DNA of 64,000 nt from Aquitalea aquatica (GTDB taxonomy: Bacteria; Pseudomonadota; Gammaproteobacteria; Burkholderiales; Chromobacteriaceae). Below are positions 1-64,000 of this stretch, one piece after another. The notes below the pieces were generated by a model that was not told where the DNA came from, did no database searches, and saw only the letters and a list, made by a program, of their open reading frames with translations. The DNA lies in contig NZ_JACERN010000039.1 of the NCBI RefSeq assembly GCF_013911085.1, positions 1 through 64,000 of the forward strand, written 5' to 3'. How positions within the stretch are numbered: the first letter of the stretch is position 1; the number at the start of each line of letters is the position of its first letter. Both the position numbers and the translations under genes were made by a program.

Positions 1-62
1 AACGCCTTAGCGCCGATGATAGTGTGGCATTCGCCATGTGAAAGTAGGACACCGCCAGACTC
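1..62 (+). rRNA. rrf: 5S ribosomal RNA, 3' part (gene begins before the window)
   Basis: The first ~60 bases match the conserved 3' half of bacterial 5S rRNA: the TAGCGCCGATG block, then AGTGTGG, then a GTGAAAGTAGGACACCGCC stretch like the E. coli 3' end. The 5' half lies outside the window. An intrinsic terminator follows at once, as expected for the last gene of an rrn operon. The exact 3' end is estimated from where helix I should close. Confidence 0.9.
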
Positions 63-71
63 CCCATTAGA

Positions 72-99
72 AGCCCAGCTCATCCGAGCTGGGCTTTTT
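72..99 (+). terminator. Intrinsic terminator of the rRNA operon
   Basis: The perfect 9-bp stem AGCCCAGCT/AGCTGGGCT encloses a 6-base loop and runs into a T-tract. It lies about 10 bases after the 5S end and no other plus-strand gene precedes it. Confidence 0.9.
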
Positions 100-271
100 G
101 CGTTGGAGTGCTGCATTGCGGCCGTTCGCGCCGCTGCTGATGCCCGCACAGCCGCCACCTGGGCGGCTTTGTTATGTCGACTGCCTGGTTTGGCGGGGTA
201 CTACGGTGACCTACCTGCCCGTGAGGGCAGCAAACGGCTATGATGTTGCTGTCATTGACAGGAGGTGCATC

Positions 272-1894
272 ATGGCCCGAATTCTGTTCTGTATCCTTTC
301 CTTGTTGCTGCCTTGGCTGGTGCAGGCGGCGGAGCCACGGCTGGCACCAGATAGCTGGGAACAGCAACGCACGCTGGTGCTGGGAGGGCAGCCGGTTTAT
401 CTGTTCATGGCCAAAGAGGGGGAGTTGACTGCCCAGCAACGCGTGGCCAGGGTGCAGGCCCGCCTGCAGGTACTGGAGACGGCAGACGCCAGCCATCCGG
501 TTGAAGCGACGCCATACGGGCAGGGAGCTAGTGCGGGCTACCGGCTGTCGGTCAATGGGAAGTCGCTGTTCAATATTGTTGCCGGTGATCTGGATCCGGC
601 GGATGGCCTGAGCTTGCAGCAGTCTGCCAGTAATGTGCAGCAGCGGCTGAATGCCTTACGACTGGCCTATCTTGAAGAACACTCTTCGGGAGCGCTCGCC
701 ACGGCACTGGCGCTGAGCCTGGCTGGCAGCGTGCTGTTTGCAGCGCTGCTTTATCTGATCATGGTTTTGCGTCAGCGAGCCTTGCTGCGTGTATCGCATC
801 GACATGCGCTATTTCCCGGTTGGCTCAGCAAGCGGCAGACACTGGGACGGCTGCTGCAGCGCGCCGAAGGCAGCATCATCAACCTGACCACCGGTCTGTG
901 CGTCATTTTCCTGAGTTATCTGTGGCTAACCTGGCTGCTGGGGCGCTTCCCCTATACCTTGCCCTGGAGTCGTCGCCTGGGCAGTTTCCTGTGGCAGCTG
1001 GTCGCAACGTTGGGCTCTGATGCGCTCAGTGCGGTCCCTGGGCTGCTGACGGTGGGCTTGATCTTCCTGTTTACCCGTTTGTTGACCCGTGGTCTGCAAC
1101 TGATCTTCGACATGGCTGAGCGTGGCCAGTTGCGTTTTCCCGGCCTGCATCCGGAGACAGCCGGTGCTACGCGCCGCTTACTGGGGGTGGTGCTCTGGCT
1201 GTTTGCGCTGACCGTTGCCTATCCCTATCTGCCCGGAGCCGACTCTGATGCGTTCAAGGGAATGAGCGTATTTTTTGGCTTGCTGGTTACCTTGGGTTCG
1301 GCCGGCATCATGAACCATGCGATGAGTGGCCTGGTACTGGTGTATTCGCGCGCCTTGCGACCGGGCGACTTTGTGCGCATTGGTGATGTAGAGGGGGTGG
1401 TAACCGAACTCAGTGCCCTGTCCACCAAGATACTGACTCGCCAGGAGCACGAAGTGACCCTGCCCAATGCGGTCGTGGTGGGTGGCAAGGTGGAGAATTA
1501 CAGCCGTACCAGCCCGGGGCGGGGCCTGATGCTGACGACCACGGTCACCATTGGTTACGACACGCCGTGGCGCCAGGTCAAAGCCATGCTGGAGCTGGCA
1601 GCACACCGCACCTCACTGGCCGACCACTCAGAAGCCGTGGTGGTGCGGCAGTTGAATCTGCAGGATTTCTATGTCGAGTATGAACTGCAATTGCGGGCGC
1701 TAGCCGATGCTTTGCCGCAGGCAGTGCGCAGTGAGCTGCACGGGCATATTCAGGATACCTTCAACGAATTCGGTGTGCAGATCATGTCGCCACATTTCAT
1801 GGATCAACCGGAGCAGCCTGTCATGGTGCCTGCCGCACAGTGGTATGCTGCGCCAGCCCGCCCGGCTAGGGCAGAGGGCGATCAGACCGCTTAA
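272..1894 (+). CDS. MscS-family mechanosensitive ion channel
   Basis: This 540-aa inner-membrane protein should open under membrane tension and release solutes during osmotic downshock. It begins with a signal-like hydrophobic segment (residues ~3-19, ending VQAA). A soluble domain of ~115 residues follows, then about five membrane segments between residues ~140 and 355. The MscS core comes next: a pore-lining helix (~331-360) leading into the beta domain with RPGDFVRIGDVEG, LPNAVVV and NYSR, and a C-terminal alpha/beta domain. The start at 272 is preferred because GGAGG lies 6 bases upstream and the signal peptide begins there; the frame is open further upstream without such support. It is longer than E. 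coli MscS (286 aa), as in YbiO/YnaI-type relatives. Single-gene unit. Confidence 0.85.
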   Translation: MARILFCILSLLLPWLVQAAEPRLAPDSWEQQRTLVLGGQPVYLFMAKEGELTAQQRVARVQARLQVLETADASHPVEATPYGQGASAGYRLSVNGKSLFNIVAGDLDPADGLSLQQSASNVQQRLNALRLAYLEEHSSGALATALALSLAGSVLFAALLYLIMVLRQRALLRVSHRHALFPGWLSKRQTLGRLLQRAEGSIINLTTGLCVIFLSYLWLTWLLGRFPYTLPWSRRLGSFLWQLVATLGSDALSAVPGLLTVGLIFLFTRLLTRGLQLIFDMAERGQLRFPGLHPETAGATRRLLGVVLWLFALTVAYPYLPGADSDAFKGMSVFFGLLVTLGSAGIMNHAMSGLVLVYSRALRPGDFVRIGDVEGVVTELSALSTKILTRQEHEVTLPNAVVVGGKVENYSRTSPGRGLMLTTTVTIGYDTPWRQVKAMLELAAHRTSLADHSEAVVVRQLNLQDFYVEYELQLRALADALPQAVRSELHGHIQDTFNEFGVQIMSPHFMDQPEQPVMVPAAQWYAAPARPARAEGDQTA

Positions 1895-2144
1895 CTGTTT
1901 GTCATGAATTGTGTGAAATCTGCTGTATGGAACCTCATTGGCATCGGTATGGGCTTGGCCGGAGCTATCTGGGCTTTTACGAGCGGTAATTTATATTAAT
2001 TGTTTAATTTATCGCTGATTTTATCAATGAATAACGGCGCAATGCTTGCCTGATGATGTGGCTTACTGCTATACCAAAAGCGTAAATTATCGCATTGCTG
2101 CCGGCCTTCCCCTTCCCGGTGGCCATCTGCCGAGGGATACCGCA

Positions 2145-3335
2145 ATGTCGTCGCTGCCAATGAGGCTGTTGATCCTGGAAGACCAGGTGATTCTGCGCAA
2201 GTTGATTTCCCGCCAGACCGGCTTTTTCAGCCGCCATGCCACCCAGATCGATGAATTCAGCGACCCGGCCGAAGCGCTGCGCAGCGCAGCGGAAATCAGC
2301 TATGACCTGATCATTACCGATATCGGCATGCCGGGTATGAATGGCATCGATTTCATCAAGAATCTCAGTGCCATCGGTTGTCGGTCCTCGCTGTTGATCA
2401 TTTCCGGTTATGACGACCGTACCTTGCACACCATTGCCGGCATGGCCCGCCAGCAGGGTATCAGCAGCGTACATTTCCTGTGCAAGCCCTACAGCATCGA
2501 CCAGTTTCTGGATAGGCTCAACGCGGTCTTTGCCGATCTGGAGCAACGGGCGCTTACCTGCCCGCTTGATCTGCAGCAGCTGTGGCAGGACTGTACCAGC
2601 CAGCCCCTGCAGCTGGAATTTAAGCCCGTACTAAGCCGCAATCTGCAGCAGCTGCGTGGCATGCAGTTGACCGCCATGCGGCTGCCCAGCGGGCTGTTGT
2701 CGCTGGATGCCGCGCTCTATCGCCAGCTGGCGGTCAATCCGCAATTGCCAGTGCTGATTCTGGAAGTAGTCATGGAGCAGCTGGCCCAATTGCTCGCCAG
2801 CCTGCCGCTGGAGCAGCGCCAGCATTGTTTGTTCAGCCTTTATCTGGATGGGGATTGCCTGGCTAACGACAATCTGTTCGACCGTTACAACAGCATATTG
2901 CGCCAATATGGCGTCCAGCCTGGGCAGATCGGCTTTCTGCTGGCCGATGGCATGCATGGGCAGCGTTCAGCACTGTGCTTTGAGAATATTGCCAAATTGA
3001 AGTACTTCGGTTTTTCGCTGCTGGCAGATCAACTGGGTGAAGGTGGGCTGACGGTGGGGAATCTGCTGCGCTTGCCGCTGGATGGCGTGTGTATCTCAGC
3101 CAGCACCTTGCGTCAGCTGCGCTTGCAGGCTGTGGATATGCCGGCACTGCTGCAATGTTGCGGCCTGGCTTTGCCGCAGTTGACCATTACCGGGATTGAT
3201 ATGGAAACTGACCTTGAGCTGTTGGACGGGCTGGAAGACTGCAGTGTCAGTGGCGAACAGATAGCCCTGCAGATGAGCCGCAGCGAACTATCATCTTATT
3301 TACAGCAACAGACTGCCGGCAAGCTCATGCACTAG
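2145..3335 (+). CDS. Response regulator with receiver domain and degenerate EAL domain
   Basis: This 396-aa protein has an N-terminal CheY-like receiver (residues ~5-130; phosphoacceptor Asp59 in IITDIGMPG, conserved Lys in FLCKPYS). A C-terminal region of ~240 residues has the length and pattern of an EAL phosphodiesterase domain. The signature is lost: where active enzymes have QP...EAL it reads FKPVL...LTAM, and the metal-binding acidic motifs are not evident. It is probably a non-catalytic c-di-GMP sensor or protein-interaction domain. The ATG at 2145 has a GAGGG element 8 bases upstream; an in-frame ATG at 2046 is less likely. It heads a cluster with a receiver protein and a hybrid kinase, recalling RocR/RocS-type systems. 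The partner assignment is inference. Confidence 0.75.
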   Translation: MSSLPMRLLILEDQVILRKLISRQTGFFSRHATQIDEFSDPAEALRSAAEISYDLIITDIGMPGMNGIDFIKNLSAIGCRSSLLIISGYDDRTLHTIAGMARQQGISSVHFLCKPYSIDQFLDRLNAVFADLEQRALTCPLDLQQLWQDCTSQPLQLEFKPVLSRNLQQLRGMQLTAMRLPSGLLSLDAALYRQLAVNPQLPVLILEVVMEQLAQLLASLPLEQRQHCLFSLYLDGDCLANDNLFDRYNSILRQYGVQPGQIGFLLADGMHGQRSALCFENIAKLKYFGFSLLADQLGEGGLTVGNLLRLPLDGVCISASTLRQLRLQAVDMPALLQCCGLALPQLTITGIDMETDLELLDGLEDCSVSGEQIALQMSRSELSSYLQQQTAGKLMH

Positions 3336-3376
3336 ACCGGCAGCGTATCGATGTCCCGCCATGCAAAGGGGTGAAT

Positions 3377-4114
3377 ATGTCTAACGAGCTGGAAAAACTC
3401 AAGATACTGGTGGTGGACGACCAGTCACTGGTCAGGACGCTGGTCAGTCAGTCCTTGCAGTCCATGGGTATCCGGGCTGAAAACATCTCGCAGGCACCGG
3501 ATGGTAGCACCGCCATGCGCACGCTGGACATGCGCATGGTTGACCTGGTGCTGTGCGATGTGGAAATGAAACCGATGAACGGCCTGGATCTGCTCAAGGA
3601 ACTGCGCTGCGGCCATACCATGAATGCGTCCAATCTGCCTTTCATCATTCTGTCCGGGCACGCTGATCGCGGTAATGTCACGGTAGCGGTGCAGCTGCAT
3701 GCCGATGGTTTTGTGGTGAAGCCCCCCAAGCCGGTGGATGTGGAAAAAGCTATTTCGCAGGCTTTGCGTCGCACCCGACCAGAGGTGGACCCCTTCAGTT
3801 ACTACGGCGTGGATACCGGCACGGATTACGACAAGAAAGTGTTCCGCCGCCTGTTTGAACCTCGCCCGGAAGACCTGCCTGATGGGCCGAATGAAACGGT
3901 TACCGTAAACAGTGCCAAGCCGGGAGCGGTACTGGCTGAGGACCTGTTCAGCAAGAGCGGTCACCTGCTGCTGCCACGTGGTGCCAGCATTTCTGCCAAC
4001 CAGCTGGCGGTACTGCGCAACTACAGCGACCGCTATGGCGTGCATCAGCTGGTGGTTGAAAAAGTCGTGGAGGCCACCGCCGATGGCGACCCCGCCTCCG
4101 AGCCGACCGGCTGA
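3377..4114 (+). CDS. Receiver-domain response regulator with short C-terminal output module
   Basis: The protein has 245 aa. Residues ~8-130 form a receiver domain (ILVVDDQ acidic pocket, Asp61 in [10 protein letters not shown], later Lys in VVKPPKP). No DNA-binding HTH is seen. The C-terminal ~100 residues contain a [20 protein letters not shown] module, a pattern common next to HD-GYP and receiver domains, here without the HD-GYP domain. The ATG at 3377 has AGGGG about 6 bases upstream; a GTG at 3371 is an alternative. It lies between the REC-EAL gene (41 bases) and the hybrid kinase (26 bases), so the three are very likely one operon and phosphorelay. Confidence 0.75.
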
Positions 4115-4140
4115 AACAGACTGCCCGCAGGGGAGAGTGC

Positions 4141-7100
4141 ATGGCCACTATCAGCAACAAGGCAAGCCAGACCTTATCCATTGGCAGGGCGGTAATCGCC
4201 ATCGTGGTGTTGCTGGGGGTCTTCCAGATTGGCTGGGTGGCCAGATTGCTGTCGGTCTCATGGCAGCACTATCAGCAAGCAGTCGCGCTGGCCGAAGTGC
4301 ACCAGATCCGTACCAAGCTGTATACCGCTGCCGATCTGCTGCGGCGTGAGGCCATACTCAGCCGCAGCCTGCTGTATCGCAGCCATCCACCGTTTCCACA
4401 GGAACGCAGTCAACTGCAGCTGCTGCGCACACAGGCCGATCACTGGATGGAGCTGGCACTGGCCGCCGGGCAGCGTGATGTGGTGAGCGAGCAGCGTGCC
4501 AAGCTGGCCATGGTGCAGATGCAATTGGACAGTTTCCGCAACTTGCGGTCAGAGGTGGACATGCGCCTTGGCCCGGCCTGGGGCCAGGACGAAACCCTGG
4601 GTTATGCCGAAGAATTGTCTTCCCGCCATCTGCAGGATGCCATTGATAACGTTCTGCTCGGCATGAACGGCCAGATGAAATGGACTGCCCCGGCAGGGCT
4701 CTACATCAATATGGACATTGCCCAGAGCAGCTGGAGCATAGGCCATACCCTGCGCACCACGGCAACCGCCTTGTTGCTGCGCAGCGAGCTGGATTCACCG
4801 CTGAGCGAGACAGAAGAGGGCGACCTGCAGTCGCGGCTGGACCTGAGTAATCTGATGTTGCAGCAGCTGCGGGTGGATGCCGGCCATATTGAAGACTCGC
4901 AGCTGGCCGACAGCCTGCGTGGTATCACCGATTCCGCCCTGACCCTGCACATGCTCAACAAGCAGCAATTGCAGCAGCAACAAGAGCACCAGAGCATGCG
5001 GAGCATGCAAAGCGCCATGCAGTCGCTGTTGGACAAGGTACAACAGGAAAGCTGGGCGCTGTTCCAGAATGCCAACCGTCTGTGTGCTGAGCAGATTCAA
5101 CAAGCGCTAGCTGATTATCGCCGCCAGCTGATCCATGACAGCCTGCTGGGGCTGGCGATACTGGGGCTGGCGCTGATACTGCTGTACAGCATGACCAAGC
5201 GGGTGCTCAAGCCGCTCAACCACCTGCAAAGCATGCTGGATGCTGCGGGTGACGCCATCATGACCATCAGCCAGCAAGGCCGTGTGCTATCGGCCAATGC
5301 CGGTGCGCAACGACTGTTCGGCACCAGCGGGCAAGAACTGGAAGGCCTGCCCATCAGCCAGCTACTGCGGCTGCAACAGTCATTGGCCAACACCCTGCTG
5401 GCCGCCAGCGAACTGGGTAGCCAGGTACTGCAAGGCGAGGGGATCAAGCTGAACGGTGAGTTGTTCTTCGCTGGTATTACCCTCAGTACCTTTCGTACTT
5501 CGGCGGCGGAAAAAGTATTCATGCTCATCGTGCGGGACGAGCATCAGCGCCGTATTGCCGAGAACTCGCTGGAGCACAATCTGAGCATGCTGTCGGCCAT
5601 TTCCCATGTGGAAAATCTCATGCTCAGCCGCTGGCCGCGCAAACAGGTGCTGGACCAGCTACTACAAGAATTCATCCGCTTCAGCCAGGCCGAACAAGGT
5701 TTCATGCTGGTGCTGGCCGAGTTCCCGGACGACCGTTTCGAAATCCACCTGCAGGCCGGCCAGTGGCCGGCTACCTTGCCACCGCTGGAAGAGCTGTCCC
5801 ACGAGGCTGAGCCGCTGACCTGGCTGCTGCATAGGCTGGCTGAGATGCCGTCATGGATTACCCTGCCGGTGTCGATGGATGACGATGTGTCGGCGCTGAT
5901 CTGCCTGCTGCAGCCAGATCTGGCCATGTTGGGCAAGGGCATTCAGCCGCTGGTTGGTGCCTATGCCAATATTCTTGGTTTTTTCGACGAAGAAGACCGG
6001 CGTATGCTGTCCGAATCGCAATTGCGCTCGGTATTACAGGAAGAAGAAGCCATTTATTCGGCCTCGCCAGTCGGCCTGCTCCGGCTCAACGAGCAGATGC
6101 AGATCGTCCGCGCCAACCGCATGGCCGAAGACATCTTCAGCCAGGGGGGCAATATGTTGCCCGGCATGCATTTGATGGAGTTGCTGGCCTCCGACCAGAG
6201 CTGGTTCGACCTGACCAGCCAGCTCAACAGCATGGCGCAATACCAGAGCAAGCTGCGTTGCGAACTGGAATGTCTGGGGGCCGATGGCCGGCCCATCTGG
6301 GTGCTGTTCGAGGGCATGCTGCTGTTTCCCGACCGGCCGCGCGAGGGCACCATTCTGGCCTGTCTGGATATTACCGAGCGCAAGCTGGCGGAATTCGAAC
6401 TGCGCATGGCGCGCGACCAGGCCAATGCGGCCAACCGGGCCAAGAGCTCCTTCCTTGCCACCATGAGCCATGAAATCCGCACCCCGATGAACGGCGTGCT
6501 GGGCATGCTGGAATTGCTGACCATGACACCGCTCAATCCCGAGCAGAAAGACAGCGTCAGCACCATTCAGGAATCGGCCCGTACTCTGCTGCGGCTGATT
6601 GACGACATCCTGGATTTTTCCAAGATCGAGGCCGACAAGCTGGAGGTCGTGCTGACACCCACGGCAGTCAAACCCTTGCTGGAACAGGTGCGGACCCTAT
6701 ACGCAGAAACAGCCGCCGCCAAGGGCTTGCAACTGAAGCTGGAGGTGGACGAGCGGCTGGCACCGGCACTATTGCTGGACCCCCTGCGCCTGCGCCAGAT
6801 CCTGCAGAATTTTGTCAGCAATGCTGTCAAGTTCACCGCCAATGGCGGCATCACTCTGCGGGTGGAGGTGCTGGAACAGGAGTTTGCCGCACAGACCCTG
6901 CGTTTTGACATCATCGATAGTGGCATCGGCATTTCACAGGAAAATCTGAGCCGGTTGTTCGAGCCGTTTACCCAGGCGGAGTCGGATACCAGCCGGCGTT
7001 TTGGCGGCACCGGGCTGGGGCTGGCCATCTGCCGCCGGTTGGCTGGCCTGATGGGTGGACATGTCGAGCTGGAAAGCCAGCCTGGCGAGGGAACCCGTGC

Positions 7101-7980
7101 TTCGCTGCTGCTGGTGGCCAATATCGTGGACGCGGCCGAGCTGCCGGCGATCGAGGCTGACCGTGCCCAGCAGCCAGCAGCTGCGCCGGATACGCCACAT
7201 GGCGCGGTTTTGCCCATTCTGTTTGCCGAAGACAATCCCACCAATCGCAAACTCACGCTGCGCCAGCTGGAGAAATTGGGCTATACCGCTGAGTGTGCCG
7301 AAGATGGTGCGCAAGCCTACGCCATGTGGCAGGCCGGTCATTACAGCCTGTTGCTGACCGACTGCCACATGCCGGTGACCGACGGCTACGAACTGGCGCG
7401 GCTGATTCGTGCCTATGAGGCGGAGCATGCCGAGCGCGGTCGCCTGCCCATCATTGCCTGTACCGCCAATGCCGGGCAGGAAGAGCTGCACAAGACCAGC
7501 GCTGCCGGCATGGATGATTTTCTGACCAAGCCGTTGGCCATTAATGTGCTATCGGCCATGCTGGATAAATGGCTGCACCAACCGCAGGAGAATGTGATGT
7601 CCGACACCCACGAGCAGACACCCAATAGCGCCGCCCTCTGTCCGATCGACCGCTCCGTGCTGGAGGTCTACAGCGATGGTGAGCTGTCGGTCGAGCTGGA
7701 AATCCTGCACGACTTCGAACAGGCCAATCGCGAAGACATCGCCGCGCTGCGCAAGGCGGCAGCCGAGGTCAATGTCGAGCAGCTGGCCTGGGCGGCGCAC
7801 CGGATCAAGGGGGCCAGTCGCATGGTGGGGGCCAATGCCATGGGTGATGCCGCCGAACGGGTGGAGAAGTCGGCCAAGGCCGGCCAGGGCGAGCAGGCGG
7901 TGGCACTGCTCACCGAGCTGGAAGGCGCGCTGGGCGAATTTGAACACTGGCTGCAACAGCAGGACACCGCCAGCGTATAA
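4141..7980 (+). CDS. Hybrid sensor histidine kinase/response regulator with Hpt domain
   Basis: This 1279-aa multidomain membrane kinase has TM1 at residues ~18-38, a periplasmic helical sensor region of ~290 residues, and TM2 at ~335-355. PAS-like domains follow at ~365-460 and ~625-755 with a GAF-like stretch between. The kinase core has His777 in [13 protein letters not shown] boxes [16 protein letters not shown] and [10 protein letters not shown] receiver domain has phosphoacceptor Asp1074 (LLTDCHMP), and a C-terminal Hpt domain has His1220 ([10 protein letters not shown]). The whole His-Asp-His relay lies in one chain, and the final phosphate probably goes to the two receiver proteins encoded just upstream. 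A GGGGAG element precedes the ATG. The signal sensed is unknown. Confidence 0.9.
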
Positions 7981-7989
7981 GCCGGCGGG

Positions 7990-8907
7990 TTACATGCTGC
8001 GGCTGATTGCTTCGCTGCGTTCCAGCGTGGCAATCAGCCAGTCGCGGAAGGCGCGAATCTTAGGCTGCTGTGCCATTTCGTGCGAATACATCAGGTAGTA
8101 GGCCCACTCGGTTTCCAGCACGGTATCAAACGGAATCACCAGTTTGCCGCGCTGGATATCGTCATTCACCATCGACACCTGCGCCAGCGTCACCCCCATG
8201 CCTGCGGCTGCCGCATGCAGTGCATATTCCAGCGCATCAAAGGTCACACCGCTTTCCGAATTCAGCGAGTTCACCCCCGCCAGCTTCAGCCAGCGATCCC
8301 ATACGTCCTGATCGCGCCAGGGATGCAGCAGGGTGTGGTATTGCAGATCTTCCGGCGTACGCAGCGGATGTGCACCTTGCAGCAGGGCTGGAGAACAGAC
8401 CGGCACCAGTTTTTCGCGGCAGATGCATTCGATGCGCATGTCGGTGGACACTTCCGGCCGTGCCATGCCGATGATGGCCAGATCATACTCAGCCCGGTTG
8501 AAGGGCTTGTCGTGAATCAGCTGGGTAATCAGGTGCAGGGTGTATTCCGGATAACGGGTCTGGAAGTCCGGCAGATTAGGCAGCACCCAGCGCATGGCCG
8601 GAGTAGGGGGGATGCGTACACGCAGGCCACTCTGGCGCAGTCGCAGCATTTCACTGGCTTCATGCAAGAGCTGGAAGGCATCGCGCGCCGGTTTCACCAG
8701 CGCCTCACCCTCGGCGGTCAGCGCCAGCCCACGCGCCTGACGAATGAACAAGCTGGTGCCGTAGAACTCTTCCAGCGTCTGCACATGGCGGCTGACTGCG
8801 CCCTGGGTCAGATGCAGCGAAGTGGCGGCACGGGTAAAGGACAGGTGTTCCGCCGCAGCGACAAAAACACGCAGTGCGTTAAGAGGAGGCAGTTTCATCG
8901 GATTCAT
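7990..8907 (-). CDS. LysR-family transcriptional regulator, GcvA-like
   Basis: This 305-aa protein has an N-terminal winged HTH (KLPPLNALRVFVAAAEHLSFT, then LTQGAVSRHVQTLE) and a LysR substrate-binding domain. The opening LPPLNALR-F-AAA is typical of the GcvA/AmpR/TrpI subgroup. In enterobacteria GcvA controls glycine cleavage genes and the divergent small RNA gcvB. Here too the upstream side holds a likely small RNA gene on the opposite strand. No glycine-cleavage genes are in the window, so the metabolic role stays open. No strong Shine-Dalgarno decides between the ATG at 8907 and the next in-frame ATG at 8898. It ends 9 bases from the end of the convergent hybrid kinase gene. Confidence 0.8.
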   Translation of the reverse strand: MNPMKLPPLNALRVFVAAAEHLSFTRAATSLHLTQGAVSRHVQTLEEFYGTSLFIRQARGLALTAEGEALVKPARDAFQLLHEASEMLRLRQSGLRVRIPPTPAMRWVLPNLPDFQTRYPEYTLHLITQLIHDKPFNRAEYDLAIIGMARPEVSTDMRIECICREKLVPVCSPALLQGAHPLRTPEDLQYHTLLHPWRDQDVWDRWLKLAGVNSLNSESGVTFDALEYALHAAAAGMGVTLAQVSMVNDDIQRGKLVIPFDTVLETEWAYYLMYSHEMAQQPKIRAFRDWLIATLERSEAISRSM

Positions 8908-8982
8908 GTCGTTTAATCATGGCTGGCATGATTATAACTGCTTTGCCAGTTTCGCAGTGGCTGCTTATCCTTGCGGCTAGCT

Positions 8983-8997
8983 CATTGATAATCAATG
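8983..8997. promoter_or_regulatory. 7-1-7 palindrome overlapping a sigma70-like -10 element
   Basis: CATTGATAATCAATG is a perfect 7-1-7 inverted repeat. Its centre contains GATAAT (8987-8992), a good -10 hexamer on the plus strand with a weak CTTATC-like -35 17 bases upstream. It lies 76 bases from the divergent LysR start. It could be an operator for that LysR protein or a Fur-like site; the sequence alone cannot say which. Confidence 0.5.
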
Positions 8998-8998
8998 C

Positions 8999-9227
8999 AA
9001 AGCGTTTGCTCGCTTCAGTTGAAGCATTTTGTTGTGCAAACCTGGCTCCTGTGGGGTTTTTGTACGAGGGATGTCCTCAATGCATGGATAATCTGCTGGC
9101 CGGCAGGCTGCCGCCAGCAAGACGAAATCACTTGGCGGGTGCCGTTGCGGCAGCGCCAGCAGTTTTCCACCCATCTCCACGTTGGGAACGGCCGGGTCTT
9201 ACCTCTGGGACCTGGCCGATTTTTTTT
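8999..9227 (+). ncRNA. Candidate GcvB-like small regulatory RNA
   Basis: The transcript is predicted to run from just after the -10 element to the terminator T-tract, about 230 nt, with no credible reading frame. Visible structure: hairpin 9012-9025 (GCTTC/GAAGC); an unpaired GU-rich stretch 9026-9042 containing TTTTGTTGTGCAAACC; a 10-bp hairpin 9095-9118 with one bulged C; hairpin 9140-9152 (TGCCG/CGGCA); and the terminator hairpin. E. coli GcvB is ~205 nt, transcribed divergently from gcvA, has several hairpins and a GU-rich seed with TTGTTGTGTTTGCAA. Location, orientation, length and seed all agree. The GcvB identity is inferred; existence of some RNA is better supported because the strong terminator serves no plus-strand protein gene. 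Confidence 0.55.
9189..9227 (+). terminator. Intrinsic terminator of the candidate small RNA
   Basis: A 10-bp stem, CGGCCGGGTC against GACCTGGCCG with one G-T pair, is followed by A and a run of T. The nearest upstream plus-strand protein gene is the hybrid kinase, more than 1.2 kb away beyond a minus-strand gene, so this terminator needs its own transcript. Confidence 0.85.
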
Positions 9228-9261
9228 ATCCATTTGCGGTGGCCTGTCTGGCAAACAGGCA

Positions 9262-9286
9262 AGAAAAAAGGCCACTTGCGTGGCCT
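9262..9286 (-). terminator. Intrinsic terminator of hemA-prfA
   Basis: Read on the minus strand, the 7-bp stem AGGCCAC/GTGGCCT with a GCAA loop is followed by a T-run. It lies ~120 bases after the prfA stop and faces the small-RNA terminator, forming a convergent pair. Confidence 0.8.
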
Positions 9287-9405
9287 GAAGATTCGGAGAA
9301 AAAGCCGCAGGACCGGATGAACCGGCCCCCTTGCGGACAAGGGCTGCTTTTTCGGGGTCAGAGTGTACAACGATGTCCGCTGCGGGGCAAACCGCGCAGC
9401 GTCGA

Positions 9406-10482
9406 TCAGTCGCCCAGCGCTGCCAGCAGTTCGGCTTGCTGCTCGGTGATCAGCGCATCGGTCAGCTCGACCAGATCGCCATCCATTACGTAATCCAGCT
9501 TGTACAGCGTCAGATTGATGCGATGGTCGGTAATGCGGCCTTGCGGATAGTTATAGGTGCGGATGCGCTCGGAGCGGTCGCCGGAGCCGATCAGGCTCTT
9601 GCGCTCGGCCGCTTCCTTCTGTTGCTGTTCGCGGCGCTGGATGTCGTTGATGCGCGCCGCCAGTACCTGCATGGCGCTGGCCTTGTTGGCGTGCTGGGAA
9701 CGGCCATCCTGACATTCCGCCACGATGCCGGTGGGCAGGTGGGTAATGCGCACGGCGGAGTCGGTCTTGTTGATGTGCTGGCCGCCCGCGCCACTGGCAC
9801 GATAGGTATCGATACGCAGGTCCGCCGGGTTCAGCACCACATCCACCAGTTCGTCGGCTTCGGCCATCACCGCCACGGTGCAGGCCGAGGTGTGGATGCG
9901 GCCCTGGGTTTCGGTGGCGGGCACGCGCTGTACGCGGTGCCCGCCGGATTCGAACTTGAGCTTGGAGTAGGCACCGAAACCGATGATGCGGACGATGGCT
10001 TCCTTGTAGCCGCCCAGGTCGGATTCGCTGGCGGAGACGATTTCCACCTGCCAGCGGTTGCGTTCGGCAAAGCGGGTGTACATGCGCAGCAGGTCGGCTG
10101 CGAACAGTGCTGCCTCGTCACCGCCGGTGCCGGCGCGGATTTCCAGAAAGATGTTCTTTTCGTCGTTGGGGTCCTTGGGCAGCAGCAGTTTCTGCAGCTC
10201 CAGCTCCAGCGCGGCCATTTTTTCCCGGCCTTCATCGATTTCCAGCTGGGCGAATTCCTTCATGTCCGGGTCGGACAGCATCTCGCCAGCGGTGGCGATA
10301 TCAGTTTCGCATTGCTGGTATTGCTGGAAGGTTTCCACTACCGGGGTGAGTTCGGCGTGTTCACGGGTCAGCTTGCGGAACTGATCCATATCGGCAGTCG
10401 CCGATTCGCTGGCCAGAAGGTGGGTCACCTCTTCCAGACGATCGGCCAACTGCGACAGTTTTGTCGCAATCGACGGTTTCAT
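9406..10482 (-). CDS. prfA: Peptide chain release factor 1
   Basis: RF1 recognises UAA and UAG in the ribosomal A site and triggers peptidyl-tRNA hydrolysis. The 358-aa length is normal. The catalytic GGQ is at residues 233-235 within [16 protein letters not shown], and the RF1 discriminator PxT appears in [13 protein letters not shown], which separates it from RF2. The ATG overlaps the hemA stop by one base (TAATG), so the two genes are translationally coupled, the classic hemA-prfA order. An intrinsic terminator follows. Confidence 0.97.
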
Positions 10483-11735
10483 TACGACTCCGGGTGTAAG
10501 TGGTACAGGCGGGCGATGGTTTCCACCATGGCCGCATGCTCCGCGCCGCTACCGGAGGACAGGGCCTGGGTAGGGGGATGCATCAGTTTGTTGGTGAGTT
10601 GCTGCGACAGGCTTTCCAGCACTTTTTCCGGCGGCGTGCCCTTGGCCAGCTGCTTGAGCGCGGCCTCCAGCGCATGGCGGCGGGTACGGTCGGCTTCGTC
10701 GCGCAGGGCGCGGATCAGCGGTACGGTTTCGCGCTTTTTCAGCCAGTCGTTGAATTCGGCCACGCGGGCCTGAATGATAGACTCGGCCTCTTCCGCCGCG
10801 CTCTGGCGGGCTTCCTTGCCCACCTCCACGATGCTGGCGATATCGTCCACCGTGTACAGGTAGACATCATCCAGCTTGCCGACTTCGATTTCGATATCGC
10901 GCGGCACGGCCAGGTCCAGCATGAAGATGGGGCGATGGCGACGGGCCTTGATGGCACGCTCGACCAAGCCCTTGCCAACAATGGGCAGCTGGCTGGCAGT
11001 GGATGTGACCACCACATCGTAGCGATGCAGTACATCGGGCAGCTCGGACAGGGTGATGGCATTGCCGCCAAACTGCTCGGCCAGTTTCTGCCCCCGCTCC
11101 AGCGTGCGGTTGGCAATGGTGATACAGGAAGGCTCACGCGCGGCAAAGTGAGTGGCCACCAGTTCGATCATCTCGCCAGCACCGATGAACAGGATATTCA
11201 GTTCACCGATAGTGGGGAAAATCTGTTCGGCCAGCTTTACTGCCGCTGCGGACATGGATACCGAGCTGGATCCCACGGCGGTGCTGCTGCGTACTTCCTT
11301 GGCCACGGCAAAGGTGCGCTGGAACAGGCCGTTGAGCAAGGAGCCCAGCGTGCCGACGTTTTCTGCCGCGCGCACCGCGTCCTTCAGCTGGCCGAGGATC
11401 TGCGTTTCCCCCAGCACCATGGAATCCAGGCCGGAGGCCACGCGGAAGGCATGGCGGGCGGCGCTGCTGGCATCCAGCTGGTACAGATAGGGGCGTAGCT
11501 CTTCCACCGGCAGGCCATGGTATTGCGACAGCCACTGCAGTGCCTGCTCGGGATTGTTGCTGTTGCAGTAGATTTCCGTGCGGTTGCAGGTGGAAACGAT
11601 GGCCGCCTCGCGCGCCGCGTGCGAACCCACCAGGCTTTCCAGCGCATTGGGCAATACCTCGGCCGGGAAGGCTAGCTTCTCGCGTACCGACAGCGGGGCG
11701 GTGTGATGATTGAGGCCAAAGGCAACCAGATGCAT
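10482..11735 (-). CDS. hemA: Glutamyl-tRNA reductase
   Basis: This enzyme catalyses the first committed step of C5-pathway tetrapyrrole synthesis, NADPH reduction of glutamyl-tRNA(Glu) to glutamate-1-semialdehyde. The 417-aa protein begins [20 protein letters not shown], the family N-terminus. The catalytic cysteine is in [11 protein letters not shown], the substrate loop has [12 protein letters not shown], and the NADPH-binding domain has [13 protein letters not shown]. The C-terminal dimerisation helices are complete. It is first in the operon with prfA, and hemY/hemX of the same pathway occur at the right end of the window. Confidence 0.97.
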
Positions 11736-11928
11736 GAGCGGAAAAGGCCGCGGAGGAAATGCGGTATTCTAGCCTAAGTTGCCGCCAACGTCCCTAACTC
11801 TGGGGTTTTTCCGTGGCAGTTGCTTTGATAGGGCGGCGACGGTGTGCAGCGCCATTGCCGCTGGCACCTGACTACCCGCTGTGTGGCTTCTGTCTTACCA
11901 TGGCGTCTGACCGAATCAGGAGAACCGC

Positions 11929-12570
11929 ATGTCGCTGAATCTTGCCGATATCCGCCAGGATTATTCGAAAAAGGAATTGTCGCCGGAAGATTGCCTGCCG
12001 GATGCCGTGGCGCAGTTCGAGTTGTGGCTGAACGAGGCGATGACGGCGCAGGTACATGAGCCGACGGCCATGAATGTGGCTACGGTAGGCGAAGATGGCC
12101 GCCCCACGGCACGTATCGTGCTGCTCAAGGGCGTGGAAAACGGCCAGCTGGTGTTCTACACCAATTATCTCAGCCGCAAGGGCCGGCAGCTGGCGGCTAA
12201 TCCCTATGTTTCCGTCACCTTTTTCTGGCCGGAGCTGGAACGCCAGGTGCGTATCGAGGGGCGGGTGGTGCAGGTGGCGCCCGAGGTGTCGGATGCCTAT
12301 TTCACCAGCCGTCCTTATACCAGCCGGCTGGGGGCCTGGGCCAGCGAGCAGAGCACCGAGATCAGCTCCAAGAATGTGCTGATTAGCCGCGCCGCCATGT
12401 TTGGCGTCAAGCACCCGCTCAGTGTGCCGCGCCCGCCACACTGGGGTGGCTACGCGGTCATCCCCGACCGGGTGGAGTTCTGGCAGGGCCGTCCCAGCCG
12501 CCTGCACGACCGCGTGGTCTACCTGTTGCAGGCCGATGCTGGCTGGCAGCGGGTGCGGCTGGCACCCTGA
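11929..12570 (+). CDS. pdxH: Pyridoxine/pyridoxamine 5'-phosphate oxidase
   Basis: This FMN-dependent enzyme oxidises pyridoxine- or pyridoxamine-5'-phosphate to pyridoxal 5'-phosphate in vitamin B6 synthesis and salvage. The 213-aa length is typical. Family motifs include the N-terminal [11 protein letters not shown], the FMN-binding [41 protein letters not shown], and the C-terminal PPHWGGY...[13 protein letters not shown]...RVRLAP block that binds PLP. AGGAG lies just upstream of the ATG. It is divergent from hemA and converges with the next LysR gene. Confidence 0.96.
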
Positions 12571-12577
12571 AGTCTGT

Positions 12578-13486
12578 TCAGGCTAGCGGTAACTGGTGTG
12601 CCGCCAGCAAATCCTGCATGAAGGCGCTGACTACCTCGCTCTGGCGCGAGTTTTGTCGCGTCACCATGTGAAAAGTTGGGTGGTAGCACAGCTGCGCCGG
12701 ATTGAGCGCCCGCAGCAGCCCTTGCTCCACCATGGGGCGGGCGAAGTGCTCCGGCAGAAAACCCAGATGATGGCCGGACAGAATCAGCACGGCGATTGCC
12801 TCCATATTGTCGGCCCGGGCGGTGATGCGCCAGTTTTCCACTGGCAAGGGGATGTCTGGCAGCGGATAGCTGCGCCAGGCCCAGTCGTGCCGGGCGACTT
12901 CCTCCACGGGCATATTGCCCGTCTGCTGGAATAGCGGGTGTTCCTGGCTGCAATAGGCGATCTGGTGTTCGGTAAACAGCGGCAGGTATTGCAGGCTGGG
13001 AGAGCGGTGCCAGAAATAGCCAATACCCAGATGAATTTCTCCATTGATCAGCGCTTCTTCCAGCGTGCCTGGTGCCAGCATGGACAGCACCAGTTCCACC
13101 GCTTCTTCGCGCTGGCGAAAGCGCCGTATGGTTTCCGATAGCCGGGCATGTGCGCGCATGGTGGTATGCCCCACCACGCCAATTCTTAATTGTCCCACCA
13201 GCTTGCGTTCCAGCTGCCGCGCTTCCACGCAGAAGGCTTCGGCTGCATCCAGCAACTGGCGGCTGGCGTGGAGCAACTGGCTGCCCTTGGCGGTGAGGGC
13301 AAAGCCGGCGCGGCCACGTTCGCACAGGCGGTAGCCCAGCCGGGTTTCCAGTGCGGCCAACTGGTTGCTGATGGTGGACTGGCTGACATTGAGGGTGGAT
13401 TGGGCAGCCGAAATGCCACCGGCATCGACGACGGCGCGAAAAACCCTGATAAGGCGTAAATCAAGGCTGGACAGGGTATTGAGCAT
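12578..13486 (-). CDS. LysR-family regulator, likely of the guanidinobutyrase locus
   Basis: This 303-aa LysR protein has an HTH in LDLRLIRVFRAVVDAGG and LNVSQSTISNQLAALE, followed by a periplasmic-binding-like effector domain. The start at 13486 (MLNTLSSLDLRL) fits the family N-terminus; an upstream in-frame codon would add 16 atypical residues. It is divergent from gbuA across ~145 bases, as GbuR is linked to gbuA in Pseudomonas aeruginosa, so control of gbuA by an amine or guanidino acid is likely. The effector itself is inferred from context only. Confidence 0.75.
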   Translation of the reverse strand: MLNTLSSLDLRLIRVFRAVVDAGGISAAQSTLNVSQSTISNQLAALETRLGYRLCERGRAGFALTAKGSQLLHASRQLLDAAEAFCVEARQLERKLVGQLRIGVVGHTTMRAHARLSETIRRFRQREEAVELVLSMLAPGTLEEALINGEIHLGIGYFWHRSPSLQYLPLFTEHQIAYCSQEHPLFQQTGNMPVEEVARHDWAWRSYPLPDIPLPVENWRITARADNMEAIAVLILSGHHLGFLPEHFARPMVEQGLLRALNPAQLCYHPTFHMVTRQNSRQSEVVSAFMQDLLAAHQLPLA

Positions 13487-13632
13487 GATTTTGTCCCGGT
13501 AGTGGCGGTGGGTCAGGCCTGTCATTACACACATTCAGATTTATCAATGTAAACAGTGGAATACGGTGATTTTTCCCAAGTTGCCGCCTGAATAGACTGA
13601 GCCCTCGTTCAACCTCAGTTTCAGGAGTCTGC

Positions 13633-14589
13633 ATGTCTATCGCTGAACGCAATCAGCCGCTGGGCGGCAATGCTATGCCGCGCTTTGGCGGCATCGCCAC
13701 CATGATGCGTCTGCCCAAGGTGGAAACTGCCGCCGGCCTGGATGCCGTGTTTGTCGGCCTGCCGCTGGATATCGGTACTTCAAACCGTAGCGGTACCCGT
13801 TTTGGCCCGCGCGAAATCCGCAATGAGTCGGTACTGCTGCGCCCTTACAACATGGGCACGGGTGCCGCGCCCTTCGACACCCTGCAAGTGGCCGACATCG
13901 GCGATATCGCCACCAACCCTTACAACCTGCTGGACAGCGTGGCGCGCATCGAAGCGGGCTACCGCGAGCTGCTGCAGTACGACGTGATCCCGCTGGGGCT
14001 GGGCGGCGATCACACCGTCACCCTGCCCATCCTGCGCGCTATTGCGGCCAAGTACGGCCCAGTGGGGCTGATCCATGTCGATGCCCACGCCGACATCAAC
14101 GATGAAATGTTTGGCGAAAAGATCGCCCACGGCACTACTTTCCGCCGTGCGCAGGAAGAAGGCTTGCTGGCAGAGGGCCGCGTGGTGCAGATCGGCCTGC
14201 GTGGCAGCGGCTATGCCGCCGAGGATTTTGACTGGGCACGCCGCCAGGGCTTTCGCGTGGTGCCGGCCGAAGAGTGCTGGAACCGTTCGCTGCAGGGGCT
14301 GATGCAGGAAGTACGCCAGCAACTGGGCGCAGGCCCGGTCTACCTGAGCTTTGATATCGATGGCATCGACCCGGCGTTCGCGCCCGGCACCGGTACGCCG
14401 GAAGTGGCCGGCCTGACCTCGGTGCAGGCGCTGGAAATCGTGCGCGGCTGTCAGGGGCTGGACCTGGTGGGCGGTGATCTGGTGGAGGTGTCGCCACCCT
14501 ATGACACCACCGGCAATACCGCGCTATTGGGGGCCAATCTCTTGTTCGAAATGCTGTGTGTGCTGCCCGGCGTGACCATCCGCCGCTGA
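13633..14589 (+). CDS. gbuA: Guanidinobutyrase (ureohydrolase family)
   Basis: This manganese-dependent hydrolase probably splits 4-guanidinobutyrate into 4-aminobutyrate and urea in arginine catabolism. The 318-aa protein has the full set of ureohydrolase metal ligands: GGDHTVTLP, HVDAHADIND and SFDIDGIDPAFAPGTGTPE. The N-terminal QPLGGNAMPRFGGIATMMRLP and the RPYNMGTGAAPFD stretch resemble Pseudomonas GbuA from memory more closely than agmatinase SpeB or guanidinopropionase GpuA, so guanidinobutyrate is preferred over agmatine. AGGAG precedes the ATG. A LysR gene is divergent and a sodium symporter gene follows 84 bases downstream, as in the pseudomonad locus. Agmatinase activity cannot be excluded. 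Confidence 0.82.
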   Translation: MSIAERNQPLGGNAMPRFGGIATMMRLPKVETAAGLDAVFVGLPLDIGTSNRSGTRFGPREIRNESVLLRPYNMGTGAAPFDTLQVADIGDIATNPYNLLDSVARIEAGYRELLQYDVIPLGLGGDHTVTLPILRAIAAKYGPVGLIHVDAHADINDEMFGEKIAHGTTFRRAQEEGLLAEGRVVQIGLRGSGYAAEDFDWARRQGFRVVPAEECWNRSLQGLMQEVRQQLGAGPVYLSFDIDGIDPAFAPGTGTPEVAGLTSVQALEIVRGCQGLDLVGGDLVEVSPPYDTTGNTALLGANLLFEMLCVLPGVTIRR

Positions 14590-14673
14590 TCACGCCATTC
14601 AGGCCGCCATAGAGCGGCCCATGACAATCCGTTCATAGCCAATTGCCAACAAAGGCACACTTAGGAGAAAACC

Positions 14674-16041
14674 ATGGGACTCGATATTTTCGTCGTGTTC
14701 ATTTATATCGCTGGCATGCTGGCGCTGGGCTGGCTGGGCATGCGCCGCGCCACCAGCCGGGAGGAGTTTCTGGTCGCAGGCCGTAACCTGGGCCCCGGCT
14801 TTTACATGGGTACCATGGCGGCTACCGTGCTGGGCGGGGCCTCGACGGTGGGCACCGTCAAGCTGGGCTATGTGTACGGCATTTCCGGCTTCTGGCTGTG
14901 TGCCGCACTGGGCTGCGGCATTCTGGTGCTTAACCTGTTCATGGCCAAGCCGCTGCTCAAGCTGAAGGTGTTTACCGTCACCCAGGTGCTGGAGCGCCGC
15001 TACAACACCGTGGCCCGTCGCACCAGTGCATTGGTGATGCTGATGTACGCGGTGATGATCAGCGTGACCTCGGTGCTGGCCATTGCCACCGTGATGCAGG
15101 TCTTGTTCGAGCTGCCATTCTGGATGGCGGTGGTGATTGGCGGTGGCGTGGTGGTGGTGTATTCCGCCGTGGGCGGCATGTGGTCGCTGACGCTGACCGA
15201 CATCGTGCAGTTCCTGATCAAGACCATCGGCCTGATGTTCATCCTGCTGCCCATCTGCCTGTACCGTGTGGGCGGTTGGGAGCAACTGGCGACCAAGCTG
15301 CCGGCATCCTATTTCAGCTTTACCGCCATCGGTGGTGAAACCATCCTGACTTACTTTGTCATCTACTTCTTCGGCATTCTGATCGGTCAGGACATCTGGC
15401 AGCGGGTGTTCACCGCACGCAGCGAGGGCGTGGCGCGCTACGCGGGTAGCATTGCCGGGGTGTATTGCATTGTGTATGGCCTGGTCTGTGCCGCCATCGG
15501 CATGGCCACCAAGGTCTTGCTGCCTGATCTGGCGGTGCCGGCCAATGCCTTTGCCGCCATGGTGAAGGAAGGCTTGCCGGACGGGGTGCGCGGGCTGGTG
15601 ATTGCCGCTGCCCTGGCAGCGATGATGTCTACCGCCAGTGCTGCCTTGCTGGCCGCGTCTACCACGCTGACCGAAGACCTCAGCGGCCGCGATGGCTGCA
15701 GCCTGTGGACCAACCGCATTGTTACCCTGCTGGTTGGCCTGCTGGTGCTGGTACTGGCCATGCTGGTGAGTGATGTGATCAGCGCTTTGACCCTGGCTTA
15801 CAACCTGCTGGTGGCGGGTATGCTGGTGCCGCTGCTGGGGGCCATTTTCTGGCCGCGTGCTACTACGCCGGGGGCCATCAGCAGCATGGTGCTGGGCTGT
15901 GGCACGGCCATTCTGGCCATGATCAGCTATGGGCTGGACTCCAACGTGCCCATCTATCTGAGCCTGGCGGTAAGCGTGCTGAGCTTTGTGCTGGTCAGCC
16001 TGGTTACCCGCAAGGAGCAACGCCAGGCCGCCGGTATCTGA
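14674..16041 (+). CDS. Sodium:solute symporter (SSS family)
   Basis: This 455-aa polytopic membrane protein has about 12-13 transmembrane helices. SSS signatures include the N-terminal GMRRATSREEFLVAGRNLG loop, GGASTVGTVKLGYVYG, and IAAALAAMMSTASAALLAAST, which carries the small-residue and serine cluster of the sodium site. It lies 84 bases after gbuA in the same direction and before a good terminator, so it is probably co-transcribed and imports guanidinobutyrate or a related amine or acid. AGGAG precedes the ATG. The substrate is inferred from context. Confidence 0.85.
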   Translation: MGLDIFVVFIYIAGMLALGWLGMRRATSREEFLVAGRNLGPGFYMGTMAATVLGGASTVGTVKLGYVYGISGFWLCAALGCGILVLNLFMAKPLLKLKVFTVTQVLERRYNTVARRTSALVMLMYAVMISVTSVLAIATVMQVLFELPFWMAVVIGGGVVVVYSAVGGMWSLTLTDIVQFLIKTIGLMFILLPICLYRVGGWEQLATKLPASYFSFTAIGGETILTYFVIYFFGILIGQDIWQRVFTARSEGVARYAGSIAGVYCIVYGLVCAAIGMATKVLLPDLAVPANAFAAMVKEGLPDGVRGLVIAAALAAMMSTASAALLAASTTLTEDLSGRDGCSLWTNRIVTLLVGLLVLVLAMLVSDVISALTLAYNLLVAGMLVPLLGAIFWPRATTPGAISSMVLGCGTAILAMISYGLDSNVPIYLSLAVSVLSFVLVSLVTRKEQRQAAGI

Positions 16042-16072
16042 CCGATTCATAGCCGATTGCTGGCAGCAAGCG

Positions 16073-16099
16073 AAACAGCCGGGTTTCCCGGCTGTTTTT
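16073..16099 (+). terminator. Intrinsic terminator after gbuA-symporter
   Basis: The 11-bp stem AAACAGCCGGG/CCCGGCTGTTT with a TTT loop runs into more T residues. It separates this unit from the convergent S-formylglutathione hydrolase gene and may work weakly in the other direction too. Confidence 0.85.
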
Positions 16100-16114
16100 G
16101 CATCTGCCGCTGGT

Positions 16115-16954
16115 TTAGCCGGCCAGATGCCCGGCGTGAAAGCGCAGCTGTTCCTCGATAAAGCTGGCAATGAAGTAATAGCTGTGGTCATAACCGGGAT
16201 GGCGATGCAGCTGTAGCGCATGGCCGCCGACTCGCGCTGCGTTTTCCAGTGTTTCCGGCTTGAGCTGCTCGGCCAGAAAACCATCTGCCAGGCCAATATC
16301 CACCCGCATTGGCGGCAGCTGTGTTGCCTGCTCCAGCAAATGGCAGGCATCCCATTCGAGCCATTGCTGGCGGTCTTCGCCCAGATAGGCGGCAAAGGCT
16401 TTTTGCCCCCATGGTACGTTCAGCGGATTGGCAATCGGGCTGAAGGCCGATACCGATACATAGTCCTGTGGCCGCTTGAGCGCACAGATCAGCGCACCAT
16501 GGCCGCCCATGGAATGGCCGGCAATCGCGCGGCGCTGGCTTACCGGAAAGTGCGCCTCGATCAGTGCCGGCAGCTCACGGCTGACATAGTCATACATCCG
16601 GTAATGGCGGTTCCACGGAGCCTGGGTGGCGTTGAGGTAAAAGCCCGCGCCCTGACCCAGATCGTAGGCCGCATCGTCTGCCACGCCTTCGCCGCGCGGG
16701 CTGGTGTCCGGGGCCACGATGGCGATGCCCAGCTCGGCAGCAATACGCTGCGCGCCGGCTTTCTGCATGAAGTTTTCGTCAGTGCAGGTCAGGCCGGACA
16801 GCCAGTACAGCACCGGTACCTTGTCGCCCCGTGCCGCCTGTGGCGGCAGATAGATGGCAAAGCGCATGCGGCAGCCCAGCACGGCAGAGTCGTGCAGATA
16901 CTGCTTGTGCCAGCCACCAAAACACATGTTGCTACTGATATTTTCCAGATTCAT
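16115..16954 (-). CDS. fghA: S-formylglutathione hydrolase
   Basis: It hydrolyses S-formylglutathione to formate and glutathione, the second step of glutathione-dependent formaldehyde detoxification. The 279-aa protein is an esterase-D-type alpha/beta hydrolase with the nucleophile in [23 protein letters not shown] near the oxyanion hole, and a C-terminal catalytic His in [12 protein letters not shown]. The start at 16954 ([19 protein letters not shown]) matches the family N-terminus and has GGGAG 7 bases upstream. It follows the dehydrogenase of the same pathway by 128 bases on the same strand. Confidence 0.94.
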
Positions 16955-17082
16955 TTCCGTCTCCCAAAACAGCCGGGCCTGCCTGGCGGGCGGGCCGAGC
17001 TGGTGCTGCCTGTGGCGGCCAACAATCAAGCCTGGGCACACCGCGGCAAGGCGCGATGACGCAGGCCATCCGTCAGCTACGC

Positions 17083-18345
<1,263 letters not shown>

Positions 18346-18379
18346 CTAAACGGTAAATGATTTTTTCTCAGGAGCAACA

Positions 18380-19279
18380 ATGCCGACATGGCAAGGGGTG
18401 AGCGAATTCGTCAGCGTGGCCGAACTGGGCAGTTTTACCCGTGCGGCACGGGTGCTGGACTTGTCCGTGGCGCAGGTCAGCCGCGAAGTCACCCGGCTGG
18501 AGCAGCGGCTGCATGTGCAGCTGCTATACCGCACCACCCGCCAGCTGACACTGACCGAAAGCGGCCAGCTCTATCTGCAACATTGCCGCCAGTTGCTGGA
18601 CGGGCTGGACGAGGCCGAACGCGCCTTGTCCTTGCACCAGGCAGTGCCGCAAGGCCGGCTCAAGCTCACTGCCCCGGTGGCTTATGGCGAAAGCCATATT
18701 GCGCCGCTGATCACCGCCTTTCTGCAGCAATACCCGGCGCTGGACATCCAGCTCAATCTCACCAACCAGGTGCTGGACCTGGTGGCCGAAGGCTACGACC
18801 TGGCCATCCGCCTGGGGCATCTGGCCGAATCCAGCCTGATGGCACGCCGGCTGGCCAGCCGCCGCCAGCATGTGTGCGCTGCGCCGGCCTATCTGCAGCG
18901 CCACGGCCTGCCCAACAGCCTGTCCGAGCTGGATGGCCACAACTGTCTGCTGGGCAGTAATGACTTCTGGCATTTGCAGGAGGGCGGTAAGCGCCGCCTG
19001 CTGCGGGTGAAAGGCAGCCTGCGCTGCAATAGCGGCCACGCGCTGACCCATGCCGCGCTGCAAGGCGTGGGTATTGTCCAGCTGCCGGATTACTACGTGG
19101 CGCGTCATCTGCACAGCGGTGCGCTGGTGGAATTGCTCACCGCCTATCGCGAGCCGGATGAGGGCATCTGGGCACTGTATCCGCATAACCGACAGCTCTC
19201 GCCCAAGGTGCGCATGCTGGTGGATTACCTGGCCGAGCGCCTGCCGGCTTTTAATCCCTTGCTGCCTGCTACCGGCTGA
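18380..19279 (+). CDS. LysR-family regulator divergent from the formaldehyde detoxification genes
   Basis: This 299-aa protein has the CrgA/AaeR-like LysR start WQGVSEFVSVAELGSFTRAARVL, HTH LSVAQVSREVTRLEQRL, and YRTTRQLTLTESG, then an effector domain. It faces away from frmA-fghA across ~160 bases that include a long palindrome, so control of that pair is the simplest reading. The inducer may be formaldehyde or a glutathione adduct (inference). AGGAG precedes the ATG. Confidence 0.8.
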   Translation: MPTWQGVSEFVSVAELGSFTRAARVLDLSVAQVSREVTRLEQRLHVQLLYRTTRQLTLTESGQLYLQHCRQLLDGLDEAERALSLHQAVPQGRLKLTAPVAYGESHIAPLITAFLQQYPALDIQLNLTNQVLDLVAEGYDLAIRLGHLAESSLMARRLASRRQHVCAAPAYLQRHGLPNSLSELDGHNCLLGSNDFWHLQEGGKRRLLRVKGSLRCNSGHALTHAALQGVGIVQLPDYYVARHLHSGALVELLTAYREPDEGIWALYPHNRQLSPKVRMLVDYLAERLPAFNPLLPATG

Positions 19280-19379
19280 CAAATATTGCCAGCGCGGTGA
19301 AACCCCGGGCTGCTTTGCCGTATCATGCCGGCATTGCCGCCGGCCTGTTGCCGGGCGGCGCTCTGCATGCAAGGCCCAC

Positions 19380-19997
19380 ATGATGCTGACCCGGCAAATC
19401 CCCCGCGAAGAAATCAAAACCATGCCGTTGTTTCCGGCGCTGACCCCAGACCAGGTATGCATGCTGGACAGCCCGCAGGCGCTGGCTGCCGCCTTGCCGG
19501 ATTTGCTGGCCGCACCCTTGCTGGGTTTTGATACCGAATCCAAACCCACTTTTCGCAAGGGCGAGGAATCGGACGGCCCGCACCTGATCCAGCTGGCCGA
19601 CAGCCAGCGCGCCTGGCTGGTGCCGGTGGTCAAGGGCGTGCTGCCGGATGAAATCAAGATGCTGCTGGCCGATCCGGCGCACCCGCTGGTGGGCTTCGAC
19701 CTGGTGTCCGACCGTGCCCTGCTGAAAAGCCGGCTGGGGGTGGAGTGCGGCGGGCTGATCGACCTGGGCAACTTGCTGCCCTCCGAGGACGCACGCATTA
19801 CGGTGGGCGCGGTGCAGGCGGTGGCGCGTTTGTTTGGCCAGTACTTCCGCAAATCGAAAAAACTGTCCACCACCAACTGGTCGCGGCTGCCCTTGAGCCC
19901 GGCGCAGCAAGCCTATGCTGGCAACGATGCTTGGGTGGCGCTGCGGGTGTATCAGGAATTGCAACAGCGCGGTCTGCTGACGGAGCGGGCGGCATGA
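19380..19997 (+). CDS. DEDD-family 3'-5' exonuclease (RNase D-like fold)
   Basis: This 205-aa protein carries the three exonuclease motifs: Exo I in LLGFDTESKP (Asp, Glu), Exo II in VGFDLVSD, and Exo III in YAGNDAWVALR with the Tyr of the DEDDy class. It has no HRDC domain, so it is shorter than RNase D (~370 aa) and resembles stand-alone proofreading-type exonucleases of betaproteobacteria. The start is between 19380 and 19422; 19380/19383 keeps the RQIPREEI lead-in common in relatives. The last codon overlaps the next gene by ATGA, so the two are translationally coupled. Confidence 0.78.
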   Translation: MMLTRQIPREEIKTMPLFPALTPDQVCMLDSPQALAAALPDLLAAPLLGFDTESKPTFRKGEESDGPHLIQLADSQRAWLVPVVKGVLPDEIKMLLADPAHPLVGFDLVSDRALLKSRLGVECGGLIDLGNLLPSEDARITVGAVQAVARLFGQYFRKSKKLSTTNWSRLPLSPAQQAYAGNDAWVALRVYQELQQRGLLTERAA

Positions 19998-20650
19998 GCG
20001 ACTGGACCCGCAGCTTTGCCATTCTGGATAGGCTGGATGAGCCCAGCCGTAGCCAGCTGCTGGCCCATTGCCACGCCCTGAGCGCACCGGCCGGCACGGT
20101 GCTGTTCCGCGAAGGCAGCCCCTGCCAGGCTTATCTGTTTGTGCAGGAAGGGCAGATCCGGGTACAGAAAGTGGGAGAAAATGGCCGCGAAATCACGCTG
20201 TACCGGGTAGAAAACGGCCAGACCTGCATTGTCACCACCGCCTGCCTGATGAGTGGCACCGATTACGATGCCGAAGGTGTGGCCGAAACCGCCATCCAGG
20301 CGCAGGCACTGCCGATTCCGGCTTTCCGCCAGTTGCTGGCGACTTCCGCGGCCTTTCGCGATTTCGTGTTCCGCGCCTATGGCAGCCGTATTGCCGACCT
20401 GTTGTTGTTGATCGAGGAGGTCAGCTTTGGTCGCATCGACCAGCGTTTGGCTGGCTGTCTGCTGCAACGCGCCCGTGGCCAGAACGCCCTGAGCATCACC
20501 CATCAGGAACTGGCTGCCGAACTGGGCAGCGCGCGCGAGGTGATCAGCCGCCAGCTCAAGGATTTCGAACGCCGTGGCTGGATTCGCCTTGGCCGAGGCC
20601 AGTTGCAATTACTGGATGCCAGCGCCCTGCAGCAACTGGCCGGCAAATAA
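19994..20650 (+). CDS. Crp/Fnr-family transcriptional regulator
   Basis: This 218-aa protein has a cyclic-nucleotide-binding-like N-terminal beta roll (LFREGSPCQAYLFVQEGQIRV) and a C-terminal winged HTH (ITHQELAAELGSAREVISRQLKDFERRGWI). The recognition helix has the E-x-x-S-R pattern of FNR. Cysteines occur at several places but not in the N-terminal FNR 4Fe-4S spacing. It overlaps the exonuclease stop (ATGA) and lies upstream of a DUF2892 membrane protein with a candidate operator between them. The ligand is unknown. Confidence 0.85.
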   Translation: MSDWTRSFAILDRLDEPSRSQLLAHCHALSAPAGTVLFREGSPCQAYLFVQEGQIRVQKVGENGREITLYRVENGQTCIVTTACLMSGTDYDAEGVAETAIQAQALPIPAFRQLLATSAAFRDFVFRAYGSRIADLLLLIEEVSFGRIDQRLAGCLLQRARGQNALSITHQELAAELGSAREVISRQLKDFERRGWIRLGRGQLQLLDASALQQLAGK

Positions 20651-20699
20651 GCACCGACTGTGGTTTTTACGGCCTGTTTGCCCGGCCTTGCGGCGCTGT

Positions 20700-20712
20700 G
20701 TGATCTAGTCAC
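20700..20712. promoter_or_regulatory. Dyad GTGA-N5-TCAC, candidate Crp/Fnr-family operator
   Basis: GTGATCTAGTCAC is a 13-bp dyad with CRP-like half sites and a 5-base centre. It lies 72 bases upstream of the DUF2892 start and just after the Crp/Fnr gene, so it may be that regulator's target. The spacing differs from classical CRP (N6) and FNR (N4) sites. Confidence 0.4.
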
Positions 20713-20783
20713 TGAAAGCGGGTGGCCAGCGGCTTAGTCTCTACTTATCGCCAGTGCACCGGCCCACTCTCGAGGAGAACAGC

Positions 20784-20972
20784 ATGTCCAAAAATGTAGG
20801 CGGTATCGACCGCATCCTGCGTATTGTCATTGGTGTCGCCCTGATCATCGCTACCGTCGCTGGCCTGCTGCCGGCCTGGGGCTGGATCGGCATCGTGCCA
20901 CTGGCCACCGGGCTGATCGGCTGGTGCCCGGCGTATCTGCCCTTCGGTTTGAAAACCTGCAAGCTCAAATAA
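20784..20972 (+). CDS. DUF2892 small inner-membrane protein
   Basis: This 62-aa protein begins MSKNVGGIDRILRIVIGVAL, the standard start of DUF2892 (YgaP membrane part), with two membrane segments (~10-28 and ~30-50) and the WCPAYLPFG motif near the end. Family members are often next to Crp/Fnr regulators, rhodaneses or sulfur-redox genes; only the regulator is present here. GAGGAG precedes the ATG at 20784, which decides the start. Molecular function is unknown. Confidence 0.85.
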   Translation: MSKNVGGIDRILRIVIGVALIIATVAGLLPAWGWIGIVPLATGLIGWCPAYLPFGLKTCKLK

Positions 20973-21058
20973 AGCCCATCGTCGGGTAATGCCCGCCCGG
21001 ATGGCAGCGGCGGGTGGCATGGTGTAGCCTGACAGCCTTGATTTCATCTGGTCAGTCC

Positions 21059-22843
21059 ATGTCCGCTGCTACCCCTGCCCGTCCCCTGTTGCAACGCATC
21101 AGCCCCTTGCTGGGGCTGTTGCCCTTTCTGCGGCCCTACCGCCGCCGCGCCTGGCTGGCCCTGCTGGCGCTCAGCGTAGCTGCCGTTTCCACCCTGGTAT
21201 TGCCGATGGCTTTCCGCGTGCTGATCGACCAGGGCTTTTCCAGCCGCAATGCCGGTCACATCAACCAGTATTTCCTGATGCTGTTTGGCGTGGCGGTGGT
21301 GCTGGCACTGGCCACCGCCGGGCGTTTTTATCTGGTGTCCTGGCTGGGTGAGCGGGTAACGGCGGATGTGCGCAGCGCGGTGTATCGCCACGTCATCAGC
21401 ATGAGCCCGCAGTATTTCGAAACCACCCAAACCGGCGAAGTGCTGTCGCGCCTCACCACCGATACCACGCTGGTGCAGACGGTGATCGGCACCAGCCTGT
21501 CCATGGGCCTGCGCAATGTGCTGCTGATGCTGGGCGGGCTGGTGATGCTGGCCATGACCAGCCCCAGCCTCACTGGCTACATTCTGGTGACGCTGCTGCT
21601 GGTGGTGCTGCCCATCGTGCTGTTTGGCCGCCGGGTGCGGGCGCTGTCCAAATCCAGCCAGGACCGCATTGCCGATTCCAGCGCCATGGCCGGCGAGGTG
21701 CTCAATGCCATTCCCACGGTGCAGGCCTTCAACCAGCAGGCAGCGGAAGCCAAGCGCTTTGTCGGCTCGGTGGAACTGAGCTTTGGCACCGCGCTGGCGC
21801 GCATCCGCGCCCGCTCGCTGCTGACGGTGGCGGTGATCATGCTGATTTTCGGTGCCATCGTCTTCGTGTTGTGGCTGGGCGCGCAGCAGGTATTGGCCGG
21901 GCAGATGAGCGGTGGCCTGCTGGCGCAGTTCATCCTGTACGCGGTGGTAACCGCCGGGGCCATCGGCGCAGTGGCCGAGGTATGGGGCGATGTGCAGCGC
22001 GCTGCCGGCGCTACCGAGCGGCTGATGGAGCTGCTGCAACTGACCTCGCCGGTGACCGAACCCGCCCGGCCGCATGCCTTGCCTGCTGCTGGCCGCTTGC
22101 GTTTGCAACAGGTGAGCTTTGCCTACCCCTCGCGGCCGGAGCAACCCTCGCTCAGCCAGATCGATCTGGAACTGGCACCCGGCGAGCATGTGGCGCTGGT
22201 GGGCCCTTCCGGTGCCGGCAAGTCCACGCTGTTCCAGCTCTTGCTGCGCTTTTACGACCCGCAGCAGGGTGCAATCAGCCTGGGTGGCGTGGATATCCGC
22301 CAACTGGCGCTGGTCGATTTGCGCCAGCACATCGGCGTGGTGCTGCAGGATTCGGTGATCTTTGGCAGTAGTGCGCTGGAAAACATCCGCTATGGCCGGC
22401 CCGGTGCCAGCGATGAAGAAGTCTTCGCCGCTGCCCGTGCCGCCGCCGCCCACGATTTCATCCAGGCCCTGCCGCAAGGCTATGCCACCTATCTGGGCGA
22501 GCGCGGCGTGCGGCTGTCCGGTGGCCAGCGCCAGCGCATTGCCATTGCCCGCGCCATCCTGAAAAACCCGCCCATCCTGTTGCTGGACGAAGCCACCAGC
22601 GCGCTGGATGCCGAATCCGAACAGCTGGTGCAGCAGGCGCTGGAACGTGCCGCAGCCAACCGCACCACGCTGGTGATCGCCCACCGCCTGGCCACGGTGA
22701 AAGAGGCCGACCGCATCGTGGTGCTGGAAGGCGGCCGCATCGTGGCGCAGGGCCGGCATGATGAACTGCTGCACAGCTCGCCCTTGTATGCACGGCTGGC
22801 GGCCTTGCAGTTTGGCCCGGAGGCGGGGGCCTTGCAGCCATGA
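21059..22843 (+). CDS. ABC exporter, fused permease-ATPase (MsbA-like half transporter)
   Basis: This 594-aa half transporter has a six-helix permease domain (residues ~25-325) and an ATPase domain with Walker A GPSGAGKST, signature LSGGQRQRIAIARA, Walker B ILLLDEATSALD and H-loop IAHRLAT. It should act as a homodimer and export lipids, peptides or drugs; the ATP-binding domain resembles bacterial multidrug/lipid exporters. The start at 21059 lacks a strong Shine-Dalgarno. Its last codons overlap the next gene (ATGA), an AraC-type regulator, suggesting joint expression. The substrate is unknown. Confidence 0.88.
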   Translation: MSAATPARPLLQRISPLLGLLPFLRPYRRRAWLALLALSVAAVSTLVLPMAFRVLIDQGFSSRNAGHINQYFLMLFGVAVVLALATAGRFYLVSWLGERVTADVRSAVYRHVISMSPQYFETTQTGEVLSRLTTDTTLVQTVIGTSLSMGLRNVLLMLGGLVMLAMTSPSLTGYILVTLLLVVLPIVLFGRRVRALSKSSQDRIADSSAMAGEVLNAIPTVQAFNQQAAEAKRFVGSVELSFGTALARIRARSLLTVAVIMLIFGAIVFVLWLGAQQVLAGQMSGGLLAQFILYAVVTAGAIGAVAEVWGDVQRAAGATERLMELLQLTSPVTEPARPHALPAAGRLRLQQVSFAYPSRPEQPSLSQIDLELAPGEHVALVGPSGAGKSTLFQLLLRFYDPQQGAISLGGVDIRQLALVDLRQHIGVVLQDSVIFGSSALENIRYGRPGASDEEVFAAARAAAAHDFIQALPQGYATYLGERGVRLSGGQRQRIAIARAILKNPPILLLDEATSALDAESEQLVQQALERAAANRTTLVIAHRLATVKEADRIVVLEGGRIVAQGRHDELLHSSPLYARLAALQFGPEAGALQP

Positions 22844-23664
22844 GCCTGACGGCGGAGCAGGCCGAGGCGGCACTGACCCGTGCGGTGGTGGAGCGCTACC
22901 ACCAGGCCTGGAAACAGCGCAGTCTGGAAGACATTCTGGCGCTTTACCACCCGGACATCAGCTATCACGATTTCCTGCAGAACCGGGTGTTCCGGCTGGC
23001 CGAGCTGCGCGACTACGTGCAGGCATCCCTGCCACAGGGCGAGGCCGAGCGGCTGGAGCACTGCGACCGCATCCGTGTCGATGGTGATACCGCCTTCATC
23101 CAGTATCAGATGGTGTTGCGCGGCAGCGGCGGGCTGGCTTCCTTTCAAAGCAGCGAAGCCATTAGCGTGCGCGACGGCTTGATCTGGCGCGTGCGTGAAT
23201 ATGCCACTCTGCAGCATGGTGGCAAGGCGGGCAGCAGCGCGGCCGGGCAGCGCAGCCCACTGCAACGGCTGGGCCTGTCAGCGCGCCAGCTGGGGCGCAT
23301 GGCGGAAGACCTGCACAGCTATTTTCGCCAGCAGCAGCCGTATTTGCAGGCCGACTGCACTCTGGCCGCGGTGGCCAGTGCCACCGGCTACAGTCGCAAT
23401 CAGTTGTCCTATCTGTTGAACCAGGTACTGGGGCAAAGCTTTTACCGCTACGTCAACCAGGCCCGGCTGCAGCATCTGCTGGCCAGCCTGCCCGTTGCCG
23501 ATAGCATGGCGCGCATCGACCAGCTGGCCTTTGCGGCTGGCTTCAATTCCTTGTCGGTGTTCTACCGCTGTTTTCGCGACCATACCGGCCTGACTCCCGC
23601 AGCCTGGTTGCGGCGTTTTCCGTGCGGGTCCGCACAGACGACCAGCGACCAGCACAAGGACTAA
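22840..23664 (+). CDS. NTF2-like (SnoaL) domain fused to AraC-type HTH regulator
   Basis: The protein has 274 aa. Residues ~10-125 fit the NTF2/SnoaL fold (VVERYHQAWKQRSLEDILALYHPDISYHDF, then IQYQMVLRG and GLIWRVREY), a small-molecule pocket. Residues ~145-265 form an AraC/XylS DNA-binding domain with two HTHs (TLAAVASATGYSRNQLSYLLNQVLGQSFYRYVNQAR; IDQLAFAAGFNSLSVFYRCFRDHTGLTPAAWLRR). The NTF2 pocket thus probably replaces the cupin sensor of AraC. It is translationally coupled to the ABC exporter gene by an ATGA overlap and so may sense that transporter's substrate (inference). Confidence 0.8.
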   Translation: MSLTAEQAEAALTRAVVERYHQAWKQRSLEDILALYHPDISYHDFLQNRVFRLAELRDYVQASLPQGEAERLEHCDRIRVDGDTAFIQYQMVLRGSGGLASFQSSEAISVRDGLIWRVREYATLQHGGKAGSSAAGQRSPLQRLGLSARQLGRMAEDLHSYFRQQQPYLQADCTLAAVASATGYSRNQLSYLLNQVLGQSFYRYVNQARLQHLLASLPVADSMARIDQLAFAAGFNSLSVFYRCFRDHTGLTPAAWLRRFPCGSAQTTSDQHKD

Positions 23665-23694
23665 GCTGCAGGCTTCTGCTAGGGAGGCCTGCCT

Positions 23695-25092
23695 ATGGGC
23701 GCAACACACAATATCAGCCTGTGGATGGAACAGCTGGGCGACAGCCTGCAGCCGCGTCCGGCGCTGCACGATGATATCGAAGCCGACGTCGTCATTATCG
23801 GTGCCGGTTTTACCGGGCTATGGACGGCCTATTACCTGAAACAGCAGGCTCCGGATCTGAATATCGTGGTGCTGGAGGCTGAGATCGCCGGTTTTGGCGC
23901 ATCCGGCCGCAATGGCGGCTGGCTGATTGGCGAGGTGCTGGGCGAAGACCGGCTGCTGGCCGGACTGGATGCGCTCGCCCGTAGCCATAGCCGCGCACTG
24001 CTGCATGATATTCCCGATGAAGTGGGCCGGGTCATCGCCCGCGAAGGCATTGATTGCCATTACCGCAAGGGCGGGGTGCTGTACTGTGCAGCCCGCTATC
24101 CCGAGCAGGAAAGCCGGCTGCGTCAGCAACTGGTCGACTGGCGCGCCCATGGCCATGGTGAGGAAGACTATCGCTGGCTGGAGGTGGCAGAGCTGAACCA
24201 GCAACTGCGGCTGGCCACGCCGTATGGCGCGGTGTTTTCGCCCCATGTGGCCACCATTCAGCCGGCGCGGCTGGTACGCGGCCTGGCCGCCTGCGTAGAA
24301 GGCATGGGCGTCACCATCTACGAAAAAAGCCGGGTCGACCGGCTGCACGCCGGCGAATTGAGGACTGCACAGGGCAGGGTGCGGGCACGCTGGGTGGTGC
24401 CGGCGGTAGAAGGCTATGCCAGTACCCTGCCGCCGTTTGGCCGTTATCAGCTGCCGGTGCAAAGCCTGATCATCGCCACCGAGCCCTTGTCCGAGGCGCT
24501 GTGGCAGGAAATCGGGCTGGAGCATGGCCAGGCCTTTAGTGAAAACAGCCGTCAGGTCAGTTATGGTCAGCGCAGTCGCGATAACCGGCTGGTGTTTGGT
24601 GCCCGTGGCGGCTATCGCTTTGGCGGTCGCTTGCGGCAGAATTTCAGCCTCAGCCTGGACGAAATCAATCTGCGCCGCCAATTGATGGTGGAGCTGTTTC
24701 CCATGCTGGCCGGGGCACGCATCACCCATGGCTGGGGCGGTAATCTGGGTGCGGCGCGGCGTTTTCAGCCGCATATGCTGTGCGATGCTGGCCATGGCCT
24801 GGCCTGGGCCGGCGGCTATGGCGGCGAGGGGGTGGGGGCCAGCAATCTGGCTGGCCGTACCCTGGCTGACCTGATGTTGGGCAAGGACACGCTGCTGACC
24901 CGCCAGCCCTGGGTGAAAACCGTGGCCAGCCTGGGCCGCTGGGAGCCGGAGCCACTGCGCTGGCTGGGCTACAACGCCATCATCAAGAGCTTTGTCTGGG
25001 AAGACCAGACGCTGAACAACCCTGCCAGCCCAGCATGGCAGTGCCGGCTGGTGCAGCGGCTGGCCGACCGGATGGAAAGCCTGATGCGCTAG
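23695..25092 (+). CDS. FAD-dependent oxidoreductase (gamma-glutamylputrescine oxidase-like)
   Basis: This 465-aa DAO-family flavoprotein has an N-terminal FAD dinucleotide fold (DVVIIGAGFTGLWTAYYL, LEAEIAGFGASGRNGGW) and a C-terminal FAD-contact region (GWGGNLGAARRFQPHM...GLAWAGGYGGEGVGASNLAGRTLADL). The GRNGGW pattern fits the PuuB/PauB/OrdL group that oxidises amines or glutamylated polyamines to aldehydes with H2O2 release. GGGAGG lies upstream of the ATG. A small cupin gene follows 65 bases later, a frequent partner of this family. The substrate is not determined by the sequence. Confidence 0.8.
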   Translation: MGATHNISLWMEQLGDSLQPRPALHDDIEADVVIIGAGFTGLWTAYYLKQQAPDLNIVVLEAEIAGFGASGRNGGWLIGEVLGEDRLLAGLDALARSHSRALLHDIPDEVGRVIAREGIDCHYRKGGVLYCAARYPEQESRLRQQLVDWRAHGHGEEDYRWLEVAELNQQLRLATPYGAVFSPHVATIQPARLVRGLAACVEGMGVTIYEKSRVDRLHAGELRTAQGRVRARWVVPAVEGYASTLPPFGRYQLPVQSLIIATEPLSEALWQEIGLEHGQAFSENSRQVSYGQRSRDNRLVFGARGGYRFGGRLRQNFSLSLDEINLRRQLMVELFPMLAGARITHGWGGNLGAARRFQPHMLCDAGHGLAWAGGYGGEGVGASNLAGRTLADLMLGKDTLLTRQPWVKTVASLGRWEPEPLRWLGYNAIIKSFVWEDQTLNNPASPAWQCRLVQRLADRMESLMR

Positions 25093-25157
25093 TCAGCGCC
25101 GCCCGCCACAACAAGGCCAGACTATTTGCAGGCAGTGCCTGCTACAGGAGAAGCATC

Positions 25158-25502
25158 ATGTCGATTACTCTGCTGCCGCAATGCGGCGAGCTTCCGCTAT
25201 CTGCACCCAGCCCGGTGGCCATGCCACTGAGCTTGCCGCATGCGGCCACCCGCGTACATGCCGTCGAGCGCCCGGACGGCGTGGAAACCGGCGTCTGGGA
25301 ATGCAGCCCGGGCCGCTGGCGGCGCCAGATCATGCAGGCGGAGTTTTGTCACTTTATCCAGGGGTGTTGCCGCTTCATTCCCGATGATGGGGAGGCTATC
25401 GACATTCGTGCGGGTGATGCACTGTTTTTCCCCGCCAATAGCGCCGGAGTGTGGGAAGTGACGGAAACCGTGCGCAAATCCTATGTGCTGTGGCCAGACT
25501 GA
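25158..25502 (+). CDS. Small cupin-domain protein (DUF861-like)
   Basis: This 114-aa protein is a single beta-barrel cupin with VWECSPGRWRRQIMQAEFCHFIQGCCRFIPDDGE and IRAGDALFFPANSAGVWEVTETVRKSYVLW, the EutQ/DUF861 pattern. Such proteins often sit beside amine-oxidising flavoproteins and may bind a metal or isomerise a product; the usual histidines are only partly present. AGGAG precedes the ATG at 25158, which rules out the longer upstream reading. Likely co-transcribed with the oxidoreductase. Confidence 0.75.
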   Translation: MSITLLPQCGELPLSAPSPVAMPLSLPHAATRVHAVERPDGVETGVWECSPGRWRRQIMQAEFCHFIQGCCRFIPDDGEAIDIRAGDALFFPANSAGVWEVTETVRKSYVLWPD

Positions 25503-25508
25503 AAATAG

Positions 25509-25595
25509 GTACCGTGGCTGGCGTTAGCCGCAGCTCGTGCGACTAAGCAAATAGGCTGGCGTCGCAGGGGCAAGGTATGTCGGCGTAGCCGGTAC
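25509..25595. other. Possible structured RNA region before the diguanylate cyclase gene
   Basis: GTACC-GT-GGCT (25509-25519) can pair with AGCC-GGTAC (25587-25595), closing an ~87-base region that holds a GGC/GCC mini-hairpin and the 9-mer GGCTGGCGT twice (25516, 25554). No known riboswitch signature is recognised: the c-di-GMP aptamer core is absent. Weak evidence. Confidence 0.25.
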
Positions 25596-25726
25596 AAATG
25601 GCTAGGGCCAGGCGGCACCATGCCGAAGCAGGGGTTTGGTGCTTGAGGCTAAGGACGACGGCATGTCGCGGTGGACGGGCTAAAGGGCTTGGCCTACACT
25701 GGCGGCTCTCCCCTCATGGCAGCTGC

Positions 25727-26956
25727 ATGCCGAAGCAGAGTCCCGTGTTCAATACTGCATCAGACCAGCCGCTCGCCTTGCCGGGCCGGTGGCGGGTCAC
25801 TATCCCCAAGGCACTGTGGCCAGCATTTGAAGGCTATATCTGGCAGCACCATCGCGGCTTCCTGCTGCTGACCAATCTCATCGCCGCGCTGGCATTTTTC
25901 TCTTATGTGCTGGCCGATGCCCTGCTGATTCCCGACATGGCACAGACTTCGCTGCTGCTGCGCAGTGTCCTGCTGCTGGTGGCCTTGCTGGATATCTGGC
26001 TGGTGTTCGGCCGCAGCCGCAACGTTTTGCTGATGGACCTGCTGATGCCGCTGCACGACCTGATTGCCACCGTGGCCTGGTTCGAGCTGCTTAAGCGCAG
26101 CCACTCGCCGGATGTCCCCACTTTCCTCTACGCCTCGCTGATCTTCATCGTGTTTGCCAACCTGGGCGTGCGGGTGTCGTTCAAGGGTGCGCTGGTCAGT
26201 TCGCTGGCCATCTCGCTGGTGATCATGGGCAATGTGGCGCTGATGAATCCGCAGGACAGCAAGCCGCTGCTGGTGTTTTCGCTGGTCTACCTGCCGGTGC
26301 TGTTGTTCTGCCTGTTTATGAGCTGGAATACCACCAGCAGCGTGCGGCTGGCTTTTTATGCCTCGCAGGAAGAGGCAAGACGCAAGAATGAACTGTCCTC
26401 ACTGAACCGGCGGCTGCAAATGCTGGCCTCCACCGATGCGCTGACCCAGGTGGGCAACCGCCGCGCCTTTGATCTGCAACTGGAGCAGCTCTGGTTGCAG
26501 ATGGGCCAGCATGGCCGGCCCTTTGCGCTGCTGCTGGTGGATATCGATTTTTTCAAACCCTATAACGACCACTATGGTCATCTGGCGGGCGACCATGTGC
26601 TGGCCGAGGTGGCCAGTGCCATGGTGAACAGCCTGCGCAGCGGGCAGGCCAGAGCGTTTCGCTATGGTGGCGAAGAGTTTGCCATCCTGCTGCAAAGCGG
26701 CCACCAGGATGAGCTGCGGCGCATCGGCCAGCGCTTGCTACAGCAGGTGGAGGCCTTGCAGGTAGAGCACCGCCACCGCCCGGACGGGCCGCCCTATCTC
26801 ACCATCAGTGTGGGGGCTGCCTTGTCCAGTCTGCAGGGCTTGCGTCACGCCACCGACTTGTTGGCCAGCTGCGACCGCATGCTGTATCGCGCCAAGCAGC
26901 AGGGACGCAATCAGCTGCAGCTGGCGACGGATGACATGGTGGTGGGCAGTGACTGA
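25727..26956 (+). CDS. Membrane-bound diguanylate cyclase (GGDEF)
   Basis: This protein has about 409 aa. The N-terminal part holds around six membrane helices (residues ~40-215) as in MASE-type sensor domains. A short coiled linker (QEEARRKNELSSLNRRLQML) leads to a complete GGDEF domain: DALTQVGNRRAFD, LLVDIDFFKPYNDHYGHLAGD and the active-site motif YGGEEFAIL (GGEEF). It should make c-di-GMP. No canonical inhibitory RxxD is seen five residues before the motif. The start is uncertain; no Shine-Dalgarno precedes 25727, and an upstream in-frame ATG at 25598 would add unconvincing residues. Confidence 0.85.
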   Translation: MPKQSPVFNTASDQPLALPGRWRVTIPKALWPAFEGYIWQHHRGFLLLTNLIAALAFFSYVLADALLIPDMAQTSLLLRSVLLLVALLDIWLVFGRSRNVLLMDLLMPLHDLIATVAWFELLKRSHSPDVPTFLYASLIFIVFANLGVRVSFKGALVSSLAISLVIMGNVALMNPQDSKPLLVFSLVYLPVLLFCLFMSWNTTSSVRLAFYASQEEARRKNELSSLNRRLQMLASTDALTQVGNRRAFDLQLEQLWLQMGQHGRPFALLLVDIDFFKPYNDHYGHLAGDHVLAEVASAMVNSLRSGQARAFRYGGEEFAILLQSGHQDELRRIGQRLLQQVEALQVEHRHRPDGPPYLTISVGAALSSLQGLRHATDLLASCDRMLYRAKQQGRNQLQLATDDMVVGSD

Positions 26957-26969
26957 ACCCTGCCTGGCA

Positions 26970-28199
26970 TCAGTCTGCTAGCAGTCCGCCGGCCCGCTGC
27001 AGCACCGCCCCCAACAGTACATCGGCCCCCATGCGCACATCGTCGGGCAAGGCGTCTTCCGCCTCGTTGTGGCTGATGCCTCCCACGCAGGGGATGAAAA
27101 TCATGGTGGTGGGACAGTGCCGGGCCAGATGGATGGCGTCGTGGCCGGCACCGCTGACGATGTCCTGATGCGGATAGCCCAGCGTGGTGACTGCCTGGCG
27201 TACCGCACCGATGCAGTCGCGGTCGAATGGTGTGGCAGCGCTGAACCAGTGCTGCTGGATGTCGACTGTCAGGCCGCGTGCCGTGGCCAGTTCTTGTAGT
27301 ACGGCGCGGGCGCCTTGCTCCATGGCCGCGATTTGCGCGTCCTGATGGTGGCGCAGATCGATGGTGAAGTGGACCTGGCCGGGAATGGTATTGCGCGAGG
27401 AGCCGGGAATGGCCAGCTGCCCCACCGTTACCAGCCCGTGCGGGCTGAATTCACCGGCCAGCTGTTCCAGCCGGCTGATCATGCTGCTGGCGGCAAACAG
27501 CGCATCGCGGCGCAGGTGCATCGGGGTGGTGCCGGCGTGGGCCGGGCTGCCGGCGACCCGCACATCCAGCCAGCAGATGGCCTGGCCGCCGGTCACCACG
27601 CCAATCGGCAGGCCCGCCTGCTCCAGGATAGGCCCCTGTTCGATATGGGCTTCGAAATAGGCATCAAAAGCCCGGCCCAGCGGCAGATTACCGGCATGGC
27701 CGGCCAGGGCGGTGGCCACGCTGATGCCTTGTGCATCTTCTGCGGCCAGAGCCTCTTCCAGCGGCAAAACGCCGCAAAACGCCGCCGAACCCAGCATGGC
27801 CGGGGTGAAGCGTGCGCCTTCTTCATTGGTCCATACCGCAATTTCCAGCGGTTTGTCGGTGGTGATGCCGGCGTCGTTCAGGCTGCGTACCACTTCCAGT
27901 CCGGCCAATACGCCATAGATGCCGTCAAAGCGGCCTCCGGCTGGCTGGGTGTCCAGATGGCTGCCCATTACCACCGGTTTGGCTTGCGGGTCGCGCCCGG
28001 CGCGACGGGCAAACAGGTTGCCGATGGCATCGGCATCCAGGCTCATGCCAGCCTGGTGGCACCAGTCGGCAAACAGGGCGCGGCCGGCGAAGTCCTCCGC
28101 CGACAAGGCCAGCCGGCAATTACCCCCCGCTGCGGTGGGGCCGACTTTGGCCATCTCCATCAGGCTGTTCCACAGGCGTGGGCCATTCACGGTCAGCAT
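26970..28199 (-). CDS. M20-family Zn-dependent amidohydrolase (N-carbamoylase / allantoate amidohydrolase type)
   Basis: This 409-aa enzyme belongs to the hydantoinase/carbamoylase branch of M20. Metal-site motifs are MGSHLDTQPAGGRFDGIYGVLAGLE, NEEGARF and HIEQGPILE, plus GAGHDAIHLA and GISHNEAE near the end. It probably hydrolyses an N-carbamoyl or ureido compound to an amine, CO2 and ammonia. The start at 28199 is fixed by GAGGAG 7 bases upstream. It is the last gene of a four-gene unit with a dehydrogenase, an aldolase and an MFS importer. The exact substrate is unknown. Confidence 0.82.
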   Translation of the reverse strand: MLTVNGPRLWNSLMEMAKVGPTAAGGNCRLALSAEDFAGRALFADWCHQAGMSLDADAIGNLFARRAGRDPQAKPVVMGSHLDTQPAGGRFDGIYGVLAGLEVVRSLNDAGITTDKPLEIAVWTNEEGARFTPAMLGSAAFCGVLPLEEALAAEDAQGISVATALAGHAGNLPLGRAFDAYFEAHIEQGPILEQAGLPIGVVTGGQAICWLDVRVAGSPAHAGTTPMHLRRDALFAASSMISRLEQLAGEFSPHGLVTVGQLAIPGSSRNTIPGQVHFTIDLRHHQDAQIAAMEQGARAVLQELATARGLTVDIQQHWFSAATPFDRDCIGAVRQAVTTLGYPHQDIVSGAGHDAIHLARHCPTTMIFIPCVGGISHNEAEDALPDDVRMGADVLLGAVLQRAGGLLAD

Positions 28200-28230
28200 G
28201 GTCGTTCTCCTCTGTATTTGATTGTCTGGC

Positions 28231-29160
28231 TTAGTAGCCCAGTGCCGGGTCGGCGACATGCAGCAGGGCTGCGCCTGTTGTCAGTCGCCGCGTGTTTTCT
28301 GCTATCTGGCTGGCAATGCAGCGCGCCGAGGCGGCCGAAGCCATGTGCGGCGTCACGGTAACGCCCGGCGTGTGCCACCACGGGTGATCGGGTGGCAGCG
28401 GTTCCTGTTCGAACACATCCAGCAAGGCCGCGCGCAATTGGCCACTGCTGAGGGCTGCTGCCAGATCCGCTTCGGCCACATGCTGGCCACGGCCGCCATT
28501 CACCAGCACCGCGCCAGGGGCCAGCGCGGCAAACAGCTGGCTATTCAGCAGTCCTGCGGTGGCCGTGGTCAGCGGCAGCAGATTGATCAGCAAATCCAGC
28601 CCGGCCAGGCAAGCCGGCAAGCCGCTGTCGCCGTGATGGCAGTCCACCCCGGCCAGCGTTTTGGCGCTGCGCGACCAGCCGCGCACCGCATAGCCGGCCC
28701 CGGCCAGATCCTGTGCCACGGCACTGCCCATTGAGCCCAGTCCCAGCACGCCCACCTGGTATTCCCCGGCCGGTACTTGCGGCGGGCGCTGCCAGCGCGC
28801 CTGCTGCTGCCTGGCCAGTACCAGGTCGAAGTGGCGCTGATAGTGGATGACCGCCCAGCGCATGAACTCCACCATGCCCTGGCGCTGCTCCGGGTCCACT
28901 ACCCGGCATACCGGCACGGCCGGCAAGTCGCCTGCTGTGTCCAGGTGTTCGATGCCGGCGGATACCGAATGGATCAACCGCAGCCGGGGCAGCGCCTGCA
29001 AGGCACCCGCTGGTGGAAACCAGCAGGCGGCGACTTCCGCTTCTGCGGCACCCGGCTCGTGTGCTTGCAGCACGCGCAGTTCGGGTGCCACCTGGGCGAA
29101 GGCCGGTCGTAATTCATCGATCAGCTCAACTTCCGCAGTCAGCAACACCACGGTGGTCAT
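28231..29160 (-). CDS. D-isomer-specific 2-hydroxyacid dehydrogenase (GhrA-like)
   Basis: This 309-aa NAD(P)H-dependent dehydrogenase resembles glyoxylate/hydroxypyruvate reductase A. The nucleotide-binding motif is GVLGLGSMGSAVAQDL, followed by RGWSRSAKTL. The catalytic Arg lies in VNGGRGQHVAEADL, and the C-terminal His region is VTPHMASAASARCIASQIAEN. It would reduce a 2-oxo acid such as glyoxylate or hydroxypyruvate, or oxidise the D-hydroxy acid. The start ATG at 29160 overlaps the aldolase stop (ATGA), so the genes are translationally coupled. Confidence 0.82.
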   Translation of the reverse strand: MTTVVLLTAEVELIDELRPAFAQVAPELRVLQAHEPGAAEAEVAACWFPPAGALQALPRLRLIHSVSAGIEHLDTAGDLPAVPVCRVVDPEQRQGMVEFMRWAVIHYQRHFDLVLARQQQARWQRPPQVPAGEYQVGVLGLGSMGSAVAQDLAGAGYAVRGWSRSAKTLAGVDCHHGDSGLPACLAGLDLLINLLPLTTATAGLLNSQLFAALAPGAVLVNGGRGQHVAEADLAAALSSGQLRAALLDVFEQEPLPPDHPWWHTPGVTVTPHMASAASARCIASQIAENTRRLTTGAALLHVADPALGY

Positions 29161-29915
29161 TGGCAATAATCCTGTTGCTGATCGGCAATCAGCGACAGCG
29201 CCGCCTGCCAGCCCAGGGTGATGATTTCTTCTTCATCACTACGGGCGAACTGAGCCGAGGTGTGCTGGCGTACTGCCTCGCTGGGATAGTGCAGCTGGGC
29301 ACCGCCGGCCATGGCCTGCACCTGTGCCTGACAGGCGCGCTCCAGGAAGTAGATTTCGTGAAAGGCCTCGGCCACCGAGCGGCCACCGGCCAGCAGGCCG
29401 TGGTTGCGCAGGATCAGCGCCTTGTTGTGCGGGCCCAGGTCGGCCACTACCCGTTCGCGCTCTTCCAGCGACAGGGCAATGCCCTCGTACTCGTGGTAGC
29501 TCAGTCGGCCGTAAAACTTCAGCGCATGCTGGGTAATCGGCAGCAGGCCGTGCTCCTGCGCCGATACCGCCATGCCGGCTGCGGTATGGGTGTGCACCAC
29601 GCAGTGCAGGTCGGGCCGTGCCATGTGCACGGCGGAGTGAATGACAAAACCCGCCTTGTTGACGCGTTGCAGCTCGCCGTCGCCGCCCACCACATTGCCA
29701 TGCTGGTCGATGCGCACCAGGTCGGAAGCGCGCATATGCTGGAACAGCACACCGTAGCGGTTGATGAGGAAATGATGATCGGAGCCGGGAATGCGCAGCG
29801 AAATATGGGTGTCGATCATGTCAGTCATGCGGAAATGGGCGATCAGCCGGTACAGCGCGGCCAGCTCGCAACGGGCCTGCCATTCTTCAGGGGAAAATCG
29901 GGCTGCTTGGTTCAT
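29157..29915 (-). CDS. Class II aldolase/adducin-family protein
   Basis: This 252-aa protein has the zinc-binding histidines of the family in DLHCVVHTHTAAGMAVS and the later LILRNHGLLAGGRSVAEAFHEIYFLERACQAQV. Relatives split sugar or sugar-acid phosphates, or act as decarboxylases/epimerases. FRMTDMIDTHISLRIPG is a typical N-terminal region. It sits between the MFS transporter gene and the GhrA-like gene and overlaps the latter. The substrate is probably a hydroxy or ureido acid imported by the transporter (inference). Confidence 0.82.
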   Translation of the reverse strand: MNQAARFSPEEWQARCELAALYRLIAHFRMTDMIDTHISLRIPGSDHHFLINRYGVLFQHMRASDLVRIDQHGNVVGGDGELQRVNKAGFVIHSAVHMARPDLHCVVHTHTAAGMAVSAQEHGLLPITQHALKFYGRLSYHEYEGIALSLEERERVVADLGPHNKALILRNHGLLAGGRSVAEAFHEIYFLERACQAQVQAMAGGAQLHYPSEAVRQHTSAQFARSDEEEIITLGWQAALSLIADQQQDYCQ

Positions 29916-29930
29916 GAGGTTCTCCAGGGG

Positions 29931-31229
29931 TTAACGGACAAAGACCAGCTCGGGAGGTGTGCTTTGCCGCCGCAGGCGGGCCAGCCCATGCACACCGACA
30001 AAGGACACCAGGGACAGCAGCGAGAAGAACAGCGCCAGCGGCCACCATTGGCCAGCAAAGCGGCTGGCCAGCCAGGTGCCGATCAGCGGTGTGGTACCGC
30101 CGGCCAGGGCGCAGATCAACTGGTAGGCCAGCGAAATGCCGGAATAGCGCAGCTGCACCGGAAAGGCCTCGACCATATAGCCGGCAATCACCGCATACAG
30201 GCCGGACAGGGTGACCACCGCCATGGCAATGCCCACGGTCATCAGCAGGATGTTGCCGGTTTCCACCAGCAGGAACATGGGATAGGGCAGCACCACGCAC
30301 AGCAGGGCAACGATCTTGAGGAAGCGCTCCTCGCCGATCTTCTCGGCCAGCAAGGCCGAACAGGGCTGTGACAGGAACTGCAGGATGGTCACCAGAAACA
30401 GCGTGTCCAGAATGGTGGAACGGGCAATACCCTGGTACTGGGTCACATAGGTGATCATGAAGGTGTTGGTGAAGAAGAAGCCGGCCGAGCCAATGGTGAC
30501 GGCGGCGGCGGCGAACAGGACTTCACGCCAGCAATCGCGCACCACTTCCAGCACCGGGTATTTGACGGTATTTTGCTTGGCTTGCACGGCCTTGAATTCG
30601 GGCGACTCGTCCACGCCGATACGGATGGCCAGACCCACGCACATCAGGAGGCCGCTGGCCAGAAAAGGCAGGCGCCAGCCCCAGCTGAGGAAGTCGGCTG
30701 GATCCAGCGTGGTGACCAGCCGAAAGGCGATCAGCGACAGGATCAGTCCGGCCGGGCTGCCCAGCTGGGCAAACGAGGCATAGAAGGTCTTGCGTTTGGC
30801 TGGTGCGTGCTCGCTGGCCATCAGCACGGCACCCCCCCACTCGCCACCCACCGAAATGCCCTGGATGAAGCGTAGGGTTACCAGGCCAATGGGTGCCCAG
30901 ATGCCGGCAGTGGCATAGCTGGGCAACAGGCCGATGCCGGCGGTGGCCACCCCCATCAGCATCATGGTGAACAGCAGCATTTTCTTGCGCCCCAGGCGGT
31001 CACCCAGGTGGCCGAACACCATGCCTGCCATGGGGCGGGCGATAAAGCCGACGGCAAAGGTGGCAAAGGCAGCCAGTGTGCTCAGCGTGGGGTCGCTGCT
31101 GGGAAAAAACACCTGCCCCAGCACCAGGGCCGCTGCGGTGGCGTAGATGTAGAAATCGTAAAACTCGATGGTGGTGCCGATGAAGGCCGCCGCCGCAGCA
31201 CGGCGCGACTGGCTGGAGGCTTGGGTCAT
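29931..31229 (-). CDS. MFS transporter, metabolite:H+ symporter (MHS) type
   Basis: This 432-aa protein with 12 membrane helices belongs to the MHS group (ShiA/KgtP/ProP-like): the start RRAAAAAFIGTTIEFYDFYIYATAAALV, the loop GHLGDRLGRKKMLLFTMMLMG, and RFIQGISVGGEWGGAVLMASEHAP are all characteristic. Members import organic acids with protons. The start at 31229 follows a GAGGA element by 8 bases. It is the first gene of the catabolic unit and is divergent from a LysR gene, so it probably brings in the operon's substrate. Confidence 0.88.
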   Translation of the reverse strand: MTQASSQSRRAAAAAFIGTTIEFYDFYIYATAAALVLGQVFFPSSDPTLSTLAAFATFAVGFIARPMAGMVFGHLGDRLGRKKMLLFTMMLMGVATAGIGLLPSYATAGIWAPIGLVTLRFIQGISVGGEWGGAVLMASEHAPAKRKTFYASFAQLGSPAGLILSLIAFRLVTTLDPADFLSWGWRLPFLASGLLMCVGLAIRIGVDESPEFKAVQAKQNTVKYPVLEVVRDCWREVLFAAAAVTIGSAGFFFTNTFMITYVTQYQGIARSTILDTLFLVTILQFLSQPCSALLAEKIGEERFLKIVALLCVVLPYPMFLLVETGNILLMTVGIAMAVVTLSGLYAVIAGYMVEAFPVQLRYSGISLAYQLICALAGGTTPLIGTWLASRFAGQWWPLALFFSLLSLVSFVGVHGLARLRRQSTPPELVFVR

Positions 31230-31398
31230 GGGGGGATTCCTCTTTTTTGTAGATGCGTGTTCAAGATCGGGCGACATGCACGTCGGTCTACGCTCTGCTG
31301 GCGTGGTGAGGGTTTATCGCATGGGCATTATCATTAGTAAAATTATCAAAATTGAAGTTTGAAATAAGTAAAGCTAATGATGGAAAGGAGGGCTGCAC

Positions 31399-32379
31399 AT
31401 GGCGAAAACAACAGGAACAACCCAGGCCAACATGACAGCAGGACGGCGTTTCCTGAGCGACAGGCTGGATTGGAATCTGCTGCGGACTTATCTGGTAATC
31501 GCCCAGGAAAGCAGCATTAGCCGAGCGGCGGCGCGTTTGCATGTCACGCAGTCGGCAGTGAGCCAGGCCTTGAAACGGCTGGAAGAACAGTTGCAATGCA
31601 CACTGATATTGCGGCAGGGGACACGCTTCGCACTGACAGAAACCGGCGATGAAATCTTTCGCATCGCCAGCGATATCTACGGCAATGTGTCGCGGCTGAG
31701 CGCCGCACTGGAAAACCGCAGCGAGGACATGCTGGGCAAGGTGCGCATACTGTGCGCCACCGGGCTGGAAGTAGCTGGCTACGATGCTTATCTGGCGCGC
31801 TTTCACCAGCAGTACCCACGGGTGGAGCTGGACGTGGAGGTCATGCGCAGTGCCGACATCATCAGCGGCCTGCTGCAAAAAACCGCCAGCCTGGGGCTGG
31901 GCCTGTGTCGTCTGCCACAGGCACGGCTGGAACGGCGCTGTCTCATCACCCAGCGCTATGCTTTTTACTGCGGCCGCAGCCATCCCTTGTTTGGCCGTAG
32001 CGATCTGACGCTGGAATCATTGCAGGGGCAGGATTTTGTCAGCTTCGTCAGCGACCAGATTGGCGACAACCTGTCACCACTGACCATCTTTCGCGACCAG
32101 CAAGGCTATACCGGCAAGATCATTGCCGCTTCCTCCAGCCTGGAAGAAGTACGGCGGCTGGTACGCGCTGGTTTTGGCATAGGCAGCCTGCCGGAACACG
32201 TGGCAGCCCGCGATGTGGCACAAGGCGAGCTATGGCGGCTGCCGCCCGCTGCCGGCATTGCCGATCTGGATCTCTACCTGTTGTGGAACCGGGAGCAGAA
32301 GCTGAGTACGGCGGAAAGCGTGTTTCTGGAGGGGCTGCAGCACTGTTTGCCAGGGGCGGAAAAGGCAGCAGCAGGTTAA
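31399..32379 (+). CDS. LysR-family regulator divergent from the catabolic operon
   Basis: This 326-aa protein has an N-terminal extension of ~20 residues, the HTH LDWNLLRTYLVIAQESSISRAAARLHVTQSAVSQALKRLEEQL, and a periplasmic-binding-like effector domain. The ~170-base gap to the MFS gene is AT-rich, with TTATCATTAG and AATTATCAAA blocks that could hold LysR T-N11-A sites. It is the likely activator of the MFS-aldolase-dehydrogenase-amidohydrolase unit. GGAAAGGAGGG lies upstream of the ATG. Confidence 0.8.
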   Translation: MAKTTGTTQANMTAGRRFLSDRLDWNLLRTYLVIAQESSISRAAARLHVTQSAVSQALKRLEEQLQCTLILRQGTRFALTETGDEIFRIASDIYGNVSRLSAALENRSEDMLGKVRILCATGLEVAGYDAYLARFHQQYPRVELDVEVMRSADIISGLLQKTASLGLGLCRLPQARLERRCLITQRYAFYCGRSHPLFGRSDLTLESLQGQDFVSFVSDQIGDNLSPLTIFRDQQGYTGKIIAASSSLEEVRRLVRAGFGIGSLPEHVAARDVAQGELWRLPPAAGIADLDLYLLWNREQKLSTAESVFLEGLQHCLPGAEKAAAG

Positions 32380-32684
32380 GAGCCGCTAACAAAACCACCG
32401 CTCCTGCGTGGTGCCATCTTGCCGCACACCTGGTACTGCCGGCGCGCTGTGCGGTGGGGCGCTAGGCTATTGAGTTCGCTGCGCAAGCGGCAGGTGGCGG
32501 CAAAGATTTCCGCTCAGCGGCAAGATCGGCGTCAAGAGATGTAAAGCGATGATAAGAAAAGAAAAATAAGCCTGAATGGCGGCTGGTATGGATATTGCAC
32601 TAGCAAAGCATTCCCTGCCGGGCTTGCTGGCTTGTGCCGGGACCATCCCAACTACCACCACCCGACCGCCAGGAGCCCCGCAAC

Positions 32685-32852
32685 ATGGCCATGCCGATTT
32701 CACCCGCCAGCAGCTATGGCAGCTATCTGCCCAAGACCAACAGCAGCAATCGTCCGGCACCCGCACCGACCCCACCCGGCACGGCCCCGACGGCAGAGCA
32801 GCCGGCCAGTCCGGGTGGCAATGTGGGCTCGCTGATCAACACCAAGGCCTGA
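32685..32852 (+). CDS. Putative small proline/serine-rich protein (55 aa)
   Basis: The reading frame has CAGGAG about 10 bases before the ATG and codes for a low-complexity, Pro/Ser/Ala-rich chain ending GGNVGSLINTKA. The hydrophobic tail followed by a short polar end is the only motif-like part. No signal peptide and no recognised domain. The 305 bases between the LysR gene and this frame show nothing else I can name. It stands alone, followed by the end of the convergent chemoreceptor gene; whether it is expressed is unknown. Confidence 0.35.
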   Translation: MAMPISPASSYGSYLPKTNSSNRPAPAPTPPGTAPTAEQPASPGGNVGSLINTKA

Positions 32853-32900
32853 GTCAGTCGCCCGGCTGCGCTCTGGCCCAGAGCTCGGCCTGCGGCCTCA

Positions 32901-34517
32901 TCACACCTGATAGCGGGCGAGAATATCCGCCTGTGTCCGCGCCATTTCGTCCAGCTGGGCGGCATTCTGTGCCGTATGCTGGGCGGCTGCGCTGGCCTCT
33001 TCCGAAGCCTGCGCCGTTTTTTCCACCATGGCGGCAATATTGTTGCTGGCTTCGCCCTGCTGCTGGATGGCAGCGGCCACGGCATCACTACCCTGTACCG
33101 CGCCATCGGCCAGTTCGCCAATACGGCGCATGGCCACTGCTGCCTGATCGGCGCGGGTTACCCCCATTCTCACCAGCTCTTCCGCCTTTTGCATCTGGGC
33201 GGTGGCCTGACCAGCATTGCCCAGCATGGCTTCGATGGTGGAGGAAATCTCCTGGGTAGACTTGGTGGTGCGCTCGGCCAGTTTGCGCACCTCGTCGGCC
33301 ACCACGGCAAAGCCGCGGCCCTGCTCGCCGGCACGGGCCGCCTCGATGGCGGCGTTTAGCGCCAGCAGATTGGTCTGATCGGCAATATCGCGAATCACAT
33401 TGATCACGGTTGCCACCTCGCCGCTGTGTGCTTCCATCTCGTGAATGCTGCTGGCCGACACGGTGACCACTTGGGAAATCTGGTGAATGTCGTGAATGGT
33501 CTGCTCGATGATGCCGGTGCTATCCACCACCAGGGTCTGGGCCGATTTGGCACCAGCACTTTGCTGGGCGGACTGGTCGGCCACATGGTTGATGCTTACC
33601 GTCATCTGTTCGATGGTGGCGGCGATATTGGCCGAGGCCTCGCTTTGCGCACCAGAGGCCATCGATACCTCATTGGCGGTTTGTGCCAGTTCCTGCGACG
33701 AATGTTTGACCTGATGGGCGCCAAGCGCCAGTTGGCCAAACGCCTGCTGCAGGCCGTCCAGCAGCTGGTTGAAGGAGCGGGCGGTCAGGCCGATTTCATC
33801 CTGGCTGCTGCTGTCGGCGCGCAGGCGGAAATCCCGCTGGCTGCTGACCGCCTCGATGGTGTGCTGGATGGATGCCAGCCCGTGGCTGATATTGCGGTAC
33901 AGCATCAAGGCCAGTACGCCGGTGACCAGCAGGGCCAGGGCCATCAGGCCCAGTGCCACGGCAAATACTGTCTGGTAGGTGCGATCATTCTCTGCCGCCA
34001 GCTGCTCGGCCAGCCGGTAGTTGAACTTGGCATGCTGCTCTACCGCCTGCATCAGCTGGTTGGCGGTCTGGGTAAATTCATTATTGGTCAGCGCCACCGC
34101 TTGTTCGGTCTGGTTGTCGCGCGACAAAGCCAGAATCCGGCTGCGCCCCTCGCGGTACTGCGCCATCATCGCCCGGTCTGCGGCTAGCAGCTGGCGGTCT
34201 TCATCGCTGGCAGTCGTGTTGATCTGATAGGTATTCATCAGCGTGTCAAAGCGCTGGTCGGCATCGGCCAGATTTTTCTCGGCCACCGCTTTTTGTTCGG
34301 CCGTCGTTGCCAGCACATGGCGCAAGGTATTGGCACGGATATCCGCCACTGCCCGCAGGGTGCCCTGCATGACTTTCAGATCGGGAAAGGTACTGTTCCG
34401 TACATACTCGAAGCGCTGCTGCCCATCATGCAGCGCGCGGGTGGCATAGCCACCAACCAGCAACATGCTGGCCAGCGCAATCGACAAAGTCAGCAATAAT
34501 TTTTTGGTGATTGTCAT
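32901..34517 (-). CDS. Methyl-accepting chemotaxis protein
   Basis: This 538-aa transmembrane chemoreceptor has TM1 at residues ~7-27 and a periplasmic four-helix-bundle ligand domain of ~155 residues ([21 protein letters not shown] region). TM2 is at ~187-210 ([21 protein letters not shown]), followed by HAMP (~211-265). The cytoplasmic signalling helices have the hairpin tip [38 protein letters not shown]. No C-terminal NWETF-type CheR/CheB tether is present. An FNR/ANR-like box lies ~95 bases upstream, hinting at oxygen-dependent expression. The ligand is unknown. A GGGAT element precedes the ATG. Confidence 0.93.
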
Positions 34518-34609
34518 GAGTTATCCCGAAATCAAAAAACAGTGATGCCAGACCAGGCATAGTCTACGCAAATGTCGCTTACTAAAACGTTTTAGCTTGA
34601 ATATTATGG

Positions 34610-34623
34610 TTGATTTAAATCAC
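34610..34623 (-). promoter_or_regulatory. FNR/ANR-like box upstream of the chemoreceptor gene
   Basis: TTGATTTAAATCAC fits the FNR consensus TTGAT-N4-ATCAA with one mismatch. It is ~95 bases from the MCP start. A class II FNR promoter would then start near 34575 on the minus strand, next to a 14-bp perfect palindrome CTAAAACGTTTTAG at 34582-34595 that could bind another regulator. The rest of the 34518-34851 gap shows nothing recognisable. Confidence 0.45.
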
Positions 34624-34851
34624 TTTTAGAGCAATTTTCACAAATTTACGGCCATGGATAGACATGCTGAAGCGGCAGCAGATCCACTCCGGAGCAGGAA
34701 CAGCCAGAGCTTGCCATCGCCTTTGCTTGCAGCAGGCAGAGCGCTTGTCATCATCTGGCATCGGCACTACCCGATACTTGCGCCATATCAGGCATTTCTG
34801 ATTTTATAGCGAAACCAGGGTTTGTGTATGGATAAAGCTGGGGTGCGGATT

Positions 34852-34885
34852 GAAAAAACAGGTCTGCCGCAATGGCAGACCTGTT
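34852..34885 (-). terminator. Intrinsic terminator of the cytochrome c peroxidase gene
   Basis: On the minus strand an 11-bp perfect stem, ACAGGTCTGCC/GGCAGACCTGT, with a 5-base loop is followed by a T-run. It lies ~45 bases after the peroxidase stop. Confidence 0.88.
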
Positions 34886-34928
34886 GCCCTGTCAACGCAC
34901 GCATGTGGCTAACGGGATAAACACGGCA

Positions 34929-35930
34929 CTAGTTGAAGGGTGTCGGGTGCGGCGTGTTATTGCTGGAAGCCGGCAGGATAGGCAGCACGATCTGAGGCTG
35001 TTTGCCGGTGAGGGTATGCAGGAAGGCAACAATATCGCCTACCTCCTGCTGGTTGAAGTCCCGGCCCAGTTGCAGCTTGCCCATGGTGGACACGGCAGCC
35101 TCCAGTGTCGGGGCACCGGCATCATGGAAATAGGGTGCTCGCAGTGCCACATTGCGCAAGGACGGCACCTTGAATGACATGCGGTCGGCATCTTTACCGG
35201 TGACCCCGGCCCGGCCCTGGGCCGGATTGCTGGTTTGGTACGGTGCAACCAGGCCCATTTTCTGGAAGGAATTGCCCCCCACCGCCGGGCCGTTATGGCA
35301 GGCCACACAACCGGCGGTCTTGAAAGTCTGGTAGCCGCGCAACTCCTGCGCATTCAGCGCCTTCTTATTGCCCTTCAGCCACTGGTCAAAGCGCGAATCC
35401 GGCGTGACCAGGGTTTCCTCAAAGGCGGCAATCGCCTTGGTCACCTGCGGCATGGAGACATTCTTGTTGCCGAACACTTTGTCGAATTCATTGACGTAGG
35501 CCGGTATCGAACGCAGCACATCCAGTGCCAACACATGGTTGGACGCCATTTCCTTTGGATTGGCAATCGGGCCGCTGGCCTGCTCTTGCAAGGACTTGGC
35601 ACGACCATCCCAGAACTGCGCCACATTCATGCTGGAATTGAGCACCGAAGGCGAACGGATAGGCCCTTGCTGCCAATGGTCGCCAATCGAGGAGCTGAGA
35701 TTGTCACTGCCACCAGTGGACAGATTGTGGCAGGAGTTACAGGAAATGAAGCCCGACTTGGATAGGCGCGGTTCAAAAAACAGCTTTTTGCCCAATTCCA
35801 CCATGGCCGGGTTTTTAATCACGGCTTTGGGAATCGGCTGAATAGGTTCACTCTGAATACTGGGCGCAGCATTGGCAGATATTGCCAGCCATAGCGGAAA
35901 CATCATGCCGATATATTTAAGGGGTTGCAT
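34929..35930 (-). CDS. Di-haem cytochrome c peroxidase
   Basis: This 333-aa periplasmic enzyme reduces H2O2 to water with electrons from c-type cytochromes. Two haem c sites are visible: FISCNSCHNL and AGCVACHNG. SIGDHWQQGPIRSPSVLN and FWDGRAKSLQEQASGPI are typical CcpA/MauG-family stretches, and KVPSLRNVALRAPYFHDAGAPTLEAAV is the conserved C-terminal block. A signal peptide covers residues 1-21 (MQPLKYIGMMFPLWLAISANA). The start at 35930 is preferred over 35969 because GGAG lies 8 bases upstream and the signal peptide starts there. In other bacteria such genes are often FNR-controlled. Confidence 0.9.
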   Translation of the reverse strand: MQPLKYIGMMFPLWLAISANAAPSIQSEPIQPIPKAVIKNPAMVELGKKLFFEPRLSKSGFISCNSCHNLSTGGSDNLSSSIGDHWQQGPIRSPSVLNSSMNVAQFWDGRAKSLQEQASGPIANPKEMASNHVLALDVLRSIPAYVNEFDKVFGNKNVSMPQVTKAIAAFEETLVTPDSRFDQWLKGNKKALNAQELRGYQTFKTAGCVACHNGPAVGGNSFQKMGLVAPYQTSNPAQGRAGVTGKDADRMSFKVPSLRNVALRAPYFHDAGAPTLEAAVSTMGKLQLGRDFNQQEVGDIVAFLHTLTGKQPQIVLPILPASSNNTPHPTPFN

Positions 35931-36185
35931 TGCCATCTCCATTTGCGGTTGAAAATTATTTTTGCGCATAGCAAATTGAAAGTTTTGTGGTGTGTCGGCA
36001 AATGTTTGGTACGGCTATTTATTCTCTTGCTGCTATTAAATAATGGCTGAAATGCATTCTCGCAGCGGCCGTGATAATGCCGTGCGTCATCCGGGGTAAC
36101 ACTGCGTGAAATAAGCCCGCCATCACAATGGTTAATGAATTGCTTGGGCTGGGTGTCAAGATGAGGCAGATTCAGGCGGGCTGAT

Positions 36186-36199
36186 TTGTCGCAGATCAA
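36186..36199. promoter_or_regulatory. Weak FNR-like box in the spacer upstream of cytochrome c peroxidase
   Basis: TTGTCGCAGATCAA matches TTGAT-N4-ATCAA with a degenerate left half. It lies ~255 bases before the peroxidase start, so it would imply a long leader. The ~1.2-kb stretch 35931-37105 is AT-rich and otherwise holds only the elements listed around it. Confidence 0.3.
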
Positions 36200-36453
36200 A
36201 TGGCACAAATCAAAATGCTGGCAGGCGAATTGATATTTTCAATTAATACGATAGCCAAAGCATATCGGCATGCTTTATTGAGCAGTGGAAATATCAGCAG
36301 ATCATTGCGGGGCAATGCCCGAGGTGCCGATGGTAGTAGGAGAATAAAACAAGCGGTAGTAGTGGCATTCACCAGGGCAGGGATGCCGGATATGGCTGAT
36401 AAAGGCAGGGTAGATAGCCTGCCAAAGGCTGGCAGGAAAAGGAGATGGCGGAA

Positions 36454-36642
36454 TTATTTAAAGAAGAACATGAAACCCAGCGTGAACAGGATAAGCAGGC
36501 ACAGCACGCTGATACCGCACATCTGCTCGATAACGGCATCCAGACAACGCATTAGCCAATGCGTGGCTTGACTGCGGATGCACTTCCCCGAGGCAGGGCG
36601 CAGCAGCGGTCTGGATATATCTCTTTGCCTGAAGGGAAGCAT
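36454..36642 (-). CDS. Possible small single-span membrane protein (62 aa)
   Basis: The frame ends with a clear hydrophobic helix, MCGISVLCLLILFTLGFMFF, and a final Phe-Lys, preceded by an amphipathic stretch. This loosely resembles DUF3149-type small membrane proteins (from memory, weak). The start at 36642 has no good Shine-Dalgarno; a TTG at 36699 or an ATG at 36552 are alternatives. Support comes from an FNR/ANR-like box directly upstream in the same orientation. It could be a chance frame. Confidence 0.3.
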   Translation of the reverse strand: MLPFRQRDISRPLLRPASGKCIRSQATHWLMRCLDAVIEQMCGISVLCLLILFTLGFMFFFK

Positions 36643-36690
36643 TTCTTGAATACTCTTAACAATAATTGCCACAAGACAATAATTGTTAAA

Positions 36691-36704
36691 TTGGCGCAAA
36701 TCAA
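36691..36704 (-). promoter_or_regulatory. FNR/ANR-like box upstream of the small membrane-protein frame
   Basis: On the minus strand TTGATTTGCGCCAA matches TTGAT-N4-ATCAA with a perfect left half and GCCAA on the right. It is ~50 bases upstream of the small frame's ATG, with an AT-rich stretch suitable for a -10 element in between. Confidence 0.4.
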
Positions 36705-36755
36705 GATATTGAACTGCAAATATAGTGTTAAGTAATGAAAATAATTATATGGCAT

Positions 36756-36787
36756 TGCGCGGGTGGCACCGGAGGTGCCGCAGCGCA
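36756..36787. other. Stable hairpin in AT-rich spacer
   Basis: TGCGC and GCGCA flank the perfect inner stem GGCACC/GGTGCC with a GGA loop. No T-tract follows on either strand, so it is not a standard terminator. It may be a leader structure or the remnant of a repeat element. Confidence 0.35.
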
Positions 36788-37105
36788 TGTCAAGTAGCAC
36801 GCCTGCCATCGTGTCAGGCAAAACAATCGTTTAATTCGGAAGTATGACCGTTCTGCATGGTCACGGAGAGCGCTGCTGCGCGCCGTGCAGAAAGGTAGCC
36901 ACGTAGTTCAGGCTTTGGGTATGCGCTTTGGACATGGGGCCGGGAAGCGGGTGTCTGGTCGACGACCCCATGGAGATGGCAAATGAATTTTCTTGAGCAA
37001 CGCGGCAGCATTGCTCGTAATATTCACATGAGTATTGTTTGATAAATAAATGCAAATATTTGTTAAAAGTGTTTGCGCAAAAATCTATTAAATCGTGGGG
37101 ATGTG

Positions 37106-38617
37106 ATGAAACATACAATCTGTGCTCTCAGCATCATGCTGTTTGGCTACCATGCTGCCGTCCAGGCCGCGCCTACCTATACACCTCCTAGTGTATCCGT
37201 AACGTATAACGGTACCCAGTACGTTATTTCCTCGGCCCGCATGAATTGGGCAAGTAATTCCGCAACACTATCCGCGCAGCCTTGGTGGGGAAGCCAATCA
37301 GCCGCGTCGGCATTCGCAAATTTGGTGACAACACATGCTGGTGGATACAGTGGCGCTTCGTCTTCCGGCGATGGTGCACTGTTTGCGCTTGGGCATGTCT
37401 CGGGTGTCATGACTTTGGTTTATTACCTAGGCAATGTGCTCAATACTGCTTGTGTCAGTGCTCATTGCAATACAGGTGATACACAGTCATGGTATTACGC
37501 TTATGTTGTGAGTAGCGCACCCAATACCAACCTAACCAGTTCTACTCAAAGCCAGCACAATAACCCCGGCATCAACGCCGCCCGTGTACTGGATGCCAAC
37601 AGCGTACTGCAATCGCGTTTCAGCGGCCTCAGCACGGCTCAGCAGCAATCCGCTGCGGTCAGCCAGACCCTGCCGGTGCTGACTGGTGCCGCCGGCCAGG
37701 CTGTTCAGGCCGCATCCACCGCAGTGAATCAGGTGATTGTTGGCCGCTTGAACACCCAGCGTGGCCAATCGTCTGGTGACACTTACTACACCGACAAGAA
37801 TGTTTGGCTGAAGCCTTTCGGCTCGCGTGCCGACCAGGCCGATACCGATGGCGTCAGCGGATACAAGGCTGATATCTACGGCCTGGCCGGTGGTGTGGAT
37901 GGAAAGATCAACAGCAAGCTGCGCCTGGGTGCCGCTTTCAGCTATGCCCGTAGTGATGTGGACAGCAATGCCAGTGCTCCGCAAAGCCTGAAAGTGGATA
38001 GCTACCAGCTGATCGGCTATGGCTCTTATGATCTGAACGAGCGCACTGCGCTGGATTTCCAGGCGGATATCGGTCAGAACAAGAACGATAGCAGCCGCAC
38101 GCTTTCCTTTGCCAGCAACGTGGCCCAGGCCAGTTACGACAGCTGGACGGTTCACACCGGCCTCAGCCTGTCGCGTAGCTACGCGCTAAGCGAAAAGAAC
38201 AGCCTGATTCCGTCGCTGCGTGTGGATTACACCCGTATTCGTGCCGATGGGTATCAGGAAAGCGGTGCCGGTTCGCTTAACCTGAACGTGGGCGCACAAA
38301 ACACCGAAGCACTGGTGTTTGGCGTGGATGGCAAACTGGTCAGCAAGCTCAACGACAAACTTACCCTCAGCACCAGCCTGGGTGTGGGCTATGACGCCAT
38401 GAGCAAGCAGACAGCCATTACCTCTGTCTATGCCGGCGCACCGACGGCCGCCTTCACCACCAGTGGTATTAATCCCAGCCCGTGGCTGGGCCGTGGTGCA
38501 CTGGGCCTGTCCTACAAAACCAAAAACGGTATGGAAATCACCGGACGTTACGATCTGGAATACCGTCAAAGCTACCTGGGGCAGACCGTCTCGCTCAACC
38601 TGAACATGCCCTTCTGA
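37106..38617 (+). CDS. Autotransporter (type Va secretion) with short passenger
   Basis: This 503-aa outer-membrane protein has a signal peptide ending AVQAA-APTY, a passenger of only ~150-200 residues, and a linker helix (LDANSVLQSRFSGLSTAQQQ). The C-terminal beta barrel (~230-503) has alternating strands (NVWLKPFGSRADQ, YGLAGGVDGKINSKLRLGAAFSYARSD) and ends in Phe, as required for BAM insertion. The passenger contains ACVSAHC with two close cysteines and is Ser/Tyr/Asn-rich; no enzyme motif is seen. The first ~450 bases are clearly AT-richer than the barrel part, suggesting a mosaic gene. GGGG precedes the ATG at 37106. Confidence 0.85.
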   Translation: MKHTICALSIMLFGYHAAVQAAPTYTPPSVSVTYNGTQYVISSARMNWASNSATLSAQPWWGSQSAASAFANLVTTHAGGYSGASSSGDGALFALGHVSGVMTLVYYLGNVLNTACVSAHCNTGDTQSWYYAYVVSSAPNTNLTSSTQSQHNNPGINAARVLDANSVLQSRFSGLSTAQQQSAAVSQTLPVLTGAAGQAVQAASTAVNQVIVGRLNTQRGQSSGDTYYTDKNVWLKPFGSRADQADTDGVSGYKADIYGLAGGVDGKINSKLRLGAAFSYARSDVDSNASAPQSLKVDSYQLIGYGSYDLNERTALDFQADIGQNKNDSSRTLSFASNVAQASYDSWTVHTGLSLSRSYALSEKNSLIPSLRVDYTRIRADGYQESGAGSLNLNVGAQNTEALVFGVDGKLVSKLNDKLTLSTSLGVGYDAMSKQTAITSVYAGAPTAAFTTSGINPSPWLGRGALGLSYKTKNGMEITGRYDLEYRQSYLGQTVSLNLNMPF

Positions 38618-38640
38618 TTCCGCCGCATGTACAGCAAGGA

Positions 38641-38663
38641 AAAGGCCCGAATGGGCCTTTTTT
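38641..38663 (+). terminator. Intrinsic terminator after the autotransporter
   Basis: AAAGGCCC/GGGCCTTT with a GAAT loop is followed by more T. The A-run on the left side lets it work for the convergent lipoprotein gene as well, whose stop codon it touches. Confidence 0.85.
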
Positions 38664-39514
38664 CATGGTAATTGCCCTGTAGCCTGCCGCCATAGTGTTG
38701 GCCAGATGTTGTCCCAGCAGCAATGATGGTTGAAACCGGAAAGTGTGCGCTGCGTCACCTGTAGTTGCGGTGTCAGCCTCGCTGCCACTGCGGCAGCGAG
38801 TGCAGGCGGAATATTTTCGTCTTCTTCTCCGCTAAACAGCCACACCTGCCCGGCCCGCAGCTGCTGCAGCCTCGCCAGCGGATCCAGCGAACCCTGCAGC
38901 GGCGACAGATTGTGCAGGCGAATCCACTCCTGCGGGTCCACATTCCCGGCCACACTCAGCAGCAACTGCACATCGTTGCGGCGTTCTGCCAGCAACAATG
39001 CCAGCGCGGCCCCGCCGGAATAGCCCACCAAGTTGATATGTGTCGTCCGGTACTGGCGCTTGAGCTGTGACACCGCCTCATCCAGTGCATTAACTACTGC
39101 TGGTGAAAAGCGTGCACCCGTCCACAGCGCCGCAGTGCATTGCACTGGCAGTGGCGTGGCATATTGGCACGGCCTGCCCAAATAAATGGCGGTGCCGTCG
39201 GGTTGTTGCATGGCTAGCCGCAAGGCTAGCGGGTTGAGCGGAGTGGGGTCATCCGATGGCGTGTCCATATTCAGCCAGGCCAGCCCGTCGCCTTCCAGGT
39301 AAATGGTGATGACATCGGCCTGGGCCGGCATGGCACTCCTGGCTGCTGCAAACAGGTCGAAATCACCGCCTTGCACGGTTTGCCAATGCCAGCCCTGTGC
39401 GGTAAGCAGGCTTTGCGCCTGTAGTTGTCTTTCGGCGCCAGAAGGGAGGTGGGTGCAGGCGGACAGCAGCCCAACACAGCACAAGAATACAAGAAGTAGC
39501 GAACAATACCGCAT
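38663..39514 (-). CDS. Predicted lipoprotein with alpha/beta-hydrolase fold
   Basis: This 283-aa protein has a lipoprotein signal peptide (RYCSLLLVFLCCVGLLSAC; lipobox LLSAC) and a serine-hydrolase core: nucleophile elbow INLVGYSGGAALALLLAE, an acidic residue in VWLFSGEEDENIP, and a late His in LSGFNHHCCW. The enzyme would face the periplasm, anchored to a membrane. The substrate is unknown; DUF-type lipase/esterase relatives are common in proteobacteria. The start at 39514 is chosen because the signal peptide begins there; the longer upstream frame has no such sense. Confidence 0.7.
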   Translation of the reverse strand: MRYCSLLLVFLCCVGLLSACTHLPSGAERQLQAQSLLTAQGWHWQTVQGGDFDLFAAARSAMPAQADVITIYLEGDGLAWLNMDTPSDDPTPLNPLALRLAMQQPDGTAIYLGRPCQYATPLPVQCTAALWTGARFSPAVVNALDEAVSQLKRQYRTTHINLVGYSGGAALALLLAERRNDVQLLLSVAGNVDPQEWIRLHNLSPLQGSLDPLARLQQLRAGQVWLFSGEEDENIPPALAAAVAARLTPQLQVTQRTLSGFNHHCCWDNIWPTLWRQATGQLP

Positions 39515-39666
39515 GGCAGCCGATGGCGAGGAAAGAAACCTGCCCACTATACCGCCAGCGCAGGGGCAGTGGGCATGATCAATACCGGCACCCAACGACA
39601 GGCCGCTGTGATGGCCGAGCCACAGATCCATCCCGGCCATGTCGGCGTACAGGCTAATGCGAAGGC

Positions 39667-40062
39667 CTAAGTAGGATACAGTGCGGCCAGCGTACGGGTA
39701 AGCAGATTATGCAGATGCTGCAGGATCAGATACTGGTCGCTCGGCTCCAGCGCGGCCGCATGCTCGGTATTCAGCAACTGCAGCAAACCTTCCAGCGTGC
39801 GGCGGCTTTCCAGCAAGCGCGCATCCACCTCAGCCAGCTGCGCCTCCAGCCGATGGCAGACCGCCAGCACATCCTGCCAGGCCTGCGCCACGGCCGGTGC
39901 GGGCTGATCACCCAGCGCCGCCTGCATGGCAGACAGGCTGGCATGCAGCGGCCCCAGCGGCAGGCAAGCATGCTGCAAGAACTGGGCAAACTGCGGATCA
40001 GACTGATGGGGAGAAAAAGACGGCCGCCCAGGTGGCGGTGTATCGCGAGGCGTGCTGCTCAT
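39667..40062 (-). CDS. Hypothetical helical protein (131 aa)
   Basis: No known family is recognised. The first ~25 residues are Pro/Ser-rich; the rest is predicted helical with Leu/Ala-rich heptad-like repeats (LHASLSAMQAAL, VCHRLEAQLAEVDARLLESRRTLEGLLQLL), suggesting a coiled-coil or helical bundle. No signal peptide or membrane segment. The start at 40062 is fixed by GGAGGG 6 bases upstream; the frame upstream also stays open across a repeat-containing leader. Standing next to the restriction island, it may be part of accessory DNA. Confidence 0.6.
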   Translation of the reverse strand: MSSTPRDTPPPGRPSFSPHQSDPQFAQFLQHACLPLGPLHASLSAMQAALGDQPAPAVAQAWQDVLAVCHRLEAQLAEVDARLLESRRTLEGLLQLLNTEHAAALEPSDQYLILQHLHNLLTRTLAALYPT

Positions 40063-40102
40063 GGCAAAACCCTCCAAGGTGATGTACATCGCAACCACCT
40101 CC

Positions 40103-40277
40103 GACGCCAATCGGGGGTGGCAGGCACATGGCAGGATTGGCGTTACCGGTCACCTTGAACCCGGCGCTCCCGGAGGAGCTCCCACCAAGGCCCGCCATGG
40201 AAAAAGGCAAAGCAATGGTGCGAGGACTGGTACGTGTGCACGTAGCAGTCCGCCAAAGTGGGGTCGGGACGCCAATC
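40103..40277. repeat. Repeated GACGCCAATC motifs in a structured leader
   Basis: GACGCCAATC occurs at 40103-40112 and 40268-40277. The inverted copy GATTGGCG at 40135-40142 can pair with 40105-40112 (8 bp, 22-base loop). The second copy lies in a GGGA...TCCC hairpin (40266-40279), and CGCCAATC occurs again at 40521-40528. The whole 40063-40528 gap holds no credible gene; it also contains a DnaA-box-like TTATCCACA at 40381-40389. Confidence 0.5.
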
Positions 40278-40528
40278 CCGGTGCCGCTATTGAACGACAC
40301 CGGGCGATTATCAGCTGTGACAGGGGGAGAGGCAAGCAAGATGGTGGCCTCGACAGTGGCATAGGCCAGCAGACCGGGAGTTATCCACAGTTGGGCAGAG
40401 AAAGGAGTTTTACCCACAGCGTTGCTGCGCCATTGAGCACGTGGATGGTATCAACTCTGCTTAAACTGTCATTTAGGCTTGTTTTTATGCCAATCGCGTG
40501 GTTTGCTGACGGAGTTGATTCGCCAATC

Positions 40529-41002
40529 CTAAGGGAGAGTAGGTGTGGCCCGACGTCGACCCATCAAAACCGCTTCCTGAGCCGTTCCGAGAACAAAACT
40601 ACGGCATAACTGAATGACTTCTTCTACAGGTCGGCGTGATGGCCCCTTAAAGCAACACTCCCAAACAATCAGCACCCGCCAGCCACTATGGAGCAACGCA
40701 ACAACTACCTTATCGTCACGCTCCCTATTGCCTCGAATCTTTGTATTCCAGAAATCAGTGCGGGTAGCGGGCAATCTGAATAGTGGGCAGTCGTGACCAT
40801 GCCAGAAACAACCATGGACTAGAATTACCGCCCGATAGCGCGGAAATACAAGGTCGGGTTTGCCTGGCAACTCAGGAACACAGAGGCGAAAACGCAGCCC
40901 TGCTGCATGGAGCCCTCGCCTCAATACCAATTCAGGCTTTGTATCTCTTGCACGTATCCGGCTCATATTGAGCCTGCGTTGGGCTGGCGTAAGGACGTCC
41001 AT
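40529..41002 (-). CDS. vsr: Very short patch repair endonuclease
   Basis: Vsr nicks next to T in T:G mismatches that arise when 5-methylcytosine deaminates, protecting sites of a cytosine methyltransferase. The 157-aa protein has the family core: MSRIRARDTKPELVLRRGLHAAGLRFR, then ELPGKPDLVFPRYRAVILVHGCFWHGHDC with the catalytic Asp and His, DFWNTKI, and the GWRVLIVWECC strand. GAGG lies 8 bases before the ATG. It is the last gene of the restriction-modification island and follows the DUF2357 gene by 9 bases; its partner is the methyltransferase encoded upstream. Confidence 0.95.
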   Translation of the reverse strand: MDVLTPAQRRLNMSRIRARDTKPELVLRRGLHAAGLRFRLCVPELPGKPDLVFPRYRAVILVHGCFWHGHDCPLFRLPATRTDFWNTKIRGNRERDDKVVVALLHSGWRVLIVWECCFKGPSRRPVEEVIQLCRSFVLGTAQEAVLMGRRRATPTLP

Positions 41003-41011
41003 GCATATACC

Positions 41012-42676
41012 TCATGACCGATTACCGACGGCATCCTCGACGATGATCTTTAGCACGTCTACAAACTGAGCCAACGTCATGCCCGGCCGCAAAGTGACTG
41101 CCCCGAACTGGAAACCAGCACGGTAGAGCGGATGGAACAGACGCCCAGGCATCGGTGTATCCCTATAGTCAGCATTCAAAGCTGGTAAATATGGAGTCAG
41201 CAGATACGCAGCCGTGACAATACCTTCTGTTTTGCCGGAAGCGACCTCCCGCACCAGTGCATCACGATAAGTATGTATAGAAGTAAGTGCATCATTAAGC
41301 CCCGACTCAATCCGGTACTTAGCATCAAGAACAATCATCCGTCCGCTCTCTTCGGCAGTACAAGGTTCAGACGCAGCAACAATATCGGGAGTCATCGTTC
41401 GACTATAGGAACCACGTCCGTCTGGTTCACTCCAGAACTCCCTGTACTGTTTCTGGAAACATAATTTCCAGCCTGCTCCAACATCAACAGTGGCACTACC
41501 CGCAGCCAGCGTCATACCGCCATTGGCATCTGCAATGAACAGATCCTGGATATCCAGTTGCTCCTGGCCGAATGCCTCTGCAGCAGCCCTGACCAGTCTA
41601 AGGAAGCACCACAGTTCATACAGATCAAAGGTTCTGGCAAGCGGTAGATTCAGGAACTCACCAAAAATTGATGCAATACCCAGATTGATATCTTGCCAAA
41701 GACGATAGAACCGCCGGTAAGCAGGGTCGTTCCGGAATATAGAGGACAATAAAAGTCGAGGGGAAGCATCACCAGCCTCCACAAAGGGCGTCTCTGAAGC
41801 CAGCTGACCCACGCGCCGAGATAGCCTCTTGCATCGGCTGGACCAGACATTCGCTCCCAGACTTATCTCCGGGTCTTCATCCCGCTGACTTCGATCCAGC
41901 TGCTCTGCCATAGCGGCCAACCAGGACGACCATGCCCGCAGGCACGCCCCAATCTGCCTATGTTCTGGCAGATCAAGTGAACTGCACCGCTGCCGGATTC
42001 GAATCTGTTGAGGCAGAAAACCCTTTAACGACGCTGGAAGACGCCCTGGAGCCTGGGTTTCCTGGGCAATCCGGCCGGAACGGAACGACCGGATGATCTC
42101 GGGACCCGTTGCACGAGCTGCTCGGTGATATGGAAGGACAGTTTCCTCCATCCCAAGCAAGCGACGGGGACTTCTCACAATCCCTGCCACCACCGCTTCC
42201 AGCTCGCAAATCCTCGAGCGCAAGAACTCAAGCCTAGCTATTGGAGGTGTTCGGCTACTATCTCCACGAGCCACCCCTTTGCGAAATCCGCTCAGCGCGA
42301 AGAGAGCAAAGCTGTCTCCGAGAATCTCCCGGAGCATTGCGTCAAAATCGTCCCGGGTAAGCTTTCGTAAATCGGGGTCTGTAACGATTTCAAATCGCAA
42401 GGGAGATCGCCCGCACAGTCGAAGTTCAGCCTCAACAGTTCCTGCATGAAAACTAGGGGACCACCTCCAACGTGCTTTATCTGGACTGGCTGACCGCAGA
42501 GCTTCCAGGGGGACATCGTCAATCAGAAGGTCTGCAGAGGCCGCATTCTCAGCGTCAAATAGCTCGAACAGATAATTGCCGGTTTCCTGAATCGTACCAG
42601 GAGATACCGGCTCAGGGTCCGGCCAGACTCTCCATGCCACCTCCCCCTTATCCTTCCGCATGAACAGGGTTGTCAT
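41012..42676 (-). CDS. DUF2357/McrC-like PD-(D/E)XK restriction nuclease subunit
   Basis: This 554-aa protein has an N-terminal DUF2357-like region (ELFDAENAASADLLIDDVPLEALRS; FEIVTDPDLRKLTRDDFDAMLREIL), a helical middle (YRRFYRLWQDINLG, FDLYELWCFLRLVRAA), and a C-terminal nuclease core: TMTPDIVAAS, then MIVLDAKYRIE, the Asp and D-x-K of PD-(D/E)XK nucleases, then a conserved SIHTYRDAL. It is the likely cleavage subunit driven by the McrB-like GTPase encoded 9 bases upstream. LlaJI-type systems pair such proteins with C5-methyltransferases. An island gene of lower GC than the chromosome core. Confidence 0.78.
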   Translation of the reverse strand: MTTLFMRKDKGEVAWRVWPDPEPVSPGTIQETGNYLFELFDAENAASADLLIDDVPLEALRSASPDKARWRWSPSFHAGTVEAELRLCGRSPLRFEIVTDPDLRKLTRDDFDAMLREILGDSFALFALSGFRKGVARGDSSRTPPIARLEFLRSRICELEAVVAGIVRSPRRLLGMEETVLPYHRAARATGPEIIRSFRSGRIAQETQAPGRLPASLKGFLPQQIRIRQRCSSLDLPEHRQIGACLRAWSSWLAAMAEQLDRSQRDEDPEISLGANVWSSRCKRLSRRVGQLASETPFVEAGDASPRLLLSSIFRNDPAYRRFYRLWQDINLGIASIFGEFLNLPLARTFDLYELWCFLRLVRAAAEAFGQEQLDIQDLFIADANGGMTLAAGSATVDVGAGWKLCFQKQYREFWSEPDGRGSYSRTMTPDIVAASEPCTAEESGRMIVLDAKYRIESGLNDALTSIHTYRDALVREVASGKTEGIVTAAYLLTPYLPALNADYRDTPMPGRLFHPLYRAGFQFGAVTLRPGMTLAQFVDVLKIIVEDAVGNRS

Positions 42677-42685
42677 GGCATGCTC

Positions 42686-44332
42686 TTAGCGACTGGCCTG
42701 AAACGATCCAAACTCATCCAGATCAGAAAGTAATCTATTGAGGAATGCTACCGCTCGCGGCAGGCCACCCAGATCCTTCAGCAAACCATTCAGAAGAGGG
42801 CGCTGCTTCTCAGTACCACGAAGCTTCACAAGAATTTTCTGGACCATCAGATCATCGGTGACTTCGTTCGGGTGGGATTTGAGATGCACAGCACTGAAGG
42901 CGTGATAGCGCACCACTTCTTCCGCAACACGGTATCCAAAGCCCAGACTATGCGCCGACATAGCTCGATGCGCAGCAAGAAGATGTTTCTCACATGCCTC
43001 GCGCCCACTCTGCAGATCGGGTTCTCGGGTGGCAAGCCCATCAAGGAACCCGCCCAGATCAACTGCCGACATATCGATAACCATCGCCCGGTCCAGCACC
43101 TTGTCACTTACCGGGCTTGTCGTTTCATCAATGTTAATGGTGCCGATGATATAAAGATTCGGAGGCAGGCGTAGCTCTGACGGAATACTTGTGCCGGTGG
43201 AACCCTCAAGCGGAACCCCACTGGAATGCAACAGAAGCTCTCCCTGCGTCTCTACACACGACAGCACATCCGATAAATAATACTCGACTCGTGCCAGATT
43301 CATCTCATCGAGTACAACAAAGACAGGAGAATCCTCATGGGCCGTCGCAAGTAGCACGGCTTCCAGGAATGGCGGAACCATGTAACGGTTTGATAGAACA
43401 TCATAGTATCCCGTTAACCCGGTTGGATCAGTCCATTCCGGACGCACAGGGCAGACGAATAAAAACGGATCTGGTGCAGCACTCGCTGAAATGCCATGTA
43501 CCGCACGAGCATACTTCAGGGCCAGTTGTGTCTTACCTGTACCGGAGAGCCCAGTCAGGATGACAAAGTGCTTATGAGGAAGGAAGTTGAGTGCTGCATG
43601 AAATCGTTGCACCTCCCCTTCCGGGTAATATCCCCCCTGAGCCCGAATAGAGGTTTCAATGTCCTCAACAGGGATTGAGCTCGGCAATCGCCGCATTGCC
43701 GGGCTGACTGATGCTGCATCAGTCCAGATCCGGAGCTCATGAACCTTCTCTCTGCCAACAAGGCTGGCAAGATACCCTACAAACTCACGAGCAAGCAGAC
43801 TGCGGCGAGCCGAGGCCGCAGGCGGCCAAATAGCAAACCGGATGGAGTCGACTTTTGCCATACAATCCGGATCGAGGAGTCCTTCAGGGGCACCACTGCG
43901 CAGCGACTCCCTAAAGTCATAATTATGAAAATAAATATGACCTGTTTCTGTGATATAGAACTTCAGGTTATTACTTATTTTTCCCGGCTTACCTGATTGA
44001 GCAATTTTCTCTGCTCCCTCGTGGAACAGCTTCTGCAACCCATTATTGATTTTTACTGCTTCTGCAGAAATAACAATGGCGAAGTACACCTCATCCTGAG
44101 GTGGAAAATTGAGTACACACAGGAAAATAAATTGCTCAAGAGGTGATGTACGCCCCTCGACCAATCCAGCGGAGTACGCCTCCATGTTGTTCGTACATGC
44201 GAACAGCCCACCTTCGATGACGCGTGCACTATTCGAGAATCCAAAGTTCTTTGCGACTCGCGCATCCGCCCGGATATCGGGCAATGCCCGGATCGCCTCC
44301 TCAAACTGTTGCTGCCGTTCTGTCGCCGACAT
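42686..44332 (-). CDS. McrB-like AAA+ GTPase subunit of the restriction system
   Basis: This 548-aa protein has an N-terminal domain of ~230 residues, probably for DNA recognition (SIRFAIWPPAASARRSLLAREFVGYLASL included), and a C-terminal AAA+ motor: Walker A ILTGLSGTGKTQLA, Walker B PVFVVLDEMNLARVEYYLSDVLS, and the sensor region IIGTINIDETTSPVSDKVLDRA, which corresponds to the McrB TxNxxD GTPase signature. It would translocate DNA and activate the DUF2357 nuclease. Its start lies inside the methyltransferase 3' end (32-base overlap), so the two are coupled. The target sequence is not predictable from the protein alone. Confidence 0.83.
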   Translation of the reverse strand: MSATERQQQFEEAIRALPDIRADARVAKNFGFSNSARVIEGGLFACTNNMEAYSAGLVEGRTSPLEQFIFLCVLNFPPQDEVYFAIVISAEAVKINNGLQKLFHEGAEKIAQSGKPGKISNNLKFYITETGHIYFHNYDFRESLRSGAPEGLLDPDCMAKVDSIRFAIWPPAASARRSLLAREFVGYLASLVGREKVHELRIWTDAASVSPAMRRLPSSIPVEDIETSIRAQGGYYPEGEVQRFHAALNFLPHKHFVILTGLSGTGKTQLALKYARAVHGISASAAPDPFLFVCPVRPEWTDPTGLTGYYDVLSNRYMVPPFLEAVLLATAHEDSPVFVVLDEMNLARVEYYLSDVLSCVETQGELLLHSSGVPLEGSTGTSIPSELRLPPNLYIIGTINIDETTSPVSDKVLDRAMVIDMSAVDLGGFLDGLATREPDLQSGREACEKHLLAAHRAMSAHSLGFGYRVAEEVVRYHAFSAVHLKSHPNEVTDDLMVQKILVKLRGTEKQRPLLNGLLKDLGGLPRAVAFLNRLLSDLDEFGSFQASR

Positions 44333-45806
44333 GTTCTTCCTGTAATTGCGCTATTCGTGTTTGCAAAGTTGCCATAATTGTCTGGGCCAGGGCTTTTGAC
44401 AGAAGAGGTGGAACCGCATTACCAATCTGACGGAAAGCTGGGTTCATTGTCCCACTGAACTGGAAACCGTCAGGGAACGACTGCAGTCTCGCAGCCTCCC
44501 GAACAGAAATAGTCCTTGCCTGCAGGCTGTCATAATGAATATGACTGTAGCTATCCTTTCCAAGATGCGCCATCAACGTCCTAGCCGGCTGATCTTTCCA
44601 CATCTTGCGCCATTTGTTTGGAAACTTACTGGCATCGTATGGAGGAATGATTGAATCCCGTAACTGCTGGTACTCGTCTGAGCCCTCTTTCAGAGCAGCC
44701 CCTTTTTCCCGTGCCGCCGTGAGACGTTCCTCAAACATCTCAACAGCATGCTGATAGGCCTCCGGGTATTGATCCCCCGGATTCATCCTCGCAAACAACT
44801 CATAATCTCTGGGCAAATACCGGATTACATGATCTCTGAGGCCGTCAGGCGATGCTTCAAACCCTGGCCATGAACGCATCAGTTGAGCATACCCAGAAAG
44901 TTTGGACTTTTTGCCATAGGGAATGAACTGATCGAATCTCCGTGCCCCACGCTTCAGAGCGCCAGCAGCAACAAGTTCGCGTGCTTTGATGAGAGGTAAG
45001 TCACCTATGGCATCTTCAGCGGTAACCGCTCTCTCCTGCACCGGTGTTGCGACCGGGGGGGCGACATAAGAATGAACCTCACCAAATAGTCCCCCCACTG
45101 TTTTCAGCGCAACAGCTCTGGTCCCTTCGTAGCCAGAAGGTAATACAAGCCAGTTAGTTGGCTCAGGGAATGTAACTTGGTCTGCAACTTCCCGACGGTA
45201 TGCGACGAGGAACATCCGCTCGCGCATCTGAGGAACTCCGTAGAACGCGGCGTTAAGGAGCGTGTACCTGCTGACATACCCCTTTGCCTCAAGAATCTCA
45301 CATGTTTCCTCGGCGACATTGTGTCCGCCATGATTCAAGATATCCGGCACATTCTCCATGAGAACTGCCAGAGGCTGGAACGCATCCACATAGCGGAGAT
45401 ATTCCTTGTACAACCGTGCTCTCGGGTCATGAATAAATGCTTGTGGATGAGCATCAACCTCACGCAGCTTGGATCTACCTACACGTGCAAATGCTTGGCA
45501 GGGTGGCCCACCGATGATCACATCGAAGGCCTCTGGAACCGGACCCAGTTCCAGCTTAGAAACCAAGTCTTCGGGATGAGTCTCCGTGATGTCAATTGCA
45601 CAACTGTGCTTTGGGTCACCATCATGGAAATTCAGACCATGTGAACGTGCTGCATCTGGGTCAAATTCAACAGCAGCCCCAATCTCAAAGCCTGCTGCGT
45701 GGAATCCTAACGAAAGACCACCGCAGCCAGCGAACAGATCGAGAACACGCGGCTTCTGCCCGTTCTTCAGTCTTTCGAGTTTGCTAAGTATGATTTGATT
45801 TGTCAT
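44301..45806 (-). CDS. dcm: DNA (cytosine-5-)-methyltransferase
   Basis: This 501-aa C5-methyltransferase has motif I VLDLFAGCGGLSLGFHAAGF, motif IV GGPPCQAFARVGR with the catalytic Cys, motif VI VLMENVPDI, motif VIII region RERMFLVAYRR, and motifs IX-X RTISVREAARLQSFPDGF...QIGNAVPPLL. It is longer than M.HhaI (327 aa), with a large target-recognition region (~200-400). It protects host DNA from the McrB-like/DUF2357 nuclease encoded downstream; Vsr repairs its deaminated sites. The ATG overlaps the stop of the preceding ribbon-helix-helix remnant (ATGA). The dcm symbol is by family, not by proven specificity. Confidence 0.95.
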   Translation of the reverse strand: MTNQIILSKLERLKNGQKPRVLDLFAGCGGLSLGFHAAGFEIGAAVEFDPDAARSHGLNFHDGDPKHSCAIDITETHPEDLVSKLELGPVPEAFDVIIGGPPCQAFARVGRSKLREVDAHPQAFIHDPRARLYKEYLRYVDAFQPLAVLMENVPDILNHGGHNVAEETCEILEAKGYVSRYTLLNAAFYGVPQMRERMFLVAYRREVADQVTFPEPTNWLVLPSGYEGTRAVALKTVGGLFGEVHSYVAPPVATPVQERAVTAEDAIGDLPLIKARELVAAGALKRGARRFDQFIPYGKKSKLSGYAQLMRSWPGFEASPDGLRDHVIRYLPRDYELFARMNPGDQYPEAYQHAVEMFEERLTAAREKGAALKEGSDEYQQLRDSIIPPYDASKFPNKWRKMWKDQPARTLMAHLGKDSYSHIHYDSLQARTISVREAARLQSFPDGFQFSGTMNPAFRQIGNAVPPLLSKALAQTIMATLQTRIAQLQEEHVGDRTAATV

Positions 45807-45985
45807 AGCGTCTCTCCCCCTTTGTATTGAGGTTGCCGGAGAGGTAACTCAAGCTGAGCTTGATGCTCTTCCAGGAATTGAAGCACTGCAGCTCGTATGA
45901 TCCAAGCAGATGACACATGGTTTGCCTCAGCCATTGATAGGACTTGGGCATATATTTCTTCTGGAAGAAGTACAAACCTACACCA
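45803..45985 (-). pseudogene. N-terminally truncated ribbon-helix-helix (CopG-like) protein abutting gyrB
   Basis: Directly after the gyrB stop, and in the same frame, the minus strand reads FVLLPEEIYAQVLSMAEANH, then a second block VSSAWIIRAAVLQFLEEHQ, then ELPLRQPQYKGG. This is the pattern of a CopG/RHH DNA-binding domain, ending in a TGA that overlaps the methyltransferase ATG (ATGA). No usual start codon precedes the beta strand; the first ATG (45934) would leave only 43 residues and remove it. RHH proteins often autoregulate restriction operons. It may be a remnant made when the island joined gyrB, or a gene with an unusual start. Confidence 0.6.
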
Positions 45986-48448
<2,463 letters not shown>

Positions 48449-48511
48449 TTATACTCAAAATCTCGAAAACTGCTGCCAGTGGCAGCGGCTACTTCCGACT
48501 GTGTTGCTCTA

Positions 48512-49618
48512 TCAGATGCGCATCGGCATCACGATGTACTTGAAGTTGCTGTAGTCGGGAATGGTGACCAGCGTGCTGCGGTTGGAATCGCCAAACGCCA
48601 TCTGCAGGGTGTCGGCCGGCAGGTTGGTCAGCACATCCAGCAGGTAGTTGATGTTGAAGCCGATTTCCAGCTCGCCGCCCTGATAGGCGATTTCCAGTTC
48701 TTCTTCCGCTTCTTCCTGCTCGCTATTGGTACACAGGATGGACATCTTGCCCGGTGCCAGTACCAGCCGCACGCCACGGAATTTTTCGTTGGCCAGAATG
48801 GCGGCGCGTTGCAGCGCGTGCAGGAAGGTGAGGCGTTCGATCAGGAAGATCTTGTCGTTATCCAGCGGAATCACGCGGTTGTAGTCGGGGAACTTGCCGT
48901 CGACTACCTTGCTGATGATCACGGTGGAGCCAAAGCTGAAGCGCACCTGGTTGGCCAGCACTTCGATATTGATTTCGTCGTCGCTGTCCTGCAGCAGCTT
49001 GTACAGCTCCAGGATGGTCTTGCGCGGCAGGATGACTTCGGCCTTGGGCAGGGTGGCTTCCACGTCGGCGCTGGCAAAGGCTAGGCGGTGGCCGTCGGTG
49101 GCGATCAGTTTTACCTGGTTGCCGTCGGTCTGCATCAACAGGCCGTTGAGGTAGTAACGGATGTCCTGCACGGCCATGGCAAACTGCACCTGCGAGATCA
49201 GGCGCTTCAGTTCGCGCTGCGGCAGGGTGAAGCTGGCGTCCGAGGCCGAGCCCACCGACAGCAGCGGGAAGTCTTCCGCCGGCAGAGTTTGCAGATTGAA
49301 GCGGCTTTTGCCGGCTTTCAGCGTCAGGCGGCCGTCCAGCTGTTCCAGCGTGACCGTGGCCTTGTCCGGGATGGCGCGCAGGATGTCCTGCAGCTTTTTG
49401 GCCGAGGTGGTCAGGCGGAAGTCTTCGCCCGGCAGTTCGTCGGCACTGGCGGTGGTGATCTGGATTTCCAGATCGGTGGCCAGAAAGCCTACCTGGCCGC
49501 CCTTCTTTTCAATCAGTACATTGGAAAGAATCGGCAGGGTATGGCGTCGTTCGACAATACCGGTCACCGCCAGCAGGGGCTTGAGAAGGGCATCGCGTTC
49601 GGCTTGCAGGATCAGCAT
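48512..49618 (-). CDS. dnaN: DNA polymerase III beta sliding clamp
   Basis: The ring-shaped clamp tethers polymerase III to DNA. The 368-aa protein shows the three-domain clamp pattern: MLILQAERDALLKPLLAVTGIVERRHTLPILSNVLIE at the start, LPAEDFPLL, DGHRLAFA, and the C-terminal EFKY-like block ending YIVMPMRI, the classic M-P-M-R-L/I tail that lines the partner-binding cleft. It lies between dnaA (50-base gap) and gyrB (135-base gap) on the same strand, the standard origin-proximal order. Confidence 0.98.
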   Translation of the reverse strand: MLILQAERDALLKPLLAVTGIVERRHTLPILSNVLIEKKGGQVGFLATDLEIQITTASADELPGEDFRLTTSAKKLQDILRAIPDKATVTLEQLDGRLTLKAGKSRFNLQTLPAEDFPLLSVGSASDASFTLPQRELKRLISQVQFAMAVQDIRYYLNGLLMQTDGNQVKLIATDGHRLAFASADVEATLPKAEVILPRKTILELYKLLQDSDDEINIEVLANQVRFSFGSTVIISKVVDGKFPDYNRVIPLDNDKIFLIERLTFLHALQRAAILANEKFRGVRLVLAPGKMSILCTNSEQEEAEEELEIAYQGGELEIGFNINYLLDVLTNLPADTLQMAFGDSNRSTLVTIPDYSNFKYIVMPMRI

Positions 49619-49671
49619 GTTTCGGGCTCCCGAATGTGTCCAGAGTCAGTTATCGGTTGAATCAACATCGT

Positions 49672-51069
49672 TCAATTACGCAGCATGGATAGCAGCGTAT
49701 CGTAATCGTGTGCCATATCGGCGTCATTACTGCGCATTTCGGCAATGGTCTTGCAGGCATGCAGCACGGTGGTGTGGTCGCGCCCACCAAAGGCGTCGCC
49801 GATATTGGGCAGGGAAAGCTGGGTCAGCTCCTTGGCCAGTGCCATCGCCACCTGGCGCGGCCGGGCAATATCGCGGCTGCGCTTTTTGCTGTGCATGTCA
49901 GACAGCTTGATCTTGTAGTACTCGGCCACGGTTTTCTGGATGGCATCCACCGTGACCTGGCGGTTGCCGGCGGCCAGGATGTCTTTCAGCGCTTCTTTTA
50001 CCAGATCCAGCGAGATGTTCTGGTTGGTAAAGCGGGCATAGGCCACCACGCGTTTGAGCGCGCCTTCCAGTTCGCGCACATTGGAGCGTACGTTCTGGGC
50101 AATGAAAAACGCCACCGGGTGATCCAGCTTGATACTGTCGGCCTCGGCCTTTTTCATCAAAATAGCCACACGCATTTCCAGCTCCGGCGGCTGGATTTCC
50201 ACGGTCAGGCCCCAGGAGAAGCGCGAGATCAGTCGCTCTTCCATGCCTTCTATCTGCTTGGGGTAGGTGTCACAGGTCATGATGACCTGTTTGCCACCCT
50301 CGATCAGCGCATTGAAGGCGTAGAAGAATTCTTCCTGAGTGCGGTTCTTGCCGGCAAAAAACTGGATGTCGTCGATCAGCAGCAGGTCCAGCGAATGGTA
50401 GTAGCGCTTGAACTCGTCAAACGCCTTGTGCTGATAGGCGCGCATGATGTCGGCCACATAGCGTTCGGCGTGGATGTAGCGGATCTTGGCTTGCGGGTTT
50501 TTCTGGAATACGTGGTTGCCGATGGCCTGAATCAAGTGGGTCTTACCCAGGCCGACACCGCCATACACAAACAGCGGGTTGTAGGCCTGGTCGCCCGGAT
50601 TTTCGGCAATCTGCATGGCCGCTGCACGCGCCAGCTGGTTACCCTTACCGGTTACCAGGGTGTCAAAGGTAAACGAGGGGTTGAGCCGGGTGCTTTCGTG
50701 GCTGCCGCCAATGGCTTTTACTGCGGCCTGCTTGGCCTGGCTGGGAATATTGCTGGCGGCCGGGGTGGGCGCGGGTTTGCGCGCGCCATTGCCTACGGCT
50801 GCCGGCACGGCCAGCGGCTTGCTGCTGGGCGCACCCAGGCGCAGCTCGACCGGGGCTTCGCCAACCAGCTCGACAGCCAGTTCTTCAATGCGGCCGAGGA
50901 AACGGTCCTTGATGAACTGCATGATGAAGCGATTGGGTGCAAACAGCGCAATGCCTTCATCGTTGGCTTCGGCCGCCAGCGGCTTGATCCAGGTGTTGAA
51001 CTGCTGTGAAGACAGTTCGGCCTCGAGGCGAGCGAGGCAGGCAGGCCAGAATTGATCCAGTTCGGTCAT
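49672..51069 (-). CDS. dnaA: Chromosomal replication initiator protein DnaA
   Basis: DnaA binds DnaA boxes and melts oriC. The 465-aa protein has domain I (FWPACLARLEAELSSQQFNTWIKPL), a Pro/Ala-rich linker (~100-130), the AAA+ domain with Walker A YGGVGLGKTHLIQAIG and Walker B LDLLLIDDIQFFAGK, and domain IV with the DnaA signature RDIARPRQVAMALAKELT...GDAFGGRDHTTVLHAC. The start is MTELDQF at 51069; a GTG nine bases upstream is in frame but less likely. It is first of the dnaA-dnaN-gyrB unit and divergent from rpmH. Confidence 0.98.
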   Translation of the reverse strand: MTELDQFWPACLARLEAELSSQQFNTWIKPLAAEANDEGIALFAPNRFIMQFIKDRFLGRIEELAVELVGEAPVELRLGAPSSKPLAVPAAVGNGARKPAPTPAASNIPSQAKQAAVKAIGGSHESTRLNPSFTFDTLVTGKGNQLARAAAMQIAENPGDQAYNPLFVYGGVGLGKTHLIQAIGNHVFQKNPQAKIRYIHAERYVADIMRAYQHKAFDEFKRYYHSLDLLLIDDIQFFAGKNRTQEEFFYAFNALIEGGKQVIMTCDTYPKQIEGMEERLISRFSWGLTVEIQPPELEMRVAILMKKAEADSIKLDHPVAFFIAQNVRSNVRELEGALKRVVAYARFTNQNISLDLVKEALKDILAAGNRQVTVDAIQKTVAEYYKIKLSDMHSKKRSRDIARPRQVAMALAKELTQLSLPNIGDAFGGRDHTTVLHACKTIAEMRSNDADMAHDYDTLLSMLRN

Positions 51070-51078
51070 TAAGTACAC

Positions 51079-51355
51079 ACAAGTAAAAGCAAAAACCCGC
51101 CGTGACGATTATCAGGTTCGGCGGGATGGGCCATGGTTTGCCGCCCGGTGGGTTGGCCGGCGCAGTGCGCCTGGCGTGGGGCGTAACCTTGGCATGTGTT
51201 CATGCATGGCAGTGGCTTGCACCATCCTCCTGTCGCGCATACCGCCCTGGGCGGGTGGTCTCGTTTAATAATTACGCAGGGGGTGAGGTGCGTTAAGTTT
51301 CGACATTCTAACGGTTTTCAGCAAAGTTATCCACAGGTGTACTAAAAATTTGCCA
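51079..51355. other. dnaA-rpmH intergenic region, candidate oriC or dnaA control region
   Basis: The gap between divergent dnaA and rpmH commonly hosts oriC or the dnaA promoter. One perfect DnaA box, TTATCCACA, lies at 51327-51335, followed by an AT-rich stretch. I see no second consensus box and no 13-mer array, so a full origin here is doubtful; the box may only autoregulate dnaA. Confidence 0.4.
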
Positions 51356-51384
51356 TTGACAAGCGGCGGTTTTTCTTGTGAAAT
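51356..51384 (+). promoter_or_regulatory. Sigma70 promoter of rpmH
   Basis: A consensus -35 TTGACA (51356-51361), a 17-base spacer and TGAAAT as -10 (51379-51384) lie 39 bases before the rpmH start. Confidence 0.7.
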
Positions 51385-51423
51385 CACGCGTTTATTTCCG
51401 TTTCGAAACAGGAATTCTTTATC

Positions 51424-51558
51424 ATGAAGCGTACTTACCAGCCTTCCAATACCCGCCGCAAGCGCACTCACGGCTTCCTCGTTCGCATGAAGTCCCGCGG
51501 TGGCCGCGCAGTTATCGCCGCCCGTCGCGCCAAGGGTCGCAAGCGCCTGGCCGTATAA
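51424..51558 (+). CDS. rpmH: 50S ribosomal protein L34
   Basis: This 44-aa, very basic large-subunit protein begins [20 protein letters not shown] and continues [21 protein letters not shown], the standard L34 sequence. It is normally the first gene of the rpmH-rnpA-yidD-yidC cluster, as here, with a consensus-like promoter upstream and rnpA starting 7 bases after its stop. Confidence 0.98.
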
Positions 51559-51565
51559 GTTAGCA

Positions 51566-51928
51566 ATGACTTATCGCTTTCGCCGTGTGCACCGGCTATT
51601 AAAAACGGATGAATTTTCATCCGTTTTTAGTTTGCGGCAAGCGCGCAGCACAGCTTTGTTTCAGGTGTACGCCCGCCCCAATGAACTGGGCCATGCCCGT
51701 GTCGGCCTTGTTGTCGGCAAAAAGGTTCACAAGCGGGCAGTACGCCGAAACTACATCAAGCGTACGGTACGCGAGTGGTTTCGCCTGAATCAGGCGGCTT
51801 TGCCGGCGCAGGACTACATCGTCCGAGCCAAACAGGCCTTTTCCCGCGCTGACAGAGCAGAAGCTGTCATCGCCTTGTCTACACTCTTTGCTAAACTGGC
51901 ACGATGTCGCGCCTCCTCATCCTCCTGA
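51566..51928 (+). CDS. rnpA: Ribonuclease P protein component
   Basis: The protein subunit assists the RNase P RNA in 5' maturation of tRNAs. The 120-aa protein starts [21 protein letters not shown] and has the RNP signature [18 protein letters not shown] plus [11 protein letters not shown]. The start at 51566 fits the family; the frame upstream overlaps rpmH and is not used. Its 3' end overlaps yidD by 25 bases. Confidence 0.96.
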
Positions 51929-52113
51929 TCCGTTTTTATCAACTGGCCATCAGCCCATGGCTGGCACCACGGTGCCGCTATGTGCCGACCTGTTCCAGTT
52001 ACGCGATCGAGGCGGTGAGAAAGCATGGCGCCTGCAAGGGCGGCTTTCTGGCGATGAAACGCATCGGGCGCTGTCACCCCTGGGGTGGCAGTGGTTATGA
52101 CCCGGTTCCCTGA
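51904..52113 (+). CDS. yidD: Membrane protein insertion efficiency factor YidD
   Basis: This small 69-aa membrane-associated protein aids YidC-dependent insertion. Family motifs: [35 protein letters not shown], with the conserved cysteines, and [13 protein letters not shown] at the end. It overlaps rnpA by 25 bases and lies 19 bases before yidC, the conserved arrangement. Confidence 0.96.
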
Positions 52114-52132
52114 ACTTTCCGGTATCGTAGAG

Positions 52133-53782
52133 ATGGATTCCAAGCGACTCATAATCTTCATCGTCCTGTCCATGGGCATCCTCCTGCTGTGGCAGGAGTA
52201 CTTTGCGCCCAAGCCTGCTCCGCAGCAGGTGGCACAGACCCAAACGGCTTCGCAGCCGGACGCACCGGCCAGCCGTACCGCCAGCGCCCAGCCTGTTGAT
52301 GCAGCCAAGCTTACCGCCGGTCAGCGCATTCGCGTCAGCACCGATGTGATCAAGGCAGAAATCGATACCGTAGGCGGCGACCTGCGTCAGCTCGACCTGC
52401 TGAAACACGATTCCGCCACGGATGCCAAAAAGCCGTTCGAGCTGCTCACCGACAAGAATGGTCGCGTGTATGTAGCCCAGACCGGCCTGGTGGCAGCCAG
52501 CAATCCGGCATTGCCCACCCACAAAACCGTCTATAGCGCCGAGCAGTCCAGCTACACCCTGAGCGGCGACAGCCTGCAGGTGAAACTGACCGCCCCGGTA
52601 GCCAATGGCGTGCAAGTGGTGAAAACCTACACCTTCAAGAAGGGCAGCTACGATATCGGCGTTCGCTTCGATATCCACAACGGCGGCAGTACGCCGCTGG
52701 CCCCGACCGCCTACTACCGTCTGCTGCGTGACGGCCAGGCACCGGAAGGCGAAGGCCGCTTTGCTCACACCTTTACCGGCCCGGCTGTTTACACTGCCGA
52801 AAACAAGTTCCAGAAGGTTTCCTTCGAAGATCTGGCCAAGGGCAAGGGCGACTACGCCAAGAATGCGACCGACGGCTGGGTGGGCATGTTGCAGCATTAC
52901 TTCATGACCGCCTGGATCCTGAAGCCGGTAGATGCTGCCAGCGTGTGCAAGGATGAAAAATCCTGCCACTTCGAGCTGAAGGATAGCAACGGCCTGTATT
53001 CGGCTGCTGCTACCGTCGACCTGAAAACCATCAACCCCGGCCAGACCGCCGCCATCACCGTGCCGCTGTATGCCGGCCCGGAAGACTACAGCGTGCTGAC
53101 CAAGGTTGCTGATGGCCTGGAATATTCCAAGGACTATGGCTGGGTGCACATCTTTGCTTCGCCGCTGTTCTGGCTGCTGACCAAGCTGCACGGTCTGGTA
53201 CAGAACTGGGGCTGGGCAATCGTGCTGCTCACCCTCACCGTGAAGGCCATCTTCTATCCGCTGACTGCTGCTTCCTACCGCTCCATGGCCAAGATGAAGG
53301 CCCTGGCACCGCGTCTGGAGCGCATGAAGGAACAATACGGCGACGACCGCATGAAGTTCCAGCAGGCGGTGATGGAGATGTACAAGAGCGAGAAGGTGAA
53401 TCCGCTGGGTGGCTGTCTGCCCATGCTGATCCAGATTCCGGTGTTCATCGGCCTGTACTGGGCGCTGCTGGCTTCGGTTGAGCTGCGTCAGGCACCGTGG
53501 ATCCTGTGGTACACCGACCTGGCCCGCCCGGACCCGTTCTATGTGCTGCCGGTGATCATGGCCGCTACCATGTTCCTGCAGACCTTCCTGAACCCGCCGC
53601 CGACTGACCCGATGCAGGCCAAGATGATGAAAATCATGCCGGTTGCCTTCTCGGCCATGTTCTTCTTCTTCCCGGCTGGTCTGGTGCTGTACTACGCAGT
53701 CAACAACATCCTGTCGATTGCCCAGCAGTGGTACATCAACAAGAGCATTGAAAACAGCAAGAAAGTAGCCCTGCAGTCCTGA
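52133..53782 (+). CDS. yidC: Membrane protein insertase YidC
   Basis: YidC inserts and folds inner-membrane proteins, alone or with SecYEG. The 549-aa Gram-negative form begins [21 protein letters not shown] (TM1), carries a large periplasmic beta domain (~60-330), then five C-terminal membrane helices with the hydrophilic-groove region ([60 protein letters not shown]). The start at 52133 is chosen by the family N-terminus; the frame is open 16 codons further up. A terminator follows 20 bases after the stop. Confidence 0.98.
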
Positions 53783-53802
53783 AACGGACGGTAGTGTTCC
53801 AG

Positions 53803-53834
53803 AAAGCCCGGCCAAATAAAGGCCGGGCTTTTTT
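53803..53834 (+). terminator. Intrinsic terminator after yidC
   Basis: AAAGCCCGGCC pairs with GGCCGGGCTTT around AAATAAA and is followed by a T-run. It ends the rpmH-rnpA-yidD-yidC transcript. Confidence 0.92.
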
Positions 53835-53860
53835 CCTGATACAGTAAAAAATCAGCGCAA

Positions 53861-53909
53861 GCTGACCGAAGCAGCTGCCGCCATCCATGTAGCGGCTGCT
53901 TCGGTCAGC
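53861..53909. repeat. 15-bp perfect inverted repeat between yidC and mnmE
   Basis: GCTGACCGAAGCAGC (53861-53875) and its exact complement GCTGCTTCGGTCAGC (53895-53909) enclose 19 bases. It ends 24 bases before the mnmE start and lacks a T-tract. It may be a leader hairpin controlling mnmE, an operator, or a dispersed repeat unit. Confidence 0.6.
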
Positions 53910-53933
53910 CTGTCAGCCGCAAGGAAAGCCCGC

Positions 53934-55286
53934 ATGTCTACCCTCTACGCTCCCGTCACCATCTGCGCCATTGCTACCGCTCCCGGTCGCGGTGGCGTGG
54001 GCGTCATCCGCGTGTCAGGGTGCGACTTGCTGCCCTTTGCTGCGGCACTGAGTGGCGGCAAGCAGCCCAAGCCACGCTACGCCACCTATACCGATTTCTA
54101 CGCCGCCGATGGCCAGGCCATCGACAACGGTCTGCTGCTGTACTTCCCCGGCCCCAACAGCTTCACCGGCGAAGACGTGCTGGAGCTGCAAGGCCATGGC
54201 GGGCCGGTGGTGCTCAACATGCTGCTGTCGCGTTGCCTGCAGCTGGGTGCACGGCTGGCCGAGCCGGGCGAGTTCTCCAAACGTGCTTTCCTCAATGACA
54301 AGATGGATCTGGCCCAGGCAGAAAGCGTGGCCGACCTGATCGACGCCTCCAGCGAAAGCGCTGCCCGCAGCGCGCTCAAGTCGCTGAAAGGGGCGTTTTC
54401 CAATGAAATCCATGTGCTGGTGGATGAGCTGATCACCCTGCGCATGCTGGTGGAAGCCACGCTGGATTTCCCGGAAGAGGAAATCGATTTTCTCAAACAG
54501 GCGGACGCGCTGGGCAAGCTGCAAACCCTGCGTCAGCGTCTGCAACAGGTGCAGGCTACGGCGCGGCAGGGGGCCATCCTGCGTGAGGGCATGCACGTGG
54601 TGCTGGTGGGCCAGCCCAATGTTGGCAAGTCCAGCCTGATGAATGCACTGGCCGGCGACGATATTGCCATCGTCACCGACATCGCCGGCACCACCCGCGA
54701 CACCGTGCGCGAGGAAATCGTCATCGACGGCGTGCCGGTGCACATTATCGATACCGCCGGCCTGCGCGATACCGACGATGTGGTGGAAAAGATCGGCATC
54801 GAGCGCACCTGGCAGGCGGTGGAGCGCGCCGATGTGGCGCTGGTGCTGGTGGACAGCCGTGACGGTGTCACCACCGAGCTGGAGGCCATTCTGGAGCGTA
54901 TTCCGCCGCAGCTGCCGCGCCTGTTCATCTACAACAAGGCCGACCTCAGTGGCGATGCCATCGGCCTGTCCGAACAAGATGGCCGCAGCGTGCTGCACCT
55001 GTCCGCCCGCACCCATGCCGGGGTCGACTTGCTGAAAGCGCGGCTGCTGGAACTGATTGGCTATAGCGGGGCCAGCGAAGGTGTATTCCTGGCACGCGAA
55101 CGCCACCTGGACGCCATCCGCCGCGCCTCCGAGCATATGGAGCTGGCGCATACCGATTGGGAAATGGTGGAGATTTTCGCCGAAGAGCTGCGACTTGCGC
55201 AGAATGCGCTGTCGGAAATTACCGGCCAGTTCACCCCGGACGACTTGCTGGGGGTGATTTTCAGCCGTTTCTGCATCGGCAAGTAA
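53934..55286 (+). CDS. mnmE: tRNA uridine-5-carboxymethylaminomethyl modification GTPase
   Basis: With MnmG it modifies U34 of certain tRNAs. The 450-aa protein has the N-terminal formyl-THF-binding domain ([21 protein letters not shown]), a helical domain, and an inserted GTPase domain: G1 [15 protein letters not shown]2/G3 [10 protein letters not shown] and [11 protein letters not shown]4 NKAD. It ends with the catalytic FCIGK (Cys near the C-terminus). AAGGAA precedes the ATG. A long inverted repeat lies in its leader. Confidence 0.97.
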
Positions 55287-55431
55287 GCCCCATCAGCGCA
55301 CCCCTCTGTCGGGCAGCCTGTAGCCTGGCGAGGGGCGCAACAAAACTCCAACAATCTTTCCCCTGACTTTGCTGTACCGTTCGGTACAGGCAGTTCTCCT
55401 GCCGTTTTCCATGTCTCGCGGATCAAGTCTG

Positions 55432-56547
55432 ATGGAACAAATCACCGTATACGCCTTCCCGGTTTTCCTGCTGCTGATGCTGGTGGAGCTGGGTTATGGC
55501 CTGGCCATTGGCCGCAACACCTATCGCCTGAGTGACGCGCTGGCCAGCCTCAGCCAGGGTTTGCTCAGCCAGTTGGTCGCCAGTGTCAGTGCCTTGTTCC
55601 AGATCGGTCTGTATGCGCTGACATGGCGGCATCTGGCGCTGTTTCCCCGCGCTGCACTGTGGAATAGCGTGTGGGGCTGGCTGCTGGCCATCGTGATGTT
55701 CGATTTCTGCGATTACTGGCTGCATCGGGTGGGGCATGAAAGCGCAGTGTTCTGGGCGGCGCATGCCGTGCATCACCAAAGCCAGGATTTCAATCTGTCC
55801 ACTGCCTTGCGTCAGGAAAGCACCGTGGCTTTTCTAGGTTGGCCCTTCTATTTGCCCATGGCGCTGGCCGGTGTTGCTCCGGCCCAGTTTGCATTGGCCG
55901 GGCTCATCGTCTTGCTCTACCAGTTCTGGATTCATACCGAACATATCGGCAAGCTGGGCTGGTTCGACCGGGTGTTTTCTTCGCCGTCCAATCATCGGGT
56001 GCATCATGCGGTGAATGATCAATACCTGGACAAAAACTACGGCGGCATGTTGATCATCTGGGACCGGCTATTCGGTACTTTTGCGGTGGAGGAAGAGGCC
56101 CCGATATACGGTACGCGCACGCCGCTCAATAGCTGGAATCCGCTGTGGGCGGTGGTGTCCGGCTATGTGCCGCTATGGCAGCTGGCCTGTCAGGCCCCAC
56201 GCTGGCAGGACAAGTTCAAGGTGTGGTTCAAGCCGCCGGGCTGGCTGCCGGCCGGCGTGGTGGACAACAGCCCAGCGTTTGATCTGCAGCGTGCGCGCCA
56301 GCGCTTTGATCTGCCGCTAACCCGCAGCAGCATGGCACTGGCACTGCTGCAGTTTGTACTGCTGACCGCAGCGGGGGCAGCGTATCTATGGCAAGCCGAT
56401 GGCCTGGACACTTTGCACCTGTGGGCATTTGCCTTGTTGCTGGTGGCCGGCCTGATGGGCTTGGGCAGCCTGCTGCAGCGCCGTCTGGCTGTGGCCGGGC
56501 TGTTGCTGCTGGATGCACTGCTGCTGCTGGCAGCCTGGCTGCTGTAA
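55432..56547 (+). CDS. Sterol desaturase / fatty acid hydroxylase family membrane protein
   Basis: This 371-aa integral membrane protein has four or more helices in the N-terminal 200 residues and the di-iron histidine clusters: YWLHRVGHESAVFWAAHAVHHQS and later FWIHTEHIG, SNHRVHHAVNDQYLDKNYGG. Such enzymes hydroxylate or desaturate lipids using O2. The C-terminal ~80 residues add further hydrophobic helices. The start is uncertain: 55432 (MEQITVYAF) is preferred, while 55411 in the same frame adds seven residues; neither has a clear Shine-Dalgarno. The substrate is unknown. Confidence 0.85.
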   Translation: MEQITVYAFPVFLLLMLVELGYGLAIGRNTYRLSDALASLSQGLLSQLVASVSALFQIGLYALTWRHLALFPRAALWNSVWGWLLAIVMFDFCDYWLHRVGHESAVFWAAHAVHHQSQDFNLSTALRQESTVAFLGWPFYLPMALAGVAPAQFALAGLIVLLYQFWIHTEHIGKLGWFDRVFSSPSNHRVHHAVNDQYLDKNYGGMLIIWDRLFGTFAVEEEAPIYGTRTPLNSWNPLWAVVSGYVPLWQLACQAPRWQDKFKVWFKPPGWLPAGVVDNSPAFDLQRARQRFDLPLTRSSMALALLQFVLLTAAGAAYLWQADGLDTLHLWAFALLLVAGLMGLGSLLQRRLAVAGLLLLDALLLLAAWLL

Positions 56548-56741
56548 GAGCCTGCCAAGTTCTCGTGAGCGAGGCATGGCGAAAGCCGTCTGAAACAACT
56601 AAGGATGCGGCGTTTACCGTGATTCAATGAGCGTTCGCCCGGTGTTGTTCACGCCGCATCAGCGTGGCCCTGCACACGCATGCACCGCCCCTGTGCTGGC
56701 AGCAACAAAAAACCTGCACCGTGTCAGGGTTTGGCGATAGC

Positions 56742-57527
56742 ATGAGCAAAAATCATTTTGCGGATGCCATATTGCCTTTCCTGCGCGGCTTGTTGCCCAT
56801 TCTCCTGTCACTGTGTTTATGCCCGGCTTGGGCGGGCCGTCCGCCACTGATACTGGCATTCAATACCTTCAGCCCCTGGAAAACGCTGGATGCACAGGGC
56901 CAGCCGTCCGGTCCCTATGTGGAAATCGTCAAGCTGCTGGCAGCACGGCTGGATGCTCCGGTGCATTACCTTCCCTGTCCCCTGCTGCGTTGTCTGCAAG
57001 CCATGCGCCAAGGCCAGGCCGATCTGGTGATCGGCGTGCGCAACAGCGATGACCGCGATGCATACATCGATTTTCTCGATCCTCCTTTTGCGGCCGCCAC
57101 ACCGCTGGCGATTTACCTGCGGCGTGCTGATGCTCGCCAGATACGCCGCTTTGCCGACCTCTATCCCTTACGCATTGGTGTGGTGGAAGGTGTGCGGTAT
57201 CTACCTGTTTTTGATCAGGATAAACAGCTAGAGCGTGACTTCGCACCAAACAGCTTGTCCAATTTCCGCAAGTTACTGGCTGGGCGCATTGATGCATTGG
57301 TCATTAATCGGCGTAACGGCATGGAGCTGTTGCGCAGCCAGGGCTGGGAAGCACTGGTTCGAGAGCAGCCACTGCAATTGCCTGCGCAGGAAGAACGTCG
57401 GCTTGGGCTGGCACGCCGCTCACCCTGGTATGCCCGGCGTGACCAACTGACGGCTGTGCTGCGTGGCATGCTGCGTGATGGCAGCATTGCCAGACTGCTG
57501 GCCGCAACGGCTACTGCGCCAAAATGA
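56742..57527 (+). CDS. Periplasmic substrate-binding protein, SBP_bac_3 (amino-acid type)
   Basis: This 261-aa protein has a signal peptide (GLLPILLSLCLCPAWAG) and a family 3 solute-binding fold: LILAFNTFSPWKTLDAQGQPSGPYVEIVKLLAARL, then LRCLQAMRQGQADLVIGVRNSDDRDAYIDFLDPPF, and the hinge region LYPLRIGVVEGVRYLP. No ABC permease or ATPase gene is adjacent, so it may be an orphan sensor or scavenging protein. Its leader carries CAACAAAA (56703-56710), complementary to the seed of the candidate GcvB-like RNA. The start at 56742 is chosen by the signal peptide. Confidence 0.78.
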   Translation: MSKNHFADAILPFLRGLLPILLSLCLCPAWAGRPPLILAFNTFSPWKTLDAQGQPSGPYVEIVKLLAARLDAPVHYLPCPLLRCLQAMRQGQADLVIGVRNSDDRDAYIDFLDPPFAAATPLAIYLRRADARQIRRFADLYPLRIGVVEGVRYLPVFDQDKQLERDFAPNSLSNFRKLLAGRIDALVINRRNGMELLRSQGWEALVREQPLQLPAQEERRLGLARRSPWYARRDQLTAVLRGMLRDGSIARLLAATATAPK

Positions 57528-58226
57528 GTGAGATGGCGAAGCGCGCTGCCTGAGGCGCTCTGGTCTCACGCGCTTGGACAAACAGCAGCCGGCCTCATTG
57601 TGATGTCGCTAATGTGGCTGGATCTGGCTCTTCCGTTGTCGCACTCAGTGGTTGGCCGCCTGATTGTGCCCTTTGCCAAGGCGAGGTTGAGCGGTTCGTG
57701 CCATCCACTTTGCCAGTGTCGGTAACTGGCTTTGCAAAATGGTGCACTGCGCGATAAAACACCTTCCGCTCAAGGTTTTCTCCCCGGCCAGTCGGCTATT
57801 CATTTTGATTTACAGTACCTTAGTGTTAATGGTTAACCCTGCTTTACAAGCGGGCGGGCGAACCGTTAGTGTCAGGCAACGCGGTGCATTTCCATACTTG
57901 CTACTGCTCTTGCCGCCCGGTATGCCAGTTGATTTTTCCTGCACCAGAGGTGCCGCATGGGCAGGCGCACAGCGCAGGTCGTGCCGACGCCCTGCCCGTA
58001 CCCGATTTCTGCGCAGCCTGATCCCTGCCCGGAAAACCCTGCCGTATTGACCAGATCGTCAGACGGTATATGGTTGGTAGTTGTCGCAATTTTGTAAAAG
58101 TATTGCGCAAAATCAACATTCATGGTTTTAATATAATTCAAACGCTCGTTCGAAAAGCCTCGCACGGGCGTTCGCTATCTTTTGGGTTTTGTTTTTTGTC
58201 ATTTCACATTGCAGGAGAATTTGACC
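57528..58226. other. ~700-base gene-free interval with pntAA leader elements
   Basis: I see no credible gene here. A GCCAGT/ACTGGC hairpin with a short T-run (57712-57733) could end plus-strand transcription from the binding-protein gene. Near the right end, TATAAT (58132-58137) could be the -10 of the transhydrogenase operon, though its -35 is poor. Just after it, AACGCTCG (58141-58148) can pair with CGGGCGTT (58165-58172), followed by a T-rich stretch. Confidence 0.4.
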
Positions 58227-59348
58227 ATGCAGATCGCTATTCCGGCCGAAAGGCTGGCTGGTGAAAAACGCGTGGCCGCGACACCGGAAACGGTGAAAAA
58301 GCTGATCGCCATGGGTCACACCGTGGTGGTGGAGCAGGGAGCCGGGCAGTTTGCCGCCGCTCCCGACGCGGCTTATGCAGAACTGGGTGCCAGCATTGCG
58401 GCCAATCGGGCCGAGGCGCTGGCACAGGCCGACATCGTGCTCACCGTGCGTGCGCTGGACGAAGCCGGCATTGCCGAGCTGAAGCCGGGAGCTGTGCTGA
58501 TCGGCCAGCTGGCCCCCTACCAGAACACGACTTTCCCGCAGCTGGCTGCGCGCAAGGTTTCCGCCTTTGCCATGGAGCTGCTGCCGCGTACCACGCGGGC
58601 GCAGAGCATGGATGTGCTGTCCAGCCAGAACAATATCGCCGGCTACAAGGCGGTATTGCTGGCTACCCATTACTATCCGCGCTTCATGCCCATGCTGATG
58701 ACCGCTGCCGGCACGGTGAAACCGGCCAAGGTGCTGATCATGGGTGTTGGTGTGGCCGGTCTGCAGGCTATTGCCACGGCCAAGCGCCTGGGTGCGGTGG
58801 TGGAAGCCACCGACGTGCGCCCGTCCACCAAGGAGCAGGTGGAATCGCTGGGCGGCAAGTTTATCGAAGTACCGATGACGGCTGAGGAAAAGGCCGCCAG
58901 CGACGGGGTGTACGCCAAGGAAATGTCGGACGACTACAAGCGTCGTCAGGCTGAGCTGGTCAGCAAGCACGCCCGCGCTGCCGACATCATCATCACTACC
59001 GCGCTGATTCCGGGCAAGAAGGCGCCGACGCTGATTAGCGCCGACATCGTGGCCGCGATGAAGCCGGGCTCGGTGATCATCGATATCGCCGCTGAAGCCG
59101 GTGGCAACTGTGAACGCACCCAGCCGGGTGAGGTGGTGGTGACGGACAATCACGTCACCGTGGTGGGCCAGTTCAACCTGCCGGGCGAGCTGGCGGCGGA
59201 TGCCTCCAGCCTGTATGCCAAGAACCTGCTGACCTTCCTGTCGCTGATGCTGAGCAAGGACGGTTTCACCCTCAATCTGGAAGACGACCTGCTGGCGGCC
59301 ACCCTGGTGACCCACGACGGCCAGGTACGTTTCCCGGCGGCCAACTAA
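58227..59348 (+). CDS. pntAA: NAD(P) transhydrogenase subunit alpha, part 1 (soluble NAD-binding)
   Basis: This is domain I of the proton-translocating transhydrogenase, which uses proton flow to reduce NADP with NADH. The 373-aa protein begins [26 protein letters not shown], has [13 protein letters not shown], the dinucleotide fold [31 protein letters not shown], and EIS-type stretch [18 protein letters not shown] lies 9 bases before the ATG. The membrane part is a separate gene (pntAB), the split arrangement of many proteobacteria. The operon continues with pntAB and pntB. Confidence 0.95.
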
Positions 59349-59358
59349 GGAGAACAAG

Positions 59359-59655
59359 ATGGTCGATCCCTTTATCGCCAGCCTTACCGTCTTCGTGCTG
59401 GCCGTGTTTGTCGGCTACCACGTGGTGTGGAACGTCACCCCGGCGCTGCATACCCCGCTGATGGCGGTGACCAATGCCATTTCCGGCATCATCATCGTCG
59501 GCGCCATGCTGCAGGTGGTGGACATCAACGGTTCCGAAATCACCCTCACCTCGGTGCTGGGTACCATCGGCATCTTCCTGGCCAGTATCAACATCTTCGG
59601 CGGCTTCATGGTCACCCAGCGCATGCTGGACATGTTCAAGAAGAAGAAAAAGTAA
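59359..59655 (+). CDS. pntAB: NAD(P) transhydrogenase subunit alpha, part 2 (membrane)
   Basis: This 98-aa membrane subunit has three helices and the conserved [18 protein letters not shown] stretch. It ends in a lysine-rich tail after [11 protein letters not shown]. Together with the membrane part of PntB it forms the proton channel (domain II). It starts 10 bases after pntAA, with AAGGAG upstream, and is followed by pntB 9 bases later. Confidence 0.95.
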
Positions 59656-59664
59656 GGAAGAACC

Positions 59665-61038
59665 ATGGCTAATATTTCTGCAGTACTTTATCTGGTGGCG
59701 GCCGTGCTGTTCATCCTGGCGCTCAAGGGCTTGTCCAGCCCGGTGACAGCGCTGCGCGGCAACAAGTTCGGCATCATCGGCATGGTCATCGCCGTGGTCA
59801 CCACCTTCATGATCATGGACAAGCCGGTGCTGGGGCTGATTGCCGCTGCCATTGTTGCCGGTGCCGTGATCGGTGGCTGGAAAGCCAGAACGGTGGAAAT
59901 GACCGGCATGCCGGAACTGGTAGCCGCCATGCACTCGCTGGTGGGCCTGTCGGCGGTGCTGATCGCCGTGGCCGCCATCTTCCATAGCGGTGTGGAACAC
60001 ACGGGCGTACAGAAGGTGGAGCTGTTCATCGGTGCCTTTATCGGTGCTATCACCTTCACCGCCTCGGTGATTGCCTACGGCAAGCTGTCCGGCCGCTTTG
60101 GTTCCAAGGCCGTCAGCTTTAACGGCCAGCATCTGCTGAACCTAGTGCTGGCACTGGCCATGGTGGGCTTTGGTATTGCCTACTTCGTGACCGACAGCCA
60201 CGCGGCCTTCCTCGCCATGGTGGCCATTGCGCTGGTATTGGGCGTGACGCTGATCATCCCCATTGGCGGTGCCGACATGCCGGTGGTGGTGTCCATGCTC
60301 AACTCCTACTCCGGCTGGGCGGCGGCGGGTATCGGCTTTACGCTGAACAACCCGGTGCTGATCATTGCCGGTGCCTGCGTGGGTTCGTCTGGTGCCATCC
60401 TGTCCTACATCATGTGCAAGGCGATGAACCGTTCCATCGTCTCGGTGCTGCTGGGCGGCTTTGGTGCGGAGTCGGGCGGCGCTGGCCCGGCTGGAGATAC
60501 CGGTCCGAAGAACTACAAATCCGGTTCGGCAGAAGACGCGGCCTTTCTGATGAGCAATGCCGACAGCGTGGTGATCGTGCCGGGTTATGGCCTGGCGGTA
60601 TCGCGCGCCCAGCATGCCTTGCAGGAGTTTGCCGAGTTGCTGCACGAGAAGGGCGTGACCGTGCGCTACGCCATTCACCCGGTGGCAGGCCGCATGCCGG
60701 GCCACATGAACGTGCTGCTGGCCGAAGCCGAAGTGCCCTACGAACAGGTACTGGAGATGGAGGAGATCAACTCCGACTTCAACAATACCGACGTGGTGCT
60801 GGTGATTGGTGCCAACGACGTGGTCAACCCGGCGGCGCAGAAGGACAAGGCCAGCCCCATCTACGGCATGCCGATTCTGGAAGCGCACAAGGCGCGCACG
60901 GTGATCGTGGTGAAACGCTCGATGAGCGTGGGCTATGCCGGCCTCGACAACGAGCTGTTCTACATGGACAAGACCATGATGGTATTTGGCGATGCCAAAA
61001 AAGTGGTGGAAGACCTGGTAAAGGGAGTGGTGCACTAA
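59665..61038 (+). CDS. pntB: NAD(P) transhydrogenase subunit beta
   Basis: This 457-aa protein has about eight or nine membrane helices (residues ~5-270) and then the NADP-binding domain III: VVIVPGYGLAVSRAQHALQEFAELL, the RMPGHMNVLLAEAEVPYEQV loop, DVVLVIGANDVVNPAAQ, and GMPILEAHKARTVIVVKRSMSVGYAGLDNELFY. Domain III exchanges hydride with PntAA. AAGGAAG lies before the ATG, and a terminator follows 27 bases after the stop. Confidence 0.96.
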   Translation: MANISAVLYLVAAVLFILALKGLSSPVTALRGNKFGIIGMVIAVVTTFMIMDKPVLGLIAAAIVAGAVIGGWKARTVEMTGMPELVAAMHSLVGLSAVLIAVAAIFHSGVEHTGVQKVELFIGAFIGAITFTASVIAYGKLSGRFGSKAVSFNGQHLLNLVLALAMVGFGIAYFVTDSHAAFLAMVAIALVLGVTLIIPIGGADMPVVVSMLNSYSGWAAAGIGFTLNNPVLIIAGACVGSSGAILSYIMCKAMNRSIVSVLLGGFGAESGGAGPAGDTGPKNYKSGSAEDAAFLMSNADSVVIVPGYGLAVSRAQHALQEFAELLHEKGVTVRYAIHPVAGRMPGHMNVLLAEAEVPYEQVLEMEEINSDFNNTDVVLVIGANDVVNPAAQKDKASPIYGMPILEAHKARTVIVVKRSMSVGYAGLDNELFYMDKTMMVFGDAKKVVEDLVKGVVH

Positions 61039-61064
61039 GCCTGCGCACCACCGCTTTCCAAGCA

Positions 61065-61092
61065 AACCCTGCCTGGCCGGCAGGGTTTTTTC
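61065..61092 (+). terminator. Intrinsic terminator of the pnt operon
   Basis: AACCCTGCC/GGCAGGGTT with a 5-base loop runs into a T-run. Confidence 0.9.
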
Positions 61093-61220
61093 TTGCCTGC
61101 CGCGCAGGCTTGGCGGCGGGCGCGGCCATCCTTAGGATGGGTTGACAGTAGTCACTGTATGGAACTCATAGCGTGTTCCGGCCTCTTAAATATTAGCGTT
61201 ATTTAATTTTGGAGATGAAT

Positions 61221-61901
61221 ATGCACTGGAAAACGAGCGCTGTTATCGCGGCCCTGTTGTCTGCTCCTGTATTTGCCCAGCCCAATCTGCAGGGCAGTGA
61301 ATGGCAGCTGGTATCGCCCAAAGTGGCCGAACCGCTGCCCACGCTGTCGTTCCAGGCCAAGGGCATCAGCGGTTTTGCCGGTTGTAACCGCTTTACCGGC
61401 CACACCAATGCCGAGGGCAAGCTGGTGGTGGCCACCACGCGCATGATGTGCCCACCCGCCATGATGCAGACCGAACAGGCCTATATAGGCTTCCTGTCGC
61501 AGCCCTTCCAGATCAAGACCGATGGCAAGGTGCAGCAACTGGTGCTAACTAGTAGCGCGGGCGAATACCGTTTTGTACGCAAGCTGGATAAGACGGCAGG
61601 CCACCCCGCAGCCGCCGCAGCTCCGGCGCAGCGGCCGCAGTATCTGTATGTCAGCAGCCAGCGCAAGAACTGCAGTGCGGGAGCCGGGCAGATGCAATGC
61701 TTGCAGGTGCGCAGTAGCGAAAACCAGCCCTGGCAGTTGTTCTACGGCGCGATCGAGGGTTTCACCCCGCAGCCCGATACCGCCTACTACCTGAAGCTGC
61801 GCTATGAAACCGTGCCGAACCCGCCTGCGGATGCCTCGGCGGTACGGACCATTCTGGAGCGCGTGGTATTCAGCGAAACGATCAGCCGCAGTGTGCAATG
61901 A
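61221..61901 (+). CDS. Secreted META-domain plus DUF4377 protein
   Basis: This 226-aa protein has a signal peptide (MHWKTSAVIAALLSAPVFA). A META/HslJ-like domain covers ~20-115 (SEWQLVSPKVAEPLPTLSF, ISGFAGCNRFTG, TTRMMCPPAMMQTEQAYIGFL). A C-terminal DUF4377-like domain (~140-226) has LYVSSQRKNCSAGAGQMQCLQVR and WQLFYGAIEGFTPQPDTAYYLKL. META proteins of this kind are linked to heat shock and novobiocin resistance in E. coli (HslJ). The start at 61221 has GGAG 6 bases upstream. The next gene is a second META protein starting 29 bases later. Confidence 0.82.
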   Translation: MHWKTSAVIAALLSAPVFAQPNLQGSEWQLVSPKVAEPLPTLSFQAKGISGFAGCNRFTGHTNAEGKLVVATTRMMCPPAMMQTEQAYIGFLSQPFQIKTDGKVQQLVLTSSAGEYRFVRKLDKTAGHPAAAAAPAQRPQYLYVSSQRKNCSAGAGQMQCLQVRSSENQPWQLFYGAIEGFTPQPDTAYYLKLRYETVPNPPADASAVRTILERVVFSETISRSVQ

Positions 61902-61930
61902 GCACCGACTGCTCAGTCAGGAGTCAGCGC

Positions 61931-62368
61931 ATGAAACATTTCTGGATGCCGGTACTGGCCCTTGGCTGGTTGACTGGCTGTGCCAGCGCGCCGCCGGCCA
62001 CGCCCGCGAATAAGCCACAGGGCTGGCAGGCACCGCGTGATCTGGCCAGCCTGGAAGGCCGCTGGCAACAGGTGGATGCTGGTAAGGATCAGCCCTACCG
62101 GCTGGAGTTTGCCGCGGGCCGTCTGCATGCTTCTGCCGGCTGTAATGGCATGGGCAGTGTGGTGAGCCTGGAGAATGGCCTACTCAAGACCGGGGCGATG
62201 ATGTCGACCCTGATGGCCTGCCCGCCACCGCTGGATCAGCGTGAGCGCAGCCTGAGCCAGTTGCTGTCGGCACAGCCCCGGCTGACACTGCAGGGCAATC
62301 GGCTGCAATTGCAGGCGGGCTCCGACCAGCTGGAATTCCAGCGCGAGACTACTCATGACGGTAGTTGA
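61931..62368 (+). CDS. META-domain lipoprotein (HslJ-like)
   Basis: This 145-aa protein has a lipoprotein signal (MKHFWMPVLALGWLTGC; lipobox LTGC) and a single META domain: LEGRWQQVDAGKDQPYRLEF, LHASAGCNGMGSVVSLENGLLKTGAMMSTLMACPPPLDQRE. The GCN...MMSTLMACPP pattern matches the same motifs in the preceding gene, so the pair probably arose by duplication or domain sharing. AGGAG precedes the ATG at 61931. Likely co-transcribed with its neighbour. Confidence 0.82.
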   Translation: MKHFWMPVLALGWLTGCASAPPATPANKPQGWQAPRDLASLEGRWQQVDAGKDQPYRLEFAAGRLHASAGCNGMGSVVSLENGLLKTGAMMSTLMACPPPLDQRERSLSQLLSAQPRLTLQGNRLQLQAGSDQLEFQRETTHDGS

Positions 62369-62387
62369 ACGGCAGAGATGACAAAGA

Positions 62388-62417
62388 AAAAGCCCGCGTT
62401 GTTAAACGCGGGCTTTT
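62388..62417. terminator. Bidirectional intrinsic terminator between the META genes and hemY
   Basis: AAAAAGCCCGCGTT pairs with AACGCGGGCTTTTT around a short loop. A- and T-runs on the two sides let it serve both convergent units. Confidence 0.9.
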
Positions 62418-62434
62418 TACTGGGTGACCGGGCT

Positions 62435-63643
62435 TCAGTCGCCTTTGGCCAGTGCAAGTTCCAGGCTGCGGTGGTAATGCTGCGCGGCTTGTTCTTCCTT
62501 GCCGGTAGCCTCGAACAGACGGGCCAGTTCGGCATTGGCACATAGTGTGGCGCTGATGGAGTTGCTGGCCTCCAGATAGCTTTGCGCCTTGCCCCACAGC
62601 TGCTGCTTCATGGCCAACCGGCCCAGCGCCAGCAACAGCATGTGGTCGCGTGGACGGCTCTTGAGCCAGCCTTCTGCATCGCGCATCAGTTCCAGCCGCT
62701 TTTCCGGTGACAGGCGTTCGGCCAGCTGACCCAGCTCGCGTGCCAGTTCCGGCGTGGCCTGTTCTTCATCGGCCAGCGCCTCACCCAGCAAGGTGGCGGC
62801 ATAGTCAAAGTCTTCCAACGCAATCAGCCGGCTGACGATTTCGCTGACCAGCACCGGATTGCGCCGTTCGGCGTCCGGGATGCGGCGCAGCCAGTCGCGC
62901 ACTTCGCGGCCACCGACAAAGCCGGTCAGCTGCTGGCTGTAGGCGGCCAGACGGTAGCGGCGGGCCTGTGCAGGTTCCAGCGCCTCTGCCTTGAGCAGCT
63001 TTTCCGTCAGTGCCAGGACAGCTTCCGGCTGGCGTTGCAGCAGGCGGACTTTCAACTCCAGGCGCAGGGCGTTGGTAAGATTGGGCGACAGGGCGCGGGC
63101 GCGTTCGATGGCTGCCAGCGCACCCAGTGCATCCTTGGCTTCCAGCTTCAGCTCTGCATCCAGCATGTGACGGGCCAGCTGCAGGCGCTCAGGCAGGACA
63201 TCCAGCTGTTGCAGATAGCTGTCACGCTTTTCCAGATCGCCGGTAGCACCCGCGGAGCGGGCTGCCAGCAGCAGGGCGAGCGCACGGTTTTCCGGTGCGT
63301 ACTCGTCGGTCATGGCCTTGAGCGCTTCACGTTCCGCCTTCTGGAAGCGGCCTTCGAAAAAGGCGATACCGGCTTCACGCAGGGCATGGCGGGCGGCTTT
63401 CAGCTTTTTCTGACGCTGGAAACGGCGCACTTCGGCAGGCAGTCCGGCGGTGATGCTGATGATGCGCATCACCACGTAGGCCAGTGCTATCAGTGCCACG
63501 ATGCCCAGCAGCAGCAGGTTGAACGACACCTCCATGCGATAGGGCGGCAAAAACAGGATGGCGTAGCCGGTATTCAGGGTGGAGGCCAGCCCCACCAGTA
63601 CGGCCAGGGCAAACAGGCCGGTAATCCAGATGACAAATTTCAC
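62435..63643 (-). CDS. hemY: HemY-like inner-membrane TPR protein
   Basis: This 402-aa protein has two N-terminal membrane helices (~4-22 and ~40-62), the family start MKFVIWITGLFALAVLVGLAS, and a long TPR-like helical region (ALLLAARSAGATGDLEKRDSYL, AALAAIERARALSPNLTNAL, AQSYLEASNSISATLCANAELARLFEATGK). In proteobacteria hemY follows hemX, usually with hemC and hemD upstream, and is thought to organise haem synthesis; it is not the protoporphyrinogen oxidase of Gram-positive bacteria. It starts 3 bases after the hemX stop. Confidence 0.92.
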   Translation of the reverse strand: MKFVIWITGLFALAVLVGLASTLNTGYAILFLPPYRMEVSFNLLLLGIVALIALAYVVMRIISITAGLPAEVRRFQRQKKLKAARHALREAGIAFFEGRFQKAEREALKAMTDEYAPENRALALLLAARSAGATGDLEKRDSYLQQLDVLPERLQLARHMLDAELKLEAKDALGALAAIERARALSPNLTNALRLELKVRLLQRQPEAVLALTEKLLKAEALEPAQARRYRLAAYSQQLTGFVGGREVRDWLRRIPDAERRNPVLVSEIVSRLIALEDFDYAATLLGEALADEEQATPELARELGQLAERLSPEKRLELMRDAEGWLKSRPRDHMLLLALGRLAMKQQLWGKAQSYLEASNSISATLCANAELARLFEATGKEEQAAQHYHRSLELALAKGD

Positions 63644-63646
63644 CGG

Positions 63647-64000
63647 TCAGTCTCCCTTGTTGCCCTGGGCATCACGTACCGCTTTCAGGCTGGCATTGAG
63701 GTCGGGCAGGGTTACGGACAGTGGCGCACCTTTCAGTTCCAGCAAGGTGGACAGCCACTGGCGGGTGGCCGGCGCGTCATTGTCGAAGTAGCGCAGCACA
63801 TAGGACTGGGCGGCGCTGACATCGGCATCGAAGGTAGTGCCATCACGCTGGATCAGGGCCAGGCGGGCATCCAGCAGGCGCATTTTCAGGTTTTCCCGCA
63901 GGAAGAAGGCTTGTTCAGGCGACAGCAGCAGCGCTTCGGGCTTGTCCATGCGGCGGATGTGCACCAGCTCGCCCAGGCTCTGGCTGATGTCGGCCACCAG
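63647..64000 (-). CDS. hemX: HemX-like protein, C-terminal part (gene continues past the window)
   Basis: Only the last ~117 residues are present. They show the HemX C-terminal pattern: SLGELVHIRRMDKPEALLLSPEQAFFLRENLKMRLLDARLALIQRD, FDADVSAAQSYVLRYFDND, and LNASLKAVRDAQGNKGD. HemX is a membrane-anchored protein of the hemCDXY cluster, often annotated as uroporphyrinogen-III methyltransferase without proof. The frame runs off the right edge, so hemD and hemC probably lie just outside. Confidence 0.85.
   Translation of the reverse strand: MVADISQSLGELVHIRRMDKPEALLLSPEQAFFLRENLKMRLLDARLALIQRDGTTFDADVSAAQSYVLRYFDNDAPATRQWLSTLLELKGAPLSVTLPDLNASLKAVRDAQGNKGD

Follow-up and report, generated by a model that had tools for sequence, protein, structure and literature searches.

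What is encoded in the roughly 500 bases that separate a GcvA-like LysR regulator gene from prfA in Aquitalea aquatica, and does the evident resemblance of this locus to the GcvA/GcvB pair of gammaproteobacteria extend beyond its layout? We have compared the locus, which lies in a 64,000-nt stretch of DNA analyzed as a whole (the window), with its counterparts among 61 genomes of the family Chromobacteriaceae. A preliminary description had placed a GcvB-like small RNA here. The gene it pointed to (8978-9226) was correctly spotted but wrongly filed as GcvB: the interval very likely holds a real non-coding RNA gene. In the explanation that we consider best, with a probability of about two in three, a non-coding RNA of about 249 nt in Aquitalea, with a homologue in Chromobacterium, is controlled by the LysR protein, has replaced a MATE exporter and probably acts by base pairing.

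Layout and conservation of the predicted RNA gene

The boundaries of the interval were borne out. It spans 8908-9405, contains no conserved gene and is flanked by two genes on the minus strand. The LysR proteins of several relatives start with MKLPPLN, and the translation start may accordingly be the internal methionine at about 8898, matching these relatives. The following elements are recognized at the locus:

7990..8907, minus strand: gene of the GcvA-family LysR regulator, the divergent partner (compared with the proteins of relatives)
8905..8930, no strand assigned: candidate LysR operator CATG-N9-CATG-N5-CATG, found exactly once per genome in 44 of the 61 family genomes
8914-8934: 8-5-8 palindrome TAATCATG-GCTGG-CATGATTA, overlapping the CATG triplet
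8943..8971, plus strand: sigma-70-type promoter TTGCCA-N17-TATCCT, with the -35 box at 8943-8948 and the -10 box at 8966-8971
8978..9226, plus strand: predicted non-coding RNA of about 249 nt, its putative start about 7 nt after the -10 hexamer
8983..8997, plus strand: 7-1-7 palindrome CATTGAT-A-ATCAATG of the preliminary description, at the 5' end of the predicted RNA (about +6 to +20)
9025..9034, plus strand: conserved element GCATTTTNTT, mean pairwise identity 0.88 versus 0.51 for the preceding 27 nt
9071..9097, plus strand: conserved element ATGTC...TGCATGGATAATCTGC, mean pairwise identity 0.78
9170..9186, plus strand: 3' hairpin CCCA-UCUCCACGU-UGGG, a candidate seed loop
9189..9227, plus strand: intrinsic terminator, a 10-pair stem (9189-9218) followed by a U run
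9264..9289, minus strand: independent terminator-like hairpin where prfA ends, outside the RNA, identity 0.91
9406-10482, minus strand: prfA (release factor 1), the convergent neighbour

Judged from its sequence, the candidate has its own promoter and an intrinsic terminator with a U run, is conserved and lacks a conserved open reading frame, which supports an sRNA-like gene divergent from the GcvA-family LysR gene and present in relatives too. The search of the 61 family genomes returned one long match to the interval in each of the 10 Aquitalea genomes, with a further short match in G000, G002 and G005. Across these 10 genomes, mean pairwise identity reaches 0.94 in the operator palindrome, 0.80 from the -35 to the -10 box and 0.93 at 9170-9189, and falls to 0.39 in the middle of the RNA (9098-9160) and 0.41 behind the terminator. 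Operator, promoter and the 3' hairpin with the terminator (9170-9227) are thus kept in all 10 genomes while the neighbouring sequence drifts, and because identity peaks there, the promoter region and the 3' end of the RNA seem to be under selection. The elements at 9025-9034 and 9071-9097 form two smaller conserved islands.

A consensus scan of 8000-10500 found one promoter-like site where 0.8 are expected by chance, so that the promoter rests on its conservation and not on its consensus score: the spacing is identical at all 10 Aquitalea loci, which share the form TTGYCA-N17-TATCCT. The preliminary description had seen a -10 element under the 7-1-7 palindrome. The palindrome exists, but the conserved promoter sits upstream of it. 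Its full length is present in five of the 10 Aquitalea genomes only, the other five having arms of 3-5, and we rejected it as an operator; the conserved CATG triplet at 8905-8930 appears, from this comparison, to be the better candidate.

The strong plus-strand terminator that serves no protein gene was confirmed. It starts 218 bases after the promoter, in a region (8000-10500) with eight terminator-like sites against 2.4 expected. The sequence 8998-9226 folds at -94.8 kcal/mol against a shuffle mean of -80.8 (z -2.9, 1 of 200 shuffles as good). Across the 10 genomes the terminator stem is paired in 99% of the cells and the CCCA/UGGG hairpin in all cells that bear a letter, whereas a stem within 9071-9097 (alignment columns 88-111) was not supported, with 70% of the cells paired. 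Covariation within the genus is weak, with two pairs changed on both sides, a number reached by 52 of 500 shuffles, because the columns of terminator and hairpin hardly vary. The conservation expected among relatives holds for operator, promoter, hairpin and terminator, but not for the GU-rich stretch that had been taken as the seed.

Elsewhere in the window, positions 40113-40202 (minus strand) match the C4 antisense RNA family (RF01695) with 64.4 bits against a cut-off of 45. C4 antisense RNAs are known from phages, so that the window may hold a prophage.

One operator-promoter module and its outputs

The motif common to the different classes of loci reads CATG-N9-CATG-N5-CATG-N11-TTTGY and ends in the -35 box. 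The strict operator-promoter pattern occurs at 34 of 38 loci, namely all 10 of Aquitalea, 13 of 15 of Chromobacterium, six of eight with a MATE gene and all five of genus g10. By eye, the misses L053 and L060 are off by one letter and L055 has a shifted spacing, while L043 has none. At this last locus, in the Chromobacterium-group genome G020, the LysR gene is kept beside prfA and operator, promoter and RNA are all missing.

For the genome-wide search, a 42-nt operator pattern was run over the 61 family genomes with one mismatch allowed. Its exact matches, one site in each of 44 genomes, always lie at the LysR locus, and in G021 and G036 the operator at that locus carries one mismatch. An operator match at the locus is found in all 48 genomes with a LysR orthologue except G020 and G040. 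Exact matches are absent from the 13 genomes without an orthologue, four of which have a match with one mismatch; stray matches of this kind also occur in several other genomes. The reversed control gave one match in the 61 genomes. The simplest reading of these sequence data is that LysR acts locally, through a single binding region of the CATG-triplet form; a site of a different or looser form may exist elsewhere in the genome. In genus g9, two genomes that lack a close LysR orthologue have a one-mismatch operator (G045:C12:52845-52886 and G047:C38:88404-88445), which may indicate that a diverged relative of the system is present.

In Chromobacterium (g2) the sequence upstream of LysR was inspected in 15 of the 18 genomes with an orthologue. 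Fourteen of these 15 loci contain an RNA-like interval with the same operator and promoter, a different terminator stem and a U run. The hairpin here has the form GCCA-GUCCACGU-UGGC, with the variants GCCC-GUCCACAU-UGGC at one locus and GCCA-AUCCACGU-UGGG at three. Its loop UCCACGU is found at 13 of the 14 Chromobacterium and eight of the 10 Aquitalea loci (it differs in L009, L010 and L047), and the outermost pair, C-G at most Aquitalea loci, is G-C at 11 of the 14 Chromobacterium loci. For the core of the loop (UCCA plus 2), the mean predicted probability of being unpaired is 0.54-0.89 across the 10 Aquitalea models and 0.65-0.96 in 11 of the 14 Chromobacterium models; in L040, L048 and L062 the value is only about 0.2, i.e., the core is mostly paired. 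The three loci L040-L042 of the C. aquaticum/haemolyticum group have an RNA interval that is about 150-180 nt longer than at the other Chromobacterium loci and share an AT-rich stretch, GTAACGGATTATAAATATTACAG, before the RNA 3' end, possibly a second promoter or a processing site.

A model of seven Aquitalea 3' ends detects 13 of the 14 Chromobacterium RNA loci (E<=0.013); L047 follows at E 0.33, and none of 14 loci without the RNA gives a match. Its scores on the Chromobacterium RNA loci (12.6-21.7 bits) are at genome-wide background, and an unrelated site of the window (16046-16101; 13.9 bits, E 0.13) outscored L047. The reverse model, from Chromobacterium to Aquitalea, misses L009 but recovers the other nine Aquitalea loci (E 0.011-0.095). 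Two models were also run, each over 200 sampled genomes of the order and with stricter filters. R1 gave 23 matches: three in Aquitalea score 80-91 bits, and none of the others exceeds 29.1 bits. The 114 matches of R2, all at 30.5 bits or less, are taken as background; the one Chromobacterium-group genome among the matches listed is G023, which has no LysR orthologue. The RNA body is hardly alignable between the two genera. Because the model scores sit at background, the argument for homology combines position, operator and loop, and on these grounds the Chromobacterium interval is a probable homologue of the Aquitalea RNA.

The same module has another partner in four sister genera. Opposite the operator, g3, g5, g6 and g7 have a long open reading frame that encodes a MATE protein at eight of eight LysR loci; the exporter of g5 matches Pfam PF01554, and the other seven proteins are 53-85% identical to this g5 query. 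In three further g7 genomes a MATE protein (56-58%) is encoded and no LysR match reaches E<=1e-60. A close MATE relative (at least 53% identity to the g5 query, E<=1e-20) is present in none of the 10 Aquitalea and none of the 19 Chromobacterium genomes, nine of the latter having matches of 27-29% only at this threshold. The gene order is LysR, MATE, prfA at three g7 loci and LysR, RNA, prfA in the window, at the six Aquitalea loci tested and at the loci of C. aquaticum, C. alkanivorans and C. haemolyticum. In the LysR tree, which leaves out seven rows (four without a found frame and three others), Aquitalea and Chromobacterium are joined (97/100), apart from the MATE genera.

Since the MATE exporter is more widely spread among the genera, we infer that it is ancestral; it may instead have been gained in the other genera. 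Likewise, the RNA may have grown out of the old MATE leader or may have arrived anew. The MATE 3' end was rejected as the source of the RNA hairpin, the loop motif being present in none of eight MATE 3' regions, and a blastn comparison of the RNA with the MATE loci gave nothing better than E 0.066.

An exchange of this kind could have left behind a mere relic: the exporter was lost, the promoter stayed, the terminated transcript has no function and the operator is kept only for autoregulation of LysR. The MATE gene is indeed missing exactly at this locus, the middle of the RNA drifts as much as the sequence behind the terminator, and our target searches (see below) found none. Yet a relic is not expected to keep its hairpin and terminator nearly invariant over a genus with neighbours at about 40% identity, nor to retain the loop in another genus where a pair of the stem is flipped. 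Besides, tblastn with the g5 MATE protein found no remnant better than E 0.55 in the window interval and eight other RNA loci. We consider this explanation unlikely, although it is the strongest of the alternatives.

Genus g10 has kept operator and promoter without a close MATE relative, and its five inspected loci show no evident shared divergent open reading frame. Upstream of the LysR orthologue at these loci (L063-L067), a stretch GCAATGCAATATTCTCATG is identical in three of the five and similar in a fourth; to judge by this similarity it may point to another non-coding RNA. The exchange of the exporter for an RNA may have happened more than once.

Relation to GcvB and other regulatory RNAs

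The GcvB label given to the RNA stands for a homologue or functional equivalent, in which GcvA senses the glycine status and the RNA represses amino-acid and peptide transporters. Part of the comparison holds: like E. coli gcvB, which is divergent from gcvA and 206 nt long, the RNA of about 249 nt is divergent from a GcvA-family LysR gene, so that position, orientation and size agree, but the seed does not. GcvB has a long GU-rich seed (R1), and the gcvB run of E. coli measures 19 nt. The GU-rich stretch TTTTGTTGTGCAAACC near 9027 is present, but it is not conserved, with 10 nt here versus 4-8 nt in the other nine Aquitalea genomes; what the Aquitalea alignment conserves at this site is the element GCATTTTNTT. 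GU runs of 11-14 nt at other places in four of the 10 Aquitalea RNAs speak in favour of a GcvB. Against it, the GcvB model RF00022 does not match in 8500-9700 even at E 10, and its best score in the genome (12.7 bits, elsewhere) is at chance level for a gathering cut-off of 42; in the controls it rose above the cut-off in one of 14 control genomes, and E. coli was among the nine that responded. A direct BLAST with GcvB gave at best 8 matching nt (E 0.87), and GcvB was rejected on this count too. Neither form of the GcvA half-site (ATTAG/CTAAT) occurs in 8905-8990, while E. coli has two copies of ATTAG.

The regulator itself is ambiguous. Among nine of the 16 GcvA-family proteins of the window genome, E. 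coli GcvA scores highest with this LysR in BLAST, but only just (202 versus 200 and 198 bits), and in a tree test the grouping of E. coli GcvA with this LysR clade was not rejected (p 0.07). On the GcvA model, however, the protein reaches 286.7 bits against a cut-off of 288 and ranks third of the 16 matches in its own genome, so that two paralogues beat it. The orthologous unit of the sister genera is a MATE exporter, and three glycine riboswitch matches in the window genome would allow glycine to exert control in another way; gonococcal gcvT is under riboswitch control, as stated in an excerpt of PMC13104608. The GcvB-like RNAs listed in an excerpt of PMC1557403 come from ten genera, all gammaproteobacterial. 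The suggestion that a GcvB analogue in Neisseriales widens this range is not upheld, the LysR orthologues of four sister genera facing an exporter. Altogether we regard a GcvB as improbable here, somewhat more so than a relic. The layout resembles GcvA/GcvB and, by analogy, the working principle may do so as well.

Two further readings are weaker. The transcript is most improbably the mRNA of a small protein: short open reading frames exist, and by eye a six-codon frame ATG...CATGG[AC]T[AG]A lies at 9071-9091 in nine of the 10 Aquitalea rows (not in G002), but no Shine-Dalgarno sequence is visible before it in these rows, none of the frames of at least 12 codons is common to all 10 Aquitalea genomes (the widest set covers five), and conservation is strongest in the terminator region. 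Least probable of all is an RNA of the RyhB/NrrF type that Fur would repress at the 8983-8997 palindrome. We take the palindrome core, GATAATC, to resemble a Fur box, but the palindrome is shortened in five of the 10 genomes and, by eye, not seen in the Chromobacterium rows, and neither the locus nor any of the 10 scanned loci of relatives matches an Rfam family at its gathering score.

That same scan leaves no other Rfam family as a candidate; weak matches to SorX, suhB and isrD look like terminator look-alikes, and the RNA would belong to an unlisted family. OxyR has many other targets, unlike the regulator at this locus with its single visible operator. The two systems have in common that a LysR gene is divergent from an sRNA gene, a layout that an excerpt of PMC4423775 names for OxyR/OxyS. 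The GcvA/GcvB operator is an inverted repeat, ATTAG-N5-CTAAT, upstream of the RNA promoter according to part of PMC5002191, and an inverted repeat with a 5-nt spacer is found at the corresponding place here. The two systems further share the GcvA-family LysR gene, the divergent RNA gene with its own terminator and a length of 200-250 nt. They differ in the half-site (CTAAT there, CATGA here), in the missing RF00022 score and conserved GU-rich seed, in the one operator of CATG form visible in the genome and in the exporter partner of the sister genera. In alphaproteobacteria, the LysR regulator VtlR/LsrB, known together with the AbcR RNAs, directly activates an sRNA gene (PMC7486931, in part); by description this system is set apart by its class, its RNA and its reported VtlR box GCAT-N3-TG-N3-T. 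The sibling sRNAs NgncR_162/163 of Neisseria act on amino-acid and glycine metabolism. Compared by description, they are a pair of RNAs whose transcription stimulus is given as unidentified, and the excerpt of PMC13104608 describes no LysR-divergent layout. In the open-access literature we found no paper that combines sRNA with either Aquitalea or Chromobacteriaceae, and this RNA is not described among the matches listed for GcvB/GcvA, C. violaceum small RNA, VtlR and LysR-MATE/NorM.

Possible mode of action and significance

We propose that the GcvA-family LysR protein, bound to the CATG-N9-CATG-N5-CATG operator, would control the divergent promoter TTGYCA-N17-TATNCT. In the sister genera the same regulator, operator and promoter would serve the MATE exporter they face; in Aquitalea and Chromobacterium, where this gene is gone, the promoter would make the RNA instead. 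LysR would switch on the RNA upon sensing some compound, perhaps a former substrate of the MATE pump. The comparison shows the conservation of the locus, the operator-promoter module, the hairpin, the terminator and the synteny; transcription, control by LysR, dependence on Hfq and pairing are proposed here. The RNA probably acts in trans, with Hfq, by pairing to mRNAs; Hfq is encoded in the window genome (profile match, 95.8 bits against a cut-off of 61.7). Pairing would most likely involve the exposed loop UCUCCACGU, which directly precedes the Hfq-type terminator and could mask a Shine-Dalgarno region.

Targets were sought with two patterns. The loop complement AACGTGGAGA has 23 sites in the 10 Aquitalea genomes against 30 for the reversed control; eight of the 23 are the RNA itself, and 13 of the other 15 lie in open frames of at least 159 codons. 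The pattern ACGTGGAG-N3-11-ATG gave 48 sites against 67 in the control in the Aquitalea genomes, and among the 29 loci read, both site strings found in three genomes fall within long open reading frames. A single plausible start-codon site (L179) precedes a 334-codon open reading frame and occurs in the window genome alone. A conserved start-codon target was thus not found by the two loop-complement patterns over the genus.

To our knowledge, how regulators come to control small RNAs is poorly documented. The present locus illustrates that a GcvA label and a divergent sRNA do not make a GcvB. Tentatively, with doubt slightly outweighing confidence, we put forward that a regulatory RNA has taken the place of a MATE exporter, formerly the sole structural output of a LysR protein that has one recognizable operator in each genome, with operator, promoter and partly the gene order kept and the RNA as the only visible output of this protein. 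One operator-promoter module can be traced across a single family in which its output takes two or three forms, and this traceability makes the exchange datable and testable.
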